Source: an uncultured Micrococcales bacterium (GTDB lineage: Bacteria > Actinomycetota > Actinomycetes > Actinomycetales > Microbacteriaceae). Taken from it: a stretch of 64,000 nt of DNA. Within the stretch, counting starts at the first letter, position 1; each line of letters starts with the position of its first letter. The stretch spans positions 1-64,000 of the forward strand of contig CAIRNX010000018.1 of assembly GCA_903880095.1 (NCBI GenBank). Reading direction: 5' to 3'. The notes beneath the pieces are model-generated. The model worked only from the letters and a program-made list of their open reading frames with translations, made no database searches and was not told the DNA's origin. Positions 1 to 64,000 of the stretch are shown here, piece after piece. The position numbers and the translations under genes were made by a program.

Positions 1-7
1 TAAAGGT

Positions 8-357
8 TTAGGACGGGTCGACCGATACGCCGGGTTCTGTACCCTTACGGGTGGCGACCATCTATCTCGGAATGCCGTTGCCGACACTCTCTAGCGATCT
101 ACCCGAAGACTCGAGCGAGCAGCTCTCAAGCGTCTTCTGTCTGATCTTGCTTCAGGCGAGGTTTACATAGCCACCTCGATCACTCGAAGTGCTGGTGGTC
201 TCTTACACCACCGTTTCACCCTTACCGCTTGCGCGGCGGTTTACTTTCTGTTGCACTATCTCGCGGGTTTCCCCGGGTGGGTGTTACCCACCACCTTGCT
301 CTGTGAAGCCCGGACGTTCCTCGGCAATGCCGCGGCCGCCTGGTCGACCCATCCTAG
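8..357 (-). ncRNA. rnpB: RNase P RNA (M1 RNA), bacterial type A
   Basis: Catalytic RNA of RNase P, which removes 5' leaders from pre-tRNAs. Read on the minus strand it begins with a P1 strand at 354-342 that pairs over 13 bp (one G:U) with the 3' strand at 23-11. Just inside is the conserved 5' block GAGGAACGTCCGGGCTTC, then the AGTGCAACAGAAAG and GTAAGGGTGAAACGGTGG core segments, and near the 3' end the AGATAGATGGTCGCCAC and ACAGAACCCGGCGTATCGG blocks. Ends are placed from the P1 helix and could be off by a few bases. It lies directly downstream of the RNase H/phosphatase gene on the same strand. Confidence 0.95.
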
Positions 358-371
358 GTTCAAAGATACCC

Positions 372-1523
372 TCAGCCGAGGTGTTGCGTATAGTTCACGA
401 ATTGAACTTCGGCTTCTTGCTCGCCCCAGATTCGAATTGCCGAAATTGAGCACGGCGAGATCTGTGTTCGCCAGTAAGCCGGCGTGCCAGCCTCGAGGGC
501 TTGCATGATTAGACCGCGAATAGGCATAACGTGCGCTACCACGACAACGCTGGCCCCTGAATGCCGATCAAGAATGATTTGCCGTGCGCGCCTTACTCGC
601 TCGTCAAATACGGCAAGCGATTCGCCACTTGGCGGCGACGCCTCCCACGAACCCTGCCAGGCGGCGAAGGCATCGTGGTCTCTAGTGCGCACTTCTTCGT
701 TGGTTAGGCCATCCCAGTCGCCGAACGAAATCTCTCGCAACTCTTCGATGACCTCTATAGAGGCCCCGAGTTGGGCAGCAATAATCTGAGCGGTTTCACG
801 TGTTCTTTGCATCGGCGAACAGACCACAACAACGGGGCTTTCGAGGTGGGCGAAAGCTCCTTGGCGACCAATTAGGGCGAGCTCTTCTGCGACCGAACGG
901 GCATCCTGAACACCGGCTGACGAAAGCTCAGGGTCTGGCCCGCCTCCGCCCGAAATACGTCGAGCTTCGGTCAGGGCTGTTCTTCCGTGTCGAACTAGAA
1001 GCAGCGTTGTGGCTGGTTCGCTAACCACGACTGGACTTCTGAGCGAACTCGGCTTGTCGTGATTAAATTCGGTGGCGACGCTGGCTACCGAATGTGCGGG
1101 AATCGTGATCTCGTCGTAGCCTTCGTCCATCGCTTTATTTGCTAGTGCATCGGCTCTAGAGTTTTCTTCGCGAGGAATCCACTGCCAATGCACCACACGG
1201 CCTGCGATGACTCGATGAGCTTCGATTGCCAACTGCTGCATGTCTGGGTGTTTGATCTTCCAGCCACCAGCCATCTGCTCAATTACCAGCTTGCTGTCCA
1301 TTCGAACAGTCACACTTGCTTCAGAGTCAATTCGAAAGCACTCTTCGAGCCCGGCAATTAGTGCGTTGTATTCGGCAACATTATTTGTCGCGTGACCAAT
1401 AAACTTCGAGATCTCGGCGAGGAGCTCCCCCGTTTGGGCATCAATGACAATTGCTCCAGAACCGGAGGGCCCAGGGTTGCCCCGTGAACCGCCATCGGCC
1501 TCGATGATCAGGTTTCGACTCAT
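372..1523 (-). CDS. Bifunctional RNase HI / histidine phosphatase
   Basis: A 383-aa two-domain protein of the Rv2228c type. Residues 1-135 are an RNase HI fold with all four acidic catalytic residues in context: D10 (EADGGSRGNPG), E51 (NVAEYNAL), D76 (VRMDSKLV) and D125 (NSRADALA); it should cut RNA in RNA:DNA hybrids. Residues 170-383 are a histidine-phosphatase domain with R178-H179-G180 (LVRHGRT) and a second His in VVVAHVMPIRG; in mycobacteria this domain acts on alpha-ribazole phosphate or acid phosphatase substrates. Its ATG overlaps the stop of the upstream zinc-ribbon gene by 4 bp, so the two are translationally coupled. The physiological phosphatase substrate here is unknown. Confidence 0.93.
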   Translation of the reverse strand: MSRNLIIEADGGSRGNPGPSGSGAIVIDAQTGELLAEISKFIGHATNNVAEYNALIAGLEECFRIDSEASVTVRMDSKLVIEQMAGGWKIKHPDMQQLAIEAHRVIAGRVVHWQWIPREENSRADALANKAMDEGYDEITIPAHSVASVATEFNHDKPSSLRSPVVVSEPATTLLLVRHGRTALTEARRISGGGGPDPELSSAGVQDARSVAEELALIGRQGAFAHLESPVVVVCSPMQRTRETAQIIAAQLGASIEVIEELREISFGDWDGLTNEEVRTRDHDAFAAWQGSWEASPPSGESLAVFDERVRRARQIILDRHSGASVVVVAHVMPIRGLIMQALEAGTPAYWRTQISPCSISAIRIWGEQEAEVQFVNYTQHLG

Positions 1524-2233
1524 CGAACCAAAAACGCTTCGCAGTTCGGGCAGGTTGGCAACTCATCTTCTGAAGCGCTCTTTATTTCTGAGAAAACTGC
1601 CGAGGTCAAAGCGATTCGGCAGGCGCCGCAATCGCGATCATCCAAGCGCCCAATCGGCACACCTCGGCTGGCCTTGCGGTCATAGCCTTCGAGCAACTCG
1701 ACTGGAGCAGAAGCGCGGGATGTTCGTAGTTGCTCTTCGACGATCGAAACCGAAGACTGCAACTTGCCAAGTTCGACTGCAATCGTCGACTCTATTACTG
1801 AGATCTTTTCAGCAAGTTCGGCTCGAAGAACCTTTGCCTCTTCAACCTCAAAGCCAGCTGAGTCTCGGGTCTCAAGCAACTCAAGTTCACTGGTTTCGAG
1901 TAAAGATTTTCTATCGGCAAGGGCCGCGAGTTCAGATTGAACGCCAGCGATGTCTTTAGGGACAGTCGATGTTGCCAAGCGCTGTTGGTCACGCTCTATG
2001 CGGGCTTCAACCAATTCGAGGTCGGTTAAGATTCTCGCGATATCGACCTCAAGGTTTTCGTAGCGAGCCTGAGCCGAGAGCATGACTTCGCTCGACGCGC
2101 GCATCTCGTGCTGAAGTTCGCGCAGACTATCTCCGCTTTGCAGGTCAGCCAAGGCCTTTTTGCTTCGACGAAGTTCGCTCTCGAGCTGATTAATTTTAAG
2201 TAGCAGCTGTTGCTGACCTGGTGTTGCCCTCAT
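1520..2233 (-). CDS. C4-type zinc-ribbon coiled-coil protein (DUF164 family)
   Basis: A 237-aa protein of the Rv2229c/CT398 family. The first ~165 residues are Glu/Lys/Leu-rich with no prolines and should form a long antiparallel coiled coil. The C-terminus holds a zinc ribbon with C202-x2-C205 and C228-x2-C231. Function in the family is unproven; nucleic-acid or protein tethering has been suggested. It is the middle gene of a Nif3-zinc ribbon-RNase H run: its start shares one base with the Nif3 stop (TAATG) and its end overlaps the RNase H start by 4 bp. That order is conserved in actinobacteria. Confidence 0.9.
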   Translation of the reverse strand: MRATPGQQQLLLKINQLESELRRSKKALADLQSGDSLRELQHEMRASSEVMLSAQARYENLEVDIARILTDLELVEARIERDQQRLATSTVPKDIAGVQSELAALADRKSLLETSELELLETRDSAGFEVEEAKVLRAELAEKISVIESTIAVELGKLQSSVSIVEEQLRTSRASAPVELLEGYDRKASRGVPIGRLDDRDCGACRIALTSAVFSEIKSASEDELPTCPNCEAFLVR

Positions 2234-3024
2234 TATTTAGTTCTTCCTTGATTAAAAACCCACGGGTCCGTGACGATGTCACTCACCGAGAACTCAACGC
2301 CCGAGCAAATGCGGGCAAGCTGCGACGAAGCCGTCTCCAGCCAGAGTGATTCGCTAGCCCAGTGTGACACATCAACAAGCGGCAGAGGCGCTTCTTGCGT
2401 AACGTGGTGGCGAAGATCGCTGGTTATGTAAACATCCGCCCCCGCAGCAAATGCATCATGGATGAACGAATCGCCAGCGCCACCACAAAGAGCCACTGTG
2501 CGAACTGGCGTGGTTGGTGCGGCAGATGCCAAAATACCCCTGTGAGTGCTCGGAAGAAGACGCGATAAGCGATCAACCAGGTCGCTTAAAGGCATTTGCT
2601 CGCCAAATTCGCCGATTCGCCCGTGTCCGGTTATTTGGGAGGTCGGCACCAGAGGTCTTATGTTTGTGAGCCCGAGCCGTTTTGCGAAGATGTCCGATAC
2701 GCCATCAACGACGATGTCGGCATTGGTGTGCGCGCTGAAAATCGCGATGTTTGCTCGTAACGCCTTTGCAAGGAGGCTCCCCTTGGAGCCGTCCTCGGCA
2801 ATCGTGTTGACGCCTTTCAGCAAGAGAGGGTGATGAGCGATAAGTAAGTTAGCTCCTCGAGCGATGGCTTGGTCGATAACCGCCTCAGTGACGTCAACGG
2901 CTAAAACCGCTCGACTAATCGCATGGTTGTTCGAGCCCGTGACTAAGCCTGGCGCATCCCACTCTTCGGCGCCGGCCGCCGGCCAAAGGCTTTCACAAAC
3001 GGCGACAATTTCGCTGAGTAACAC
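2233..3024 (-). CDS. Nif3-like dinuclear metal-centre protein
   Basis: A 263-aa member of the NIF3/YbgI family (Rv2230c position). Metal-ligand signatures are visible: LLIAHHPLLLKG around residue 65, FSAHTNAD around 97, and the C-terminal DVSHWASE segment. Family members form toroidal hexamers with a two-metal site; the substrate is uncertain, and a GTP cyclohydrolase-like annotation is common but weakly supported. The start is GTG, two bases after the stop of the upstream permease gene, so it is probably co-transcribed with it. The downstream gene overlaps by one base. Confidence 0.92.
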   Translation of the reverse strand: MLLSEIVAVCESLWPAAGAEEWDAPGLVTGSNNHAISRAVLAVDVTEAVIDQAIARGANLLIAHHPLLLKGVNTIAEDGSKGSLLAKALRANIAIFSAHTNADIVVDGVSDIFAKRLGLTNIRPLVPTSQITGHGRIGEFGEQMPLSDLVDRLSRLLPSTHRGILASAAPTTPVRTVALCGGAGDSFIHDAFAAGADVYITSDLRHHVTQEAPLPLVDVSHWASESLWLETASSQLARICSGVEFSVSDIVTDPWVFNQGRTK

Positions 3025-3026
3025 CT

Positions 3027-5129
3027 TTACTCCGAGAAACCAGGAAACTCGCTGAGGCTAGCCTTTCGAAGCTCCACCTCGGCAACTTCACGCTCTTGCA
3101 CAAGGATGCGCGGAATCCCAGTGATGAGACCCCAAACTACACCCCCGACAAGCGCCAAAGCTGGCACCTCAGGAGGAGTCGCGCCAAAGTATCCAAGCCA
3201 TGGCGCAACGCTGCTAGGGGCCGTTAGACCCCAACCAGCCGCAACAATCAAGGCGTAGCCAATCAGAGCCAAGACGTTGATTTTGCCGTAAAAACCGTAG
3301 CCGCGAAGAAGTGAAGCTTCGTGATATTCACCGCGTCTGACCAAAGAGTCTGCCACCGCAAAGCCGACCGAAGTGGCTACCGGCACCAAGGTGATCGTGA
3401 GAATCGAAAGCCAGGTTTCGAGGCTCGGGGCTAACCAATAAAGGCAGCCAGCAACCAGGGCAGAGACGGCGAAGATCCAGCCGCGAACATTGTTTAGAGC
3501 GAAACCGCGCAACGAGGTCAGAACCTGGTCGCCTAGGTTCAATGCGAAAACGAAAGCTGCGCAACCAATAACCCAGAGAATCGGCGTTACGAAGTCATTC
3601 TGCTGGGCGAGACCAAGGGCGCTAATCAAGTTAAATGAAGTCGTAAGACCTGACTGGCTCATGATTAGGCTGAAGTGAGCGAATACGGCCAGCGGCAACA
3701 CTACGGCGAAGCCAACCAAAGCGCTCCATCTTGCAATGGTCTTCGATTGGCCAACTTTTGAGCCAATCACCTGAGGCGCCTTGCCATAGGTGAAAATACT
3801 GATGAAGATTCCGATCACCGCGGCCTCCAACAAGGCTTGAACAATGTCGACCGACATGTTGATGCGAGCAAAGTCGATCTGATCTCGAGTGATGAGTGCC
3901 GCGACGATGAAAGTGACTAGAAGTAACCCAGCCGCTACCGCGTTTACCCACGAAAGAATTTTCTTTGCGAATCCCGCCAGTAAAATCGCCAGCACCACGG
4001 TGGCAATCGAAATCAATTGACCAAGCGTGAACCCGGGCACCAGCTCCGCGCCTAGGTCTAGTGCGATGCCGAATGCGCTTGTCGTTCCGGTGGCAAGAAG
4101 CATTATGAGCGCGAGGGCTAGGGTCAAAATGCCAACTGTTGGCAACGCCGCCCCGAAAACACCAAACGTTGCTCGAGTAGTAACAACTTGCGGTTCGGCT
4201 GAACGCTGAGCAGTGAAGTGCGCAGAAATGATGAAGCCAAGATTTACCAAAAGGGCGAGACCGAACCCTACAACCGCGGTGCCAAATGTTTGGCGAACCG
4301 AAGAAAGCATGAAAGCAACTAGGACTGGTGGCAGGATGCCGATAGAGATTACCCAGAAGGCGGAATTTTGCCACCAGCCAGATTCTGCTGGGGCTAAAGG
4401 TGACTTCTTGTGCTCCTCTTGAACGAGAGCATCCTCGTCTGCTGAAACCTCAAAATTGGTCGGTTCATCGGTTTCAAAAGTCACGGCTGGCTCAAAAGAT
4501 TCTCCAGAAACCATGATCGAAGTCGTTGCTTCGGTTGCAGCTTCGGCAAGCAACTGATCAAAATCGACTTCACCTGCTTCGCTTACCGTTTCGGGAACGA
4601 ATTCGATAGGAACCTCTACGACAGATTCCAGAACAGGCTCGGCGATCTGGTTTTGCTCAGCCAATGTTTCGACAGGTGCTTCATGCAAAGAGGCGAAAAT
4701 CGAAACCGGCCCTTCTTCTTCGTCTTCTCCCTCGTCTACAAGCGTTTCTAACGATTGATCTGAGATGACCTCGGGCTCGGCGTGAGCAGCATTCAAAGCT
4801 GCAACAACATTGTCGACTACTCCTGGTGCTGCTGGTTCTGAATAAACCGGAGTTAGATTAGAAGTGAGCGAAAGTGGCTCAAGTCCCTGCTTCGCACGCT
4901 CAACATTCTCGAGCGCAATCTTCGCCTCGGGAGCGTCTGAAGTTTGCATGCGAACAACCCACTCGGCAAAGAGTTGATTGTCGTGTTCGCGCAGGTTGGC
5001 TTGTTCTTCAACAATCGCCATCGCTCGCGCGATACCGTCCTCGTTGGCTTGCGCCGCACCGAGTGCTTGGTAGATTTCCTCGTCGCTCATTGAGAGTCGT
5101 ACTGGAGGTTTGAATTCAGACAGATCCAT
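3027..5129 (-). CDS. Large NCS1-like (purine/cytosine permease-like) membrane protein with acidic cytoplasmic domain
   Basis: A 700-aa protein in two parts. Residues 1-85 are a soluble helical segment; 86-255 are extremely acidic, Pro/Val/Glu-rich and probably disordered. Residues ~257-690 contain about twelve hydrophobic segments with the spacing of nucleobase:cation symporter-1 permeases, including an RATFGVFG segment like the NCS1 TM3 signature and a buried NLGDQ segment. NCS1 transporters are normally 400-500 aa, so the 255-aa N-terminal extension is unusual. The substrate cannot be read from sequence. It lies upstream of Nif3 in the same operon and downstream of tRNA-Val. Family assignment is by overall pattern only; a divergent APC-fold transporter is possible. 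Confidence 0.6.
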   Translation of the reverse strand: MDLSEFKPPVRLSMSDEEIYQALGAAQANEDGIARAMAIVEEQANLREHDNQLFAEWVVRMQTSDAPEAKIALENVERAKQGLEPLSLTSNLTPVYSEPAAPGVVDNVVAALNAAHAEPEVISDQSLETLVDEGEDEEEGPVSIFASLHEAPVETLAEQNQIAEPVLESVVEVPIEFVPETVSEAGEVDFDQLLAEAATEATTSIMVSGESFEPAVTFETDEPTNFEVSADEDALVQEEHKKSPLAPAESGWWQNSAFWVISIGILPPVLVAFMLSSVRQTFGTAVVGFGLALLVNLGFIISAHFTAQRSAEPQVVTTRATFGVFGAALPTVGILTLALALIMLLATGTTSAFGIALDLGAELVPGFTLGQLISIATVVLAILLAGFAKKILSWVNAVAAGLLLVTFIVAALITRDQIDFARINMSVDIVQALLEAAVIGIFISIFTYGKAPQVIGSKVGQSKTIARWSALVGFAVVLPLAVFAHFSLIMSQSGLTTSFNLISALGLAQQNDFVTPILWVIGCAAFVFALNLGDQVLTSLRGFALNNVRGWIFAVSALVAGCLYWLAPSLETWLSILTITLVPVATSVGFAVADSLVRRGEYHEASLLRGYGFYGKINVLALIGYALIVAAGWGLTAPSSVAPWLGYFGATPPEVPALALVGGVVWGLITGIPRILVQEREVAEVELRKASLSEFPGFSE

Positions 5130-5161
5130 GAGGTAATACTACCTACGAACCTGCCAGATAG

Positions 5162-5234
5162 TGGGCCCTACCGGGCTCGAACCGATGACATCCACGGTGT
5201 AAGCGTGGCGCTCTACCAACTGAGCTAAAGGCCC
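5162..5234 (-). tRNA. tRNA-Val (anticodon TAC)
   Basis: Cloverleaf on the minus strand. The acceptor 5' strand GGGCCTT pairs with AGGGCCC; TA and GCTC open the D arm; the anticodon loop CTTACAC gives anticodon TAC (Val); the T arm carries GGTTCGAGCC. The 3' CCA is not encoded (the discriminator A is followed by CTA), unlike the other tRNAs in this window, so the end must be added by nucleotidyltransferase. Confidence 0.97.
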
Positions 5235-5258
5235 TCTAACTCCGACAACAATACACGA

Positions 5259-5723
5259 TTATTTGCGCAGTGTTGCCAAAGCTTTGTCGTACTCGTCTAG
5301 CGAACGTGCCTGACCAGGCGCGGTAATGAACTTGGCAACCAGAACGCCAGCCTTGTCGATTACGAAGGTCGCACGGTTCGCGATACCGGCATCTTCAATG
5401 AAAACGCCGTATTGCTGAGCCACTCCACCGTGCGGCCAGAAGTCGGCGAGAACCGAGAACTTGTAGCCTTCCTGTTCGGCGAAAAGCTTCTGCACGAACT
5501 TTGAGTCAACACTGATTGCAAGAAGCTCAACGTCTTCACGCTCGAAACGGTCAAAGTTGTCGCGAAGCTCGCACAGTTCGCCGGTGCAGATGCCGCTGAA
5601 ACTTAGCGGGTAAAAGACCAAGACAACATTCTTTTTGCCGCGGAATTCACTTAGCGTCACGCTCTCACCGAATTGGTTGACGAGAGAGAAGTCTGGTGCA
5701 AGATCACCGATGATTAGCGACAT
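5259..5723 (-). CDS. Peroxiredoxin (AhpE/BCP-like)
   Basis: A 154-aa thioredoxin-fold peroxidase that reduces peroxides. The peroxidatic site is FYPLSFSGIC46TGELC51. C46 is the peroxidatic Cys, and C51 sits at the CxxxxC spacing of the resolving Cys in BCP/PrxQ enzymes, whereas mycobacterial AhpE has only one. The position next to aceE matches Rv2238c (AhpE). The ATG at 5723 is chosen because residues upstream in the open frame are not family-like and the protein then begins MSLIIGDLAPDFSL. It is divergent from aceE, with ~130 bp between the start codons. Confidence 0.92.
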   Translation of the reverse strand: MSLIIGDLAPDFSLVNQFGESVTLSEFRGKKNVVLVFYPLSFSGICTGELCELRDNFDRFEREDVELLAISVDSKFVQKLFAEQEGYKFSVLADFWPHGGVAQQYGVFIEDAGIANRATFVIDKAGVLVAKFITAPGQARSLDEYDKALATLRK

Positions 5724-5852
5724 TTGTTTCTGCTTTCTTTTTGGAGTCTTATTCGAAACAGCATAGGCGCGAGAACTGTTCCCTAGCGCATAAACTTTTA
5801 GAAGCCCTAACAAAGGGCTACCAAACGTTCTCCCCCACGAAAGGGATTGTCG

Positions 5853-8576
5853 GTGTCCATTTTTAACAACGACTTCGCATCACTCACTCCTGACCAGGAC
5901 CCTGAAGAAACACGCGAGTGGCTAGAATCACTTGACGCAGTAGCTCGAATCCACGGGCCAGCGCGCGCACGCGAGATCCTTCTCAGCTTGATGAAGCGTT
6001 CACATGAACTGCACATCCCAGTACCAACGTCGTTGAACACCGACTACATCAACACGATTTCAACCGAGGACGAACCAGAGTTCCCTGGCGACGAAGCAAT
6101 CGAACGCACCTACCGCGCTTGGATGCGATGGAACGCAGCAATGCTCGTGCACCGAGCGCAGCGCCCAGGAATCGGCGTGGGCGGTCACATCTCGACATTC
6201 GCCTCGTCTGCGTCGCTGTACGAAGTTGGCTTCAACCACTTCTTCAAAGGTGCAGACCACCCACAAGGTGGCGACCAGATCTTTGTTCAAGGCCACGCTT
6301 CTCCGGGCCCCTACTCTCGCGCATTCTTAGAAGGTCGCCTAAGCGCAGACCAACTCGACGGCTTTAGGCAAGAGCGTTCGCACGCCGGTGGCAGCCTTTC
6401 TTCGTACCCGCACCCGCGCTTAATGCCAGACTTCTGGCAGTTCCCGACCGTTTCGATGGGTATTGGGCCAATCAACGCCATCTACCAGGCACAGTTCAAC
6501 CGCTACCTAGCTGGTCGCGGTTTTGCCGACACCTCAGGTCAGCACGTTTGGGCTTACCTTGGCGACGGCGAACTCGACGAGGTTGAGTCACGAGGTGCGC
6601 TTCAGCTCGCAGCAAACGATGGCCTCGACAACCTGACCTTCGTTGTCAACTGCAACCTTCAGCGACTAGACGGCCCTGTTCGCGGCAACGGCAAGATCAT
6701 GCAAGAACTCGAAGCGTTCTTCAGAGGTGCAGGCTGGAACGTCATCAAGGTTGTTTGGGGTCGCGAATGGGATGACCTGCTTTCGCGCGACACCGAAGGC
6801 GCGCTCATCGATCTAATGAACCGCACACCAGACGGCGATTACCAGACATATAAGACCGAAAACGGTGCATTCGTGCGCGAGAACTTCTTCGGCCGCGACC
6901 CGCGCACGGCTGCACTCGTTGCCGACATGACAGACGACGAGGTCTGGGGCCTCAAGCGCGGCGGCCACGACTACAAGAAGATTTACGCGGCGTACAAGGC
7001 GGCCCTTGAGCACAAGGGTCAGCCAACCGTTATCTTGGCGAAAACAATCAAGGGCTACGGTCTAGGTAAGAGCTTCGAGGGGCGCAACGCAACTCACCAG
7101 ATGAAGAAGCTGACTCTCGAAAACCTGAAGGACTTCAGAGACGAAATGCGTATTCCTATTTCGGATGCGCAGCTCGAAGAGAACCCATACCAGCCTCCTT
7201 ACTTCCACCCTGGCCAAGACGCACCCGAGATTCAGTACATGCACGAGCGCCGTCGCGCCCTAGGTGGTTACCTGCCAGAACGTCGAAGCAAGTACGCATC
7301 ATTTGATCTGCCTGGAGACAAGACCTACGAAATTTCGAAGGCAGGTTCTGGCAACCAAGAAGTTGCCACCACCATGGCGTTCGTTCGACTACTCAAGGAC
7401 CTTCTGCGCGATGGTGAATTCGGCAAGCGCATCGTGCCGATCATCCCAGACGAGGCTCGCACCTTCGGAATGGACGCGTTCTTCCCAACCGCAAAGATTT
7501 ACAACCCGAAGGGTCAGCACTATCTATCGGTAGACCGTGACCTATTGCTCTCCTATAAGGAGTCTGAAGCGGGTCAAATCATTCACCCCGGCATCAATGA
7601 AGCCGGTTCGATTGCGGCTTTCACGGCAGCTGGAACCAGCTACGCCACGCACGGCCAGCCGATGATTCCGATCTATGTCTTCTACTCAATGTTTGGCTTC
7701 CAGCGCACAGCGGACTCGATTTGGGCAGCTACCGACCAAATGTCACGAGGCTTCATGATTGGTGCAACTGCGGGCAGAACGACACTCACCGGTGAGGGTC
7801 TACAGCACGCCGACGGCCACTCTCCAGTCATTGCATCGACCAACCCAGCGGTAGTGACATTTGACCCGGCATACGGGTACGAGATCGGCCACATCATGCG
7901 CAACGGCATCGAGCGCATGTTCGGCGGCAACCACGTTGATCCGAACGTAATCTTTTACATCACCGTCTACAACGAACCAATCGTTCAGCCTGCCGAGCCT
8001 GAAAACGTGGACGTCGACGGAATCGTTCGCGGAATCCACAAGATCAGCACTAACGAGGCTGGCGGCCAAAAGGCTCAGATCCTCGCTTCTGGTGTGGCTG
8101 TTCCTTGGGCGTACGAAGCTCAGGCACTCTTAGAAAATGACTGGGGCGTCTCGGCAGATATCTGGTCGGTCACCTCGTGGGTTGAACTTCGCCGAAACGC
8201 ACTGGCCCTAGAAGAGCAGCGCTTCTTGAACCCTGGAACCTACGTCGAAGCTCCATATGTAACTGCAAAGCTCGGCGGCTCTGAGGGACCATTCATCGGC
8301 GTGAGTGACTACATGCACGCAGTGCCAGACATGATTCGCAAGTGGGTTCCAGGTGATTACGCGACGCTCGGCGCAGACGGCTTTGGCTTCTCTGACACTC
8401 GCGCTGCCGCACGTCGCGCGTTCAAGATCGATGGCCCGTCAATCGTCGTTCGAGTTCTTGAGCAGTTAGTTGACCAAGGAAAACTTGACCCGAGTGTGCC
8501 GGCGCAGGCAATTGAGCGCTATCGCCTACACGATGTGACTGCTGGCACCAGCGGTTCGGCCGGCGGAGAGGCTTAG
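5853..8576 (+). CDS. aceE: Pyruvate dehydrogenase E1 component, homodimeric
   Basis: About 907-aa thiamine-diphosphate enzyme that decarboxylates pyruvate and passes the acetyl group to the E2 lipoyl domain, making acetyl-CoA. The ThDP/Mg motif GDGELDE...N lies near residue 230. Length and end-to-end similarity fit the single-chain E1 of actinobacteria and enterobacteria. The GTG at 5853 is preferred over the in-frame TTG at 5847 because the SD-like GAAAGGG (5839-5845) is 7 nt before GTG and only 1 nt before TTG. fabD begins two bases after the stop, so acetyl-CoA production and fatty-acid synthesis are transcriptionally linked. E2 and E3 are not in this window. Confidence 0.97.
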
Positions 8577-8578
8577 GC

Positions 8579-9496
8579 ATGCTGGTTGTTGTTTGCCCAG
8601 GCCAAGGTTCGCAAACCCCTGGTTTTCTAACCCCTTGGCTTGAGCTGTCAGCATTCTCGAATAGCCTGTCGGCAATGTCTGAGGCGAGCGAAATCGACCT
8701 CGCCGCTCACGGCACAACCAGCGATGCAGAGACAATTCGAGACACCGCAATCGCTCAGCCGCTAATCGTTGGAGCAGGTGTGGCAACCCTTGCAGCTCTA
8801 ACCGAAGCAGGTTTGGCGTCGTTTGACGGAGTTGCCGGTCACTCGGTCGGGGAGGTTACCGCGAGCATCGCAGCAGGAATCTTCTCGCCAGAAGACGGCA
8901 TTAGATTCGTGGCTAAGCGAGGAGCTGAGATGGCAGCAGCGGCCGCTAAAACCTCAACGTCAATGGCAGCTGTTCTGGGAGGTGACTCGGCAGAGGTAGC
9001 AAATTACCTTATTAGCGTTGGCCTAACCCCAGCTAACTACAACGGTGGCGGGCAAATCGTTGCCGCAGGTTCGTTAGAGGCGATTGCGAAACTTCAAGCT
9101 GCGCCAATGGAGGGCACAAAGGTGATTCCCCTTCAGGTCGCCGGAGCGTTTCACACCTCATACATGGAACCAGCCGTCGCTGAATTGGCAGAGTTTGCAA
9201 AGAGCCTCACCCCTAAAGACCCCGAAGTTCAGATCTGGTCGAACTCAAATGGCTTTACTTTCTCAAGCGGCGGCGCTTATCTAGAATCCTTGGTCTCACA
9301 GGTCTCAAACCCTGTACGTTGGGACCTCTGCATGGCGGCAATGATTGAAGCAGGTGTGACGGGTCTGATTGAGGTTGCCCCAGCTGGCACGCTCGTAGGA
9401 CTAGCCAAACGTTCAATGCCAGGTGTTGAGACCCTCGCGGTGAAGACCCCTGACCAGATTCCGGCAGCACTGGAGCTAGCCGCAAAGCACGCATAA
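8579..9496 (+). CDS. fabD: Malonyl-CoA:ACP transacylase
   Basis: A 305-aa enzyme that loads malonyl groups onto acyl carrier protein. It shows the oxyanion-hole start PGQGSQTPGF, the nucleophile motif VAGHS89VGEV, and the later GAFHTSYMEPA segment with the catalytic His. It is the second gene of the aceE-fabD-fabH-acpP-fabF run, spaced 2 bp from aceE and 8 bp from fabH. In many actinobacteria the TetR-like activator FasR is encoded between aceE and fabD; here there is no room for it. Confidence 0.97.
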   Translation: MLVVVCPGQGSQTPGFLTPWLELSAFSNSLSAMSEASEIDLAAHGTTSDAETIRDTAIAQPLIVGAGVATLAALTEAGLASFDGVAGHSVGEVTASIAAGIFSPEDGIRFVAKRGAEMAAAAAKTSTSMAAVLGGDSAEVANYLISVGLTPANYNGGGQIVAAGSLEAIAKLQAAPMEGTKVIPLQVAGAFHTSYMEPAVAELAEFAKSLTPKDPEVQIWSNSNGFTFSSGGAYLESLVSQVSNPVRWDLCMAAMIEAGVTGLIEVAPAGTLVGLAKRSMPGVETLAVKTPDQIPAALELAAKHA

Positions 9497-9504
9497 GGAG
9501 CATC

Positions 9505-10503
9505 ATGGCGAAACTAAACCAATACGAAACCGTAAAGTTTTCGCGCATCTACTCGCTTGGAGCGGCAAGAGGCGATCTGACGGTTACCAACGACGACATA
9601 GCCGGGCCTATCGAATCAAGCGACGAATGGATTCGTCGACGCACTGGCATTGTCACGCGTCGCCGTGCGAGCAAAGACCTAAGCCTCATGGACATGGCCG
9701 TGGCCGCGTCTAAGGAAGCCATCGAGAAGGCCGGAATTAGCCCGAGTGAAATTGGCGCAGTCCTATTCAGCACTATTACTCACCCGTTTCAAACCCCGTC
9801 TGCCGCAACTCTTCTGGCCGAGTTGGTAGGGGCAAACCCTGCACCGGCCTATGACATCTCGGCGGCCTGTGCTGGTTATTGCTATGGCATCGCCCAGGCA
9901 GACGCTCTCGTTCGCTCGGGTATGGCCAAGTTCGTACTCGTTGTCGGCGGCGAAAAACTAACCGATTTCATCGACCCAACCGACCGCACGATTTCGTTCC
10001 TTCTCGCTGACGGCGCTGGAGCCGCAATCGTTGGCCCAAGTGATGAGCCAGGAATCTCACCTACGGTTTGGGGTTCAGACGGCTCGCACTGGGATGCGGT
10101 ATCGATGACCAACTCGCTTCTTGAGTTCCGTGACGGCGAAGCCGAATGGCCAACTCTGCGTCAAGAGGGTGCAACAGTTTTCAAGTGGGCGGTTTGGGAG
10201 ATGGCAAAGGTTGCCAAGCAAGCGCTCGAGGTAGCTGGCGTAAAGGCCTCCGACCTAGCTGCACTGGTAACCCACCAGGCAAACATTCGCATCATCGACG
10301 AACTTGCAAAAGAACTCGGACTGCCCGATGACGTTGTCGTCGCCCGAGACATCGTGAACACCGGGAATACTTCGGCAGCTTCGATTCCGCTAGCAATGCA
10401 TCAGTTACTGGAGTCTGGAGCAGTGAAATCGGGAGGCTTGGCGCTCGAAATTGGTTTCGGCGCAGGCCTCGCCTTCGGCGCTCAAGTAGTCGTTTTGCCC
10501 TAA
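9505..10503 (+). CDS. fabH: 3-oxoacyl-ACP synthase III
   Basis: A 332-aa initiating condensing enzyme that joins an acyl-CoA primer to malonyl-ACP. The Cys-His-Asn triad is visible: C122 in DISAACAGYCYG, His in LVTHQANIRI, and Asn in VNTGNTSAASIP. A strong AAGGAG lies 6 nt before the ATG. Primer preference (acetyl or branched chain) cannot be judged reliably from sequence, although branched primers are usual in related bacteria. It sits between fabD and acpP on the same transcript. Confidence 0.97.
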   Translation: MAKLNQYETVKFSRIYSLGAARGDLTVTNDDIAGPIESSDEWIRRRTGIVTRRRASKDLSLMDMAVAASKEAIEKAGISPSEIGAVLFSTITHPFQTPSAATLLAELVGANPAPAYDISAACAGYCYGIAQADALVRSGMAKFVLVVGGEKLTDFIDPTDRTISFLLADGAGAAIVGPSDEPGISPTVWGSDGSHWDAVSMTNSLLEFRDGEAEWPTLRQEGATVFKWAVWEMAKVAKQALEVAGVKASDLAALVTHQANIRIIDELAKELGLPDDVVVARDIVNTGNTSAASIPLAMHQLLESGAVKSGGLALEIGFGAGLAFGAQVVVLP

Positions 10504-10537
10504 ACTATCCACTGAAAACAACCATAAGGAGAAAACA

Positions 10538-10786
10538 ATGGCTCACTCAAAGGACGAAATCCTTGCCGGCCTAGCCGAGATCATCAACGACGAGACCAGC
10601 CTTCCAGCTGAGACCATCGAAGTTGGCAAGTCACTTCAGGACGACCTAGACATCGACTCGCTTTCGATGCTAACAATCATGACCGACGCAGAGAAGAAGT
10701 TCGGCATCCGTTTCGACGACAACGCCAGCTCATCGCTAGTCACCGTCGGCGACGTAGTCGACTACATCGCAAACGCACAGGCCTAA
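10538..10786 (+). CDS. acpP: Acyl carrier protein
   Basis: An 82-aa acidic four-helix protein that carries growing acyl chains on a phosphopantetheine arm. The attachment serine is S41 in DLDIDSLSML. It is preceded by AAGGAG. Codon use is strongly biased to C-ending codons, as expected for a highly expressed gene. It lies between fabH and fabF, the usual order in actinobacterial FAS-II loci. Confidence 0.97.
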   Translation: MAHSKDEILAGLAEIINDETSLPAETIEVGKSLQDDLDIDSLSMLTIMTDAEKKFGIRFDDNASSSLVTVGDVVDYIANAQA

Positions 10787-10810
10787 TAAACCAAAACTAA
10801 GGAACACACC

Positions 10811-12052
10811 TTGACCAGCAAGATTGTCGTAACCGGACTCGGGGCCACAACTCCCCTCGGTGGCGACGTCAAGTCAACTTGGGCCGCTCTCCTTGCCGGA
10901 GAGTCAGGCATCACCACCCTCGAGCAGGAATGGGTAGCTCGTCATCAGCTTCCCGTAACGTTCGCGGGCCAGGCCAAGGTTCCTGCTAAAGAAGTTCTTG
11001 CACACAAAGAAGTGAAGCGTCTTGACCCGTCAAGCCAGTTCGCCCTCGTGGCGGCTCGTGAAGCCTGGGCAGACGCTGGTGCGCCCGAAGTTGTTCCAGA
11101 ACGCCTCGCTGTCGAGTTTTCGACCGGCATCGGCGGCGTCTGGACACTTTTGGACGCATACGACACACTGAACCAGGGCGAAGCTCGCCACGTTTCACCG
11201 ATGACCGTACCAATGCTTATGCCTAACGGGCCTGCTGCCGCTATCGGCATGGATCTTGCCGCTCGCGGCGGTGTACGAACCTCTGTTTCTGCTTGCGCGT
11301 CGAGCACAGAAGCGATCGCTAACGCCATCGCTCGACTTCGCTCAGGCGAGGTAGACATGGTTGTTGCCGGCGGAAGCGAAGCAGCCATTCACCCGCTACC
11401 TATCGCAGCCTTCGCGTCGATGCATGCACTCTCGCGTCGCAACGATGAGCCAGCCAAAGCATCGAGGCCTTATGACGTGAACCGCGACGGTTTCGTGATG
11501 GGCGAAGGTGGAGCAGCCCTTGTTCTAGAAACCGAAGAACACGCGCTAGCTCGCGGAGCAAGAATCTACGCTGAGCTCGCTGGCGGTGCCGTTACCTCAG
11601 ACGCTTACCACATCACCGCTCCAGACCCTGAGGGTAGTGGAGCCGCTCGCGCAATGCTTGCGGCTTTAGCTCAGGCAGGCGCTAAACCTAGCGATGTTGT
11701 TCACATCAACGCACATGCCACCAGCACCCCGGTTGGCGACATCGCTGAGTTCACAGCACTAAAGCGGGTCTTCGGCGACAGCTTGAGCAAGATCCCAGTT
11801 TCGGCAACTAAAGCTGCAACCGGTCACCTTCTTGGTGGTACCGGAGCTATCGAAGCAATCTTCGTGATTCTTGCATTGCACGAGCGTACTCTTCCGCCAA
11901 CCATCAACCTTGATGACCAAGACCCAGCAATCCAACTTGACGTTGTAACCAGCCCACGAAAGCTTGCAGACGGCCCAGCTCTCGCTATAAGCAACTCCTT
12001 CGGCTTCGGTGGGCACAACGCGGTTATCGCGTTTCGCTCCTACGAAGGTTAG
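10811..12052 (+). CDS. fabF: 3-oxoacyl-ACP synthase II (KAS II)
   Basis: A 413-aa elongating condensing enzyme. It has C162 in SVSACASSTEA, the first catalytic His in NAHATSTPVGD and the second in KAATGHLLGGTGA. The start codon is TTG at 10811, preceded by AAGGAAC; the protein then begins MTSKIVVTGLGATTPLGG as in orthologues. It is the last fab gene. Thymidine kinase follows after 6 bp and is probably on the same transcript. Only one KAS I/II-type gene is present here, where mycobacteria have kasA and kasB. Confidence 0.97.
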   Translation: MTSKIVVTGLGATTPLGGDVKSTWAALLAGESGITTLEQEWVARHQLPVTFAGQAKVPAKEVLAHKEVKRLDPSSQFALVAAREAWADAGAPEVVPERLAVEFSTGIGGVWTLLDAYDTLNQGEARHVSPMTVPMLMPNGPAAAIGMDLAARGGVRTSVSACASSTEAIANAIARLRSGEVDMVVAGGSEAAIHPLPIAAFASMHALSRRNDEPAKASRPYDVNRDGFVMGEGGAALVLETEEHALARGARIYAELAGGAVTSDAYHITAPDPEGSGAARAMLAALAQAGAKPSDVVHINAHATSTPVGDIAEFTALKRVFGDSLSKIPVSATKAATGHLLGGTGAIEAIFVILALHERTLPPTINLDDQDPAIQLDVVTSPRKLADGPALAISNSFGFGGHNAVIAFRSYEG

Positions 12053-12058
12053 TTAGCC

Positions 12059-12634
12059 ATGGCCAAGCTCTATTTCAGACATGGAGCCATGAACTCTGGT
12101 AAATCGACCGCACTGCTGCAGGTTGCCTACAACTACGAAGAACGCGGTTCAAAGATACTCATCGCGAAGCCAGCAATCGATGCAAAGGCAGCAGACAACG
12201 TCACTTCGAGGCTCGGTGTCAGTCGTAAGGTCGACCTCTTGGTCTCCCCCACCGACAACCTCCGCGAAGAGTTTCTAAAGGTAGGTGAAGGTGTTTCGTG
12301 TCTACTGATCGACGAAGCGCAGTTTCTAACCAAAGAGCAAGTCGAACAATCCCTAGCCATCGCAGTGCTTGATGATGTGCCAGTGCTCGCGTATGGCATT
12401 CGCACCGACTTCAGGACGGCTGGGTTTCCTGGCAGCACGCGCCTCCTAGAAATCGCCCACAGCCTAGAAGAGCTCAAAACCATTTGCCGCTGTGGACGCA
12501 AGGCCATGTTTAACGCTCGCAAAGGGGCTAATGGGTTTGTTTTTGACGGTGACCAAGTTGCCATCGACTCGATTGACGCTACCTATGAGTCGCTTTGCGC
12601 AAACTGCTACATGGAGGAACGAGCCAAGTCGTGA
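12059..12634 (+). CDS. tdk: Thymidine kinase (type II)
   Basis: A 191-aa salvage enzyme that phosphorylates thymidine (dT + ATP to dTMP). The P-loop GAMNSGKST is at residues 9-17, and the Walker B-like LLIDEAQFL carries the catalytic Glu. A structural zinc site is indicated by the CRCGRKA and LCANC pairs. Length is typical of type II kinases. It is 6 bp after fabF, and its TGA overlaps the GTG start of the following amidohydrolase (GTGA). Confidence 0.95.
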   Translation: MAKLYFRHGAMNSGKSTALLQVAYNYEERGSKILIAKPAIDAKAADNVTSRLGVSRKVDLLVSPTDNLREEFLKVGEGVSCLLIDEAQFLTKEQVEQSLAIAVLDDVPVLAYGIRTDFRTAGFPGSTRLLEIAHSLEELKTICRCGRKAMFNARKGANGFVFDGDQVAIDSIDATYESLCANCYMEERAKS

Positions 12635-14166
12635 GAGCCTTCTCCGGCGATATCTACCTAGCTGGCAAAAAGCACAGGGCAATCGCGTTTGATCGAAGTG
12701 GCATCGTCGCCTTAGACGACTCAGTTTTCGACCTCGATGTCGAAGTTGAAGAACTTGGCTCCCACTTTCTCACCAACGCATTTATGGATGGTCACGCTCA
12801 CCCCCTATTTGCGGGTCGCGAAGAACTCGGGCCAGTGGTTACAGAGGCCAGATCTGTCGCCGAAATCCAGTCAATCGTTGGAGCTTGGGTCGAGGCCAAC
12901 CAGACGCCTCAATGGGCTGTTGGTGGCGCATATGATCGATCAATGGTTGATGGCGGCGTGTTCCTTGCCAAGTGGCTAGATGAGGTCTCTGGCGATCGTC
13001 CAGTGGTTTTGCACGGCAGCGACCACCACACGCTTTGGGCCAATTCGGCCGCCATGCAGCTCGCAGGCGTCCTAGAAGCGGCACCTGAAGTCTCGATTGG
13101 GTCGATCGATGTCGACTCCTCAGGGCGGCCTAGTGGCGTTTTTAGAGAAACCGAAGCCAAAGAGCTAATAACCAACGCAATCCCCCCTCTCTCGGTCGAC
13201 GACGAACTCAAGGCGCTCGCATGGGCACAGAAACGACTAGCCTCGCTTGGTATCAGCGCAGTTCAAGATGCCTGGATGGATAAAGGCATGGTTGAGGCTT
13301 ACCTTGAGGCTGCGAAGCGAGACGAGCTACTTGTTCGCACAAATCTCGCCTTTTGGGTTAGACCTGAGTCATGGCGAGAAGACTCGGCGATGTTTCTCGA
13401 CCAGCGTGTCCAGGTGAGTCAAACGAATCACCGTCTACTTACCGCAAGCACGGTTAAGTTTTTTGCAGACGGCGTCTTTGGCAGCGCCACCGCTTCTGTC
13501 AAAAAACCTTACGACTCTCAGCCGGGGTATTTTGGCGACCCGGTTTGGAGTGATGAGGAGCTAAAAGCGGCTGTCGCACATTTCGCCGCAGAAGATTTTC
13601 AGATACACATTCACGCCATCGGAGACGCGGGCGTCGCGTCGGCACTAGATGCAATCGAATACGCGGGTTCACCAGCCAACTCGGTTGTCGCACACACCGA
13701 GCTGGTTGCTGACGAAGACATTCCTCGTTTTGCGAAACTTGGCGTCATCGCAAATTTCGAGCCGCTTTGGGCGCGCCAAGACGGAATGCTTGCAAGTTGC
13801 ATTCATCATCTGGGTAGAACACGAATTGACTCGATGTATCGAATGCGTGATCTTATCGATGCTGGTGCACACATAAGTTTTGGCAGCGACTGGCCCGTTT
13901 CGAGCCCAGACCCGATACTCGGAGTATTCACCGCAACCCACAGGGCCTTGCCTGAGACGCCCGACGAATCATGGACACCAGAGCAGCGAATCTCCCCGGA
14001 AGAGGCGTTACACGCATACACAGTCGCTGTTTCAAGGCAATTGAACCTGCCAATAGACATTGCTGACTTCGTAATATTGAGCGGAAATCCGCTAACCTCG
14101 CCGATTCTTGAAATCAGGATTTTGGAGACAGTTGTTGACGGGAAAACGGTTTTCTCGAGTCAATAA
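12631..14166 (+). CDS. Amidohydrolase family protein (YtcJ-like)
   Basis: About 511-aa metal-dependent hydrolase of the amidohydrolase-3/YtcJ group. It shows a FMDGHAHPLF metal motif early, an FFADGVFGSATAS segment with a candidate bridging residue mid-protein, IHIHAIGD and VAHTELV (metal histidines), and SFGSDWPVSSPDP near the end. The family includes enzymes on N-acyl and formamide compounds; the substrate here is unknown. The start is taken as GTG at 12631, overlapping the tdk stop, with GGAGGA 9 nt upstream; an ATG 36 bp earlier has no comparable SD. A C-terminal composite beta-sandwich is present. Confidence 0.88.
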   Translation: MRAFSGDIYLAGKKHRAIAFDRSGIVALDDSVFDLDVEVEELGSHFLTNAFMDGHAHPLFAGREELGPVVTEARSVAEIQSIVGAWVEANQTPQWAVGGAYDRSMVDGGVFLAKWLDEVSGDRPVVLHGSDHHTLWANSAAMQLAGVLEAAPEVSIGSIDVDSSGRPSGVFRETEAKELITNAIPPLSVDDELKALAWAQKRLASLGISAVQDAWMDKGMVEAYLEAAKRDELLVRTNLAFWVRPESWREDSAMFLDQRVQVSQTNHRLLTASTVKFFADGVFGSATASVKKPYDSQPGYFGDPVWSDEELKAAVAHFAAEDFQIHIHAIGDAGVASALDAIEYAGSPANSVVAHTELVADEDIPRFAKLGVIANFEPLWARQDGMLASCIHHLGRTRIDSMYRMRDLIDAGAHISFGSDWPVSSPDPILGVFTATHRALPETPDESWTPEQRISPEEALHAYTVAVSRQLNLPIDIADFVILSGNPLTSPILEIRILETVVDGKTVFSSQ

Positions 14167-14171
14167 CATTT

Positions 14172-14248
14172 TGGTGGGGCGTGCGGGACTTGAACCCGCG
14201 ACCGACGGATTATGAGTCCGCTGCTCTAACCAGCTGAGCTAACGCCCC
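14172..14248 (-). tRNA. tRNA with anticodon CAT (Ile2 or elongator Met)
   Basis: Minus-strand cloverleaf: GGGGCGT pairs with ACGCCCC, D arm GCTCAGCTGGTTAGAGC, anticodon loop CTCATAA, T arm GCGGGTTCAAGTCCCGC, and encoded CCA. Anticodon CAT can be elongator Met or Ile2 (after lysidine modification). The AGCAG-CGGACTCATAATCCG body and GGTTCAAGTCC-GCA tail resemble Ile2, but this is not decisive. It is not an initiator tRNA, because the anticodon stem lacks the three G:C pairs. Confidence 0.93.
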
Positions 14249-14263
14249 CAGCCTCAAACAAGA

Positions 14264-15697
14264 CTAACCCTCTCGGCGCATTCTCTCGATAGCGCGCTTC
14301 ATTCCGCGTTGAATCTTTCGGTTGATCTTGTTCGTGTTGCTCCGAACATCGAATCGAATGTCTTCGAACCGCTCTACAACCTTCTCGCCTACCTCATCGA
14401 GTCGCTCGATCACGCCGTCACGCGCATCGCTGAGCCGAACGCGAGCATCTTTCATGGCGCGTACCAGAGCGCGACTACCGATAGGCGAGTTGTACTCGTC
14501 CTCGTTGTCAGCAGTTGTGCCTTCAGGCTTTTCACCCCGGTAAAGCTGCTCGAAAATGTCGAGGGTCTTGTTGATGTCATGAGCCTGAATCAGGTGGAGT
14601 GAGTTTGCGACAAGGCGGTCGAACTCCTTCTTGTCTGCCTCAAGCACCTTGGTTAGCTGAACGGCAAAGTCCTTTGAGTCATCTGCCTTGAAAAGATAGC
14701 CGTTGTCTCCAGAGTGAACCAGGTGAGGCAGTGCCATAGCGTCAGCGGCAACAACAGGGCGACCAGATGCCATCGCCTCCATAGTCGCAATGCTCTGCAA
14801 TTCAGCAATTGAAGGCATGACGAAAATGGATGAGCGATGAAGCGCTTGCATGAGCTCTGTGTCGTTTACTGGCCCCAAGAAGTTCACGCGTTCGCGAATT
14901 CCCAACTCTTCGGCATAAGCCTCAAGCGGTTGGCGCTCGGAGCCATCGCCCACGAGTTCAACTTTCACGTCAAATTTTGGGTCCAGCAGCGAAACTGCTT
15001 TGAGTAGAACATGTATGCGCTTCTCATGATCAAGACGCCCAACGAACAGCAGAGTTGCCGGTTTGTTGGTTGCCGGTGGGGCGTCAGCATAGGCCGCCGC
15101 GTCGATACCGCAAGAAATTGAATAAACCCCGGTTAGACCGGTGCGACTCTCAAGAAGGTTGGCCGCCCGCTTGGTTGGGGTAGTCACAGCGTCGGCTAGT
15201 TTCAAAACATTTCTAGCATCCCACCACGCGAACGCCGCAAAAGGCTTCTCGATCCAAGCTGGTGAACCAACCGTGTATTTGATTAGGTTCTCGGGCATGA
15301 TGTGGTTTGTTGCGATCAATGTGATACCGCGCTTCTTCGCACCTTTAGAGAGTTGGCGCCCGACGTTTAGGTGAGATTGCACGTGCACAACGTCTGGTTT
15401 AACCTGTCGCAAAATTCGATCAGTTTTGCGGCGAAGGTTTAAGGGGTTGACGTATCGAAGAGTTTTGTGCCCCGGGAATCGGTGACTCTTGAGCCGGTGA
15501 ACAATAATTGGGGTGCCGTCGTGATTCTCTCTGAAATTTCCGTAGACCTCAGAAGTTGCAGGTGCTACGACGTGTACTTCAATGTCTCTGCGAGCCAAGC
15601 CGGCGGCAAGTCGCTCGGCGAATCTGGCAGCGCCGTTTACATCTGGCGGAAAAGTGTCTGCGCCGATAAGAACTACAAATGGTTGTTTCGAAGTCAA
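14264..15697 (-). CDS. GT4-family glycosyltransferase with basic C-terminal tail
   Basis: A 477-aa GT-B glycosyltransferase. The N-terminal domain starts IGADTFPPDVNGAARFAERL, typical of GT4 enzymes on lipid or glycan acceptors. The donor domain carries LFVGRLDHEKR and the E-x7-E motif SIAELQSIATMEAMASGRP. About 80 extra residues at the C-terminus are rich in Arg/Lys and amphipathic (ending MKRAIERMRREG) and may bind membrane. Mycobacterial PimB-like enzymes and glycolipid synthases have this plan, so a membrane glycolipid acceptor is plausible but not shown. The start is TTG. The transporter upstream ends 3 bp before it. Confidence 0.85.
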   Translation of the reverse strand: MTSKQPFVVLIGADTFPPDVNGAARFAERLAAGLARRDIEVHVVAPATSEVYGNFRENHDGTPIIVHRLKSHRFPGHKTLRYVNPLNLRRKTDRILRQVKPDVVHVQSHLNVGRQLSKGAKKRGITLIATNHIMPENLIKYTVGSPAWIEKPFAAFAWWDARNVLKLADAVTTPTKRAANLLESRTGLTGVYSISCGIDAAAYADAPPATNKPATLLFVGRLDHEKRIHVLLKAVSLLDPKFDVKVELVGDGSERQPLEAYAEELGIRERVNFLGPVNDTELMQALHRSSIFVMPSIAELQSIATMEAMASGRPVVAADAMALPHLVHSGDNGYLFKADDSKDFAVQLTKVLEADKKEFDRLVANSLHLIQAHDINKTLDIFEQLYRGEKPEGTTADNEDEYNSPIGSRALVRAMKDARVRLSDARDGVIERLDEVGEKVVERFEDIRFDVRSNTNKINRKIQRGMKRAIERMRREG

Positions 15698-15700
15698 AAC

Positions 15701-16567
15701 TTATGCTTTCTTAGCTAACTCTGGGTGGACTTTTGAAAGGAGCCATACGCCGACTATGGCGACAACTCCGGAGAGAGAGAAACAAACCATCGTGAAGAGG
15801 TCGGCCTGCTGCGCCTCACCAAGAACGATGATGCCAATTGACACACCAACCATCGGGTCAATTACGGTAAGTCCGGCGATGACCAAATCTGGTGGCCCTG
15901 AAGCATAGGCGCTCTGCACGAACCAGCCACCCAAGACAACTGCACCGATGGTTGCAACACCGCAGAGCACTGTCAGCCACTCGAAATCCCCCTGAATGAT
16001 TCTCTGCACGACGACCTTCATGAGGCTGGCAACAAAGCCGTACAGGATTCCTGCGCCAATAATGAAAGCCAAGGCCTTAGCCTTGCGCGCGAAGGTGAAA
16101 AATGAAACTCCGAGCACCACCAAGATTGCGATTAGCAAACCCAAAACGACTAGCAGCGAGGCATCGTTTAGCGCAACGTCTTTAGCGACTCCAGCTGCCT
16201 GAATCACGAATGCGCCAATGCCAAACGTGCAGAGGGCCATCGCAATCCAGCTATTGCGGGTGATCGGAGTTTTTGAGCTTCGAGCATTAAGCAACGCCGT
16301 AATAACCAAGGCAATGGCGCCAACAGGCTGAACCACGATTAGTGGCGCCATGGTGAGCGAAATTACTTGCAACACAGACGCAGCGGCCACGAAGGTGAAC
16401 CCCCCGAGCCAGCGTTTCTCGGTTAGGAGAGTCTTTAGATTCTTGAAACTGAGCGCGCCCGTGATTCCGTGCTTCTCACCTTTATCGAAAGCGGCATTTT
16501 GAAAATTGGCCCCGTAAGCCAAAGTCACGGCGGCGACGATTGAGACAAGAATTGCAACAACCTTCAA
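15701..16567 (-). CDS. DMT/NIPA-like multi-pass membrane transporter
   Basis: A 288-aa integral membrane protein with about nine to ten hydrophobic segments. The N-terminal repeat (YGANFQNAAFDKGEK, then a ...VQPVGAIALVITALLNAR segment) resembles the NIPA magnesium-transporter and EamA-like groups of the drug/metabolite superfamily. The TTG start has AGGAG 6 nt upstream. It is followed after 3 bp by the GT4 gene, so the two are likely co-transcribed; a role moving a lipid or sugar precursor is possible but speculative. It is divergent from def. Confidence 0.78.
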   Translation of the reverse strand: MKVVAILVSIVAAVTLAYGANFQNAAFDKGEKHGITGALSFKNLKTLLTEKRWLGGFTFVAAASVLQVISLTMAPLIVVQPVGAIALVITALLNARSSKTPITRNSWIAMALCTFGIGAFVIQAAGVAKDVALNDASLLVVLGLLIAILVVLGVSFFTFARKAKALAFIIGAGILYGFVASLMKVVVQRIIQGDFEWLTVLCGVATIGAVVLGGWFVQSAYASGPPDLVIAGLTVIDPMVGVSIGIIVLGEAQQADLFTMVCFSLSGVVAIVGVWLLSKVHPELAKKA

Positions 16568-16615
16568 AGCCGGCTCCTTTTCTCCCCGATTGACACGTCT
16601 ATAAGACTACCCGAA

Positions 16616-16629
16616 GGGTAAAATTACCC
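16616..16629 (+). promoter_or_regulatory. Leaderless -10 and palindrome in front of def
   Basis: GGGTAAAATTACCC is a perfect 14-bp palindrome ending one base before the def ATG. Within it TAAAAT (16619-16624) is followed by exactly 6 nt and then ATG, the spacing expected of a -10 box on a leaderless mRNA. No SD is present. An overlapping TACCC-GAA-GGGTA repeat lies at 16608-16620. Confidence 0.45.
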
Positions 16630-16630
16630 C

Positions 16631-17197
16631 ATGTCTATCCGCCCAATTGTCATCACAGGTGAACCAGTCCTGCACCAGCGCGCAGCCGAGGTAACCGAGT
16701 GGAATGACGACCTTAAAGACCTAGTCGAAGACATGTTTGACACCATGGATGAAGCCCCAGGAGTTGGCCTTGCCGCACCACAGGTTGGTGTCGGATTGAG
16801 AGTTTTCACCTACGACTACCCAGACGACGACGGAAACGAGCGCAGAGGTGTGATCATCAACCCAACGCTTGAGGTCGGCCCCATCTCAACTGAACTGCCA
16901 GATGAAGACACCGAAGCCGAGGGTTGTCTGTCTGTGCCGGGTGAACGCTTCCCGCTAAAGCGAGCAGAACACATTCGCGTTACAGGACTTGACCTAGAAC
17001 AAAACCCTGTAGAAATCGTTGCAGAAGGTTGGTACGCACGCATCTTCCAGCATGAGTTTGACCACCTAGACGGCACACTTTATGTCGACCGACTCATCGA
17101 GCCATATGCAAGCATGGCGGCATCGGCCGTTGAAGAATTTGGCTGGGGTGTGCCCGGCTGCTCTTGGCTGCCTGGTCGCGACGATATCGACGCTTAG
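16631..17197 (+). CDS. def: Peptide deformylase
   Basis: A 188-aa metalloenzyme that removes the formyl group from nascent N-terminal fMet. All three motifs are intact: GVGLAAPQVG, EGCLSVPG (metal Cys) and QHEFDHLDG (HExxH-type, metal histidines and catalytic Glu). The C-terminus is extended (SAVEEFGWGVPGCSWLPG) as in many actinobacterial forms. It is transcribed alone, divergent from the DMT transporter and convergent with azlD, with 4 bp of stop-codon overlap. Confidence 0.97.
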   Translation: MSIRPIVITGEPVLHQRAAEVTEWNDDLKDLVEDMFDTMDEAPGVGLAAPQVGVGLRVFTYDYPDDDGNERRGVIINPTLEVGPISTELPDEDTEAEGCLSVPGERFPLKRAEHIRVTGLDLEQNPVEIVAEGWYARIFQHEFDHLDGTLYVDRLIEPYASMAASAVEEFGWGVPGCSWLPGRDDIDA

Positions 17198-17499
17198 AAC
17201 CAAAGCCTGATTAGGGCCGCAAGCGTTGCCGATGCTGCAACTGTTGCCAGGAATGGCACTCGAAACGCAGTGAGTAGAATCGCCAAAAGCATCGCTGCAA
17301 AGCGAGCATCGATAACAACCGCATGCTTCGTTGTAAAGGTCTGAACTCCTACAAGAGCGGCCATTAGAGCTATCGTCAGATAATTTGCAGTAGCCGCGAC
17401 TCTCGGATGGTCGAGGATTCGCCGCGGAACCAGGTGTCCAACAAATTTCCACGAATAGACGGCGACCGCACCGATAATGATCCCAAGCCAAACACTCAC
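17194..17499 (-). CDS. azlD: AzlD-family branched-chain amino-acid export subunit
   Basis: A 101-aa protein with about three to four membrane segments. It matches the small AzlD subunit that works with AzlC to export branched-chain amino acids (BrnE in Corynebacterium). Its GTG start overlaps the azlC stop (GTGA). It is the last gene of the four-gene kinase-regulator-azlC-azlD operon. Confidence 0.85.
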   Translation of the reverse strand: MSVWLGIIIGAVAVYSWKFVGHLVPRRILDHPRVAATANYLTIALMAALVGVQTFTTKHAVVIDARFAAMLLAILLTAFRVPFLATVAASATLAALIRLWF

Positions 17500-18173
17500 G
17501 CTTTGTCACCTCTGTAAATCAGGTTCGCCAAGATTACGACAGCCAATCCTGCAAGAATTACCGGCAAACCAGCAGGCAACCAAATCGACGTGAATACCGC
17601 CACAACTAGGGCGACGATGGCCGCGACGGAGGTCAAAAGTCCTTCGAGACGCGGCCAAACCAAGGCCACGAACGCCGCCGCAGCGGCGGCATCAAGCCCG
17701 TACTGCTCGGGGTTTCCGATCAGCTCACCAGCGAATGCGCCCAGAAGTGTCAAAAGGTTCCAGAAAATAAAAACGGAGATTCCGGTGTACCAAAAGCCTT
17801 TGCGCCTATCTTCGACGCCATCTCGGCTTAGGCTCACAGCCGTGGATTCGTCGATGGTTAGCTGAGCGGCAAGCGGTTTTCTCCACCCCTGCAAATCGAG
17901 TATCGGCGCCATCCGTATTGCGTAGAAACCGTTCCTTATGCCGAGAAGCCATGCCGAAACGATGGCCGAGGGCACCGAACCAAGGCCACCAGAAGCTATC
18001 ACGCCCACGAAAGCGAACTGAGAGCCACCGCTAAACATTAGAAGACTCAACACCTGGGTTTGCCAGATATCTAGGCCAGCTGTCACAGATAGGGCACCAA
18101 ACGAAATGCCATATAGTCCGGTAGCGATGCCAACGCCAACCGAAGCTGCGCGGACGGAGTTTGCGGACTTCAA
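17496..18173 (-). CDS. azlC: AzlC-family branched-chain amino-acid exporter
   Basis: A 225-aa protein with about six to seven membrane segments. It carries the AzlC signature GISFGALSVTAGLDIWQTQ and MFSGGSQFAFVGV near the N-terminus and the DESTAVSL segment mid-protein. It pairs with AzlD as the BrnFE-type exporter, which relieves excess Leu/Ile/Val/Met. Its TTG start overlaps the regulator's stop (TTGA), so it is translationally coupled to the signalling genes upstream. This suggests the exporter is the target of that module. Confidence 0.9.
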   Translation of the reverse strand: MKSANSVRAASVGVGIATGLYGISFGALSVTAGLDIWQTQVLSLLMFSGGSQFAFVGVIASGGLGSVPSAIVSAWLLGIRNGFYAIRMAPILDLQGWRKPLAAQLTIDESTAVSLSRDGVEDRRKGFWYTGISVFIFWNLLTLLGAFAGELIGNPEQYGLDAAAAAAFVALVWPRLEGLLTSVAAIVALVVAVFTSIWLPAGLPVILAGLAVVILANLIYRGDKA

Positions 18174-18835
18174 TTGACACCTAAGCCAAGTAGCTCGATC
18201 GCCAACTGATTTCTGGTTCTGAATCCGCTACTCTCCCTGAGTGATTCAAGAAATTTTGTCACCCGATATTTAGTCAATTGCTGTTCTCGAGCGATTTGAG
18301 CATCGCTAAGGCCTTCAAGCATCGCCTTCAACACAGCGCTTTGGTTCGCGTCCATGCTTTCAAGGCTAAGAGCTAAGCCTGGATGCGGTGCAGGTTGTCC
18401 AACGACCTCCGCTAACAAGCCTTCGAGGTATTTTCGTGAAATCGACCGCTCCCCTGCTCCCAAAACTTTGAGTTGCCGGAGCAACGTAGCAACGCCAAGG
18501 TCGCTTGTTACGAAGGCAGAAACCCCTGCTTTTAGGCAGGCGAGCTCAAACTCCGCTGATGCAAAGCTAGCCAGCGCTAGAATCTGCGCCTCATTGTCTG
18601 CTTCATCGAGCCTAGAACCGAGCTCCGCAATGTATTTCTCTGCTCTCCAACCAGGAACTCGAGTATCAACGATTACAACGTCAAGCAGGTATTCGCCTAT
18701 CGATTCGAGGGCCAAACCCGCATCGCCTGTTTGAAAGACGATTTGCATCTCTGGCTGTGACTGAAGCAGTAGCACTCTGCCCTCTCGCACCATTTCGTCA
18801 GCATCGATTAGGGCGAGGCGAAGGCCGTAACTCAC
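18170..18835 (-). CDS. NarL/LuxR-type response regulator, atypical receiver
   Basis: A 221-aa protein: receiver domain at 1-120 and LuxR-type helix-turn-helix at ~155-215 (LSDAQIAREQQLTKYRVTKFL...RTRNQLA). The phospho-acceptor D57 (VVIVDTRVPG) and acidic pair D11/D13 are present. The switch Lys expected in the GA-GYLLK position is Thr110 (GVSAFVTSD), so phosphorylation-driven switching may be altered. Its GTG overlaps the kinase stop (GTGA) and its stop overlaps azlC. It is likely a DNA-binding regulator of its own operon; the target is inferred only from linkage. Confidence 0.85.
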   Translation of the reverse strand: MSYGLRLALIDADEMVREGRVLLLQSQPEMQIVFQTGDAGLALESIGEYLLDVVIVDTRVPGWRAEKYIAELGSRLDEADNEAQILALASFASAEFELACLKAGVSAFVTSDLGVATLLRQLKVLGAGERSISRKYLEGLLAEVVGQPAPHPGLALSLESMDANQSAVLKAMLEGLSDAQIAREQQLTKYRVTKFLESLRESSGFRTRNQLAIELLGLGVN

Positions 18836-20094
18836 TTGCCCTCTACAACCGTTCTCAATTGCGGGAAAATCGCAGCGATAGTGAATCCAACTCCGGGCTG
18901 AAAAGTAGCTTCAACGGTTCCCTCATAAAGCGCGGCACGCTCGCGCAAAGCATTTAGTGTTGACCCATCAATTTGCTGAACAAGAGCACCGAGGTCTTCT
19001 TCAACGCCGTAACCGTCGATGATTTCGTTCAATTGAGTTTCTGCGCGATTAGCCGTTTCAACCCCGTTGTCTTTTATCATCAGTTGCAGACCTGGCTCAA
19101 CCCAAGTGAATTCGACAGTCACGCTTGTGTCACGTGGAGTGTGCTTGCGAACGTTTTCGAGGGATTCCAAAACGATCTTGTAGAGCGTCATCTCGGCACC
19201 CTCGTCAAGCTTGAAAGAAATACCTTCTGATCTCATCTCTGTGCTGAAGCCTAGTTCGCGGTATGCAATGATCAGCGCCTCGAGATCGGCTAGTCGAGGT
19301 GTGACTCCCCCGATAACAGCATCTGTGTGCAACAAATCAAAAAGTCTCCTCAGCTCGAGCTGAGCCGATTTTGCAGCTTCAGACGCCCGCTCTAGCACTC
19401 GGCCGGCAACTTCCGGGTTTTGCTTTACCGCGTATGAGCCACCTTCGGTGAGGCTCAAAACGGCTCCGACGCGTTGAATAAGAAGTTCTGAAAGATCTCG
19501 AACAATGTCGAGCCTTTCATTCTGCTTGGCGAGCTCGACATTCAAACGCGCCTGGGTCAAGAGCGTCAGCGCTCTGTCCATCGGAGAACCGACGTGCTCA
19601 AGTTGAACAAATAGCAAGCGGCCAAGAATCCATGCCAAGGCCAACCAGCCGAATGTCAGAAACAGTGCACCAAAGAACGCAACGGGCATTTGCTCTTGGC
19701 TTACGACAATGCCCAGGCTCTCAAAAGTGGCAAAGGAACCGAAACAAAGGAACCAGATGACTATGCCGGCTCCGAGCAGAGAGATGAGTAGCGCTGAGTT
19801 TCTGACGGCTCGGTGACCGAACGCAGCAATAACAAAAACCGCAACAGGCACCGAAATGGTCGAAAAAGTTGGGGTTTGCCCCAAGAGGACCTGAACGCTT
19901 TCACCGACGACGATCAAGGCGGTCGCCAACCAAGGAAGGCGCCGAGCAAACAGAATCGCAGCAGCAAAAACAGCTCCAGGAATCAGAGCGTTCGCATTTA
20001 TGAGGCTCACGTCGAGCCCACCGAGCACGAGAAAGAAAGCTACCGCGAGGTAGGTGGTTGGGAGCCAGCGGTTTTCTTGGATCCACTTGAACAT
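18832..20094 (-). CDS. Sensor histidine kinase-like protein lacking the phospho-acceptor His
   Basis: A 420-aa membrane sensor of the HisKA_3/NarX-DesK type. Five or so membrane segments span residues 11-165. The dimerisation helix reads NERLDIVRDLS202ELLIQRV: canonical members have R-x-L-H-D, so the His is replaced by Ser202. The ATPase domain keeps an N-box (ESLENVRKH, N314) and a D342-N-G G1 box, and the C-terminal strand GVGFTIAAIFP is family-like. It may be a pseudokinase, a phosphatase-only partner or a binding sensor. It is first in an operon with 4-bp overlaps throughout (regulator, azlC, azlD). Confidence 0.82.
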   Translation of the reverse strand: MFKWIQENRWLPTTYLAVAFFLVLGGLDVSLINANALIPGAVFAAAILFARRLPWLATALIVVGESVQVLLGQTPTFSTISVPVAVFVIAAFGHRAVRNSALLISLLGAGIVIWFLCFGSFATFESLGIVVSQEQMPVAFFGALFLTFGWLALAWILGRLLFVQLEHVGSPMDRALTLLTQARLNVELAKQNERLDIVRDLSELLIQRVGAVLSLTEGGSYAVKQNPEVAGRVLERASEAAKSAQLELRRLFDLLHTDAVIGGVTPRLADLEALIIAYRELGFSTEMRSEGISFKLDEGAEMTLYKIVLESLENVRKHTPRDTSVTVEFTWVEPGLQLMIKDNGVETANRAETQLNEIIDGYGVEEDLGALVQQIDGSTLNALRERAALYEGTVEATFQPGVGFTIAAIFPQLRTVVEGK

Positions 20095-20119
20095 GTGGCC
20101 TCCTGAAGAATTTTCTTAG

Positions 20120-20195
20120 TGGCTCCCCGGCTTGGACTCGAACCAAGAACCTATCGGTTAACAGCCGATTGCTCTGCCAATTGAGCTACCGAGGA
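20120..20195 (-). tRNA. tRNA-Asn (anticodon GTT)
   Basis: Minus-strand cloverleaf with TCCTCGG pairing to CCGGGGA (one T:G), D arm GCTCAATTGGCAGAGC, anticodon loop CTGTTAA giving GTT (Asn), T arm CTTGGTTCGAGTCCAAG, discriminator G and encoded CCA. It lies 25 bp upstream of the kinase-like gene on the same strand. Confidence 0.97.
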
Positions 20196-20235
20196 ATGTT
20201 GTAACAGGTAAAAACATTACCAAAAAACTCGAGGG

Positions 20236-21108
20236 TTAGTAGCCAAGTTTCTTATCTACGACACCAACCCATGCACCAGAACCAAGATAGGCCGAAACAT
20301 TTTCTCGGATTCGCTCGGCAAACATGCGAACTACTTGGGCATCGGTGTCGGCGGTGTGTGGCGTGATGATGACGTTTGGGGTGTCCCAGAGCGGGTGTCC
20401 GTCTGGTAGAGGCTCAGGGTCGGTAACGTCCAAGCCGGCTCCAGCCAACTCACCTGCCTCGAGCGCTGCAATAAGATCAGAAGTCACGACTACCGAGCCA
20501 CGTGCCACATTTACCAAGTAGGCGGTCTGCTTCATAAGTGCAAATTTTTGGGCATCGAACAGGTATCTGGTTCGATCGGTGAGCGCGCAGGCCAAGAGAA
20601 CGAAGTCGGCCTTAGGGAGCTCTTCATCTAGGCGGTGAATATCGTTAGACCCGAGACAAACAACCGGGCAACCAAAAGGCTCTAAAAGCCTTACTATCTC
20701 TGCTGCAATTCCCCCAGCGCCGACGACTAAGACACTCGACTCGTAGAGGCTGACGGCGAATTTTTGCCCCCAAGTCTTAGCCAAGACGCGTGTAGGAATC
20801 GCACGACCTAAGGCAAGAAATAGAGCGAGAGCGTGTTCGGCAACAGGTTCGCTGTAGGCACCTTTAGCCGAAGTGAACAACGGACTCCTACTAATCACGT
20901 CAGAGAACGCATCGACGCCGGCGAATGGCAACTGCACCCACTCGAGCTGAGGGTTTTCGTCGAGGGCTATCCGAAGCAAATCAGGTTGAGAGTAGTCAGT
21001 CCAAATCAGGGCTTTGGCAGTTGGGTCAAGCTGACTTGGTGCTCCCCCACCCGCGAGTACGGCGGCGTCGAATTCGTTGCGTGAATGAGGCGCAATCGCT
21101 ATTTTCAA
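20236..21108 (-). CDS. D-isomer-specific 2-hydroxyacid dehydrogenase family protein
   Basis: A 290-aa NAD(P)-dependent oxidoreductase. The Rossmann motif VVGAGGIAAEIVRLL, the NVARGSVV segment with the substrate-binding Arg, the GLDVTDPEPLP motif with catalytic Glu, and NVIITPHTAD with the catalytic His are all present. It is shorter than PGDH (no ACT domain). The substrate is unknown (glyoxylate, hydroxypyruvate or a phosphoglycerate-like acid). It overlaps the dnaG stop by 4 bp (ATGA) and is the last gene of the long minus-strand series. Confidence 0.88.
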   Translation of the reverse strand: MKIAIAPHSRNEFDAAVLAGGGAPSQLDPTAKALIWTDYSQPDLLRIALDENPQLEWVQLPFAGVDAFSDVISRSPLFTSAKGAYSEPVAEHALALFLALGRAIPTRVLAKTWGQKFAVSLYESSVLVVGAGGIAAEIVRLLEPFGCPVVCLGSNDIHRLDEELPKADFVLLACALTDRTRYLFDAQKFALMKQTAYLVNVARGSVVVTSDLIAALEAGELAGAGLDVTDPEPLPDGHPLWDTPNVIITPHTADTDAQVVRMFAERIRENVSAYLGSGAWVGVVDKKLGY

Positions 21109-22976
21109 GGCCGTCTCGATTTGATAAGCATGATCTCTCGATCTAGGTCGACAAGTTTTCTGGCAATCTCTTGAGTCATCGCAGTGTCACCCGAGGAATC
21201 TGCACGATTGCGAGCCGAGAGCAGATAGTTCTTCTCGAGTTCGATGGTTTTCTCGAGGGCCGACGCAATGACACCTTTGGCGTAAGTTTCTCGACCCGCA
21301 TCGTCACCGACCGGCAACTGTTGCATCGCGATCTCTCGAAAGGTTTGCTGAAGTTCAGGTTGATCGGCAGTGCGCTCAATCATTCGATCGACAAGCCCGC
21401 CCGCGCCGCGTCCAAGTTCGTCCTGAAGAAGTTTTGCAATAGCCACGTGTCGCGATGCAGAAAAATAGATCCTAAAAATTCGAGCAGTGGTTACAGAGTC
21501 CACAAACTCTGGCATCTGCGCCACAACCTCGAGTAGCCATCGCTCCCGCTTATTGGTCGGATCGCGAAGATCCACCGGTTCAAAGCCAACGAACACCTCG
21601 GGTTCTGGCTCGTCAACCGGTGGCGTGAAAGAAATCGATGAAACCTTCGCTGTTCTCGAACGCTTTACCTCTTCATTCACCAGGGCTTCAATTGCACTTC
21701 GGTCAACACTGGTTAGTTCAGAAAGATATTTTTCGTAAACGGAGCGTTGAATCGGGTCAGCGATGCCAGCAAGAATAACGGCACCGGCTCGAGTTGCCGA
21801 AACCTGACCTTCGCGAGAGTTGAGGTCGAACTTCATTACGCTTCGATCTACCGCAAACTCGAGAAGTGGGCGCTTGGCGGCAATCATTGCCTCGACAGCT
21901 TCGTCGCCTCTCTGCTGTCGAAGATCGCTCGGGTCAAGGCCGTCTGGGCCGATGGCCACAAAGGTTTGCGCGTTGAACTTGCTGGCGTTTCCGAAGGCCT
22001 TCATCGCGGCTTTCTGGCCAGCTTCGTCTGGGTCAAAGTTGAAGATCACTTGTGCTGGGTTTGCCGGGTCAGAGCCAAGAATGCGATTTAGAACCTGAAT
22101 GTGGTCGTCGCTAAAGGCTGTGCCACAGGTCGCAATTGCTGTGGTTACGCCGGCAAGGTGGCAAGCCATGACGTCGGTGTAGCCCTCAACGACAACGACT
22201 TGCTGCTTCTTTGAAATGTCACGCTTGGCAAGATCTAAACCGTAGAGAACTTTCGACTTGTGGTAAACAGGCGTCTCGGCTGAGTTTAGGTATTTCGGAC
22301 CTTTATCGTCTTCGAAAATCTTGCGAGCCCCGAACCCGATCACCTGATTGGTGGTGTCTCTAATCGGCCAGACGATTCGCCCACGGAACTTGTCGTAGAC
22401 GCCTCGATCGCCCGAGCTCGCTAAGCCAGCAACGATGAGCTCTTGATCGGTGAAACCCTTGGTTTTGAGGTAATCCGAAAGGTTAGTCCAGCCCTTTGGC
22501 GCCCAGCCAACACCAAACAGGGCAAGAGCGGCAGAGTCGAACCCACGGTCTGCCAAAAGTTTTCGACCCGGCTCGGCCTCGTCGGTTTTTAATGCTTCTT
22601 CAAAAAAGGCAGCTGTGAGAGTGTTTGCCTCGAGAACGCGGGCGCGCTCACCGTTTTCTTTTGACGCACCCTCATCGTATGTGAGCTGATAACCGATTCT
22701 GGCTGCCAGTTTCTCAACCGCTTCGGTGAAACTCAGCTTTTCGACCAGGTCAAGAAACCGATAAACGTCTCCTCCGATCTGGCAACCGAAACAATAAAAC
22801 ATGCTCTTAGAGGGTGTGACCTGAAAAGATGGCGATTTTTCGTTGTGAAAAGGGCAGAGACCTTTGAAGCTCCCCCCGCCGGAAGGCTTTAGGGCGACGT
22901 ATTCACCGATTACGTCTGCGATGTTGATGCGAGCTTTGAGCTCTTCTTTATCGCTGTCTTTGATTCTGCCTGCCAT
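21105..22976 (-). CDS. dnaG: DNA primase
   Basis: A 623-aa primase that synthesises RNA primers at the replication fork. The N-terminal CHC2 zinc finger is CPFHNEKSPSF...YCFGCQ at about residues 41-66. The TOPRIM core includes VVVEGYTDVMA (catalytic Glu) and FNFDPDEAGQKA (the DxD metal site). The C-terminal region should bind the DnaB helicase. It lies 9 bp after dgt, typical of actinobacterial dgt-dnaG pairs. Confidence 0.97.
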   Translation of the reverse strand: MAGRIKDSDKEELKARINIADVIGEYVALKPSGGGSFKGLCPFHNEKSPSFQVTPSKSMFYCFGCQIGGDVYRFLDLVEKLSFTEAVEKLAARIGYQLTYDEGASKENGERARVLEANTLTAAFFEEALKTDEAEPGRKLLADRGFDSAALALFGVGWAPKGWTNLSDYLKTKGFTDQELIVAGLASSGDRGVYDKFRGRIVWPIRDTTNQVIGFGARKIFEDDKGPKYLNSAETPVYHKSKVLYGLDLAKRDISKKQQVVVVEGYTDVMACHLAGVTTAIATCGTAFSDDHIQVLNRILGSDPANPAQVIFNFDPDEAGQKAAMKAFGNASKFNAQTFVAIGPDGLDPSDLRQQRGDEAVEAMIAAKRPLLEFAVDRSVMKFDLNSREGQVSATRAGAVILAGIADPIQRSVYEKYLSELTSVDRSAIEALVNEEVKRSRTAKVSSISFTPPVDEPEPEVFVGFEPVDLRDPTNKRERWLLEVVAQMPEFVDSVTTARIFRIYFSASRHVAIAKLLQDELGRGAGGLVDRMIERTADQPELQQTFREIAMQQLPVGDDAGRETYAKGVIASALEKTIELEKNYLLSARNRADSSGDTAMTQEIARKLVDLDREIMLIKSRRP

Positions 22977-22985
22977 GCCCTAATC

Positions 22986-24251
22986 CTAAGTTGAAGAGCC
23001 GACAAGGCGATTGTGAAGGGTCAAAGCGCTTTGATCGGTTAGCGATGCCACCTGGTCGACGATCACCCTGCGCTGTTGTTGTTCGTTGGTGGCATGAGTC
23101 CATGCGCTAGATGAGTAGTGATCGAGGTGCTTACCGTTTGCTGCTAGCAGCGCCTCGCAGAGTTCGGTCAAAATAGCCCGCTGCCACTCGTAGAAGGGGC
23201 GACGAGAAGCGTGCGACATCAAGAAAACCGAGACAAGCCCCTTTAGCACTGCAATCTCGGCGCGAACCTCTACCGGAGTGATTATGTGGGCCGCATAGCG
23301 GGTGATCTTTGAACCGTTGTTGGCAAGCGTTTCGTCGGTGGCCCTGCCAACAAACGAACCGATAAGTGATGATGTTAGGTTCTTGAGGCGACCTAAGTCA
23401 CGCCCATTGGAGTCGAAATGCACCGGCCAATAGTGATTGGATTGCAGCCGTTCGAGCGCCTCTTCGAGTTCGCCTCTGGTGATGGTTGAACCGACCCAAA
23501 CTTGAATCTGGTCGATCAGGTAATCGTGTTGGGCGGCGTCGGCGATATCGGGTAGCTTGACGAAGCCCGAAACGATGGCGTCTTCAAAATCGTGAACCGA
23601 GTATGCAACGTCGTCTGCAAAATCCATGATCTGGGCTTCGACACACTTCTGCCCTGCAAATGCCCCCTCGCGAAGCCATTCAAAGACCGGGACGTCATCC
23701 TCGTAGACACCAAACTTTGTTGAATGCCCGCCGCCTTCTTCGGGTTTACCTTCTGACCGAAGCCAGGGGTACTTGCAAGTGGCGTCGAGGCTGGCGCGGC
23801 TTAGGTTCAAACCAAAAGCCTTGTCATCTTCGCCGAAAACCTTTGGCTCAATACGAGTGAGCAGCCTGAGAGTCTGGGCGTTGCCTTCGAAGCCGCCAAT
23901 ACCCTCGGCCCAAGTGTTTAACGCCGTTTCGCCATTGTGACCAAAGGGAGGGTGCCCAAGATCATGCGCGAGGCAGGCCATGTCGACAACATCAGGATCT
24001 GTGCCGAGTTCGAGCGCCATTTCGCGGCCGACCTGGGCAACCTCTAGTGAGTGGGTGAGGCGAGTCCTAGCGAAATCGCCACCACTCGGGCTCAACACCT
24101 GCGTTTTGGCTCCCAATCGACGCAATGCCGAAGAATGTAGAACTCTTGCTCTGTCGCGGGCGAACTCACCGCGACGCTCTTGACCGCTCCGACTCTCCGA
24201 AAGAAAGCGTTGCTCGTCGGCTGGTTCGTAACCATTCGGTGTCTCGATCAT
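22986..24251 (-). CDS. dgt: Deoxyguanosine triphosphate triphosphohydrolase-like protein
   Basis: A 421-aa HD-domain dNTPase that releases tripolyphosphate from dGTP or other dNTPs. Metal ligands are evident: RLTHSLEVAQVG (His), CLAHDLGHPPFGHNGE (HD plus His) and MDFADDVAYSVHD (Asp). The ATG at 24251 overlaps the stop of the dihydrouridine synthase gene (ATGA) and gives the usual start [16 protein letters not shown]. It sits between dus and dnaG. Confidence 0.93.
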   Translation of the reverse strand: MIETPNGYEPADEQRFLSESRSGQERRGEFARDRARVLHSSALRRLGAKTQVLSPSGGDFARTRLTHSLEVAQVGREMALELGTDPDVVDMACLAHDLGHPPFGHNGETALNTWAEGIGGFEGNAQTLRLLTRIEPKVFGEDDKAFGLNLSRASLDATCKYPWLRSEGKPEEGGGHSTKFGVYEDDVPVFEWLREGAFAGQKCVEAQIMDFADDVAYSVHDFEDAIVSGFVKLPDIADAAQHDYLIDQIQVWVGSTITRGELEEALERLQSNHYWPVHFDSNGRDLGRLKNLTSSLIGSFVGRATDETLANNGSKITRYAAHIITPVEVRAEIAVLKGLVSVFLMSHASRRPFYEWQRAILTELCEALLAANGKHLDHYSSSAWTHATNEQQQRRVIVDQVASLTDQSALTLHNRLVGSST

Positions 24252-25405
24252 CCGCCCGATACTCCCAGTTCTGCCTCTTGAAGCATTGCCCTTTGATCGC
24301 CAACAAGCTCTTGGCTCTGCAACCAATTCTCGGGTAAGGCACAGACTTTTGCGCCACCGAGGCGCCCGCGCGGGCCTTCAGCTTCTTCGCCGGGATATGG
24401 CTGGTCACGATCGAGCCTCGCGAGGATTTCGTCCATCTGGTCAAGTGACTCAACTCGAGCTAGGTCTGCTCTGAATTCGCCGCCGACCGGGTAACCCTTG
24501 AAATACCAGGCGACATGCTTTCTGATATCGCGGCAAGCGTGGTCCTCGTTCTCGAAAAACTCCACGAGGAGTTCGGCGTGGCGCTTGAAGGCATCGGCCA
24601 CTTCGCCCAGATTTGGCTGAATCGGATCGATTGCGGCATTCGAATTCGGGTTGATTGCATATTCGTCAAATGCCGCCTGCAGGTCACCAAAGAGCCACGG
24701 GCGCCCGAGACAACCTCTGCCAACCACAACGCCGTCTACGCCTGTCTCACGCATCATTCGCACCGCATCACCGGCAGACCAGATGTCGCCGTTACCGAGC
24801 ACCTGAACGTCTGGTAGAGCCTCACGAAGAGTGGCAATCGAACCCCAGTCGGCATTGCCAGAGTAGAAATCAGAAGCGGTGCGACCGTGTAGCGCAATCG
24901 CGGCAACTCCGGCGTCTCGAGCGGTCTTGCCGGCATCGAGATAGGTGAGGTGGTCGGCGTCGATTCCCTTGCGCATTTTCACTGTCACGGGGATCTCACC
25001 AGCAGCCCTAACTGCGGCGTTGACAATAGCCCCGAAAAGGTCTCGCTTCCATGGCAGAGCAGCTCCCCCGCCTTTGCGAGTGACTTTAGGCACAGGGCAC
25101 CCGAAGTTTAGGTCGATGTGGTCGGCGCGGTCTTCGGCAACCAGCATGGTCACGGCATCGGCAATGGTTTTGGGGTCAACGCCGTAAAGCTGCACCGAAC
25201 GGATGTCTTCGCTCTCGTGGTGCCCTACAAGTCGAAGCGACTCCTCGGTGCGTTCAACTAGCGCGCGCGAGGTGACCATTTCTGAGACAAAAAGACCGCC
25301 ACCGAATTCGCGGCAGAGCCTACGAAACGCGGTGTTGGTAATGCCAGCCATAGGCGCCAGGATCACCGGCGTCTTGATGGCTAGCTTGCCGTACTGAAGG
25401 CTCAG
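24248..25405 (-). CDS. dusB: tRNA-dihydrouridine synthase (DusB-like), probable CTG start
   Basis: An FMN enzyme that reduces uridine in the tRNA D-loop. It contains [33 protein letters not shown] with the catalytic Cys, and later [13 protein letters not shown]. The first conventional start is GTG at 25366, but that removes the first beta strand. Thirteen upstream codons in frame read (start)[13 protein letters not shown], which aligns with the family's usual LKIG-x-TPVVLAPMAG. The only plausible start there is CTG at 25405, with GAGAGG 8 nt before it and a CTGA overlap with the glyS stop. The protein would then be 385 aa. The start is inference. Confidence 0.93.
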
Positions 25406-26793
25406 GGTAGCAACCTCTCGGCTAGGTAACCCTTCAAGCGATCTAGCGATACGCGCTCCTGAGCCATGGTGTCGCGCTCACGAATCGTGACGGCTTTATC
25501 CTCTAGCGACTCGAAGTCCACGGTGATGCAGAACGGTGTGCCGATCTCGTCTTGGCGACGGTAACGACGCCCAATTGCTCCGGCGTCATCGAAGTCGATG
25601 TTCCAGTGGCCACGAAGGTCTTGAGCTAGCTCACGAGCCAGTGGCGAAAGCTCTTCGTTGCGGCTTAGTGGAAGAACGGCAGCCTTGACAGGTGCCAGGC
25701 GGTAGTCGAGGCGAAGAACGGTGCGAACATCGACACCACCCTTGGTGTTTGGCGCTTCATCCTCTGAATAAGCGTCAACCAAGAAAGCCATGAGCGAGCG
25801 AGTCAGACCGGCCGCCGGTTCGATTACGTAAGGTGTCCAGCGCTCATTCTTCACCTGATCGAAGTAGCTGAGGTCGGAACCAGATTCGCGAGAGTGAGTA
25901 GTTAGGTCGAAGTCGGTGCGGTTTGCGATGCCTTCGAGTTCACCGAACTCGCTACCAGGGAAACCGAACTTGTACTCGATGTCAACGGTGCGCTTCGAGT
26001 AGTGAGAAAGCTTTTCCTTCGCGTGCTCGTAAAGGCGAAGGTTGTCTGGGTTGATACCGAGATCGGTGTACCAGTTCATACGTTGTTCGATCCAGTAGTC
26101 GTGCCACTGTTCGTCTGTGCCTGGCTCGACGAAGAACTCCATCTCCATCTGCTCAAACTCGCGAGTTCTGAAAATGAAGTTGCCAGGTGTGATTTCGTTC
26201 CTAAACGATTTACCAATCTGACCGATACCAAACGGAGGCTTCATGCGAGCTGCACCGAGCACGTTGGCGAAGTTGACGAATATTCCCTGAGCGGTTTCAG
26301 GGCGAAGGTAGTGCAAGCCTTCCTCGGCCGCAACTGGACCTAGAAAAGTCTGCAACAGGCCATTGAATGCCTTTGGCTCGGTCCAAGAATCTTTGCCGCC
26401 ACAGTTTGGGCAGGCGATGTCGGCCATCGAGGCAGGTGCGCGACCCTTCTTCTCTTCGAAGGCTTCCTCGAGGTGATCTTGACGGAAACGCTTGTGACAG
26501 CTGGTGCATTCGATTAGAGGGTCAGAGAATTCGCGAACGTGCCCAGAAGCCTCCCAAACCTTGCGAGGAAGAATTACCGAAGAGTCCAAACCGACTATGT
26601 CGTCGCGACTCTGAACCATGGTGCGCCACCACTGCTTCTTGATGTTTTCTTTTAGTTCAACACCTAGTGGTCCGTAGTCCCAGGCTGAACGGCTTCCTCC
26701 GTAAATCTCACCAGCTTGAAAAACAAATCCGCGACGCTTTGCGAGGGAGATTACTGAATCTAGACGGTTTGGTGCTGCCACTTTGGACTCCAT
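25402..26793 (-). CDS. glyS: Glycyl-tRNA synthetase (alpha2, class II)
   Basis: A 463-aa class II synthetase of the single-chain bacterial/eukaryotic type. Motif 2 includes [21 protein letters not shown]; a zinc-binding pair is seen in [10 protein letters not shown] and [10 protein letters not shown]; motif 3 includes [10 protein letters not shown]. It charges tRNA-Gly. The ATG at 26793 is preceded by GAGGAG, which lies in a strong hairpin (see the separate entry). It follows uppS by 39 bp and overlaps the dus gene by 4 bp. Confidence 0.97.
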
Positions 26794-26797
26794 GTCT

Positions 26798-26820
26798 ACT
26801 CCTCGCTGGATGCGGGGAGT
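26798..26820 (-). promoter_or_regulatory. Hairpin enclosing the glyS ribosome-binding site
   Basis: On the mRNA strand ACTCCCCGC-ATCCA-GCGAGGAGT forms a 9-bp stem (one G:T pair) with a 5-nt loop. The 3' arm contains GAGGAG, the SD of glyS, 5-6 nt before its ATG. Sequestration of the SD by this stem is evident from sequence; a regulatory role is inference. Confidence 0.45.
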
Positions 26821-26832
26821 GAAGTCTTTATT

Positions 26833-27582
26833 TTACTTGCCAGTTTGGGTTTTCGGTTTGTCAACAGCGCCACCAAAACGTCGGTGACGGTTACCGTATT
26901 CGTCGATCGCGCGCCAGAGATGTTGGCGGTTGAAGTCTGGCCAGAGCGTTTGATCAAAAATGAACTCTGCGTAGGCAGACTGCCAGAGCAAAAAGTTGCT
27001 TGCGCGCTGCTCCCCAGAAGACCTTAGGAACAAATCGACATCGGGCAAATCGGGTGTGGTCAGATATCGCTGAATAGTCTTTTCGGTCACGGCGCCAGGT
27101 TTCAGCCGACCGCTTGAGACGTCCTCGGTGATCCTGTTGACCGCGTCCACGATTTCAACTCTCGAGCCGTAGTTCACGCACATCGTGAGGGTCAAAGTGT
27201 CATTCTTGGCTGTCAGCTTTTCGGCCTCAAGCAGCTCGTTGACAACAGATGCCCACAACTTCGGACGTCGGCCCGACCAGCGAATGCGAACACCCCAAGA
27301 ATTCAGAAGATCACGGCGGCGGCGCAGCACCTCTCGGTTGAAGCCCATCAAGAAGCGAACCTCGTCTGGCGAACGCTTCCAGTTTTCGGTTGAGAATGCA
27401 TACACGGTTAGGTATTTAACCCCTGCCTGAATGGCTCCTTCGACTACATCAAGCAGCGCGGCCTCGCCGGCCTTGTGCCCTTCAACGCGAGTCAACCCGC
27501 GGCCATTGGCCCAGCGACCGTTGCCATCCATGACGATGGCAATGTGCGCTGGCACTTCTGAAAATTTAGGTACGTTCAACAT
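26833..27582 (-). CDS. uppS: Isoprenyl (polyprenyl) diphosphate synthase, cis-type
   Basis: A 249-aa cis-prenyltransferase making the C50/C55 lipid carrier for peptidoglycan and other wall glycans. The N-terminus holds [17 protein letters not shown] with the catalytic Asp and P-loop-like region, then [16 protein letters not shown] and the C-terminal [24 protein letters not shown] motif. Chain length cannot be judged. The ATG lies inside the last codons of recO (17-bp overlap), so the pair is coupled. Confidence 0.95.
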
Positions 27583-28291
27583 GTTGTAGCGATTTTAGCC
27601 CGCGCTCGATGTGCCATTGGCTGTAAGCCGCGACGATTCCCGCCGCGTTTGCGCGCGATCCCTCACTTGAAGCGTCTGCGATCTCCCAGTCGCCAGAGAG
27701 CAACGCTCCAAGCAATGCTGCGGTTTCTTCGTTCATGGTTGCTGCGCCCGCAGGCTTGCAGTCGGCACAAACAACTCCGCCAAGCTGAAGCACAAAGGCT
27801 CGGTGCAGCCCGGGCTTGCCGCAAATTGCGCAGTCACCGAAGTTCGGAGCCCACCCGGCAACTGACAGGGCTCTCAGGAGGTAAGAGTCAAGAATCAGAC
27901 TGCTGTCGTGCTCTTGGCGAGAAAGCGACCTAAGGCCCCCTAGGAGCAATAAATACTGTTGCGGTGTAGATACGTCACCGGTTAGCTTTTCGGCAGTTTC
28001 AACCATTGCAGTGGCGGCTGTGTAGGTTGCGTAGTCTTTGACGATCTCTGCACCGTACGAGCTAAGCGTTTCTACCTGACTTACCGTGTCGAGGTTCTTG
28101 CCCTCGTAAAGCTGAACGTCGACAACCATGAATGGCTCAAGGCGCGAACCGAATTTTGAGCCGGTCTTACGAACACCCTTTGCCACTGCACGGATCTGCC
28201 CGTTGTAGTGCGAAAGCATCGTGACGATTCGGTCGGCCTCGCCAAGCTTGTGCGTGCGTAACACGACTGCTTCGTCACGATAGAGCGGCAT
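27566..28291 (-). CDS. recO: DNA repair protein RecO
   Basis: A 241-aa recombination mediator that loads RecA with RecR. The N-terminal OB-fold segment ([20 protein letters not shown]) is typical, and the C-terminal half has a zinc finger, CAICGKPG...CADCKPAG. The start codon directly abuts the leuA stop. The leuA-recO-uppS order is widespread in actinobacteria. Confidence 0.95.
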
Positions 28292-30052
<1,761 letters not shown>

Positions 30053-30060
30053 TTAGCCGC

Positions 30061-30105
30061 AAAAACGCACCGCAGCGAGGAAGGCCGAATTAGGCCTCGC
30101 CGCGG
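30061..30105 (-). terminator. Attenuator hairpin in the leuA leader
   Basis: On the mRNA strand CCGCGGCGAGG (30105-30095) pairs over 11 bp (one G:U) with CCTCGCTGCGG (30080-30070), followed by TGCGTTTTT, the form of an intrinsic terminator. The 5' arm overlaps the last codons of the leucine-rich leader peptide. A smaller AGGCC/GGCCT hairpin (30097-30082) is partly exclusive with it and could act in the alternative fold. Confidence 0.7.
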
Positions 30106-30131
30106 CCAATAAGCAGGAGCTCGAAGGACAC
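30090..30131 (-). CDS. leuL: leuA leader peptide (MSFELLLIGRGEA)
   Basis: A 13-codon reading frame starting GTG at 30131 and ending TAA at 30090. It encodes MSFELLLIGRGEA with three consecutive leucine codons (CTC CTG CTT, codons 5-7). It has no SD, but a promoter places the transcript start on the GTG itself, so it would be leaderless. The stop lies in the loop of the attenuator hairpin. This is the architecture of ribosome-mediated transcription attenuation: stalling on Leu codons when charged tRNA-Leu is scarce would cover the terminator's 5' arm and let RNA polymerase reach leuA. The mechanism is inference; similar leaders have been predicted for other actinobacterial leuA genes. Confidence 0.75.
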   Translation of the reverse strand: MSFELLLIGRGEA

Positions 30132-30167
30132 CTCTTCAGGGTAGCCCTTAGAAACCGAGTTTGCCAA
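30132..30167 (-). promoter_or_regulatory. Promoter of the leuL-leuA transcript
   Basis: A -35 box TTGGCA (30167-30162), 18-nt spacer and -10 box TACCCT (30143-30138) are followed by 6 nt and then the G of the leader GTG at 30131. The spacing is ideal for a housekeeping sigma factor and a leaderless start. The -35 box lies inside the end of era. Confidence 0.65.
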
Positions 30168-31035
30168 GTTGCTTTGGGTCTCGTTGCCACTCTTTGGCAA
30201 CCTTTACCCGCAGGCCGAGAAACACCTTCTTGCCAATTAGCTTCTCGATCTCTTTGCGAGATACGGCTCCGACTTCGCGAAGCCGAGAACCACCCTTGCC
30301 GATGATGATTCCCTTTTGAGAGTCACGCTCAACCCAAACGTTTGCGTGGATGTCGACCATCGACCCGTCTTCACGTTCGTTCATCTCATCGATAGTTACG
30401 GCAAGTGAGTGCGGAAGTTCATCGTGGACGCCTTCGAGGGCCGACTCACGAATCAGCTCACAAATGCGCGATTCAATCGATTCGTCGGTGACTGTATCGG
30501 TTGGGTACATGGCAGCAGATTCCGGAAAGAGCCCCAAGATCACGCCGGTCAGATCATCGAGCTGGTGACCAGCAACGGCCGAAACGGGAACGATGGCCGC
30601 CCAGTCACGCATTTGGCCGACCTCTTGCAGCTTTGCGGCCAACTGGTCACGCGAAACCAATTCGGTCTTTGTCACGACAGCAATTAGTTTGGCGCGACGA
30701 AAGTCGTTCAACTGCTCGCTGATGAAGGCGTCGCCCGGCCCGAGTTTTTCATTGGCAGGGACGCAGAATCCAATCACGTCTACCCCCGACAGCGTCTTGG
30801 CAACAAGGTCGTTTAGGCGCTCACCCAACAATGTGCGGGGGCGGTGCAAACCGGGAGTGTCGACTACGACGATCTGGCCGCCTTCAAGGTTCACCATGCC
30901 ACGAATGGCGCGCCGAGTCGTCTGCGGCTTGGCGCTTGTAATAGCGATCTTCTCGCCAACCAAGGCATTGGTTAGCGTCGACTTGCCTACGTTGGGTCTG
31001 CCAACAAAAGAAATGAAACCGCTTCGAAAGGTCAT
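30148..31035 (-). CDS. era: GTPase Era
   Basis: A 295-aa ribosome-assembly GTPase that binds 16S rRNA. The G domain has GRPNVGKST (G1), DTPGLH (G3) and TKTE (G4); the C-terminal KH domain has GIIIGKGGSRLREVG. The ATG overlaps the stop of the CNNM-family gene by 4 bp. It ends the ybeY-CNNM-era run; the leuA promoter starts within its 3' end. Confidence 0.96.
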   Translation of the reverse strand: MTFRSGFISFVGRPNVGKSTLTNALVGEKIAITSAKPQTTRRAIRGMVNLEGGQIVVVDTPGLHRPRTLLGERLNDLVAKTLSGVDVIGFCVPANEKLGPGDAFISEQLNDFRRAKLIAVVTKTELVSRDQLAAKLQEVGQMRDWAAIVPVSAVAGHQLDDLTGVILGLFPESAAMYPTDTVTDESIESRICELIRESALEGVHDELPHSLAVTIDEMNEREDGSMVDIHANVWVERDSQKGIIIGKGGSRLREVGAVSRKEIEKLIGKKVFLGLRVKVAKEWQRDPKQLGKLGF

Positions 31036-32123
31036 TCGAAGGCCTCCTGAGATTCGCTTAGTGGTGCACTTGCCTGAACCAAGACGGTGATCAGGCGTTT
31101 ACGGCGACCTTCAATGCGATCTGCAGTAAAAACTAAGCCGCTGTAGGTGACCGAGTCACCTTTGCGCGGTAGTCGTTCAAGTTCTTTGGTGAGTAACCCA
31201 CCAACGCTATCGACGTCTTCATCTTCGAGTTCAATCTCGAATTTTTCGCCCAAATCAAATAGCGCGCAACGGGCCGAAACCCTGAAGACGCCGAGTTCGA
31301 TTTCTTCGATGTCGGCGACCTCGCGGTCGTATTCGTCGGCGATGTCACCGACAATCTCTTCGATCACGTCTTCCATGGTTGCCAAGCCTGCAACGCCACC
31401 GTATTCGTCAATGATGATGGCAATGTGCGTAGCCGAAACCTGCATGTCGCGAAGCAGGTCGTCGACCGGCTTAGATTCGGGCACAAAAACTGGCTTGCGA
31501 GCTAGGTCGGCTGCAACTTTGCCGGTGATCTCGCCCTGGTACATCAATTTGGCGACGTCCTTGAGATAAAGCACGCCTACTACGTCGTCAACATTTTTGC
31601 CAATGACCGGAAGACGCGAGTATCCGCGCTCGAGAAAAAGCTTCATCGAAGCTTCTAAGGTTTCGTCGGCTTCAATTGTGGCCATATCGATTCTCGGAAC
31701 CATGACCTCACGCACGATGGTTTCACCAAATTCTTCTACCGAGTCGAGAAGCTCCTGCTCAAACTCTTCTGGTTCTTCGTTTTTGGGCAAAGAAAGCGGG
31801 GAAAACATGATTGAAAGCGAGTTGACCACGGGTTTTAGAAACCTGGCCAACCATTGCCCGAAAGAGCGGTGACCCGCGAGACGGGCGAGAACCTGAGAGC
31901 CGAGCAAAAGGGCAACCATGAGACCGAACGAAATAAGGGCAGCCCACCACCAGCGCAGACCGAGCGGACTCAGGCTTTGACCTAGCACCACACCAAATAG
32001 GCCAGTGAGCGTTAGACGCAGGAAACCAAGGGCCTCAGGCCGATTTAGTGCGGCCGACACGATTGTGAACACGACAGCGAAGACCGCAAGTATTACCGCC
32101 ACCCAAAGTGCTAGGGCGAGCAA
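31032..32123 (-). CDS. CNNM/CorC-HlyC family membrane protein with CBS pair
   Basis: A 363-aa protein. Residues 1-110 hold about three to four hydrophobic segments (an abbreviated DUF21 domain). Two CBS domains follow (VREVMVPRIDMATIEADE... and ...KPVFVPESKPVDDLLRDM), then a CorC_HlyC domain (~275-360). Family members are Mg/Co transport or efflux proteins. The DUF21 part is shorter than the usual ~190 aa. The start is TTG directly after the ybeY stop. The ybeY-CNNM-era order is conserved. Confidence 0.9.
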   Translation of the reverse strand: MLALALWVAVILAVFAVVFTIVSAALNRPEALGFLRLTLTGLFGVVLGQSLSPLGLRWWWAALISFGLMVALLLGSQVLARLAGHRSFGQWLARFLKPVVNSLSIMFSPLSLPKNEEPEEFEQELLDSVEEFGETIVREVMVPRIDMATIEADETLEASMKLFLERGYSRLPVIGKNVDDVVGVLYLKDVAKLMYQGEITGKVAADLARKPVFVPESKPVDDLLRDMQVSATHIAIIIDEYGGVAGLATMEDVIEEIVGDIADEYDREVADIEEIELGVFRVSARCALFDLGEKFEIELEDEDVDSVGGLLTKELERLPRKGDSVTYSGLVFTADRIEGRRKRLITVLVQASAPLSESQEAFE

Positions 32124-32576
32124 CTAGCCCTCCTGGGCGTAAAACTTGGTAAGAATATCGTCTTGAAGCCCAAACATCACACGGTGCTCCTCTGGCTCTG
32201 CGTGGTCGTGACCCAGAAGGTGCAGAATTCCGTGAGTGGTGAGCAGAAGCATCTCGTTGATTGGCTCGTGACCAGCGGCTGAAGCCTGTGCGATTGCGAC
32301 CGATGGACAGATCACGATTGAACCGAGCTGGCCGAGGCTTAGTTCAGCCTCGTTTCCAGGGTGAAGTTCATCCATGGGAAAACTGAGCACGTCGGTTGGC
32401 CCCGGTTCGTCCATGAACTTTATGTGCAGCTCAGTCATCGGCTCCTCGTCGTAAAACAGGATTTCTAGCTCGCTGTCCGGATGAATGCGCATCGCATCGA
32501 GGGCAAAGCTCGCGAGTTCTAAGACACGCTTTTCGTCAACCTTGACTGCTGATTCGTTTCTGATTTCGACGGTCAT
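32124..32576 (-). CDS. ybeY: Endoribonuclease YbeY (rRNA maturation factor)
   Basis: A 150-aa metallo-RNase acting in 16S rRNA 3'-end maturation and ribosome quality control. The zinc motif H-x3-H-x5-H is seen in THGILHLLGHDHAEPEEH, and DVLSFPMDE is the other family signature. The ATG overlaps the phoH stop by 4 bp. Confidence 0.96.
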   Translation of the reverse strand: MTVEIRNESAVKVDEKRVLELASFALDAMRIHPDSELEILFYDEEPMTELHIKFMDEPGPTDVLSFPMDELHPGNEAELSLGQLGSIVICPSVAIAQASAAGHEPINEMLLLTTHGILHLLGHDHAEPEEHRVMFGLQDDILTKFYAQEG

Positions 32577-33547
32577 TTGCCACTCTTTCTGGCGGTGAGT
32601 TTTTCTTCATAGCGCGAGTATGCGTCCACGATTTTTGCGACAAGCGAGTGTCGAACTACGTCATCTGCGGTGAGGGTGGCAAAGTGCATGTCGTCAACCT
32701 TGCCTAAAACCTGGACGGCCGTTCTAAGACCACTTGTGCCGGCTGGTAGGTCGATTTGTGTGATATCACCGGTAACGATCATCTTCGAGTTGAAGCCAAG
32801 GCGCGTTAGAAACATCTTCATTTGCTCTGGCGTAGTGTTCTGCGCCTCGTCGAGAATTATGAATGAGTCGTTCAAGGTGCGACCGCGCATGTATGCCAAC
32901 GGCGCAACCTCAATGGTTCCAGAAGCCATGAGTTTTGGCACAGCCTCAGGTTCGAGCATCTCGTGCAAGGCGTCAAAAAGCGGGCGAAGGTATGGGTCGA
33001 TCTTGTCGTTTAGCGTGCCCGGCAAAAAGCCAAGGCGCTCCCCCGCTTCAACGGCAGGTCGGGTCAAGATGATGCGCGAAACCTCTTTGCGCTGAAGAGC
33101 CTGAACCGCCTTGGCCATGGCCAAATAGGTTTTGCCTGTACCTGCGGGGCCGATGCCAAAAACAATGGTGTTGTGGTCAATCGCGTCAACGTAGTTTTTC
33201 TGGCCAAGTGTCTTTGGCCGAATGCTTTTTCCTCGAGACGAAAGAATGCTCTGGCTGAGGATATCGGCAGGACGAGACTCGGCGTCTCCGGCAAGCATTC
33301 TGGCAGCACGCCTGAAGTCTTCTGGGCTGAGAAGCTGACCGCGCTTGACCAGTTCGGCCATTTGGTCGAGCAACTTTCGGGCCACCGCAACCTGCTGAGT
33401 TGGGCCAGAAAGCTTCACTTGGTCACCCCGAGCAGAAACCTGAATGTCTGGGTATTGAGCCTCAAATTCCTTGAGCAAGGCGTCGCCTGGGCCAAAAAGA
33501 CTGCTTGACTCGGCTACGCGAATCTCAACGCTCGAAACATCGCTCAC
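32573..33547 (-). CDS. phoH: PhoH family ATPase
   Basis: A 324-aa P-loop ATPase of the PhoH/YbeZ type. It has a KH-like N-terminus, Walker A GPAGTGKTYLAMAKAV, Walker B FIILDEAQNTTPEQ, and the VTGDITQIDLP segment. It is thought to act as an RNA helicase-like partner of YbeY, consistent with the 4-bp overlap of the two genes. Its ATG overlaps the HIT gene by 4 bp. Confidence 0.94.
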   Translation of the reverse strand: MSDVSSVEIRVAESSSLFGPGDALLKEFEAQYPDIQVSARGDQVKLSGPTQQVAVARKLLDQMAELVKRGQLLSPEDFRRAARMLAGDAESRPADILSQSILSSRGKSIRPKTLGQKNYVDAIDHNTIVFGIGPAGTGKTYLAMAKAVQALQRKEVSRIILTRPAVEAGERLGFLPGTLNDKIDPYLRPLFDALHEMLEPEAVPKLMASGTIEVAPLAYMRGRTLNDSFIILDEAQNTTPEQMKMFLTRLGFNSKMIVTGDITQIDLPAGTSGLRTAVQVLGKVDDMHFATLTADDVVRHSLVAKIVDAYSRYEEKLTARKSGK

Positions 33548-33873
33548 GAGTTCACCGGCTGGTTGGAGGTGATGTGCCCGTGCGCGTGGAACACGGTTTG
33601 GCCGGCAAGTTCACCGGTGTTGAACGTGAATCTGAAGTGGCCGGTGGTTTGTTCAGAAGCGATTCGACTGCCCAGTTGCATTAGGTCAACTAGCGCTTCA
33701 GGGTCGTTGTTGGCAAGTTCAGCAACATTGGCGTGGTGTTGGCGAGGAATCACCAGAATATGCACCGGTTGGCGTGGTTGAACGTCTTGGAACGCAATCG
33801 AGCGTTCAGTTTCACCCACGATGGTCGCTGGTATCGAGCCAGCTACTATTTTGCAAAAAATGCAGTCGATCAA
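33544..33873 (-). CDS. HIT family nucleotide hydrolase (HinT-like)
   Basis: A 109-aa histidine-triad protein. It begins (start)IDCIFCKIVAGSIPA, has HILVIPRQHHANV, and ends with the triad HAHGHIT. The family hydrolyses AMP-linked adducts such as aminoacyl-AMP. The start is taken as TTG at 33873 with GGAGG 5 nt upstream. A longer frame reaches into rsmE but has no SD and no family-like residues. Confidence 0.92.
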   Translation of the reverse strand: MIDCIFCKIVAGSIPATIVGETERSIAFQDVQPRQPVHILVIPRQHHANVAELANNDPEALVDLMQLGSRIASEQTTGHFRFTFNTGELAGQTVFHAHGHITSNQPVNS

Positions 33874-33893
33874 ATGTTCCTCCGATACCAAAT

Positions 33894-34625
33894 CTAACGC
33901 CAAAGGCCGCTTCGGCCAGCCAAAAAAGCGATCGCAGCCATGCCCGCTGTTGAAGTTCGCAAAATGCCAGATCCAAGATGGACGCGCACTGCGCCGGCAG
34001 CTTCAAACATTTCGAGTTCGTGTTCGGAGATACCGCCCTCTGGGCCAACAACGAGTTGAATGGAGCCCTCCAAAGGCGCAGTCCAATCAGAAATCGACAA
34101 ATCTGCTGTCGGGTCGAGTATCAGATAGATTTCGCTGCCCATAGCAGCAGCGAGTTGCTTTGAGGTAACCAGGTCTCGCACCTTTGGAAACCTAGGTCTT
34201 AGGGCTTGTTTTGCGGCCTCGCTAGAAATGGTGGTCCAGCGGTCCTGGTTTTTTGCTCGTTTTGATTCGTCCCACTTAGAAATAGAACGCTCTGACTGCC
34301 ACGGCGTGATGCTCGAGCAGCCAAGCTCGGTTGCCGCCTGTATTGCTAGTTCGTCTCGATCACCCTTCGCAAGGGCCTGAACCAAACCGAAACTCAGTTT
34401 CGGAGCATCGATTTCGCTTACTGTGTCGATTCGAATGCTCAAAGATTTTGGAGCCACGGCGGTGACCACGCCACGAGAATGAGTGTCTGATCCGTTTGTG
34501 AGCTGAATTGCCTCACCTACGCGCATGCGGCGCACGCTTGCCGCATGGTGCCCCTCTGCCCCGTCTAGAACCAAGTCGGCACCTACGACAGGCTTACCTT
34601 CAAACCTAAACAGCGGCTCAACCAC
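33894..34625 (-). CDS. rsmE: 16S rRNA (uracil-1498-N3) methyltransferase
   Basis: A 243-aa SPOUT (trefoil-knot) methyltransferase that modifies U1498 of 16S rRNA. The knot carries LVVGPEGGISEHELE and VHLGSGILRTSTAG for SAM binding; the N-terminus holds a PUA-like domain (HHAASVRRMRVG). Its start shares one base with the dnaJ stop (34625), giving dnaJ-rsmE coupling as in many Gram-positive genomes. Confidence 0.95.
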   Translation of the reverse strand: MVEPLFRFEGKPVVGADLVLDGAEGHHAASVRRMRVGEAIQLTNGSDTHSRGVVTAVAPKSLSIRIDTVSEIDAPKLSFGLVQALAKGDRDELAIQAATELGCSSITPWQSERSISKWDESKRAKNQDRWTTISSEAAKQALRPRFPKVRDLVTSKQLAAAMGSEIYLILDPTADLSISDWTAPLEGSIQLVVGPEGGISEHELEMFEAAGAVRVHLGSGILRTSTAGMAAIAFLAGRSGLWR

Positions 34626-35704
34626 TAGCGCCGCTTACCGAAGAAACCGGCGGTTTGTTTTTGAAGTTGCGGGTGCTCACCTTTGCGAAGCTTGGCCAAC
34701 TGGCGCAGCAACTCTTTTTGCTTGGTATCAAGTTTTGAGGGGGTGTTCACCTGGATGGCGACTTTTAGGTCGCCGCGGCCGGCAGAACGGAGCTTGTGCG
34801 AACCCTTGCCCTTAATGGTTACCACGTCACCGGTTTGAACACCCGGAGCAACTTCAACACTGATCGGCCCGTCGAAGGTGTCGATCTGAACCTGAGCGCC
34901 CAGCGCAGCATCGTGAACCGGCACCTCTAGAACGCAGGTGAGGTCATCACCGTTTCGGCCGAAAATCTCGTCAACCTTCACGGCGATGTCGATGTAGATG
35001 TCACCGTTTGGCCCGCCGGCGAAGCCGGTTTCTCCTTGACCGGCAAGCTGAAGTCGTAATCCGTCCTCGACACCGGCAGGAATGTTAAGTTCAAGGGTGC
35101 GCTTTGCACGAACTCGACCCTGACCTCGGCAGTCGATGCAAGGTGAAGGAATTGTCTGGCCGTAACCTCGGCAAGACGTGCAAGGAGTGTTGGTGACAAC
35201 GTTGCCGAGCAATGAGCGAACCTGGCGCTGAATCTGGCCAGCACCACGGCAAACGTCGCAGGTTTCGAGGTTTGTTCCCGGTTGGCAGCAAGAACCCTGA
35301 CAGGTTCCGCAAATCACCGCTGTGTCGATATCGACGTTTTTACTGAGCCCAAAAACTGCTTCGCGAAGGCTTAGATCGATGCTTAGCAAGGCGTCTTGCC
35401 CGCGCTCCTGGCGCGAGCGAGGGCCGCGTTGACCGCCGCCACCGAAAAATGTGTCGAAGATGTCACCGAAACCAAAGCCGGCGTCAAAACCTCCCGCGCC
35501 AGAGCCACCGGCGTCGTATTGGGCGCGGCTATCTGGATTCGAGAGAACGTCGTAGGCGTGGGTTACCGACTTGAAGCGTTCGGCAGCTGCCGGGTCTGGG
35601 TTCATGTCGGGGTGAAGTTCGCGAGCAAGCTTGCGAAAGGCCTTTTTGATCTCGTCTGTGCTGGCATTTCGAGAAACGCCGAGTGCCTCGTAGTGGTCGC
35701 TCAT
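34625..35704 (-). CDS. dnaJ: Chaperone DnaJ
   Basis: A 359-aa type I Hsp40. J domain at 1-70 with HPD in [11 protein letters not shown]; Gly/Phe-rich linker (~70-100); zinc domain with four CxxCxGxG-like repeats ([32 protein letters not shown]; the first ends in Cys rather than Gly); then substrate-binding domains. It is the second, DnaK-unlinked paralogue type that travels with HrcA in actinobacteria. Transcribed directly after hrcA with no gap, hence under CIRCE control. Confidence 0.96.
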
Positions 35705-36724
35705 TTACGCTCCTAGCGCCTTGGTCAGGTAGCGCGCGATTGCTCGCACAGCTGCAATGTTTGTCGAATAATCCATGCGGGTCGGGCCAATCACGCCGAC
35801 CTTTGCGACCTCGGCGCCTTGGTTTTCGTAACCGCTGACGACGACAGATGTTTCTGAAAGCCCCTCGAAGGGGTTCTCGCGACCAATGCTCAGGGCAATG
35901 CCGTTCGAATCGGCTTCGAGTTCGCTGAAAAGTTTGAGAAGCACAACCTGCTCCTCAATGGCTTCAAGAAGCGGGCTAATGTTGCGCTGAAAATCGCCTT
36001 CGCTCCTCGCGAGAAAGCCGGTGCCAGCGAGCAGCATCTTTTCGGTGCGGTTTGCATCAATCTGCTCGAACAGGCCGTCAACAACGATTTGAACCTCGCT
36101 GGCGCGCTTCGGCGCAAAACCCTTGACGAAATCCTTGAGCTTGGCGTCAACCTCAGAGAGCTTTGCGCCTGCCAGAGAGGTATTCAGCTTCGACCTCAGT
36201 TCGGCCATGAATTGACCATCAACCTGAACACCAAGTTCTAAAACGTGCTCCTCGTGGCGGCCGGTGTCGGCGACCAGGATCAAGAGAACCCGTGTGTCGG
36301 AGAGAGGAACAATCTCAATATTGCGAACTCGCGACTTGCCCAAGGTTGGATATTGAACCATCGCAACCTGCTTGGTCGCCTGCGACAGGGCTCGCACGGT
36401 GCGCCCGAGGATTTCATCAAGGTCTGCGCTGCCTGAAAGAAAGCCTTCCATCGCGTGACGCTCTGGCTCGGTTAGCGGCTTGACCTGGTCAAGACGATCG
36501 ACGAAAAGGCGGTAACCCTTGTCGGTTGGAATGCGACCAGAAGAAGTGTGGGTTTGAACGATTAGTTCTTCATCTTCAAGAAGGGCCATGTCGTTTCGAA
36601 TTGTCGCGGCAGAAACAGCGAAACCGTGCCGATCGACAAGCGCCTTGGAACCAACCGGTTGACTCGTCGCGATGTAGTCCTGGACGATAGCGCGCAAGAC
36701 CTCAACACTGCGTTCTGGAATCAT
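35705..36724 (-). CDS. hrcA: Heat-inducible transcription repressor HrcA
   Basis: A 339-aa repressor that binds CIRCE operators and is tuned by GroE chaperonin activity. The N-terminal winged helix (RSVEVLRAIVQDYIATSQPVG, then SAATIRNDMALLEDEE) is diagnostic, and a GAF-like domain follows. A CIRCE element overlaps the predicted transcription start 11 nt before its ATG, so hrcA-dnaJ is autoregulated. Confidence 0.96.
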   Translation of the reverse strand: MIPERSVEVLRAIVQDYIATSQPVGSKALVDRHGFAVSAATIRNDMALLEDEELIVQTHTSSGRIPTDKGYRLFVDRLDQVKPLTEPERHAMEGFLSGSADLDEILGRTVRALSQATKQVAMVQYPTLGKSRVRNIEIVPLSDTRVLLILVADTGRHEEHVLELGVQVDGQFMAELRSKLNTSLAGAKLSEVDAKLKDFVKGFAPKRASEVQIVVDGLFEQIDANRTEKMLLAGTGFLARSEGDFQRNISPLLEAIEEQVVLLKLFSELEADSNGIALSIGRENPFEGLSETSVVVSGYENQGAEVAKVGVIGPTRMDYSTNIAAVRAIARYLTKALGA

Positions 36725-36735
36725 GGTTCACCTCG

Positions 36736-36767
36736 CTAGCACTCGGGGGTTCTGAGTGCCAATATTA
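36736..36767 (-). promoter_or_regulatory. CIRCE operator and -10 box of hrcA-dnaJ
   Basis: CTAGCACTC-N9-GAGTGCCAA (36736-36762) matches the CIRCE consensus TTAGCACTC-N9-GAGTGCTAA with two mismatches, one in each arm. TAATAT (36767-36762 on the minus strand) directly upstream is a good -10 box, which puts the start of transcription inside the operator. Binding of HrcA would block initiation. Confidence 0.85.
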
Positions 36768-36768
36768 C

Positions 36769-37893
36769 CTAAACTAGGCGGCGAACAACTAGGTCTGCGA
36801 GCAGTCTGCCACGGAGTGTCAAAACCAATTTGCCTTGAAACGCCGCCTTGGCGTCGATCAAATCGTCGGCAATCAAACCGGCAACGGCATCTTTGTTTTC
36901 GATAATCGAGAGATCAAGCCCTGTGGCGAGCCTCGACTCGAGAAGAACTCGCTCTTCAAACTTCTGCAGCTCGGTTAGGGTCTCGCGATCAGCCTCAGGG
37001 CTCAAGCCCTCGGCAAGTTTGCCGGCGTAAGCGCTCGGGTGCTTAACGTTCCACCAACGCTCCCCGTCTAAGTGGCTGTGCGCGCCGGGGCCGTAACCCC
37101 ACCAGTCCCGCCCCAACCAATAGGCAACATTGTGCTTTGATTCGGTCTCTTTCGATCGTGACCAGTTGCTGAGTTCGTACCAAGTCAGGCCGGCTGCTGC
37201 GAACTGGGCGTCTGCCCACTCGTATTTTGCCGCTTGCAAATCTTCGTCAGGTTCGGGCAATTCGCCGCGATTAATTTGTCTCGCGAGCTTGGTGCCTTCT
37301 TCGACGATGAGCGCATAGGCAGAAATATGGTCTGTTTCCAGCTCGATTGCGGCGTCGACACTGCGCTTCCAGTCATCCATGGATTCTTTTGGTGCACCAT
37401 AAATGAGATCGACGCTGGTCTGCAGCTCTTGCTCCTTGGCAGCCTTGATGGCCTTTGGAACATTGGCAGGAGTGTGGGTGCGCTCGAGTGTTTCAAGCAC
37501 CGAGGAGACAGCCGATTGCATGCCAAATGAGACACGGTTGAAACCGCCCCGTCGAAGCGCTTCAAGATAAAAACCGTCGACGTTATCTGGGTTGGCCTCT
37601 GTGGTCACCTCTGCGCCCTTTGCGATGCCAAAGGAGTCGTCGAGAAGACGCAGGACGTCGACAAGATCGCTGGCCGGCAGTTGCGTTGGCGTGCCGCCTC
37701 CAAAAAAGATCGATTCCAAGTGTCGCGCGCTGCCGAGAACTCGTTTACTGAGCTCAAGCTCTTTGGCGAACTGGTTTACAAAGTCACTCTGCGAAAAACC
37801 CTGAAGTTCGGTCGCTGTGTATGTGTTGAAGTCGCAGTAGCCGCAGCGCACCCTGCAAAAAGGCACGTGAACGTAGGCGTGAAGCGTAGACAA
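36769..37893 (-). CDS. hemW: Radical SAM heme chaperone HemW
   Basis: A 374-aa radical SAM protein, formerly annotated as oxygen-independent coproporphyrinogen oxidase. The [4Fe-4S] motif C-x3-C-x2-C is CRVRCGYCDF, followed by FFGGGTPTQLP. HemW proteins bind heme and deliver it to respiratory enzymes, which fits the cytochrome bd genes in this window. The start is TTG at 37893, one base after the lepA stop; an upstream ATG inside lepA adds residues unlike the family. Confidence 0.92.
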   Translation of the reverse strand: MSTLHAYVHVPFCRVRCGYCDFNTYTATELQGFSQSDFVNQFAKELELSKRVLGSARHLESIFFGGGTPTQLPASDLVDVLRLLDDSFGIAKGAEVTTEANPDNVDGFYLEALRRGGFNRVSFGMQSAVSSVLETLERTHTPANVPKAIKAAKEQELQTSVDLIYGAPKESMDDWKRSVDAAIELETDHISAYALIVEEGTKLARQINRGELPEPDEDLQAAKYEWADAQFAAAGLTWYELSNWSRSKETESKHNVAYWLGRDWWGYGPGAHSHLDGERWWNVKHPSAYAGKLAEGLSPEADRETLTELQKFEERVLLESRLATGLDLSIIENKDAVAGLIADDLIDAKAAFQGKLVLTLRGRLLADLVVRRLV

Positions 37894-37894
37894 G

Positions 37895-39748
37895 CTACTT
37901 CTTCTCACCCTTTTTATTGGAGTCGGTCGAAAGCGCTGCGATGAAGGCTTCTTGAGGAACTTCAACGCGACCGATGGTCTTCATGCGCTTCTTACCCTCT
38001 TTTTGTTTCTCGAGGAGCTTGCGCTTTCTCGAAATGTCGCCACCGTAACACTTTGCAAGAACGTCCTTGCGCATGGCTCGGATCGATTCACGGGCGATGA
38101 TTCGCGCACCGATTGCCGCCTGAATAGGAACCTCAAACTGCTGGCGTGGAATCAACTCGCGAAGCTTGCCTGTCATCATCACGCCGTATGCGTATGCCTT
38201 GTCACGGTGAACGATCGCCGAGAAGGCGTCAACCTGTTCACCCTGAAGCAAGATGTCGACCTTCACGAGGTCGCCCTCTGCAAGACCCGACTCTTCGTAG
38301 TCAAGCGACGCATAACCCTTGGTTCTGCTCTTTAGCTGGTCGAAGAAGTCGAAAACAATCTCGGCTAAAGGCAACGTGTAGCGAAGTTGAACACGATCTT
38401 CGCCGAGGTACTGCATATCGATCATGTTGCCTCTGCGCTCCTGGCAAAGCTCCATGATGGTGCCGACGTAGTCCTTAGGGCTGAGAATTGTGGCACGAAC
38501 CATTGGCTCCAAAACCTTTTTGATTTTGCCGCCGGGGTATTCGCTCGGGTTTGTGACCGTGATCTCTTTGCCGGCTTCTAGGGTTACCTCATAGATAACG
38601 CTTGGTGCGGTGGCAATCAGGTCAAGGCCGAACTCACGCTCGAGACGTTCGGTCACGATTTCGAGGTGCAGGAGCCCTAAGAAACCACAGCGGAATCCAA
38701 AGCCAAGGGCAACGGAGGTTTCTGGCTCATAAACCAGCGCAGCATCGCTGAGCTTCAGTTTGTCTAGGGCCTCGCGCAGAACCGGGTAATCCGAACCGTC
38801 GATTGGGTAAAGGCCAGAGAACACCATCGGTTTAGGTTCCGAATAGCCCTTCAGCGCCTCGGTTGCAGGCTTGGCGCTTGTGGTAACAGTGTCACCGACC
38901 TTCGATTGGCGAACATCCTTCACGCCGGTAATCAAGTAGCCAACCTCGCCAACACCCAAACCCTTGGTTGGCTCCGGTTCCGGTGATGAAACACCGATTT
39001 CGAGAAGTTCGTGAACTGCTCTGGTCGACATCATCTGAATTTTCTCGCGAGGGCTTAGCGAGCCATCAATCATTCGAACGTAGGTAACCACACCACGGTA
39101 CGAGTCATACACCGAGTCGAAAATCATTGCCCGAGCTGGAGCGTTTGGGTCACCAACCGGGTGAGGAATCTTTTCGATTATTCGATCAAGAAGAGCGTCG
39201 ACGCCGACACCAGTCTTGCCAGATACCTTCAAAATGTCGTTTGGGTCACAGCCAATCAAGCTGGCGATTTCTTCAGCGTATTTCTCTGGCTGAGCTGCTG
39301 GCAGGTCGATCTTGTTTAGCACCGGAATGATCTCAAGATCATTTTCCATTGCCAAATAAAGGTTTGCGAGAGTCTGCGCCTCGATACCCTGTGCAGCATC
39401 AACAAGCAGAACAGCACCTTCACAGGCGGCGAGCGAGCGTGAAACCTCGTAGGTGAAGTCGACGTGACCGGGGGTGTCGATCATGTTCATGGCATAAGTG
39501 GTGCCCGAAACTTCCCAAGGCATACGAACTGCCTGAGACTTAATCGTGATACCGCGTTCACGCTCGATGTCCATACGGTCAAGGTACTGAGCGCGCATTG
39601 ATCGGTCGTCGACAACTCCAGTCAGCTGCAACATGCGGTCGGCAAGCGTCGACTTGCCGTGGTCAATGTGCGCAATGATGCAAAAATTGCGAATGAGCGA
39701 CGGGTCGGTTTTGGCCGGTTCAAGGCGTCGGGTGGCGCGTGGCGACAA
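37895..39748 (-). CDS. lepA: Elongation factor 4 (LepA)
   Basis: A 617-aa translational GTPase that back-translocates ribosomes or aids assembly. It contains [16 protein letters not shown] (G1), DTPGHVDF (G3), NKIDLP (G4) and the unique C-terminal domain ending with [24 protein letters not shown]. The start is TTG at 39748 with TGAGG upstream. It is first in the long minus-strand series and divergent from rpsT. Confidence 0.97.
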
Positions 39749-39810
39749 AATCTAACCTCAGTGTGTTTGGTGGAATCGTGATTACGATAAAGACATTGTC
39801 GCACATGCTG

Positions 39811-39840
39811 TTGCCTGAATGGGGTAACCGCTGATAGGCT
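39811..39840 (+). promoter_or_regulatory. Probable rpsT promoter
   Basis: TTGCCT (39811-39816), 18-nt spacer, TAGGCT (39835-39840). This would give a 5' leader of about 60 nt before the rpsT ATG. Confidence 0.5.
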
Positions 39841-39906
39841 AGAACCTTGTTACGGGCGAGTGTCTCCGCCTAAAACCATTTCAAAACATTCTTTCGAAAG
39901 TGAACC

Positions 39907-40167
39907 ATGGCAAACATTAAGTCGCAGATTAAGCGAATTGGCACCAACGCAAAGGCTGCCGAGCGCAACCGCGCTGTTCGTAGCGAGCTAAAGACCGTTA
40001 TTCGCGCAGTGCGCGAGGCAGTCACCGCCGGAGACAAGGCAGCGGCAAACGCCGCTCTAGCTCTAGCTGGCAAGAAGATCGACAAGGCAGTATCAAAGGG
40101 CGTAATCCACAAGAACCAGGGCGCGAACCGCAAGTCGGCAATCGCCAAGAAGGTTGCAGCTCTCTAA
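39907..40167 (+). CDS. rpsT: 30S ribosomal protein S20
   Basis: An 86-aa, strongly basic, Ala/Lys-rich primary 16S-rRNA-binding protein that begins [21 protein letters not shown] and ends with [20 protein letters not shown]. It is a single-gene transcription unit with its own promoter and a terminator just after the stop, divergent from lepA as in many actinobacteria. Confidence 0.98.
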
Positions 40168-40180
40168 AGACACAAAAGTT

Positions 40181-40210
40181 AACCCCGTTGCCTTTAGGTG
40201 GCGGGGTTTT
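40181..40210 (+). terminator. Intrinsic terminator of rpsT
   Basis: AACCCCGTTGCC-TTTA-GGTGGCGGGGTT forms a 12-bp stem (three G:T pairs) followed by TTCTATTTTT. It overlaps the stop codon of the convergent MFS gene. Confidence 0.8.
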
Positions 40211-41363
40211 CTATTTTTCGGCTTCGCCCAGCAGCAATGCCGGCGATTAGCTGTAGCGCGCTAAGAAGCACGAGTAAGAGAATTGGCAATACCCAGCTCC
40301 CGGTAACGTCGCGCAGCCAACCAAAAAAGAAGGTACCCAAAGCGGCGGCCAAGTAGCCGTAGCCTTGGCTGATCGTTGAAAGCTCGGTTGTCTGCGCATC
40401 AGTCGACGCGCGAGTTGAGATGAGGTTGAGAGAAATCGGAAACGTTGAGGCCTGACCAAACCCGATGACGATTCCTGCCACGAGCGAGAATGGAGTCAAA
40501 AGTAGTGCCATGCCAATCATGGTCAGCGCCGAGGCGATCGCCGCCGGTGCGCTCAGAGACCTAAACTTCCTGAGGTTTGAGGCAAGTAGCAAGCCGAAAG
40601 GTACTCCAGCGATGGTTGTTACGCCGAGAATGCCACCGGCTTCGGCTGGGGTCACTCCCCCGTCAATTAACAGGCTTGGTAACCAGGCAAGCAAAGCATA
40701 GAAACCAAGCGACTGGATTCCGAAAAAAGCCACAATCCACCAGGTAATCGGTGAGCGCCTGACGCTTCGCGTCTCGGCTTCGTGATGTTCAGCCGTAGAT
40801 CTTTGATGAACGGTTCCGCGAACCTGCGTAGACCAAACAAGAAAAGCCGCGGCGGCAGGAACGACCCAAATGAAAAGTGAGGCCTGCCAACCGCCGAGTG
40901 CTTGCGAAAACGGCACGGCCGTGCTCGCCGCAAAACTGGCGGCTACGGCAAGAGTCATTGTGTAGGTTGCGGTAACAACCGCGACTCGATCACCGAAGCG
41001 GGCACGAACGATTCCTGGCAGAATGACGTTCGCCACCGCAATCGCCAAACCAATAACCGTTGTGCCAATGAGAAGACCAGCGAAACCAAACCAAAGTCGA
41101 CCAGCGATAGCCACAACCAACAAGGCCTGCAAAACCAACAGAGTGCGATCGATACCAAACCGCCTGACGATTGCTGGGCTGGCAAATGCGCCTAGACCGA
41201 AGCAGAAAACCGGAATCGAGGTGAGCGCCCCAACTTCGAGCGAGCCGAGACCCAGCGCAGTTTTAAGCTCGTCGACCAGTGGGCCAACGCTGGCGACTGG
41301 TGGTCGAAGCACGAGTGTGGTCAGCAGAATTCCTAGCAGGGCCAAAAAGTTGAACTTCTTCAA
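40194..41363 (-). CDS. MFS transporter, CynX/NimT-like
   Basis: A 389-aa major facilitator with about twelve membrane segments. The start RPPVASVGPLVDELKTALGL, placing an Arg-Pro-Pro motif in TM1, and the PVFCFGLGAFASPAI segment are typical of the cyanate/nitroimidazole (CynX/NimT) group. The real substrate is unknown; small organic anions are likely for the group. The TTG start overlaps the holA stop by 4 bp, so it is at the end of the comEA-comEC-holA operon. Confidence 0.85.
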   Translation of the reverse strand: MKKFNFLALLGILLTTLVLRPPVASVGPLVDELKTALGLGSLEVGALTSIPVFCFGLGAFASPAIVRRFGIDRTLLVLQALLVVAIAGRLWFGFAGLLIGTTVIGLAIAVANVILPGIVRARFGDRVAVVTATYTMTLAVAASFAASTAVPFSQALGGWQASLFIWVVPAAAAFLVWSTQVRGTVHQRSTAEHHEAETRSVRRSPITWWIVAFFGIQSLGFYALLAWLPSLLIDGGVTPAEAGGILGVTTIAGVPFGLLLASNLRKFRSLSAPAAIASALTMIGMALLLTPFSLVAGIVIGFGQASTFPISLNLISTRASTDAQTTELSTISQGYGYLAAALGTFFFGWLRDVTGSWVLPILLLVLLSALQLIAGIAAGRSRKIENPAT

Positions 41364-42343
41364 AGAGTTTTGCCCCTTCGAGAGACCAGGCTGATTAGTT
41401 GTTCTAGCCGGTATTCGGGTTGGCGTTCGGAGCCCTTCGCGGCAAAATCTGCCTCGGCAATTGCCCTCAGAACTGCGGCCATACCGTCATCGTCCCAGCC
41501 CGCCACGCTCCTGCGCGCGGCACTGAGTTGCCAAGGTGTCATTCCGACACTTGCCGGTTGCGCACCGCGGTCGTTCAGAATTCTGGCGAATTGGTGAAAC
41601 TTCGAAGAAAAGGCAGCGATTAGAGGAATCATGTCGACGCCTGAGTTCAACCCGTGGCGAAGCAAAATTAGTGCGTCACCTTCGCGCCCCTCAATTGCTG
41701 CATCGATTATTCTCCAGACTGAGGTTTCTACTCGTCCCCCGAAATAACGGTCAATCAGCGCTTCGTCGATTAGCTCAGCGCTATCTGCCATCACCTGTTC
41801 GCAAGCACTCGCAAGTTCTGAAATGTCGGATGCAAAAGCGTTTACTAGTGCTCGAATCGCACCATCGGTAACCTTGCGGCCGTGCTCGGCAAACTCAGCC
41901 TTGGCGAACTCCGAGAGTGGCCCCTCTTTGTCTGTCTTTGGACACTCGACCTCAACGACCTCGTCACTCGCCCTCAATGCCTCAAGGAGCGCTTTGCCGC
42001 GAACTGAGGAGCCATTGTGTCGAATGATTAGTGTTGTGTCTTCAGCGAGGTTCTGAAGGTATTTTTTACCGTCCTCGATAATGGCATCGGTGCAGCGTTC
42101 CATGCCGTCGATGATGATCAAGCGGGGTTCTGAGAACAGCGACGGGCTGGCAATCGCGAAGATTTGGTTTGAACCGTAGTCGTTGGCTTCGACCTCGTGA
42201 ATTTCGAGCTCTGGGTTCTGTTTTCTCAAGGCGTCTCGAACACGACGAATCGCACTCGATGCGAAATGTTGCTCTGGCCCAGAAACGAGTATGACGGGTG
42301 CGGGCGCTACCTTGCGCCAGTCATTCCTTTTTGCCATACCCAC
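41360..42343 (-). CDS. holA: DNA polymerase III subunit delta
   Basis: A 327-aa clamp-loader delta subunit. The AAA-like N-terminus (PVILVSGPEQHFASSAIRRVRD), the IIIDGMERCTD segment and the C-terminal collar domain (PWQLSAARRSVAGWDDDGM) fit HolA. It opens the beta sliding clamp. Start is either GTG at 42343 or ATG at 42337. The comEC-holA order is conserved across Gram-positive bacteria. Confidence 0.92.
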   Translation of the reverse strand: MGMAKRNDWRKVAPAPVILVSGPEQHFASSAIRRVRDALRKQNPELEIHEVEANDYGSNQIFAIASPSLFSEPRLIIIDGMERCTDAIIEDGKKYLQNLAEDTTLIIRHNGSSVRGKALLEALRASDEVVEVECPKTDKEGPLSEFAKAEFAEHGRKVTDGAIRALVNAFASDISELASACEQVMADSAELIDEALIDRYFGGRVETSVWRIIDAAIEGREGDALILLRHGLNSGVDMIPLIAAFSSKFHQFARILNDRGAQPASVGMTPWQLSAARRSVAGWDDDGMAAVLRAIAEADFAAKGSERQPEYRLEQLISLVSRRGKTL

Positions 42344-42353
42344 GCATCAAAGC

Positions 42354-44510
42354 CTAACCGCCACCCTCGACGGCATAACGCAGGTCACCAAAAACTGCAA
42401 CCGCTCCGTCGAGATCAGTTCTCAATATCGTTGACCCAACTCGTTTTAGGGTGGCCAGAGTGCGGGCAGTCGGGTGACCGTAAGAGTTACCAATGCCAAC
42501 CGAGATTATTGCCAAATCGGGGTGCATCGCTTCGATTAGCTCGGTGTATTGGTCTGCCGAACCGTGATGCGAAACCTTAAGTACTAATGGCTTGGATTGT
42601 GGGTGGTTTAGATACCCACCAAAGTTTTGCACCATTCGCATCTGACCTCGCTCACCAAGGTCAGCCATTGTGTAAAGAACCCAGCTTGCGGACTCCCAGC
42701 GAATCGCGATGCTGCCGTCGTTCGAATCGTTTGCTTCTGCGGCAGTTCGGGTCGGCGAAAGCACTTGCCAAGTTATTGCACCTAGTTTGCCGCCGGTACC
42801 GATGCCTGCCTTGATTATGGGTGATACGCCGTCGAGAAGGCTTTTTGTGAGAGAAACCAAAGGGCGATCGTCAGGCCATGGAGTAATCAATGTCTGGTCA
42901 ACTATGCGCCCATCTAAAGCACCTGGCAAACCCGCGATGTGGTCGGCATCGAAATGGGTGAGCACAAGAAGGTTGATTTCGTGCACACCGAGCGAGTGCA
43001 GGCATTCGTTGATGGGTTGCACCTCTCTGCCCACATCCACGACCGCTATTTGCCCTTCGCTTCGAATTACGAGCCCGTCACCTTGACCGACGTTGCAGTT
43101 TACGATTTGCCAATCGCCGGCAAGCCAACTTGCTGATCGAACAGCCAAAGCGCCCGACCAGACGACCTCAATAACCAATACCGTTACAAGAGCAATCGAG
43201 CCAAGTCGCTTGGCTTTTTGGAGTACCCAAAGGCTCAGCCCAGCAACTCCGACAACCATGCCTAGAACACCGGTGTGCCATGAGAGGGTCACCGCAGGAA
43301 GCTTTGAGAGCCAATGCGCTATCGCGACTATCCACTGAGCCGGCAACGATGCCAACCATGTGAGACCGCCTGCCACCAGAGGCATGGGCACAGCAAATAC
43401 CGCCGAGGCGATGCCAAGCACGGTGATAACAGCGACGACAGGTTCAGCAAGGAGGTTCGCCAGCACAGCGTAAGTTGGCACTCCACCTTGGAGATTCAGT
43501 AGAACGGGCATGCACCATAGTTGCGCGGCGACAGTGACGGATAGAGCAAGAGCAAGCGGTTTAGGTAGTCTGGCGACCATTCGTTCGTTTAGGCTCGGTG
43601 CCAACACGAGAATGCCAGCGGTTGCGAACACCGACAGCGCAAAACCATAGTCAATGGCGTAGTTCGGGTCGTAAAGAAGCATTAGCGCAACCGTTGCTGA
43701 GAGAGCCGCAACAGGCCAAACCCCTCGATCTAGCAAGACCAAGACGATTGCTGCCATGATTGCTGCACGAATAACACTCGAGCCGCCACCAACCAACGAA
43801 ACATAGCCCGCGAGAGCAGCAAGAGATGCGATTACCCTGACGTTTCTTCGTTTGGTCGCGAAACCGAGCAACCAAAAGACAGCGCCAACCACAATCGCGC
43901 AGTTGGCACCAGAGACTGCATTCAGATGAGTAAGCGAGAGTTTCTTTAGTTCATCGTTTAGCTGTTGTGAGAGGAGGCTTGTGTCACCTATTGCCAGCCC
44001 AGCCACGAGAGCCTTTGACTCATTTGATATGCCTTTGAGGTTGTCTAGAAATGTTTGACGTATCAATGAAACTGGCACCACTGGCGCTTTTGAAACCAAA
44101 CCACGGCCTTTGGCAACGAATTCGCCATAACCAAAACTCGGCCTGATCATCATCGATCCGCGAATCGTCTCGCCACTTCTTAGAGCGCCGCCGTATTGGC
44201 CGACGGCCCCCGCGCACGATTGGCATTCCTCAACGCCCACGAGTTTCACTTTTGTGAGTTTTTCGCCAGTCTGCAGTGCTTCGAGCGTGACATTTCTGAA
44301 TTGAAACTCGGCCGCAATCGCCCTGAGCTCGGTGTGGCTATGTGATGTCAGCGTGATTTGCCCAATAACCAATGAAATCGCAAGGAGCACGAGGGCTTTT
44401 CGGTACCAAAACACGCAGATCAAGACGGCGACGATTGCAACAATCAGAGCAACGGGTGGCCCAATAAGAAATTGCAACCAAAGCGTCAAAGCGATAAGTG
44501 GGGTTGTCAA
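42354..44510 (-). CDS. comEC: ComEC/Rec2 family DNA-uptake channel protein
   Basis: A 718-aa protein. The N-terminal membrane segments and DUF4131-like part are followed by the competence domain (LTHLNAVSGANCAIVVGAVFWL), more membrane segments to ~450, then a metallo-beta-lactamase-like domain (VLTHFDADHIAGLPGAL, VSHHGSADQYTE). ComEC moves single-stranded DNA across the membrane during transformation; the lactamase-like domain may degrade the non-entering strand. The TTG start overlaps comEA by 4 bp. Confidence 0.92.
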   Translation of the reverse strand: MTTPLIALTLWLQFLIGPPVALIVAIVAVLICVFWYRKALVLLAISLVIGQITLTSHSHTELRAIAAEFQFRNVTLEALQTGEKLTKVKLVGVEECQSCAGAVGQYGGALRSGETIRGSMMIRPSFGYGEFVAKGRGLVSKAPVVPVSLIRQTFLDNLKGISNESKALVAGLAIGDTSLLSQQLNDELKKLSLTHLNAVSGANCAIVVGAVFWLLGFATKRRNVRVIASLAALAGYVSLVGGGSSVIRAAIMAAIVLVLLDRGVWPVAALSATVALMLLYDPNYAIDYGFALSVFATAGILVLAPSLNERMVARLPKPLALALSVTVAAQLWCMPVLLNLQGGVPTYAVLANLLAEPVVAVITVLGIASAVFAVPMPLVAGGLTWLASLPAQWIVAIAHWLSKLPAVTLSWHTGVLGMVVGVAGLSLWVLQKAKRLGSIALVTVLVIEVVWSGALAVRSASWLAGDWQIVNCNVGQGDGLVIRSEGQIAVVDVGREVQPINECLHSLGVHEINLLVLTHFDADHIAGLPGALDGRIVDQTLITPWPDDRPLVSLTKSLLDGVSPIIKAGIGTGGKLGAITWQVLSPTRTAAEANDSNDGSIAIRWESASWVLYTMADLGERGQMRMVQNFGGYLNHPQSKPLVLKVSHHGSADQYTELIEAMHPDLAIISVGIGNSYGHPTARTLATLKRVGSTILRTDLDGAVAVFGDLRYAVEGGG

Positions 44511-45082
44511 GGCTGAACCATGCTTCGTAGTCCGGCAAAGAGCTTGTCGCCAATGCCACCAACCTTCAACAATTGGTCTACAGCGGTGAAGCCACCGTTT
44601 GCCGACCTCCAGTCAATTATTCGAGCCGCCAACGTTGGACCAACACCAGGAAGCGCCTCTAACTCCACCTCTGTCGCTGAGTTGAGGCTGAGCAACTTCG
44701 ACTGTGTTTTAGCCGCATCGCCAGAATCACCACTCATGACGATTATCTGCTCGCCATCGGTCACCAACCTGGCAAGGTTCACGCTTTTCTGGTCGGCCGA
44801 TTTTGTGAAGCCACCGGCAGCCGAAACTACTTCAAACAGTCGCGTATCAATTGCCACAGGGTAAACGCCTGGCCTCTGAACCGCGCCAACAATGTCGACA
44901 AATAGCGAGCTTTGGGCAACTGTCGTTTTGCCAGCCAGAACTTTGCCGCTTTCGGCAGGCCCGAGACTCGAAAGGAGAACCCAAACCGCCACTATGGCAA
45001 GTGCAACAAAATAGCCAACCTTTCGAATGGTTGCACGGTCACGAGCACGCAGTTGGCTAAGGGTGTTTTTGAGCTTCTCCAC
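44507..45082 (-). CDS. comEA: ComEA-like DNA-binding protein
   Basis: A 191-aa protein. It has one membrane anchor (~24-40), a soluble beta-rich SLBB-like segment (VDIVGAVQRPGVYPV), and two helix-hairpin-helix motifs (ELEALPGVGPTLAARIIDWR, KVGGIGDKLFAGL). It binds incoming double-stranded DNA at the outer face of the membrane for ComEC. GTG start at 45082. First gene of the comEA-comEC-holA-MFS operon. Confidence 0.92.
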   Translation of the reverse strand: MEKLKNTLSQLRARDRATIRKVGYFVALAIVAVWVLLSSLGPAESGKVLAGKTTVAQSSLFVDIVGAVQRPGVYPVAIDTRLFEVVSAAGGFTKSADQKSVNLARLVTDGEQIIVMSGDSGDAAKTQSKLLSLNSATEVELEALPGVGPTLAARIIDWRSANGGFTAVDQLLKVGGIGDKLFAGLRSMVQP

Positions 45083-45138
45083 CTATGGAGGCTACGAATC
45101 AATGCTTGACCCAAAGGCCACTTGATGCGTTCTGTGGA

Positions 45139-47589
45139 TTACTTGACTACAAAGTTGACGAACTTAGGTGCCGCGGCGATCTGCTGAACAACCTCGCCGT
45201 CACCAATTGCCCGAGAAACCACCTCAGAGGCCAAAGCCTTTTCGATGAGCTCCTCTTTGGTGATGTCAACCGAAACCTCGAATTTGTCGCGGAGCTTGCC
45301 GTTGACCTGCACTACAGCGATTGTGGTCGACTCAACCAAAAGCGATTCGTCAGCGTCTGGTAGCACGGCAAGTGCTACACCGGCGCTGTGCCCCAGTTTG
45401 CTCCACATGTCTTCTGCCGTGTAAGGCGCGAAAAGTGAGATTCCTCGAGCAACCACCTCTGCAGCCTCACGAACGGCTGGGTCTGAGGCTCCGGCCTCTC
45501 CATCGATAGCCTTGCGAAGAGCATTAACGAGCTCCATAAGCTTTGCGACGCCTACGTTGAACTTGAAGTTCTCGATGAGCGGCCCAAAATCGCGAAGGAA
45601 GGTGTGGGTTGCCTTTCGTAGCTCCTTATTGCCAGAGCCGAATTCGACACCCGGTTCACTGGTGACATCATTTGCGGTGCGCCATGCGCGAGCCAAGAAC
45701 TTAGCAGAACCCGAAGGCGAAACATCGGCCCAGTCAATGTCATCCTCTGGCGGGCCAGCAAAAGCCATGGTCAAGCGAACTGCGTCGACTCCATGCTCGT
45801 CGAGCTGATCGCTCAGGGCAACAAGGTTGCCTCGAGACTTCGACATTGCCGAACCGTTCATCAAGACCATGCCCTGGTTCAATAGGCGCGTGAACGGCTC
45901 ATCAAAATCGACGAGTCCGATGTCGTGCAAAACCTTGGTGAAGAATCGCGCATAGAGCAGGTGCAGAATCGCGTGGGTAACTCCACCGACGTATTGGTCG
46001 ACCGGCGCCCAGTCTTTGGCCGCCTGAACAGGGAAGGCCTCGGTCTCACTGTTTGGTGACAGGAACCGCAAGAAATACCACGACGAGTCGACGAAGGTGT
46101 CCATGGTGTCGGTGTCACGCTTGGCAGCAGCGCCACAAGTTGGGCAACTTACGTTCACCCAGTCGGCTGCTCCCCCAAGAGGGCTCGTGCCCTTTGGCTT
46201 TAGGTCGAGACCCTCGGCAGAGGGAAGAACCACTGGCAGTGACTCTGCAGGAACAGGAACCTCGCCGCAGGCGTCACAGTGAATGATTGGAATTGGAGTA
46301 CCCCAGTATCGCTGCCTCGAAATAAGCCAGTCGCGGAGTCTGAAATTCTTGGTCGCCCTAGCCTTGCCAGAAACCTCGAGAAGCTCAATTACTTTGGCAA
46401 TCGCGTCCTTCTTGTAAAGCCCGTCGAGCGGCCCAGAGTTGATGTGCGGGCCATCGCCGGCAATGTCTTCTGGGTTATCGACCACAACACGAATGGGCAG
46501 ATCGAAAGCCTTAGCGAATTCACCGTCGCGCTGGTCGTGAGCCGGAACAGCCATGATTGCGCCGGTTCCGTAGTCAGCAAGAACGTAGTCCGATGCCCAA
46601 ATCGGCAACTTTTCGCCATTGACCGGGTTGATCGCGTAGCGACCCAAGAAGACACCGGTTTTCTCACGGTCGGTTGCCAAACGCTCGATGTCATTCGACT
46701 GCTTTACCTTTTCGAGGTAATCCTGAAAAGCCATTCGAACCTCGGAGGTTGAACCTGAAGCTAGCTCGGCAGCGAGATCACTGTCGGCGGCAACAACCAT
46801 GAAAGTTGCACCAAAAAGCGTGTCTGGTCGGGTCGTAAATACCGTGACCGGTTCGGTACGCTCCTCGATGTCGAAAGAAACTTCGGCGCCGTATGAGCGG
46901 CCGATCCAGTTTCGCTGCATCGAAAGAACCTTCGAAGGCCAGTTGCCTTCGAGTGTGTCAAGGTCATCAAGTAGACGATCGGCGTATTCGGTGACCTTGA
47001 AATACCACTGGGTGAGTGTCTTCTTTGTTGCTACCGAGTCACAACGTTCGCAAAGGCCCTGAACAACCTGTTCGTTAGCCAAAACGGTTTGGCACGACGG
47101 GCACCAGTTGACCGCCGAGTTTTTGCGGTAGGCCAATCCACGCTTGTAGAACTCGAGAAAAAGCCACTGGTTCCAGCGGTAGTAAATCTGGTCTGAGGTG
47201 ACCAGGACGCGATCCCAGTCAAATGAGCAGGCGTAGCGACGCATCGATGAGCGCTGTTGTGCGATGTTGTCGTAAGTCCAACCACGAGGGTCCAAGCCGC
47301 GCTTGATGGCGGCGTTCTCGGCCGGTAAACCAAATGAATCCCAACCGATTGGGTGCATGACGTTGTAGCCGCGCTGAACCCAATAGCGCGAGATTACGTC
47401 GCCAAGTGCGTAGGCCTCGGCGTGGCCCATGTGAAGGTCGCCAGACGGGTATGGGAACATGTCCAGCACATACTTCTTCGGGCGCGGGTCGCCCTCAACG
47501 CCAGAGTTGAACGGCTTTAGTTCATCCCAAACCGGTAGCCAGCGGTCTTGGATTGCGAATACGTCGTATTCGTTCTCTTGCTCGGTCAT
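45139..47589 (-). CDS. leuS: Leucyl-tRNA synthetase
   Basis: An 816-aa class I synthetase. HIGH motif in [14 protein letters not shown], zinc knuckle [13 protein letters not shown]...CERCDS, an editing CP1 domain ([29 protein letters not shown]) and the KMSKS-equivalent MSKSRGN. It supplies charged tRNA-Leu, the signal sensed by the leuA leader. It follows pabB after 38 bp. Confidence 0.98.
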
Positions 47590-47627
47590 TTACTCAACTC
47601 TTCGAAGGTTTGGGGAACCCTTCAAGA

Positions 47628-48896
47628 TTACCAAGACCAAGGGTCTTCAAGCCCAAGCGCCTCGAGCAAGGCCTTCGCTTTTAGGTGCGTCTCTTCGAGT
47701 TCTTCCTCAGGAACCGAATCAGACGTGATGCCGCCGCCAATGCCGATTCGAACACCGCTCGGATCGAAAACGATGGTGCGAATGACCATGCCGAGGTCAA
47801 CTGAGCCGTCAACACCCAAATAACCGATTGCGCCAGAATATGCTCCGCGCTCCCCCGCCTCGAGGTCTTCGATGATTTGTATCGCCCTAGCCTTTGGCGC
47901 GCCGGTCATAGAGCCACCAGGGAACGCCGCTCTAATAGCATCGATCTCGGTTTTATCGTCGCGCAACTGACCCACGACAGTGCTCACCAATTGGTGAACT
48001 GTCTTGTATGTTTCAACCTCGAAAAGTTTTGGCACTCCGATCGAAGCGGCATCGCAAACTTGACCTATGTCGTTTCGCATCAAATCAACAATCATGAGAT
48101 TCTCGGCGCGCTCTTTGACGTTGCTGGCTAATTCCTCAGCAAGTGCAGCATCTCGAGCTGGCTCTGCATCTCGACGTCTAGTGCCTTTTATGGGCTTCGA
48201 CGAGACCAATCCGTCGGCGGTTACTCGCAAGAACTGTTCAGGCGAGGTGCAGACGATGGCCCGGTCACCAAGTTTTAGATACGTTGCGTAAGGCGTTGGG
48301 TTCAACGCTCGCAGGCGAAAGAAGGTTTCGAGCGGGTCAGCAGAGCCCTCGGCACGAAGTTCATTGGTCAAGCAGAGTTGATAAACGTCACCAGCAGCGA
48401 TGTGCCTTTGAGCCTGTTCGATCAGCTCTAGGTAGCGGCGAGGCGAATGGCGAAGTGTTGGGTTTTTGAGTGTCGAGCCCGCGTGAGAGTTTCGATACGC
48501 GGCAGTTTCACCGCCGACGAGGGCGAGTCGCAAAAGTGCGGCTTGAACCCAATTGTCGAACGCCGCTTTGTTTTCGAAATATCCGATGAACCAGATGTGG
48601 CGATTCTCGTGGTCAAAAACCAAGGCTCTATCAACTTGCAAGAAGCCGTCATGCTTTGATTCGTAACCGAACACCCCGACTAGCCCTGGTCTAAAAGCGA
48701 AAGGTGCCTCAACAGCTTCGTCGTTCGTTGCCAGGTCGCTTAGCAACCCAGTGCGCCCGGAGCCGATAACGCTAAACCGGTCGTCTACCGAATGTTCGCG
48801 ATCGAGCCAAAACGCCTGTTCGTCTTTCGCGTGCAGCGTCACGAAAGCGTCGGCTGGCGCCGTCCACCCTTCGAGCCGTTCACAGTAGAGCCGCAC
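47628..48896 (-). CDS. pabB: Aminodeoxychorismate synthase component I
   Basis: About 422-aa chorismate-utilising enzyme that makes 4-amino-4-deoxychorismate for folate. The motif KPIKGTRRRD carries the PIKGT Lys that marks PabB (anthranilate synthases have PIAGT). The C-terminal signature FPGGSMTGAPKARAI is present. Start chosen as GTG at 48896, which has AAAGG 5 nt upstream; a TTG at 48941 lacks an SD. A pabA amidotransferase is not adjacent. It is divergent from pabC with 57 bp between starts. Confidence 0.92.
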   Translation of the reverse strand: MRLYCERLEGWTAPADAFVTLHAKDEQAFWLDREHSVDDRFSVIGSGRTGLLSDLATNDEAVEAPFAFRPGLVGVFGYESKHDGFLQVDRALVFDHENRHIWFIGYFENKAAFDNWVQAALLRLALVGGETAAYRNSHAGSTLKNPTLRHSPRRYLELIEQAQRHIAAGDVYQLCLTNELRAEGSADPLETFFRLRALNPTPYATYLKLGDRAIVCTSPEQFLRVTADGLVSSKPIKGTRRRDAEPARDAALAEELASNVKERAENLMIVDLMRNDIGQVCDAASIGVPKLFEVETYKTVHQLVSTVVGQLRDDKTEIDAIRAAFPGGSMTGAPKARAIQIIEDLEAGERGAYSGAIGYLGVDGSVDLGMVIRTIVFDPSGVRIGIGGGITSDSVPEEELEETHLKAKALLEALGLEDPWSW

Positions 48897-48941
48897 GCAA
48901 GCCTTTCGTCTTGATGGTAAAAAACATACCCGAGCAGACAA

Positions 48942-48956
48942 TAGATTATTAGCGTG
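48942..48956 (+). promoter_or_regulatory. Leaderless -10 box of pabC
   Basis: TAGATT (48942-48947) is followed by 6 nt (ATTAGC) and the GTG start of pabC, and no SD is present. This matches a -10 box for a leaderless transcript. No clear -35 box is visible. Confidence 0.5.
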
Positions 48957-49745
48957 GATTTCGGGCAGTTTTACCTATACAAGAATGGCACTCTGACGGC
49001 CATTTCTGAGCCCGCCGAGCAAGAAGTCGGCCTGGCAGTTGCAGATTCTTTCTTGGTCGAAAACGGCGCAATGCGCGGACGCAAACTCCATGAGGAGCGC
49101 TTCAAGGCCGGCGTAGCCGCAACATCACCCGAATATCTTGCCGAATTGGACCGATTCTTCGAGCTGGCTTACGCAATAATCCCCCGCGAAGGCAGATGGT
49201 GGCCGAGATTTGAACTCCACCTTGGTTCTCAAGCACCCAACCAGCTCTACATGCGCCTTCGCGCAGCACCAGAGGAACTTGGCGCCGCAACCATCTGGAC
49301 TCTCCCAGAACCAGACCCTCGTTCAAACCCGGCAATCAAAGGGCCAGATCTAAGCCTCGGTCAACAACTTCGACGCAAGGCAAAGATTCACGGGGCCGAC
49401 GAGGCGATTCTGCTCGATGATTCGGGAAACATCGCCGAAGGCGCTCTTAGTTCACTGGTTTGGTGGCGAGGCGACGTGCTTTGCGCGCCAGGGGAATCGA
49501 TCGCCTGGCTTCCGAGTGTGACTCGCGAGGTCGCCCTAGAAATCGCAAAACAAATCGGTTTTGAGGTGCGGTTTGAAGAAGCGACCCCGCAAAGCCTTAT
49601 CGGCTGTGAGGTTTGGCTTCTCAGCGCACTTAATGGAATCCGCGTTGTAAGCGATTGGGTTGATCTCGGTGGTGAACTCGCAAAACCAACTCACTTCGAA
49701 GGCTTCGCGAAGCGCCTTCGCCTATTCAATGAACAACTTGACTAG
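48954..49745 (+). CDS. pabC: Aminotransferase class IV, probable aminodeoxychorismate lyase
   Basis: A 263-aa fold-type IV PLP protein. It would split aminodeoxychorismate to p-aminobenzoate and pyruvate, the step after PabB, its divergent neighbour. The PLP Lys is K129 (NPAIKGPDL), placed 17 residues before GADEAILLD exactly as in family members; EGALSSLVWW is the phosphate-binding region. Sequence alone does not exclude a branched-chain or D-amino-acid aminotransferase, but context favours PabC. GTG start, apparently leaderless. Convergent with cydC (4-bp overlap). Confidence 0.85.
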   Translation: MDFGQFYLYKNGTLTAISEPAEQEVGLAVADSFLVENGAMRGRKLHEERFKAGVAATSPEYLAELDRFFELAYAIIPREGRWWPRFELHLGSQAPNQLYMRLRAAPEELGAATIWTLPEPDPRSNPAIKGPDLSLGQQLRRKAKIHGADEAILLDDSGNIAEGALSSLVWWRGDVLCAPGESIAWLPSVTREVALEIAKQIGFEVRFEEATPQSLIGCEVWLLSALNGIRVVSDWVDLGGELAKPTHFEGFAKRLRLFNEQLD

Positions 49746-51340
49746 AAGCTAATTGATTCGTCGCAGTAACCAATAAGGTCGGGATCATGAGTGATCAGAA
49801 TCAGAGTCTTATGTTCTGCTTTCGAGATACGAACAAAATCCGCAACGAGCTCGTGCGCCAGCTCTCTATCTAAAGCCGCCGTTGGTTCATCAAAAATTAC
49901 TAACTCGCGCCTTGCCAGAAGAATTCTCGCAAGCCCGATGCGACTCCCCTCACCACCCGAAAGGTTTCCGCCATTTTCGCCGACCTCGGTTGCGAGCCCT
50001 TCACGAGATGCGAGCATCGACCAAAGCCCGACTTTTCTTAGAACATCGATGAGCTCATCATCGCTTGCAGTCGGTTTTGCAATGCGCAGATTGATTGCCA
50101 CGGAACCAATCAAAAGGTTTGAGCTCTGTTCAACCAATCCGATGGTTTCACGAAGGGTGTCGTGACTGTAGCTGGCCACATCGAAGCCGTTAATCAAAAC
50201 CTCGCCCTCCGCCACAGGCAAAAACCCAACCAGGACGTTCGCCAACGTTGATTTACCAGAACCACTCCTACCCATAATCGAGAGACTCGACCCGGAACTT
50301 AGTTTGAAATCTGGTAGCCGAATAGACGACCCGGCGGTAAACCTGACCACTGCCGAGTTGAAATTTAGTGAATCAAATGAAGAAAGTTTCTTTTCACCGT
50401 CGAATTTTGTTGGTTCAAGATCAAGGACCTGGTCAACTCGCTTTTTGCTGCCGATAAAGCGCTTATATGCACCTACAGCTGGTAACGCCAACTGGTAAAA
50501 CTCGAAAACTGCCGTTGGCAGCAACACCAAACTCGCCAGCAAAACACGACTAGTCGAACCTGAGGTAACCATTTGGGCACCCACAAGGGCTGAAACCAGT
50601 TGGGTGATCGCTAGCCCCAAAATGAGGATTGCGCTGGCAAAGCCTGCCGCCTTCGCACCGGTTTTCTCGATACCGACTAGCGCAGCGCTTTGTGTGGCCA
50701 CGCGGTTCTCGGCTTGGCTTCGCCAACCGAAAGCAAGCAAAACGTCTGCTCGCTCACTCACATCGGTAAGTGACGTGTAAAGTTCCGAGCGTTTTTGGGC
50801 GACTTGCGACTGCTTTTTTGAGCCAGAGAAATAGCTTGTTCCAAAAGCGCCAGCAAAACTAACCACCATGATGATGAGGGTTATAAATGCAAGATTCGGG
50901 GCATAAAACATGACCAACGCGAAAACCAAAAACGTGGCCACAGCCGATTGAAGAATGCCCGGCAAGACGCGCAGCTGCAGGTTTTGCAGTTCATCAACAT
51001 CGTCGACCATTCGAGATACAAGGTCTCCGCGGTTGAACTCTTTGAGTCCAATTGGAGCAATGGGCTCCAGTTTCTTAAACACCTGCACTCTGACTCTTTC
51101 AAGCATTCGAAACGCAGAGTCGTGCAAAGTTAGTCGTTCTACGTACCTGAAAGCGGCACGACCTATCGCAAAAGCCCTTACCGCAACAACAAGCGTCATC
51201 AACATCATGATCGGAACGTGCGTAGCAGCCGACGAAATCAGCAATGTAGAAGCACCTAGAAGCAGTACCGAGCTAATTGCCTGCAAGCTGGAGGCCAGAT
51301 ACCCAACCCTGTTACGCAATTTCGACCACCTCATCGGCAA
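49742..51340 (-). CDS. cydC: ABC transporter CydC subunit (cytochrome bd assembly)
   Basis: About 532-aa ABC half-transporter: six membrane segments (1-~290), then a nucleotide-binding domain with Walker A MGRSGSGKST, signature NLSGGEGSRIGLARILL and Walker B LVIFDEPTAALD. With CydD it exports thiols (cysteine/glutathione) or handles heme needed to assemble cytochrome bd. The start is uncertain (TTG 51340, ATG 51334 or a TTG overlapping the cydD stop); the frame overlaps the end of cydD. Last gene of cydABDC. Confidence 0.92.
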   Translation of the reverse strand: MPMRWSKLRNRVGYLASSLQAISSVLLLGASTLLISSAATHVPIMMLMTLVVAVRAFAIGRAAFRYVERLTLHDSAFRMLERVRVQVFKKLEPIAPIGLKEFNRGDLVSRMVDDVDELQNLQLRVLPGILQSAVATFLVFALVMFYAPNLAFITLIIMVVSFAGAFGTSYFSGSKKQSQVAQKRSELYTSLTDVSERADVLLAFGWRSQAENRVATQSAALVGIEKTGAKAAGFASAILILGLAITQLVSALVGAQMVTSGSTSRVLLASLVLLPTAVFEFYQLALPAVGAYKRFIGSKKRVDQVLDLEPTKFDGEKKLSSFDSLNFNSAVVRFTAGSSIRLPDFKLSSGSSLSIMGRSGSGKSTLANVLVGFLPVAEGEVLINGFDVASYSHDTLRETIGLVEQSSNLLIGSVAINLRIAKPTASDDELIDVLRKVGLWSMLASREGLATEVGENGGNLSGGEGSRIGLARILLARRELVIFDEPTAALDRELAHELVADFVRISKAEHKTLILITHDPDLIGYCDESISF

Positions 51341-52796
51341 GAGCCAAGAAGTCTCTCTCGTGGGTGATTACGACAACGGTTACACCTTGGTTGGCCAAAT
51401 CACGAATGTTGGCTCTAATCGTTCTGGCAGTTGAAAGATCGACAGAGGCGGTTGGCTCATCCAACAGCAAATACCGAAGTTTTTTGAGCTTTAGTCGGTA
51501 GATGGCCCTGGCCAGGTTCACCCTGGCTGCCTCGCCGCCAGAAAGCCGACTTGCATCAAGGTCAGCGAGGTCGGCTATTGCGGCGAAATCGAGTGCTTCA
51601 GTTAGGTACGTAGGGTTTAGCTCCGAATAGCCCGTGACGTTTTCTGAAACGGTTCCCGCCGTTAGCTTCGGCTGCTGGGGCATCCACGAAACCAGTTCTC
51701 GCCTCAGCTCGGGCGTTTCTGCCAACCAGCGAAATCTGTTTTGCTCGGGAGCGAAACCAAGCAATTCAGCGAAGAGCGCAGATTTTCCGATACCTGACGG
51801 CCCACTTATAACTGTCACCCCAGAAGCAAATGCGAATTCTGGTGCGGAATGCTGTGGCTTGCCATTAGAAGCGTCCAGGTAATCGAGAACTTTTGTTGCG
51901 GCTGCCATACCCTCGCTTGAGGCATGGAAGTTCGCGCCTACTGCACGCAAAGGAAGAAAGGCCTCTGGAGCCAAAATGAGCAAAAATAGCGCTACCCCGA
52001 AGTCGATTTCGGCATTGACCAGCCGTAACCCGATTGAAACAGCAATTAGCGCAACCGACAGGCTGGCAGTCAGTTCGAGTGTGAAACCAGAAAGAAATGA
52101 GACCCTGAGCACTTTCATGGTGCGCCTGCGCAGATCACTCGAAACTTCAGCAATAACTTTTTCTTGATTTCTAACGCGTCCAAAAAGTTTTAAGGTTCCA
52201 AAGGCTTTTAGGACTTCGGCGAAATGCCCTGCCAACCTGCTCAAGGAGTCGAATTGCCTTGCCTGAAGCTCCGCAGTAGCCCAACCAATCAGAATCATGA
52301 ACAGCGGAACGAGCGGAAGAGTTATCAAAAGTGTTATGCCTGAAGCGATGTCGGTGAACCAAAAAACCGCAATCATGATCGGCGTGACGATTACCGTGTA
52401 AATAAGTTGTGGAATGTACTTAGCAAAATAGGGGTCAAGAGCATCTAGTCCGCGACCCGCAATAACTCCGAGTTCAGACGAAGATCGTTGAGGGTTATTC
52501 CAACTTGCATTCACAAGACGCATACGTAGCTCTTGTTTCGCAGAACTCGCGGCTTTGACCGCCAGCCACTCCTGCAGCCAAGCCTGAAAAGCCTTGAAAC
52601 CCACTGCGCCAAGAAAAACAAATAGCAGACCTGTCGAAGGAGTCTTCGACGAAAATACGGACGCAACAAACGCACCGACCGAATAGGCTAGTGCGATTGT
52701 GGCAGCTGTTCCCGCCAAAGCCAGGGCGGTTAGCGCCAGAACTAACCAGCGAACCGCCCCGGCTTTTGCGAGAAGTCTCGGGTCTAAAGGCCTAAT
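51312..52796 (-). CDS. cydD: ABC transporter CydD subunit, probable ATT start
   Basis: About 494-aa ABC half-transporter: membrane domain, then a nucleotide-binding domain with Walker A SGPSGIGKSALF (Ser instead of the usual Thr after the Ser/Lys), signature RLSGGEAARVNLARA and Walker B LLLDEPTASVD. The first conventional start (TTG 52718) would cut off most of TM1. Upstream in frame the sequence reads (start)RPLDPRLLAKAGAVRW, matching the usual CydD start RPxDPRLL, and the codon at that position is ATT (52796-52794), overlapping the cydB stop by one base. The start is inference. Confidence 0.9.
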   Translation of the reverse strand: MRPLDPRLLAKAGAVRWLVLALTALALAGTAATIALAYSVGAFVASVFSSKTPSTGLLFVFLGAVGFKAFQAWLQEWLAVKAASSAKQELRMRLVNASWNNPQRSSSELGVIAGRGLDALDPYFAKYIPQLIYTVIVTPIMIAVFWFTDIASGITLLITLPLVPLFMILIGWATAELQARQFDSLSRLAGHFAEVLKAFGTLKLFGRVRNQEKVIAEVSSDLRRRTMKVLRVSFLSGFTLELTASLSVALIAVSIGLRLVNAEIDFGVALFLLILAPEAFLPLRAVGANFHASSEGMAAATKVLDYLDASNGKPQHSAPEFAFASGVTVISGPSGIGKSALFAELLGFAPEQNRFRWLAETPELRRELVSWMPQQPKLTAGTVSENVTGYSELNPTYLTEALDFAAIADLADLDASRLSGGEAARVNLARAIYRLKLKKLRYLLLDEPTASVDLSTARTIRANIRDLANQGVTVVVITHERDFLALADEVVEIA

Positions 52797-53796
52797 GGCT
52801 GCCTGCCGGAATCGACTTGCGGCTTACACGCTTTTTGAAAACCCAGTACGTCCACCCCTGGTAGGTGAGGACGATCGGTAGCGAAAAGACCACAACCCAA
52901 GTCATGACCGTCAATGTGTAAGGACTCGACGATGCGTTTGCGATGGTAAGCGTTCCCGCTGGGTCGGTGCTAGACGGAAGAACGTTTGGGAACAGTGCGC
53001 TAAACAACGCTCCGACCGCGGTCGCAATGGTCAGGGCTAGCAAACTAAACGAGATTCCTTCGCGCCCCTTCAAATTCGCCCACAGCGCCGCAACTAAAGC
53101 TAAGGCCGCTATGAGAGTCAACGCCAGGCCTAAAACGCTGAAGTGCGCAAAGAGAGTCCAGAGTAAGAAGCTCGCGGCAAGAACTACGGTCACGAGCCCC
53201 ACACGTGTTGCCCAGCTTCGAGCACGCGCACGGATGTCGCCGTCGGTTTTTAGGCTGATGAACACAAGACCGTAGGTAAAGAACAGGGTCAGCGTTACCA
53301 ATCCTCCGAGCAACCCATAAGGGTTTAGCAGCGTGAATAGGTCACTAGTGAAATTGTGCTTTGCATCGAGCGGGACACCTTCGACGATGTTGGCAAATGC
53401 AACACCCCAGAGCAAGGCCGGGATTACTGAACCAGCAAAGATCATCCAGTCGAAAGTCTTACGCCACCTAGCTGACTCTCCCTTGCCTCGGTACTCGAAT
53501 GAGACACCGCGGGCAATTAGAGCAAGAAGAATCAGCAGGAGGGCTAGATAGAAGCCACTGAATAGCGATGCGTACCAGTCGGGGAAGGCCGCGAAAAGGC
53601 TGGCACCAGCGACAACCACCCAGGTTTCATTCATGTCCCAAACTGGGCCGATCGTATTTATCAGTACGCGCTTGTCGACATCGTCTTTGGCGAGGAACGG
53701 CAGAGCCATTCCAACGCCGAAGTCGAAACCGTCGAGAATGAAGTAGCCGATGAAAAGAACACCGACAATCAAGAACCAAATTTCATTGAGTTGCAT
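52792..53796 (-). CDS. cydB: Cytochrome bd ubiquinol/menaquinol oxidase subunit II
   Basis: A 334-aa membrane protein with about eight to nine segments. It begins LNEIWFLIVGVLFIGYFILDGFDFGVGM, the CydB signature, followed by GPVWDMNETWVV. It supports CydA in the high-affinity terminal oxidase. It starts 18 bp after cydA. Confidence 0.96.
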   Translation of the reverse strand: MQLNEIWFLIVGVLFIGYFILDGFDFGVGMALPFLAKDDVDKRVLINTIGPVWDMNETWVVVAGASLFAAFPDWYASLFSGFYLALLLILLALIARGVSFEYRGKGESARWRKTFDWMIFAGSVIPALLWGVAFANIVEGVPLDAKHNFTSDLFTLLNPYGLLGGLVTLTLFFTYGLVFISLKTDGDIRARARSWATRVGLVTVVLAASFLLWTLFAHFSVLGLALTLIAALALVAALWANLKGREGISFSLLALTIATAVGALFSALFPNVLPSSTDPAGTLTIANASSSPYTLTVMTWVVVFSLPIVLTYQGWTYWVFKKRVSRKSIPAGSH

Positions 53797-53814
53797 TATG
53801 TTTTTCTCCCGTTC

Positions 53815-55197
53815 CTAGTAGGCAACAGCCAGTTTGTCTTCGTCTTTTTCGTCGACTTCATCGACGGGTCCAGACTGTGCGGTGCGCTTTAGAAGCTTGA
53901 ATTCAACTACGGCTAGCACGCTGTAGATCGCTATAAACGAAAGCAACGAAATCCAAACCTCAAGTGCTGACACGTTTGGTGAAACTGCGTCAGCGGTCTT
54001 GAAAAGACCGAACACAATCCAAGGCTGGCGACCCATTTCGGTAAATAGCCAGCCAACTGAGATTGCTAGAACCGGTAGCGGAGCAGCCCAAATTGCTACT
54101 CTCCAGACCCAGGCTGGAAGGTTGATGCGCCCCCTCCTGGTTAGCCAGAGACCAACCACTGCGACAAGGCCGCTGAGAGCACCCAGACCAATCATCCAGC
54201 GGAACGACCAGTAGGTCAGCCAAATGATCGGCATGTAGTTGCCAGCGCCGTAGTGTGCCACGTATTGAGCCTGAAGGTCGTTTAGACCTTCGACCTTGCC
54301 GTTCCAGTCGTGAGTCGAAAGGAACGAAAGAAGGTTCGGGATACGTATTGAGAAGATCTCACTTGAGCCATCGGGGGTACCCCAAGAGAAGATCGAGAAA
54401 GAGGCCGGTGCAGATGTGTCGTAGAGGGCTTCAGCTGCTGCCATCTTCATTGGCTGGGTATTTACCATAGCGATTCCAAGCGAGTCACCCGAAAGCATGG
54501 TCCCTACTAGACCAACCAGCGTTGTCCAGAGCCCTAGTCGAAGAGACGAACGCATGGTTTCAACGAACTGTGAGCGCTTTAGGTGGTAGGCCGAAATCGA
54601 AACCATAACCGCACCCGCAAACATAAGCGACGCTGTAACGGTGTGAGGGAACTGGTTTAGCGCAATCACATTGGTGACCACTGCTCCGATGTCGGTGAGG
54701 GTCGGGCGTCCGGTTGCCGGGTTAATCTCGTAACCCACTGGGTGCTGCATAAATGCGTTTGCAGCCAAGATGAAGTAGGCCGAAAGCAGAACACCGACAA
54801 CGGTCATCCATATTGTGACCAAGTGGATTCGCCTTGACAGACGCTTCCAGCCAAAGATCCACAATCCTATGAAGGTTGACTCAAAGAAGAATGCGATCAG
54901 TCCTTCCATGGCCAGCGGGGCACCAAAGATGTCCCCTACGAATCGCGAGTACTCGCTCCAGTTCATGCCGAACTGGAATTCTTGGACGATTCCGGTAACA
55001 ACACCCATTGCGAAGTTGATCAGAAAGATTTTTCCGAAGAACTTTGTGAGCTTCAGGTACTTCTCATTATTGGTTCGGTACCAAGCTGTCTGCATTAGCG
55101 CAACCAGAATGACCATACCGATGGTCAGTGGCACAAACAGGAAGTGATAAACGGTGGTGATACCGAATTGCCATCTGGCAAGGTCTAGTGAACTCAA
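53815..55197 (-). CDS. cydA: Cytochrome bd oxidase subunit I
   Basis: A 460-aa quinol oxidase subunit with the b558, b595 and d hemes. The axial His in TTVYHFLFVPL near the N-terminus, the Q-loop region, and GRQPWIVFG near residue 370 are all present. The Q-loop is of the short type usual in Gram-positive bacteria. The TTG start at 55197 has GAGGGG 5 nt upstream. First gene of cydABDC, used under low oxygen. Confidence 0.97.
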   Translation of the reverse strand: MSSLDLARWQFGITTVYHFLFVPLTIGMVILVALMQTAWYRTNNEKYLKLTKFFGKIFLINFAMGVVTGIVQEFQFGMNWSEYSRFVGDIFGAPLAMEGLIAFFFESTFIGLWIFGWKRLSRRIHLVTIWMTVVGVLLSAYFILAANAFMQHPVGYEINPATGRPTLTDIGAVVTNVIALNQFPHTVTASLMFAGAVMVSISAYHLKRSQFVETMRSSLRLGLWTTLVGLVGTMLSGDSLGIAMVNTQPMKMAAAEALYDTSAPASFSIFSWGTPDGSSEIFSIRIPNLLSFLSTHDWNGKVEGLNDLQAQYVAHYGAGNYMPIIWLTYWSFRWMIGLGALSGLVAVVGLWLTRRGRINLPAWVWRVAIWAAPLPVLAISVGWLFTEMGRQPWIVFGLFKTADAVSPNVSALEVWISLLSFIAIYSVLAVVEFKLLKRTAQSGPVDEVDEKDEDKLAVAY

Positions 55198-55236
55198 GGA
55201 TGCCCCTCTCTCCGCAGAATCGATTCCGCAAAATCA

Positions 55237-55265
55237 TTTGTATCCTAACGAGTTTCAAAAATCAA
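55237..55265 (-). promoter_or_regulatory. Probable cydABDC promoter
   Basis: On the minus strand TTGATT (55265-55260), 17-nt spacer, TACAAA (55242-55237), about 40 bp before the cydA start. The -35 box has four of six consensus bases; the -10 box is weak at the last position. Confidence 0.4.
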
Positions 55266-55278
55266 CAAAGGTGAACCT

Positions 55279-55304
55279 AAGTGTCGTGAAACTTTGCGAC
55301 ACTT
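55279..55304. promoter_or_regulatory. Palindrome between cydA and dedA (candidate operator)
   Basis: AAGTGTCG-N10-CGACACTT, with perfect 8-bp arms, ends 5 bp before the dedA start and lies about 14 bp upstream of the putative cydA -35 box. The centre GTGAAACTTTGCG is reminiscent of a Rex half-site pair but mismatched. There is no T-run, so it is not a terminator. The binding factor is unknown. Confidence 0.45.
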
Positions 55305-55309
55305 GAACC

Positions 55310-55963
55310 GTGACCGAATTCATCACCTGGCTGTTCAATGCAGTCCACTCAATCGAGCCGCTAATGCGCGACTTGATTGCATTCGGCGCAATCTTCTCTG
55401 AAACCTCCCTGTTTCTCGGGCTAATCGTGCCCGGCGACAGCGTCGTGCTGATTACAGCATCGTCATTGCATGACATTGCAGACTTCATGGGTTTGATGCT
55501 TTTCGTGATTCTCGGTTCGCTTGCCGGAGAATCCGTCGGCTTTTATGTCGGGCGTGTCTTCGGCAAAAAAATTCGCGCAAGCTGGCTCGGCCAGAAGATT
55601 GGCGAGAAAAACTGGGAACTTGGCGATGCCTTCGTTCACAAGCGCGGCGGCGTAGCCGTTGCCATCTCTCGCTTCATCCCCGTTTTGCATTCACTGGTTC
55701 CGGTGATCGCTGGAATGACGAAAATGACTTACCGCACTTTCATCACCTGGACGGTAGCAGCTTGCGCACTCTGGTCTGGGGTATACGTCTCGCTTGGTTG
55801 GGCGGCTGGTCAAGCCTGGCAAACTTTAGCCAAAGATGCCCAGTGGGGCGGAATCATTTTTGCTGGACTCTTGGTGGTCGCCATCGTCGCTGGACACCTG
55901 GTGAAGACTCGCGTCGAAAGGGCGGCCGAGAAAATCGCCAAGGAAAGCTTGGAGCAGAAGTAA
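55310..55963 (+). CDS. DedA family membrane protein
   Basis: A 217-aa membrane protein of the DedA/VTT group (undecaprenyl-phosphate or phospholipid flippases). It has the characteristic FSETSLFLGLIVPGDSVVL and GGVAVAISRFIPVLHSLVP segments, the latter with the conserved F-x-R-x-x-P re-entrant motif. GTG start. Its stop shares a base with the ATG of the SRAP gene (TAATG), so the two are coupled. Confidence 0.9.
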   Translation: MTEFITWLFNAVHSIEPLMRDLIAFGAIFSETSLFLGLIVPGDSVVLITASSLHDIADFMGLMLFVILGSLAGESVGFYVGRVFGKKIRASWLGQKIGEKNWELGDAFVHKRGGVAVAISRFIPVLHSLVPVIAGMTKMTYRTFITWTVAACALWSGVYVSLGWAAGQAWQTLAKDAQWGGIIFAGLLVVAIVAGHLVKTRVERAAEKIAKESLEQK

Positions 55964-56676
55964 TGTGCGGTCGTTTTGTTGTTGCTAAAGCTGTTGGCGA
56001 CATTGTCACAACCTTCGAAATCGACGAGGTGGTTGGCGACCTCCCAGGCGTCTCTTATAACGTCGCACCAACCCAGCAGATAGCCATGGTCGTTGATCGT
56101 TCATTCGAGAAAGACGAAGACGGTGGTCCGCTTGGTGAATTGAATCGCGAACTTCATTCGGCTCGCTGGGGTCTCGTGCCTCGTTGGGCAAAGGGTGAAA
56201 GCGAAGTGGCTCCCCTAATCAACGGCCGCATCGAGACGATTCTCGAGAAACCTTCGTTTAAAGACTCGGTGATTCGTCGCCGTTGCGTTATTCCAGCCTC
56301 GGGTTACTACGAGTGGCAGGTCAAGCCAGACGGAACAAAGCAGCCGTTCTACATCAACGCTGGTGAGGGCATGTTCGCGCTTGCTGGTTTGTATGAGTGG
56401 TGGAAGAAGCCTGACGGCAGCTGGTTGCTTTCGGCGACCACACTCACCAAAGACTCGGCTCCAGAGCTAGCTCATATTCACGATCGCAACCCGCTGCTGC
56501 TAACCCCAGACACCTTCGAGGCGTGGCTTGACCCGCACATTATTGGCGACGATGACCTCCTGATGGCGATTTCGCAAGGATCCGACGAAGTGGCCGCAGA
56601 AGCGCTGTTTAGCCCGGTTTCGCCTCGAGTCGGCAAGGTTAGCGAGAACGACCCGAGCCTGATTTTGCCGCTCTAA
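55963..56676 (+). CDS. SRAP-family abasic-site DNA-protein crosslinking protein (HMCES/YedK-like)
   Basis: A 237-aa SOS-response-associated peptidase family member. The product begins MCGRF, so Cys2 becomes the N-terminal nucleophile that forms a thiazolidine with abasic sites in single-stranded DNA. The other active-site parts are visible: Asn in SYNVAPTQ, Glu in NGRIETILEKPSF and His in LAHIHDRNPLLL. It starts inside the dedA stop (TAATG); longer upstream frames would bury the catalytic Cys. It lies directly upstream of the LexA-controlled dnaE2 unit. Confidence 0.93.
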   Translation: MCGRFVVAKAVGDIVTTFEIDEVVGDLPGVSYNVAPTQQIAMVVDRSFEKDEDGGPLGELNRELHSARWGLVPRWAKGESEVAPLINGRIETILEKPSFKDSVIRRRCVIPASGYYEWQVKPDGTKQPFYINAGEGMFALAGLYEWWKKPDGSWLLSATTLTKDSAPELAHIHDRNPLLLTPDTFEAWLDPHIIGDDDLLMAISQGSDEVAAEALFSPVSPRVGKVSENDPSLILPL

Positions 56677-56687
56677 ACCAGCTCGAT

Positions 56688-56740
56688 TTGCTTTGTCGGT
56701 AGGACTGCATACACTCTACATATTCGAACATTTGTTCGAA
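56688..56740 (+). promoter_or_regulatory. SOS promoter with LexA box for DUF6504-dnaE2
   Basis: TTCGAACATTTGTTCGAA (56723-56740) is a perfect palindrome matching the actinobacterial/Bacillus-type LexA site CGAAC-N4-GTTCG. Possible boxes upstream are TTGCTT (56688-56693)-N16-TACACT (56710-56715), or TTGTCG-N18-TACATA. LexA binding would cover the start of transcription. Confidence 0.85.
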
Positions 56741-56758
56741 AGACTTGGGAGGTATCAA

Positions 56759-57049
56759 ATGACACTAATAAACGAAAAAGTGGAGGTTTCGGTCGACAAG
56801 GCCGGCTCCCCCATCGGCTTCAGCTGGAAGGGCGGTCTCTATCTGGTCGCCTCAAAGCCGGTTCGTTGGTTTGCGAGAAAGCAATGGTGGGTCGAGTCTG
56901 CTCGAGTTCAGCGTGGCATCGGTGCCGGCGTGCTCGAAGTCGAGATGTGGCGCATGATCGCCGCCGACTCCGGCAAAAAACAGTGTCAGTTCGAACTGGT
57001 GCACGATGCAATGCAGGGCATCTGGCGTCTGGTGCGCGTCTACGAATAA
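56759..57049 (+). CDS. DUF6504-family small protein linked to DnaE2
   Basis: A 96-aa mixed alpha/beta protein with a Trp/Arg-rich middle (VRWFARKQWWVESA) and no known catalytic motif. Homologues in actinobacteria are encoded between imuB and dnaE2, so a role in the mutagenic-repair complex is likely but unproven. The ATG at 56759 has GGGAGG 7 nt upstream. The stop directly abuts the dnaE2 ATG (TAAATG). It is the first gene behind the LexA box. Confidence 0.75.
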   Translation: MTLINEKVEVSVDKAGSPIGFSWKGGLYLVASKPVRWFARKQWWVESARVQRGIGAGVLEVEMWRMIAADSGKKQCQFELVHDAMQGIWRLVRVYE

Positions 57050-60000
57050 ATGTTTACGCACCTCAACGTCGCCTCTGCCTTCTCGGGCCACTACGGGGTG
57101 ACCCGCCCAGAACTACTTGCAGAGGCAGCTGCCTCGCAGGGGGCGACCGCTTTAGCCATAACCGACCGCGACGGCCTCTACGGAGCCGTAAAACACATCG
57201 GCGCCTGCCTGAAGCTAGGGCTCGACCCGATTGTTGGTGTGAATCTGGCGGTCAAAGACCTCGGTCGAGTCGTCGTGTTGGCAAAAGGTAACGATGGAGG
57301 CATCGGTTGGGCGGCGCTGTGTCGGGTTGTTTCGGCTGCCGCCAGCAAAGGTAAGCCGATAACCATCACTCGCGAAGAGCTCGCCGAACTCACTGTTCGA
57401 GACGGCCTGGCACTCTGCACCGTGTTGATCGGGCAAGAGAGTGACTTCGGCTTAGCGGCTATTGCTCGCAACCGACTTCTGGCAGCCAAGTCACTCACCG
57501 AGTGGCGAAGACTTTTTTCAGCAAAGGGCAGCCTAGCGATCGAGTTAACCAATCAACTCACCGAACCCGAGACCGCCGGGTCTACGACGGTAGCCGCAAG
57601 AATGCTGGCCCTCGGCGACTCGATGGGCGTACCAAGCATTCTCACCAATGCTGTGCGCTACCTGAGCCCAGATGACGCCCTAACCGCCGATGTGCTCGAT
57701 GCTGCCCGCTTTTTAGAGCCACTTGGCTCATTCACACCGCAACCGAACGCACAGGCGTGGCTGAAGCCCCCAGCGTCTATGGTGGCACTTGCGGTAGAAA
57801 TCACGAATGATCGCGACCGTGCCAAAAAGTTGCTAGAAACAACCGAAGCTCTAGCCGACCGCTGCCGTCTCAATCCACCAAACGACTGTGGCTGGGGCAA
57901 ACCAAAGACACCTGAAAAAGCGACCCTCGGCATCGATGGCAACCCGTTTGAGGTGCTCTGGCAGCGGGCGTATTCGGCGATTGACTGGCGATACCCAAAC
58001 GCCAAAGAGCGCAAGTTGCTCGATATTAGGCACCGCCTCGGCAAAGAATTAGAAACGATCAACAAGCTCGGTTTCGCAACCTACTTTTTGACCGTCGCCG
58101 ACGTGGCTCAGATGATTCGAGACATGAAGATTCGAATCGCCGCTCGAGGCTCTGGCGCTGGCTCACTCACCAACTACTTGCTCGGCATCAGCGGGGTCGA
58201 CCCGGTAGAACACGACCTGCTTTTCGAACGTTTTCTGTCGACAGAGCGCTCGAGCCTGCCAGACATCGACATCGACGTTGAATCGGCAAGACGCCACGAC
58301 ATTTACCGGGCAATCTTCAAGCGCTACGGTTCAAACCGAGTCACGCTGCTCTCAATGCAATCCACCTATCGTGGCCGCGGAGCGATGCGCGACTCTGGCC
58401 TTGCACTCGGTTTAGACGAAGACCAGATCGACGAGATTGCCGCCAACATGTGGCGTTTCAGCGCTCGTTCTTTTCGCAGCGCAATCGCGCAGAAGCCAGA
58501 ACTTGCCATGGTTGCCGAGGCGCTCGAAAAAGACCGAAAAATGAACCTCTTGGTAGATATAACCGAACGCCTAGATCGGCTACCAAGGCACATCTCGATG
58601 CACCCCTGCGGCGTGATTCTTGGCGACGCGACTCTACTCAACCTCACCCCTGTCGAAAAGAGCGGGCTCGGCCTGCCGATGAGCCAGTTCGACAAAGACG
58701 ACATGGACCCAATGGGAATGCTCAAGCTCGATGTTCTCGGCGTGCGCATGCAGAGCGCCATGGCATACGCGGTTCGTGAACTTGAGCGCGTCAAGGGTGA
58801 AACCTTGGACCTCGACGCGATTGCCAAAGACGACGAGGCCACATTCGCCAATATCAGATCGACCAACACGCTCGGGGTGTTTCAGATTGAGAGTCCTGGC
58901 CAGCGTGAATTAACCGGAAAACATCAACCGACTGAATTCAACGACCTAACGATTCAGATTTCGCTGTTTCGGCCAGGCCCAATGAAGGGCAACATGATTG
59001 CGCCTTACCTTGACGGCAGACATGGTTTCGCTAAAGCCGAATACATTCACCCCGACCTAGAGCCGATTCTGCGAGAAACCTTCGGAGTGGTGATCTTTCA
59101 CGAACACGTGCTTCGAATTTTCGACAAGATGACCGGTTGCGGGTTGGCCAAGGCAGACGAGTTTCGGCGTTCGCTAGAAGACCCGCGGGTTTCAGCTACC
59201 GTGGAGCAGTTCTTTAGGCAAAAGGCAGCCGCTCGAGGCTATAGCGCACTTGTGATCGAAAAAGTCTGGGAGATCCTGAAAAGCTTTTCGAGCTTCGGCT
59301 TTTGCAAGGCGCACGGAGCAGCCTTTGCCCTACCCACCTATCAAAGCGCTTGGCTGAAGACCCACCACCCGAAAGAGTTCCTCGCTGGGCTCTTCACCCA
59401 CGACCCCGGAATGTACCCACGCAGGCTACTACTCGCCGAGGCGAGGCGTCTCGGCGTTAAGTTGCTTCCGATTGATGTGAATGTTTCTACAGATGAGTTT
59501 CTGGTCGAGCCAGACGGCATCAGAATGGCCCTGAACGACGTTGCGGGCATGAGCGAAGCAGAGGTTACTAGAGTCATCGAAAACCGGCCATACAACGACC
59601 TCGCCGACTTTTACCTGCGGGCAAAGCCTTCGCGGCGAACCCTTGAGCGGCTCGCAACGGTTGGCGCCCTGGATTCGTTAGTTGATGGCACCGAATACAA
59701 CCGTGGCGACATTCTGGCTCGAGTTCGAGAGTTGAACGCAATCACCAAACGGCAGGTTGTTGACCCGAATCAACCGATGCTCGACTTCGAATTGCTTGAG
59801 CGACTGCCACGGGGCAACATCGCACCAACCAAAGCCGAGATAGTCGCCGCCGAGATGGCCATTCTCAAAATGGACGTCACCGAGCACGCAATCGAGCAAT
59901 ATCGCCCGATGTTAGAAGAGATGGGCGTCGTGCACTCGAGCGAACTGATCGGGCTGCGAAACAAGTCCGAGGTGTTGGTAGCAGGCATTCGTGTTGCCAC

Positions 60001-60247
60001 CCAGACTCCCCCGATGCGATCGGGTAAGCGCGTTGTGTTCATAACGCTCGATGACGGCTACGGCTGCTCAGACTCAACATTCTTCGATGAGGCGCAGGGG
60101 CGCTGCAGTCACATCCTGTTTAACAACAGGCTTCTGATCATTGCTGGCAAGACCAGACGCACTGGCGTCAATGGAGTTTCGATCATGGCCGAAAACGCCT
60201 GGGACGTCAGGGAACTTTGGTCTCAGTGGCAGGCTAAATCAACTTAG
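57050..60247 (+). CDS. dnaE2: Error-prone DNA polymerase, DnaE2 type
   Basis: A 1065-aa C-family polymerase for damage-induced translesion synthesis. Catalytic aspartates D405 and D407 (PDIDID 404-409) and the third Asp in MLKLDVLG are intact; the C-terminal HhH and OB-fold regions are present. The PHP domain is degenerate: where the metal site reads L-H-x-H-S and TDHDGLYG in relatives, this protein has LNVAS (N6, A8) and TDRDGLYG (R40). Replicative DnaE1 is longer (~1150-1180 aa). It follows DUF6504 with no gap and is LexA-controlled. No imuA/imuB is adjacent. It overlaps deoC by 9 bp, convergently. Confidence 0.95.
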   Translation: MFTHLNVASAFSGHYGVTRPELLAEAAASQGATALAITDRDGLYGAVKHIGACLKLGLDPIVGVNLAVKDLGRVVVLAKGNDGGIGWAALCRVVSAAASKGKPITITREELAELTVRDGLALCTVLIGQESDFGLAAIARNRLLAAKSLTEWRRLFSAKGSLAIELTNQLTEPETAGSTTVAARMLALGDSMGVPSILTNAVRYLSPDDALTADVLDAARFLEPLGSFTPQPNAQAWLKPPASMVALAVEITNDRDRAKKLLETTEALADRCRLNPPNDCGWGKPKTPEKATLGIDGNPFEVLWQRAYSAIDWRYPNAKERKLLDIRHRLGKELETINKLGFATYFLTVADVAQMIRDMKIRIAARGSGAGSLTNYLLGISGVDPVEHDLLFERFLSTERSSLPDIDIDVESARRHDIYRAIFKRYGSNRVTLLSMQSTYRGRGAMRDSGLALGLDEDQIDEIAANMWRFSARSFRSAIAQKPELAMVAEALEKDRKMNLLVDITERLDRLPRHISMHPCGVILGDATLLNLTPVEKSGLGLPMSQFDKDDMDPMGMLKLDVLGVRMQSAMAYAVRELERVKGETLDLDAIAKDDEATFANIRSTNTLGVFQIESPGQRELTGKHQPTEFNDLTIQISLFRPGPMKGNMIAPYLDGRHGFAKAEYIHPDLEPILRETFGVVIFHEHVLRIFDKMTGCGLAKADEFRRSLEDPRVSATVEQFFRQKAAARGYSALVIEKVWEILKSFSSFGFCKAHGAAFALPTYQSAWLKTHHPKEFLAGLFTHDPGMYPRRLLLAEARRLGVKLLPIDVNVSTDEFLVEPDGIRMALNDVAGMSEAEVTRVIENRPYNDLADFYLRAKPSRRTLERLATVGALDSLVDGTEYNRGDILARVRELNAITKRQVVDPNQPMLDFELLERLPRGNIAPTKAEIVAAEMAILKMDVTEHAIEQYRPMLEEMGVVHSSELIGLRNKSEVLVAGIRVATQTPPMRSGKRVVFITLDDGYGCSDSTFFDEAQGRCSHILFNNRLLIIAGKTRRTGVNGVSIMAENAWDVRELWSQWQAKST

Positions 60248-60889
60248 AATTTCGGATGTTCCCGAAAGGCCGACACGACTCGCGCCTGCTGCGACAAGCG
60301 CTTCAACCTGCTCGAGTGTGCGAATACCACCCGAGGCCTTAACGCCTAGGCGCTCCCCCACGGTTGCTCGCATCAGGGCGATGTTTTCAAAGGTGGCGCC
60401 CTCAGGTGCAAAACCGGTAGAGGTTTTAACGAAGTCAGCGCCAGCCGATTCACTTAGCTCGCAGGCCTTTACGATCTGCTCCTTCGAAAGAAACGCTGTT
60501 TCAAGAATCACCTTGATGCAAGTTGTGTCATTGACCGCACGAGCGGCATTGACCACCTGGCGAATGTCATCTTCGACGGCTACCAAGTCGCCAGAAAGCA
60601 TCCAACCGATGTTGATGACCATGTCGACCTCATGAGCCCCGTTGCGCACCGCTTCGGCGGCTTCGAAAGCCTTAGAGGTTGTGTCGGTAGTGCCGTGCGG
60701 GAATCCGATTACGGTGCAAACCTTGACCTCCGAGCCTGCGAGCAATTTTGCAGCTAGAGGCACGTCACTCGGGCGAATGCAGTAAGCCGCCGTCTGGTAC
60801 TTCAAAGCGATTGCAGCACCATCTTTGACGTCTTGCACGGTAGAGGTTGGCTTGAGCACTGAATGATCGATTAGCGATGCGAGGTTCAT
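60239..60889 (-). CDS. deoC: Deoxyribose-phosphate aldolase
   Basis: A 216-aa class I aldolase that splits 2-deoxyribose-5-phosphate to acetaldehyde and glyceraldehyde-3-phosphate during deoxynucleoside catabolism. The Schiff-base Lys is in GADFVKTSTGF, with a second Lys in GVKASGGIRT and Asp in HEVDMVINIG. Single-gene unit, divergent from DUF167, convergent with dnaE2. Confidence 0.96.
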   Translation of the reverse strand: MNLASLIDHSVLKPTSTVQDVKDGAAIALKYQTAAYCIRPSDVPLAAKLLAGSEVKVCTVIGFPHGTTDTTSKAFEAAEAVRNGAHEVDMVINIGWMLSGDLVAVEDDIRQVVNAARAVNDTTCIKVILETAFLSKEQIVKACELSESAGADFVKTSTGFAPEGATFENIALMRATVGERLGVKASGGIRTLEQVEALVAAGASRVGLSGTSEILS

Positions 60890-60899
60890 GTTTGAAGTC

Positions 60900-60914
60900 T
60901 AGGTTTGATTTATG
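60900..60914 (+). promoter_or_regulatory. Leaderless -10 box of the DUF167 gene
   Basis: TAGGTT (60900-60905), then 6 nt (TGATTT), then ATG at 60912. No SD and no clear -35 box. Confidence 0.45.
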
Positions 60915-61133
60915 CGTTACACACTCTTCGTGAAGCCAGGGTCGAAGAAAGGCCCACTTGTTGAGTTATCTGAGGCTGGCGAAATCACGGTGTACGTTCG
61001 AGAACGCCCAGTCGATGGCGCCGCAAACAAGGCCGTAATCGAACTGCTAGCCAAGCACTTTGGGGTCGCAAAAAGAGCGGTGGAAATCGAAACCGGGCAC
61101 ACCGGCAGACACAAGCGTGTGCGAATCGGTTAA
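60912..61133 (+). CDS. DUF167/YggU family protein
   Basis: A 73-aa protein with the family signature VDGAANKAVIELLAKHFGVAKRAVEIETGHTGRHKRVRI. Function is unknown; homologues are widespread. It appears to be translated from a leaderless mRNA and ends just before a perfect terminator. Confidence 0.9.
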   Translation: MRYTLFVKPGSKKGPLVELSEAGEITVYVRERPVDGAANKAVIELLAKHFGVAKRAVEIETGHTGRHKRVRIG

Positions 61134-61136
61134 AGC

Positions 61137-61164
61137 AAAAAGCCTCCCAAATGGGAGGCTTTTT
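61137..61164. terminator. Bidirectional intrinsic terminator
   Basis: AAAAAGCCTCCC-AAAT-GGGAGGCTTTTT is a perfect 12-bp inverted repeat flanked by A and T runs. It can terminate the DUF167 transcript on the plus strand and the tRNA-Ala transcript on the minus strand. Confidence 0.92.
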
Positions 61165-61168
61165 AGTT

Positions 61169-61244
61169 TGGTGGACCTGAGGGGATTTGAACCCCTGACC
61201 CCCTGCATGCCATGCAGGTGCGCTACCAGCTGCGCCACAGGCCC
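61169..61244 (-). tRNA. tRNA-Ala (anticodon GGC)
   Basis: Minus-strand cloverleaf: GGGCCTG pairs with CAGGTCC (one G:T), D arm GCGCAGCTGGTAGCGC, anticodon loop ATGGCAT giving GGC (Ala), T arm AGGGGTTCAAATCCCCT, discriminator A and encoded CCA. Confidence 0.97.
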
Positions 61245-61283
61245 GTTTGTTGCCTAAGCAACTTGTCTAGATTACTACAAACT

Positions 61284-61649
61284 CTATGCGGTTGCCGCAT
61301 CGAGAGCGACTACTGCGCAGTCGCTGTAAAGACGCTCGAGAGAGTAGTAAACCCGCTCCTCCTCGTGCATCACGTGCACCACTACGTCGCCAAAATCGAG
61401 CAGAATCCAGCGAGCCAAAGACTTGCCTTCGCGACGCAAAGCCTTAACGCCTATTTCTAGCATCTGCACTTCGACGCCGTCGGCGATACCCGAGACCTGG
61501 CGCTCGTTTCGAGCCGAAACCAGCACGCACACATCATTCAACGGCGTGATGCTGGTCACATCAAATCCGACGATGTTTTCGGCAATTTTGTCGGCAGCAG
61601 CTGCCGCAGCGATGTTCGCCAATTTGATTGCTTGAGTAGATGCGGTCAT
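61284..61649 (-). CDS. rsfS: Ribosome silencing factor
   Basis: A 121-aa RsfS/Iojap protein that binds L14 and prevents subunit joining under starvation. It shows KIAENIVGFDVTSITPLNDV and WILLDFGDVVVHVMHEEERVYYSLERLY. Start at the ATG at 61649 with AAGGA 7 nt upstream; earlier residues in the open frame are not conserved. It follows the TM protein gene by 11 bp in the proA-small protein-nadD-TM protein-rsfS series. Confidence 0.95.
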   Translation of the reverse strand: MTASTQAIKLANIAAAAAADKIAENIVGFDVTSITPLNDVCVLVSARNERQVSGIADGVEVQMLEIGVKALRREGKSLARWILLDFGDVVVHVMHEEERVYYSLERLYSDCAVVALDAATA

Positions 61650-61660
61650 TTCGATCCTTT

Positions 61661-62254
61661 TTAGAACTTTAGGACACCGAGCCAAAAGGCTGCGATGAGT
61701 AGAGCGCCAACCGTGACCATGAGTATTGAGGTCACGCCGAGCAAAACAGACTGCGATTCGCCTCTGCGGTTTTTGATTGGCAAAACGCTTTCACGAGCTC
61801 GTGAATTCATCACTCCACTTGCTCGAACAGGTGCAATTGATGAAACATAATTCTCAGCGAAATCTTCGGCAAGAGAATCGTCGGCAGAGTTCACTTCGGG
61901 AATGCTGATGATCGTTATGCTTCCGGTGGTTGGCAGAACAGGCAATTCAATTGAGCCGGTAAGCACAATTTCGCCCGCGTCGGTGATGATTGACCCAGCA
62001 GCAAGAGGGTCAACCGGCTGAATCACGATTGTGTTCGTCTGCGGCTCAAGAATCAAACTTGGTGAAAGTTCAAACTCCAGAGTCGAGTCGGTAGGTTCGG
62101 CCAGTTCGGCTGCCTCTTGGTCAACAGCCTGCTCGATGATTGGGGCAAACTCTGCCGGGATCACCGGATTCTTTTCGGGTTCGAGAGCTTCAGGTGAAAG
62201 GCCGAAATCCTCGTTCATGGCTAACCAAAGTTCGTAGTCTTCGTCTTTACTCAT
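61661..62254 (-). CDS. Hypothetical acidic protein with C-terminal membrane anchor
   Basis: A 197-aa protein of unknown function. It opens with [20 protein letters not shown], is acidic and low-complexity up to ~140, then has a basic stretch ([18 protein letters not shown]) and one hydrophobic segment at the very C-terminus (~170-195). It should be tail-anchored with the acidic part in the cytoplasm. The ATG overlaps the nadD stop (ATGA). A gene of this kind between nadD and rsfS occurs in related actinobacteria, which suggests a conserved but uncharacterised role. Confidence 0.8.
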
Positions 62255-62841
62255 TCGGCCACCCCCGAATAGAGGTCGTGTTTGGCGATGTATTGAACGA
62301 CCCCATCTGGCACCAGGTACCAAACGGGTTTGGATTTGGCTACGCGACCGCGGATGTCGGTACTACTGATCGAAAGAGCGGGAATTTCGAGAGTCTCAAT
62401 TGCGCCTGTTGGTACATCCGGAATAACCAACTTGTGCCCTGGTCGACTTACGGCAATGAAGTGTGCAAGTTCCCAGATTTTGTCGACGTCTTTCCAAGCC
62501 AAAATCTGCGCAACGGCGTCGGCGCCGGTGATGAAGAAAAGTTCGGCTTCTGGGTACGCAGACTTAATGTCTCGCAGAGTGTCGACGGTGTATGTCGGGC
62601 CTTCGCGATCGATGTCTACGCGACTCACCTTGAAGCGGGGGTTTGAAGCGGTTGCAATAACCGACATTAGGTAGCGATGCTCACCCTCGGTAACTTCACC
62701 TTTTTGCCAAGGCTGACCGGTTGGCACAAAGATAACTTCGTCAAGCTTGAAAACGGCTGCGACTTCGCTAGCAGCGACTAAGTGGCCGTGGTGAATTGGG
62801 TCGAAGGTGCCACCCATTACCCCTAGGCGATACTTTGGCAT
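62251..62841 (-). CDS. nadD: Nicotinate-nucleotide adenylyltransferase
   Basis: A 196-aa NAD biosynthesis enzyme (NaMN + ATP to deamido-NAD). Motifs: [18 protein letters not shown] (nucleotidyltransferase HxGH) and [10 protein letters not shown]. It is in the usual proA-nadD-rsfS neighbourhood. Start ATG at 62841, 22 bp after the stop of a small membrane protein gene. Confidence 0.96.
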
Positions 62842-62863
62842 CGAGTTTTACCGCGAAAGCGGC

Positions 62864-63028
62864 TTAGTGGTGACCCTTGTTGTCTTTGTGGTCGTGGCGG
62901 TTCGCAACGTCACGAAACGACCAGGTAACTAGACCCAAAAGAATGAAAACGCTGAAAGCGATTAGTCCGAACACGAAGGTAGGGAACGGGTATGTGACTG
63001 CTGCGCCTTCGGCAAGAATTCGTGACAT
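62864..63028 (-). CDS. Small membrane protein (54 aa) with His-rich tail
   Basis: A 54-aa reading frame, ATG at 63028 with AAGGAG 7 nt upstream. It has a single membrane segment at about 16-36 (FPTFVFGLIAFSVFILLGLV) and a hydrophilic tail ending HDHKDNKGHH. The strong SD, position between proA and nadD on the same strand, and the well-formed anchor support a real gene. Function is unknown; the His/Asp tail could bind metal. Confidence 0.8.
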   Translation of the reverse strand: MSRILAEGAAVTYPFPTFVFGLIAFSVFILLGLVTWSFRDVANRHDHKDNKGHH

Positions 63029-63055
63029 GTTTCTCCTTATTGCTTCAAGAATAGC

Positions 63056-64000
63056 CTAGGCGCGGGTTTGACCCGCTCCTCTGACAATCCATTTCGTGCT
63101 GGTTAGTTCTTGCAGACCCATCGGGCCGCGGGCGTGAAGTTTCTGAGTAGAGATGCCAACCTCGGCACCAAATCCGAATTCTCCACCGTCGGTGAAACGA
63201 GTCGCCGAATTAACCATGACCACAGCAGAGTCAACCTCGGCCAAGAAGCGCTCCGCGTTGGCAACGTCTTCGGTGATGATCGACTCTGTGTGGTGGGTTG
63301 AGTATTTAGCAATGTGCTCGAGGGCTTCATCTAGGCCAGAGACCACCTTGACCGCGAGGTCAAGCGAGTAGTACTCAGCCGACCAGTCCTCTTCGGTGGC
63401 CGGGACAGCCTCGGCGAATAGCTCGCGAGTGGTTTCGCAACCGTGAATCGTGACTCCAGAGGCAACTAGTCGCTGCAGAACCTTTGGCAACAGAGACGGA
63501 GCTACTGATTCGTGAACAAGAAGAGTTTCAAGCGCGTTGCAAACGGCAGGTCGCTGAGTTTTGGAATTGTGCACGATTTCTACGGCCCAATCCTCGCGAG
63601 CAGAGGCGTCCAAGAAAATATGGACGACACCGTCACCGGTTTCGATGACCGGAACCTTGGATTCGCTTACTACGGCCTTGATCAATGACGCGCTGCCTCG
63701 TGGAATCAAAACATCGACAAGGCCGCGGGCCTGCATCATCTCAACAGCACCCTGGCGACCAAAGTCGTCGACGGTTTGAACAGCGTCAGCCGGTAGACCA
63801 ACCGAAGCAAGCGCCTCCTGCAATACCTTCACCAAAACCAGGTTGGTGTTTTCGGCGGCAGTGCCACCTCGCAAAACGACGCTGTTTCCGGACTTAATAG
63901 CCAGAGCCGCGATGTCGATGGTTACGTTTGGTCTCGCCTCGTAAATCGCGCCAACAACACCAAACGGCACTCTGGTTTGCGAAATCACGAGCCCGTTAGG
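63056..64000 (-). CDS. proA: Gamma-glutamyl phosphate reductase (5' end outside window)
   Basis: The C-terminal ~314 residues of ProA, which reduces gamma-glutamyl phosphate to the semialdehyde in proline synthesis. At the window edge the frame reads PNGLVISQTRVPFGVVGAIYEARPN and stays open, so the true start lies beyond 64000. The catalytic Cys is in QRPAVCNALETLLVH; FGFGAEVGISTQKLHARGPMG is the C-terminal signature. The apparent ATT/ATG-like start inside the window is not the real start. Confidence 0.96.
   Translation of the reverse strand, partial: PNGLVISQTRVPFGVVGAIYEARPNVTIDIAALAIKSGNSVVLRGGTAAENTNLVLVKVLQEALASVGLPADAVQTVDDFGRQGAVEMMQARGLVDVLIPRGSASLIKAVVSESKVPVIETGDGVVHIFLDASAREDWAVEIVHNSKTQRPAVCNALETLLVHESVAPSLLPKVLQRLVASGVTIHGCETTRELFAEAVPATEEDWSAEYYSLDLAVKVVSGLDEALEHIAKYSTHHTESIITEDVANAERFLAEVDSAVVMVNSATRFTDGGEFGFGAEVGISTQKLHARGPMGLQELTSTKWIVRGAGQTRA

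Follow-up and report, generated by a model that had tools for sequence, protein, structure and literature searches.

A LEU element upstream of an actinobacterial leuA gene and its possible role in translational attenuation

The window (the whole stretch of 64,000 nucleotides analysed here) carries leuA, the gene for 2-isopropylmalate synthase (576 aa; 28292..30022; NCBIfam PRK03739.1, E 7.3e-269), on its minus strand, with a short leader and then era (stop codon 30150-30148) upstream of it; all features described below lie on this same strand. Read 5' to 3', they begin with TTGGCA (30167-30162), a candidate -35 box, which is followed after 18 nt by the -10 box TACCCT (30138..30143) and, 6 nt further on, by a GTG start codon (30131-30129), precisely the layout that an initial annotation of this DNA had described. 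The GTG opens a probably leaderless frame of 13 codons, MSFELLLIGRGEA* (30090..30131), that contains the Leu codons CTC CTG CTT (30111..30119), the last of which is the near-invariant CTT treated below. Its TAA stop codon (30092-30090) lies within the loop of a hairpin, P1, the 5' arm of which covers the last leader codons; both features had been annotated and can be read directly from the sequence.

The P1 stem is formed by a 5' arm GCCGCGGCGAGG (30095..30106), overlapping the leader codons G-R-G-E, and a 3' arm CCTCGCTGCGGT (30069..30080) that pairs with it and covaries with it in relatives. A stem with a T-run, as annotated, does exist, but its length had been given as 11 bp, whereas up to 12 pairs can form, two of them G-U; the run of five T (30061..30065) starts three bases past the stem and had been taken for the tail of a terminator. 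Inside the P1 loop, GGCC (30083..30086) can form the 5' strand of a putative pseudoknot, P2, with GGCU further downstream (30055..30058). This helix has just 4 bp in the window, and its GGCC can alternatively pair within the P1 loop: the competing AGGCC/GGCCT pairing noticed earlier exists, and its GGCC/GGCC portion appears in the minimum free energy (MFE) fold, enclosed by a P1 stem that has 10 pairs there. A third helix, the base stem P0, escaped the initial annotation, which also missed the identity with the published element discussed below. Its 5' strand AGCTCCTG (RNA AGCUCCUG; 30114..30121) comprises Leu codons 1-2 and the two preceding bases and is perfectly complementary over 8 pairs to CAGGAGCT (RNA CAGGAGCU; 30030..30037), which contains the leuA Shine-Dalgarno (SD) sequence. 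P0 is present in the MFE fold, with a predicted duplex energy of -14.8 kcal/mol, and the leader RNA as a whole folds better than most of 200 shuffled versions (z -3.0; 2/200 equally good).

This arrangement resembles the LEU element that Seliverstov et al. (2005; PMC1262725) reported before leuA in most actinobacteria. Its anatomy as given there comprises a leader peptide with a run of Leu, a base stem between Leu codons and SD, and a pseudoknot; the first two recur in the window alongside a putative counterpart of the third, with the helices matched by description only. In contrast to the 2005 description, promoter geometry makes the leader of the window a leaderless one, and where that paper reports the element for leuA and inside one transposase, we also find it in relatives upstream of second leuA genes as well as of leuC and leuB. 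We have very little doubt that the leader in front of this leuA is a LEU element, and it is an ordinary, well-preserved member of this known kind.

To place the window element among its relatives, we used leuA genes found in 61/67 genomes of the genus, 145/150 sampled genomes of the family and 157/158 sampled genomes of the class (E <= 0.001, fragments included). From these, 252 leuA upstream regions were extracted: a genus set of 59, a family set of 107 (27 family-sample loci and 80 named records, among them some genus members or near-duplicates and a few labelled by order only or otherwise) and a class set of 86, which includes three regions from the family. A parser with a threshold of at least 8/10 P1 pairs plus two Leu codons recognised the element in 247/252 regions (57/59 genus, 107/107 family, 83/86 class), with leader variants around LLL(L)S[GCR]R[DG]E; the leucine leader annotated in the window has similar counterparts before nearly every leuA examined. 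Removal of near-identical elements left 167 non-redundant ones (31 genus, 66 family, 70 class). A covariance model of the element matched 154/158 class genomes and, in a phylum sample, 45/198 genomes at E <= 0.1; among the genomes listed outside the class, two had matches better than 8e-4, and one of these matches (L272) precedes a leuA-like frame. Such a model should be useful for annotation, since Rfam 15 gave no match in the stretches that we searched: its covariance models had no relevant match in window positions 28000-32000 (one chance-level snoRNA hit lay elsewhere) and no match up to E 1 in the relatives L220, L066, L255 and L269.

The 5/252 regions without a parsed element are of two kinds. 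In L049 and L051, both from the window's genus, leuA directly follows the upstream frame without a leader, an apparent natural loss. L207-L209, three regions of one family, have a divergent leader, e.g., MRSSLLLTRP*, and a different P1, which the parser missed; the Leu run of this leader is followed three codons later by the stop codon. The covariance model matches the genomes of L207-L209 at E 1e-5 to 8e-5, and the site precedes leuA in two of them.

Aligning leuA upstream regions, a check that the initial annotation had proposed, revealed that the Leu codons are kept and that P1 covaries. From 62 rows picked for P1, 60 were used, and L015 and L214 were excluded because their start positions seemed unreliable. 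In the 10-bp core, 99.2% of the cells are paired (a percentage inflated by the parser's demand for 8/10 pairs, though 5/252 regions failed it), both sides change in 5/10 pairs, and 0/500 shuffles scored as high. Sliding the partners by -3 still left 72% pairing and a covariation score of 0.201 vs 0.222, but the number of cells with changes on both sides dropped from 36 to 14; other slides gave 31-55% pairing. This pattern argues firmly for P1 as a real RNA helix. A conserved arrest peptide is disfavoured, as substitutions at positions 5-6 of P1 preserve the pairing yet replace the encoded Asp by Asn, Ser or Gly.

For P2, we compared each element's own pairing between loop and downstream segment with permuted combinations and obtained z values of -3.5 in the genus set, -2.9 in the family set and -6.1 in the class set. 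Two class-set controls stayed at -0.7 and 0.1 vs this -6.1, while a family-set control (3' arm against downstream segment) came near P2 with -2.6 vs -2.9. When scored by contiguous helix, P2 reached z 2.6, 2.2 and 6.5 in the genus, family and class sets, respectively, and helices of 6-7 bp can form in 49/70 class-set elements. A first, wider version of the test did not reach significance for the genus elements (221/2000 permutations as low). Taken together, these comparisons point firmly to a P2 pseudoknot across the class and are suggestive of one closer to the window, in its genus and family.

The P0 duplex is predicted at -8 kcal/mol or stronger in 20/31 genus, 55/66 family and 54/70 class elements, and at -3.9 kcal/mol in L018. 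Permuting its two strands between elements gave values as low as the native pairing in 10, 2 and 13 of 2000 permutations for the genus, family and class sets, respectively. In the family set, the controls were flat (1029 and 1769 of 2000). The genus-set control segment gave 15/2000 vs 10/2000 for P0, the class-set control (loop against SD) gave 31/2000 vs 13/2000, and with one element per family in the class set this control, at 21/2000, even beat P0 at 41/2000. Coevolution of Leu codons and SD thus appears clean in the family set only and is confounded in the genus and class sets.

We further simulated stalling by masking the leader to 11 nt past the last Leu codon, using nested folds that ignore P2. 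In the window, the predicted probability of an unpaired SD rose from 0.0005 in the free RNA to 0.55 with the Leu codons covered. Mean predicted SD openness increased on masking from 0.20 to 0.43 in the genus set (up in 25 and down in 5 of 31 elements), from 0.19 to 0.36 in the family set (up in 45, down in 14 of 66) and from 0.24 to 0.29 in the class set (up in 30, down in 25 of 70). These gains exceeded those of leader-shuffled controls with p 6e-3, 3e-6 and 0.048, respectively. The modelled opening of the SD is clear among close relatives of the window and becomes marginal across the class.

The start of the leader shows a regular layout. A TANNNT box precedes the in-frame start of the leader by 6 or 7 nt in 57/57 elements of the genus set and 106/107 of the family set, as read by a parser that, given several in-frame starts, chooses one preceded by a -10 box (a single candidate start exists in 78/167 leaders). 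In the class set, 52/83 elements have the box within 4-8 nt of the start. The background of TANNNT at upstream positions amounts to 8/1271 and 8/2706 in the genus and family sets (0.3-0.6%) and 16/2870 in the class set. TGN precedes the -10 box in 16/31 genus-set and 55/65 family-set non-redundant elements and is absent in the window. TTGG is kept at the -35 position of the genus-set consensus, and that of the family set carries no -35 signal; since TTGGCA lies inside the coding end of era, this conservation may reflect coding, and TTGGCA itself may be a genuine -35 box. A promoter scan of the window found nothing.

An independent parallel comes from Streptomyces lividans TK24, for which a leaderless leader leuL1, MRFGLLLLSCRGEGL*, has been described upstream of leuA, with a transcript 5' end reported at the start codon and without a typical Rho-independent terminator (PMC8079986). 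This is a different species from that of the window, but the same peptide MRFGLLLLSCRGEGL was also read in loci of the class sample, L220 for example. Some class elements, L220 included, have longer spacings, so geometry alone is no proof of leaderlessness there. In the window species, the leader mRNA is probably leaderless as judged by promoter geometry, and the claim of a leaderless transcript made at the outset thus gains support both from the -10 spacing and from the S. lividans leader.

The same cannot be said of the terminator. The hairpin had been read as an intrinsic terminator, but only 3/167 elements have five consecutive T in the 14 nt that follow P1, namely the window itself (L001), L027 and L250; the two nearest sisters L002 and L003 lack them. 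Given this lack of conservation of the T-run, we rejected an intrinsic terminator as a general property of the LEU element; in the window species itself, the hairpin may still act as a weak one. A scan for terminator patterns found none, but it required a loop of 3-8 and T's no more than 2 nt from the stem and is therefore blind to the window hairpin. By a looser count, 34/167 elements have five or more T in the 8 nt just after P1 vs 23.5 expected on shuffling, a slight excess for which we have no explanation. We also considered a helix P3, in which a leader stretch that begins at the last Leu codon and extends into the P1 arm pairs with the downstream GCGGCUAA. P3 is predicted at -15.9 kcal/mol in the window and is strong in the two sisters as well; in the permutation test of its covariation, 148, 69 and 179 of 2000 permutations were as low as the native pairing (80, 10 and 857 for a wider version), and it was left out of the main model because this support is weak despite its strength in the window.

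A further regularity concerns the last Leu codon, which is CTT in 157/167 and CTC in 10/167 non-redundant elements. CTT makes up 4.5% of the Leu codons of leuA in 66 family-set genes and 2.5% in 24 class-set genes; in 19 genes of the window's genus its share is 21%, i.e., it is not rare there. CUU and CUC codons are decoded by tRNA-Leu(GAG), and a theory of codon-specific charging exists. When Leu codons were redrawn from leuA usage, P0 became weaker in the family set (p 4.6e-3) and not significantly weaker in the genus and class sets. Mere P0 pairing was rejected as the reason for the CUU preference on the strength of the latter two sets; P0 would account for it at best in part.

The 2005 paper, as far as its account goes, left the mechanism of the LEU element open, and the comparative data help to sort its parts: P1 holds up as an RNA helix, P2 holds up at class level, P0 offers direct access to the SD, and a conserved terminator is missing. 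We favour translational attenuation of leuA by sequestration of its SD over an intrinsic terminator and give this reading a probability of roughly 0.6. When charged tRNA-Leu is plentiful, ribosomes would complete the leader and leave, P1, P2 and P0 would form, and the leuA SD would be closed. When charged tRNA-Leu is scarce, a ribosome would stall at the Leu codons and cover the 5' strands of P0 and P1, upon which the SD would open and leuA would be translated. The published anatomy, the covariation of P1 and P2, the family-set coevolution of P0, the predicted opening of the SD, the rarity of the T-run, the S. lividans leader and the layout of the leuC copies described below all speak for this reading. 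Against it, we count the weak P0 in part of the genus set, the confounding of P0 outside the family, the mixed SD response in the class, the redrawn Leu codons that do not significantly weaken P0 in the genus and class sets, the weak P2 signal in genus and family, and Streptomyces coelicolor leuA codon mutations cited in PMC1262725 as inconsistent with classical attenuation.

Several other explanations compete with SD sequestration. Classical transcription attenuation, in which P1 and the T-run would form a terminator that is blocked by stalling at the Leu codons, was itself judged unlikely in PMC1262725. The window offers what it needs, a P1 stem of up to 12 pairs followed by T5 3 nt later and a strong competing P3 helix, and the loose T-richness points in the same direction. 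The rarity of the 5-T run (3/167, with neither L002 nor L003 among them), the weak covariation of P3, the S. lividans leader described without a typical terminator and the negative pattern scan (blind though it is to this loop and T geometry) make us regard it as quite unlikely. A conserved leader that lacks a conserved T-run would suit a role of Rho: stalled or missing ribosomes on the leader would alter the access of Rho to the leader RNA and thereby set leuA transcription, as was suggested in 2005 for cys leaders that likewise lack a conserved T-run (PMC1262725). The evidence for P0 and P1 does not need Rho, and we consider its involvement unlikely, if worth keeping in mind.

The 2005 authors themselves favoured a protein regulator, with orthologues of ML1624 that contain a DEAD-box domain as their proposal (PMC1262725). 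Such a regulator would bind the pseudoknot, with translation of the leader being incidental; their phylogenetic-profile argument and the cited codon-mutation result favour it, as does the fact that the P1 arm conserves RNA and not peptide. The 247 elements, however, share their start spacing, reading frame, Leu codons and the position of the stop codon, all of which would be superfluous for a pure protein-binding site, so that we view this explanation as improbable. The idea that a short frame and a hairpin merely happen to coincide here, with no regulatory element involved, has next to nothing left to recommend it: recurrence in 247/252 leuA upstream regions puts the element beyond chance, and the covariance model finds it in 154/158 class genomes at E <= 0.1.

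Other actinobacterial leaders offer partial parallels. Leu leaders before leuA have been named in Corynebacterium diphtheriae and C. glutamicum. The mycobacterial polycysteine attenuators of Canestrari et al. (2020, as cited in PMC13236596) are likewise reported as leaderless, amino-acid-sensing upstream frames that control a downstream operon; they differ in sensing cysteine and in serving other genes. The ilvB1 attenuator of Mycobacterium tuberculosis (PMC13236596) shares a branched-chain leader peptide and alternative RNA structures with the element studied here, but it has a Rho-independent terminator, precedes another gene and involves no pseudoknot in the account given there.

Copies of the element are not confined to leuA. 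In a family sample of 72 genomes, the covariance model (E <= 0.01) gave 126 matches, of which 70 precede a leuA gene (first or second copy), 48 precede leuC and 8 are others. The leuC copies occur in 48/69 family genomes with a leuC hit (E <= 1e-100). Four of the eight other matches precede second-leuA-like frames, and L279-L282 (E 3.2e-4 or worse) were taken as chance because their neighbouring frames are unlike leucine genes. We read 26 leuC copies (L253-L258 and L289-L308, the latter being 20 of the 48), and in 26/26 a -10 box precedes the start by 6-8 nt and the leader is laid out as it is before leuA, with CTT as the last Leu codon in 25/26. In the 19/26 loci for which the leuC start was found, the P0 test gave a weak 107/2000, and simulated stalling raised predicted SD openness in 14 loci and lowered it in 4. 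The identity of LeuC and LeuB was assigned by NCBIfam on one locus each and otherwise by protein search or by eye. In the window's own genome, neither the covariance model nor a reading by eye revealed an element before leuC or leuB.

In a class sample of 74 genomes, 65 matches lie before leuA, 10 before leuB (at most 800 nt upstream of it on the same strand), and 11 were assigned to neither gene. None of these 11 adjoins a leuC hit in a by-eye comparison; the two of them that were read precede second leuA genes. Nine leuB copies from several families of the class were read (L259, L262-L264, L266, L268-L271), and in their leaders Ile and Val codons occur alongside those for Leu, e.g., MLWSVRILSCRDEAR*. 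A literature search, a weak one given that most subscription journals were outside its reach, returned no report of leuC or leuB copies; relative to the literature searched, the leuC copies, the leuB copies (10/74 class genomes) and the CUU bias of the last codon may be new. The copies before leuC and leuB, if borne out, would make what looked like a peculiarity of leuA a leucine switch for the whole pathway, and the near-invariant CUU yields a sharp prediction about a single tRNA. We tentatively propose, at clearly less than even odds, that the LEU element serves Actinomycetes as a module for translational attenuation specific to leucine, with a leaderless start, that acts on leuA, second leuA genes, leuC and leuB and would sense the charging of tRNA-Leu(GAG) through the near-invariant CUU before the pseudoknot.

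Two smaller observations accompany these copies. A small frame of ~20-35 codons ending in ...ALQESMDRRDQGG was seen by eye between the element and leuB in L262, L264, L269, L270 and L271; it had no NCBIfam match in two examples and no Pfam match above the cut-off in three. Second leuA genes with LEU elements of their own occur in L260, L261, L265, L267 and L275-L278, and several of these elements have an altered P1 arm, CCGCCACGG.
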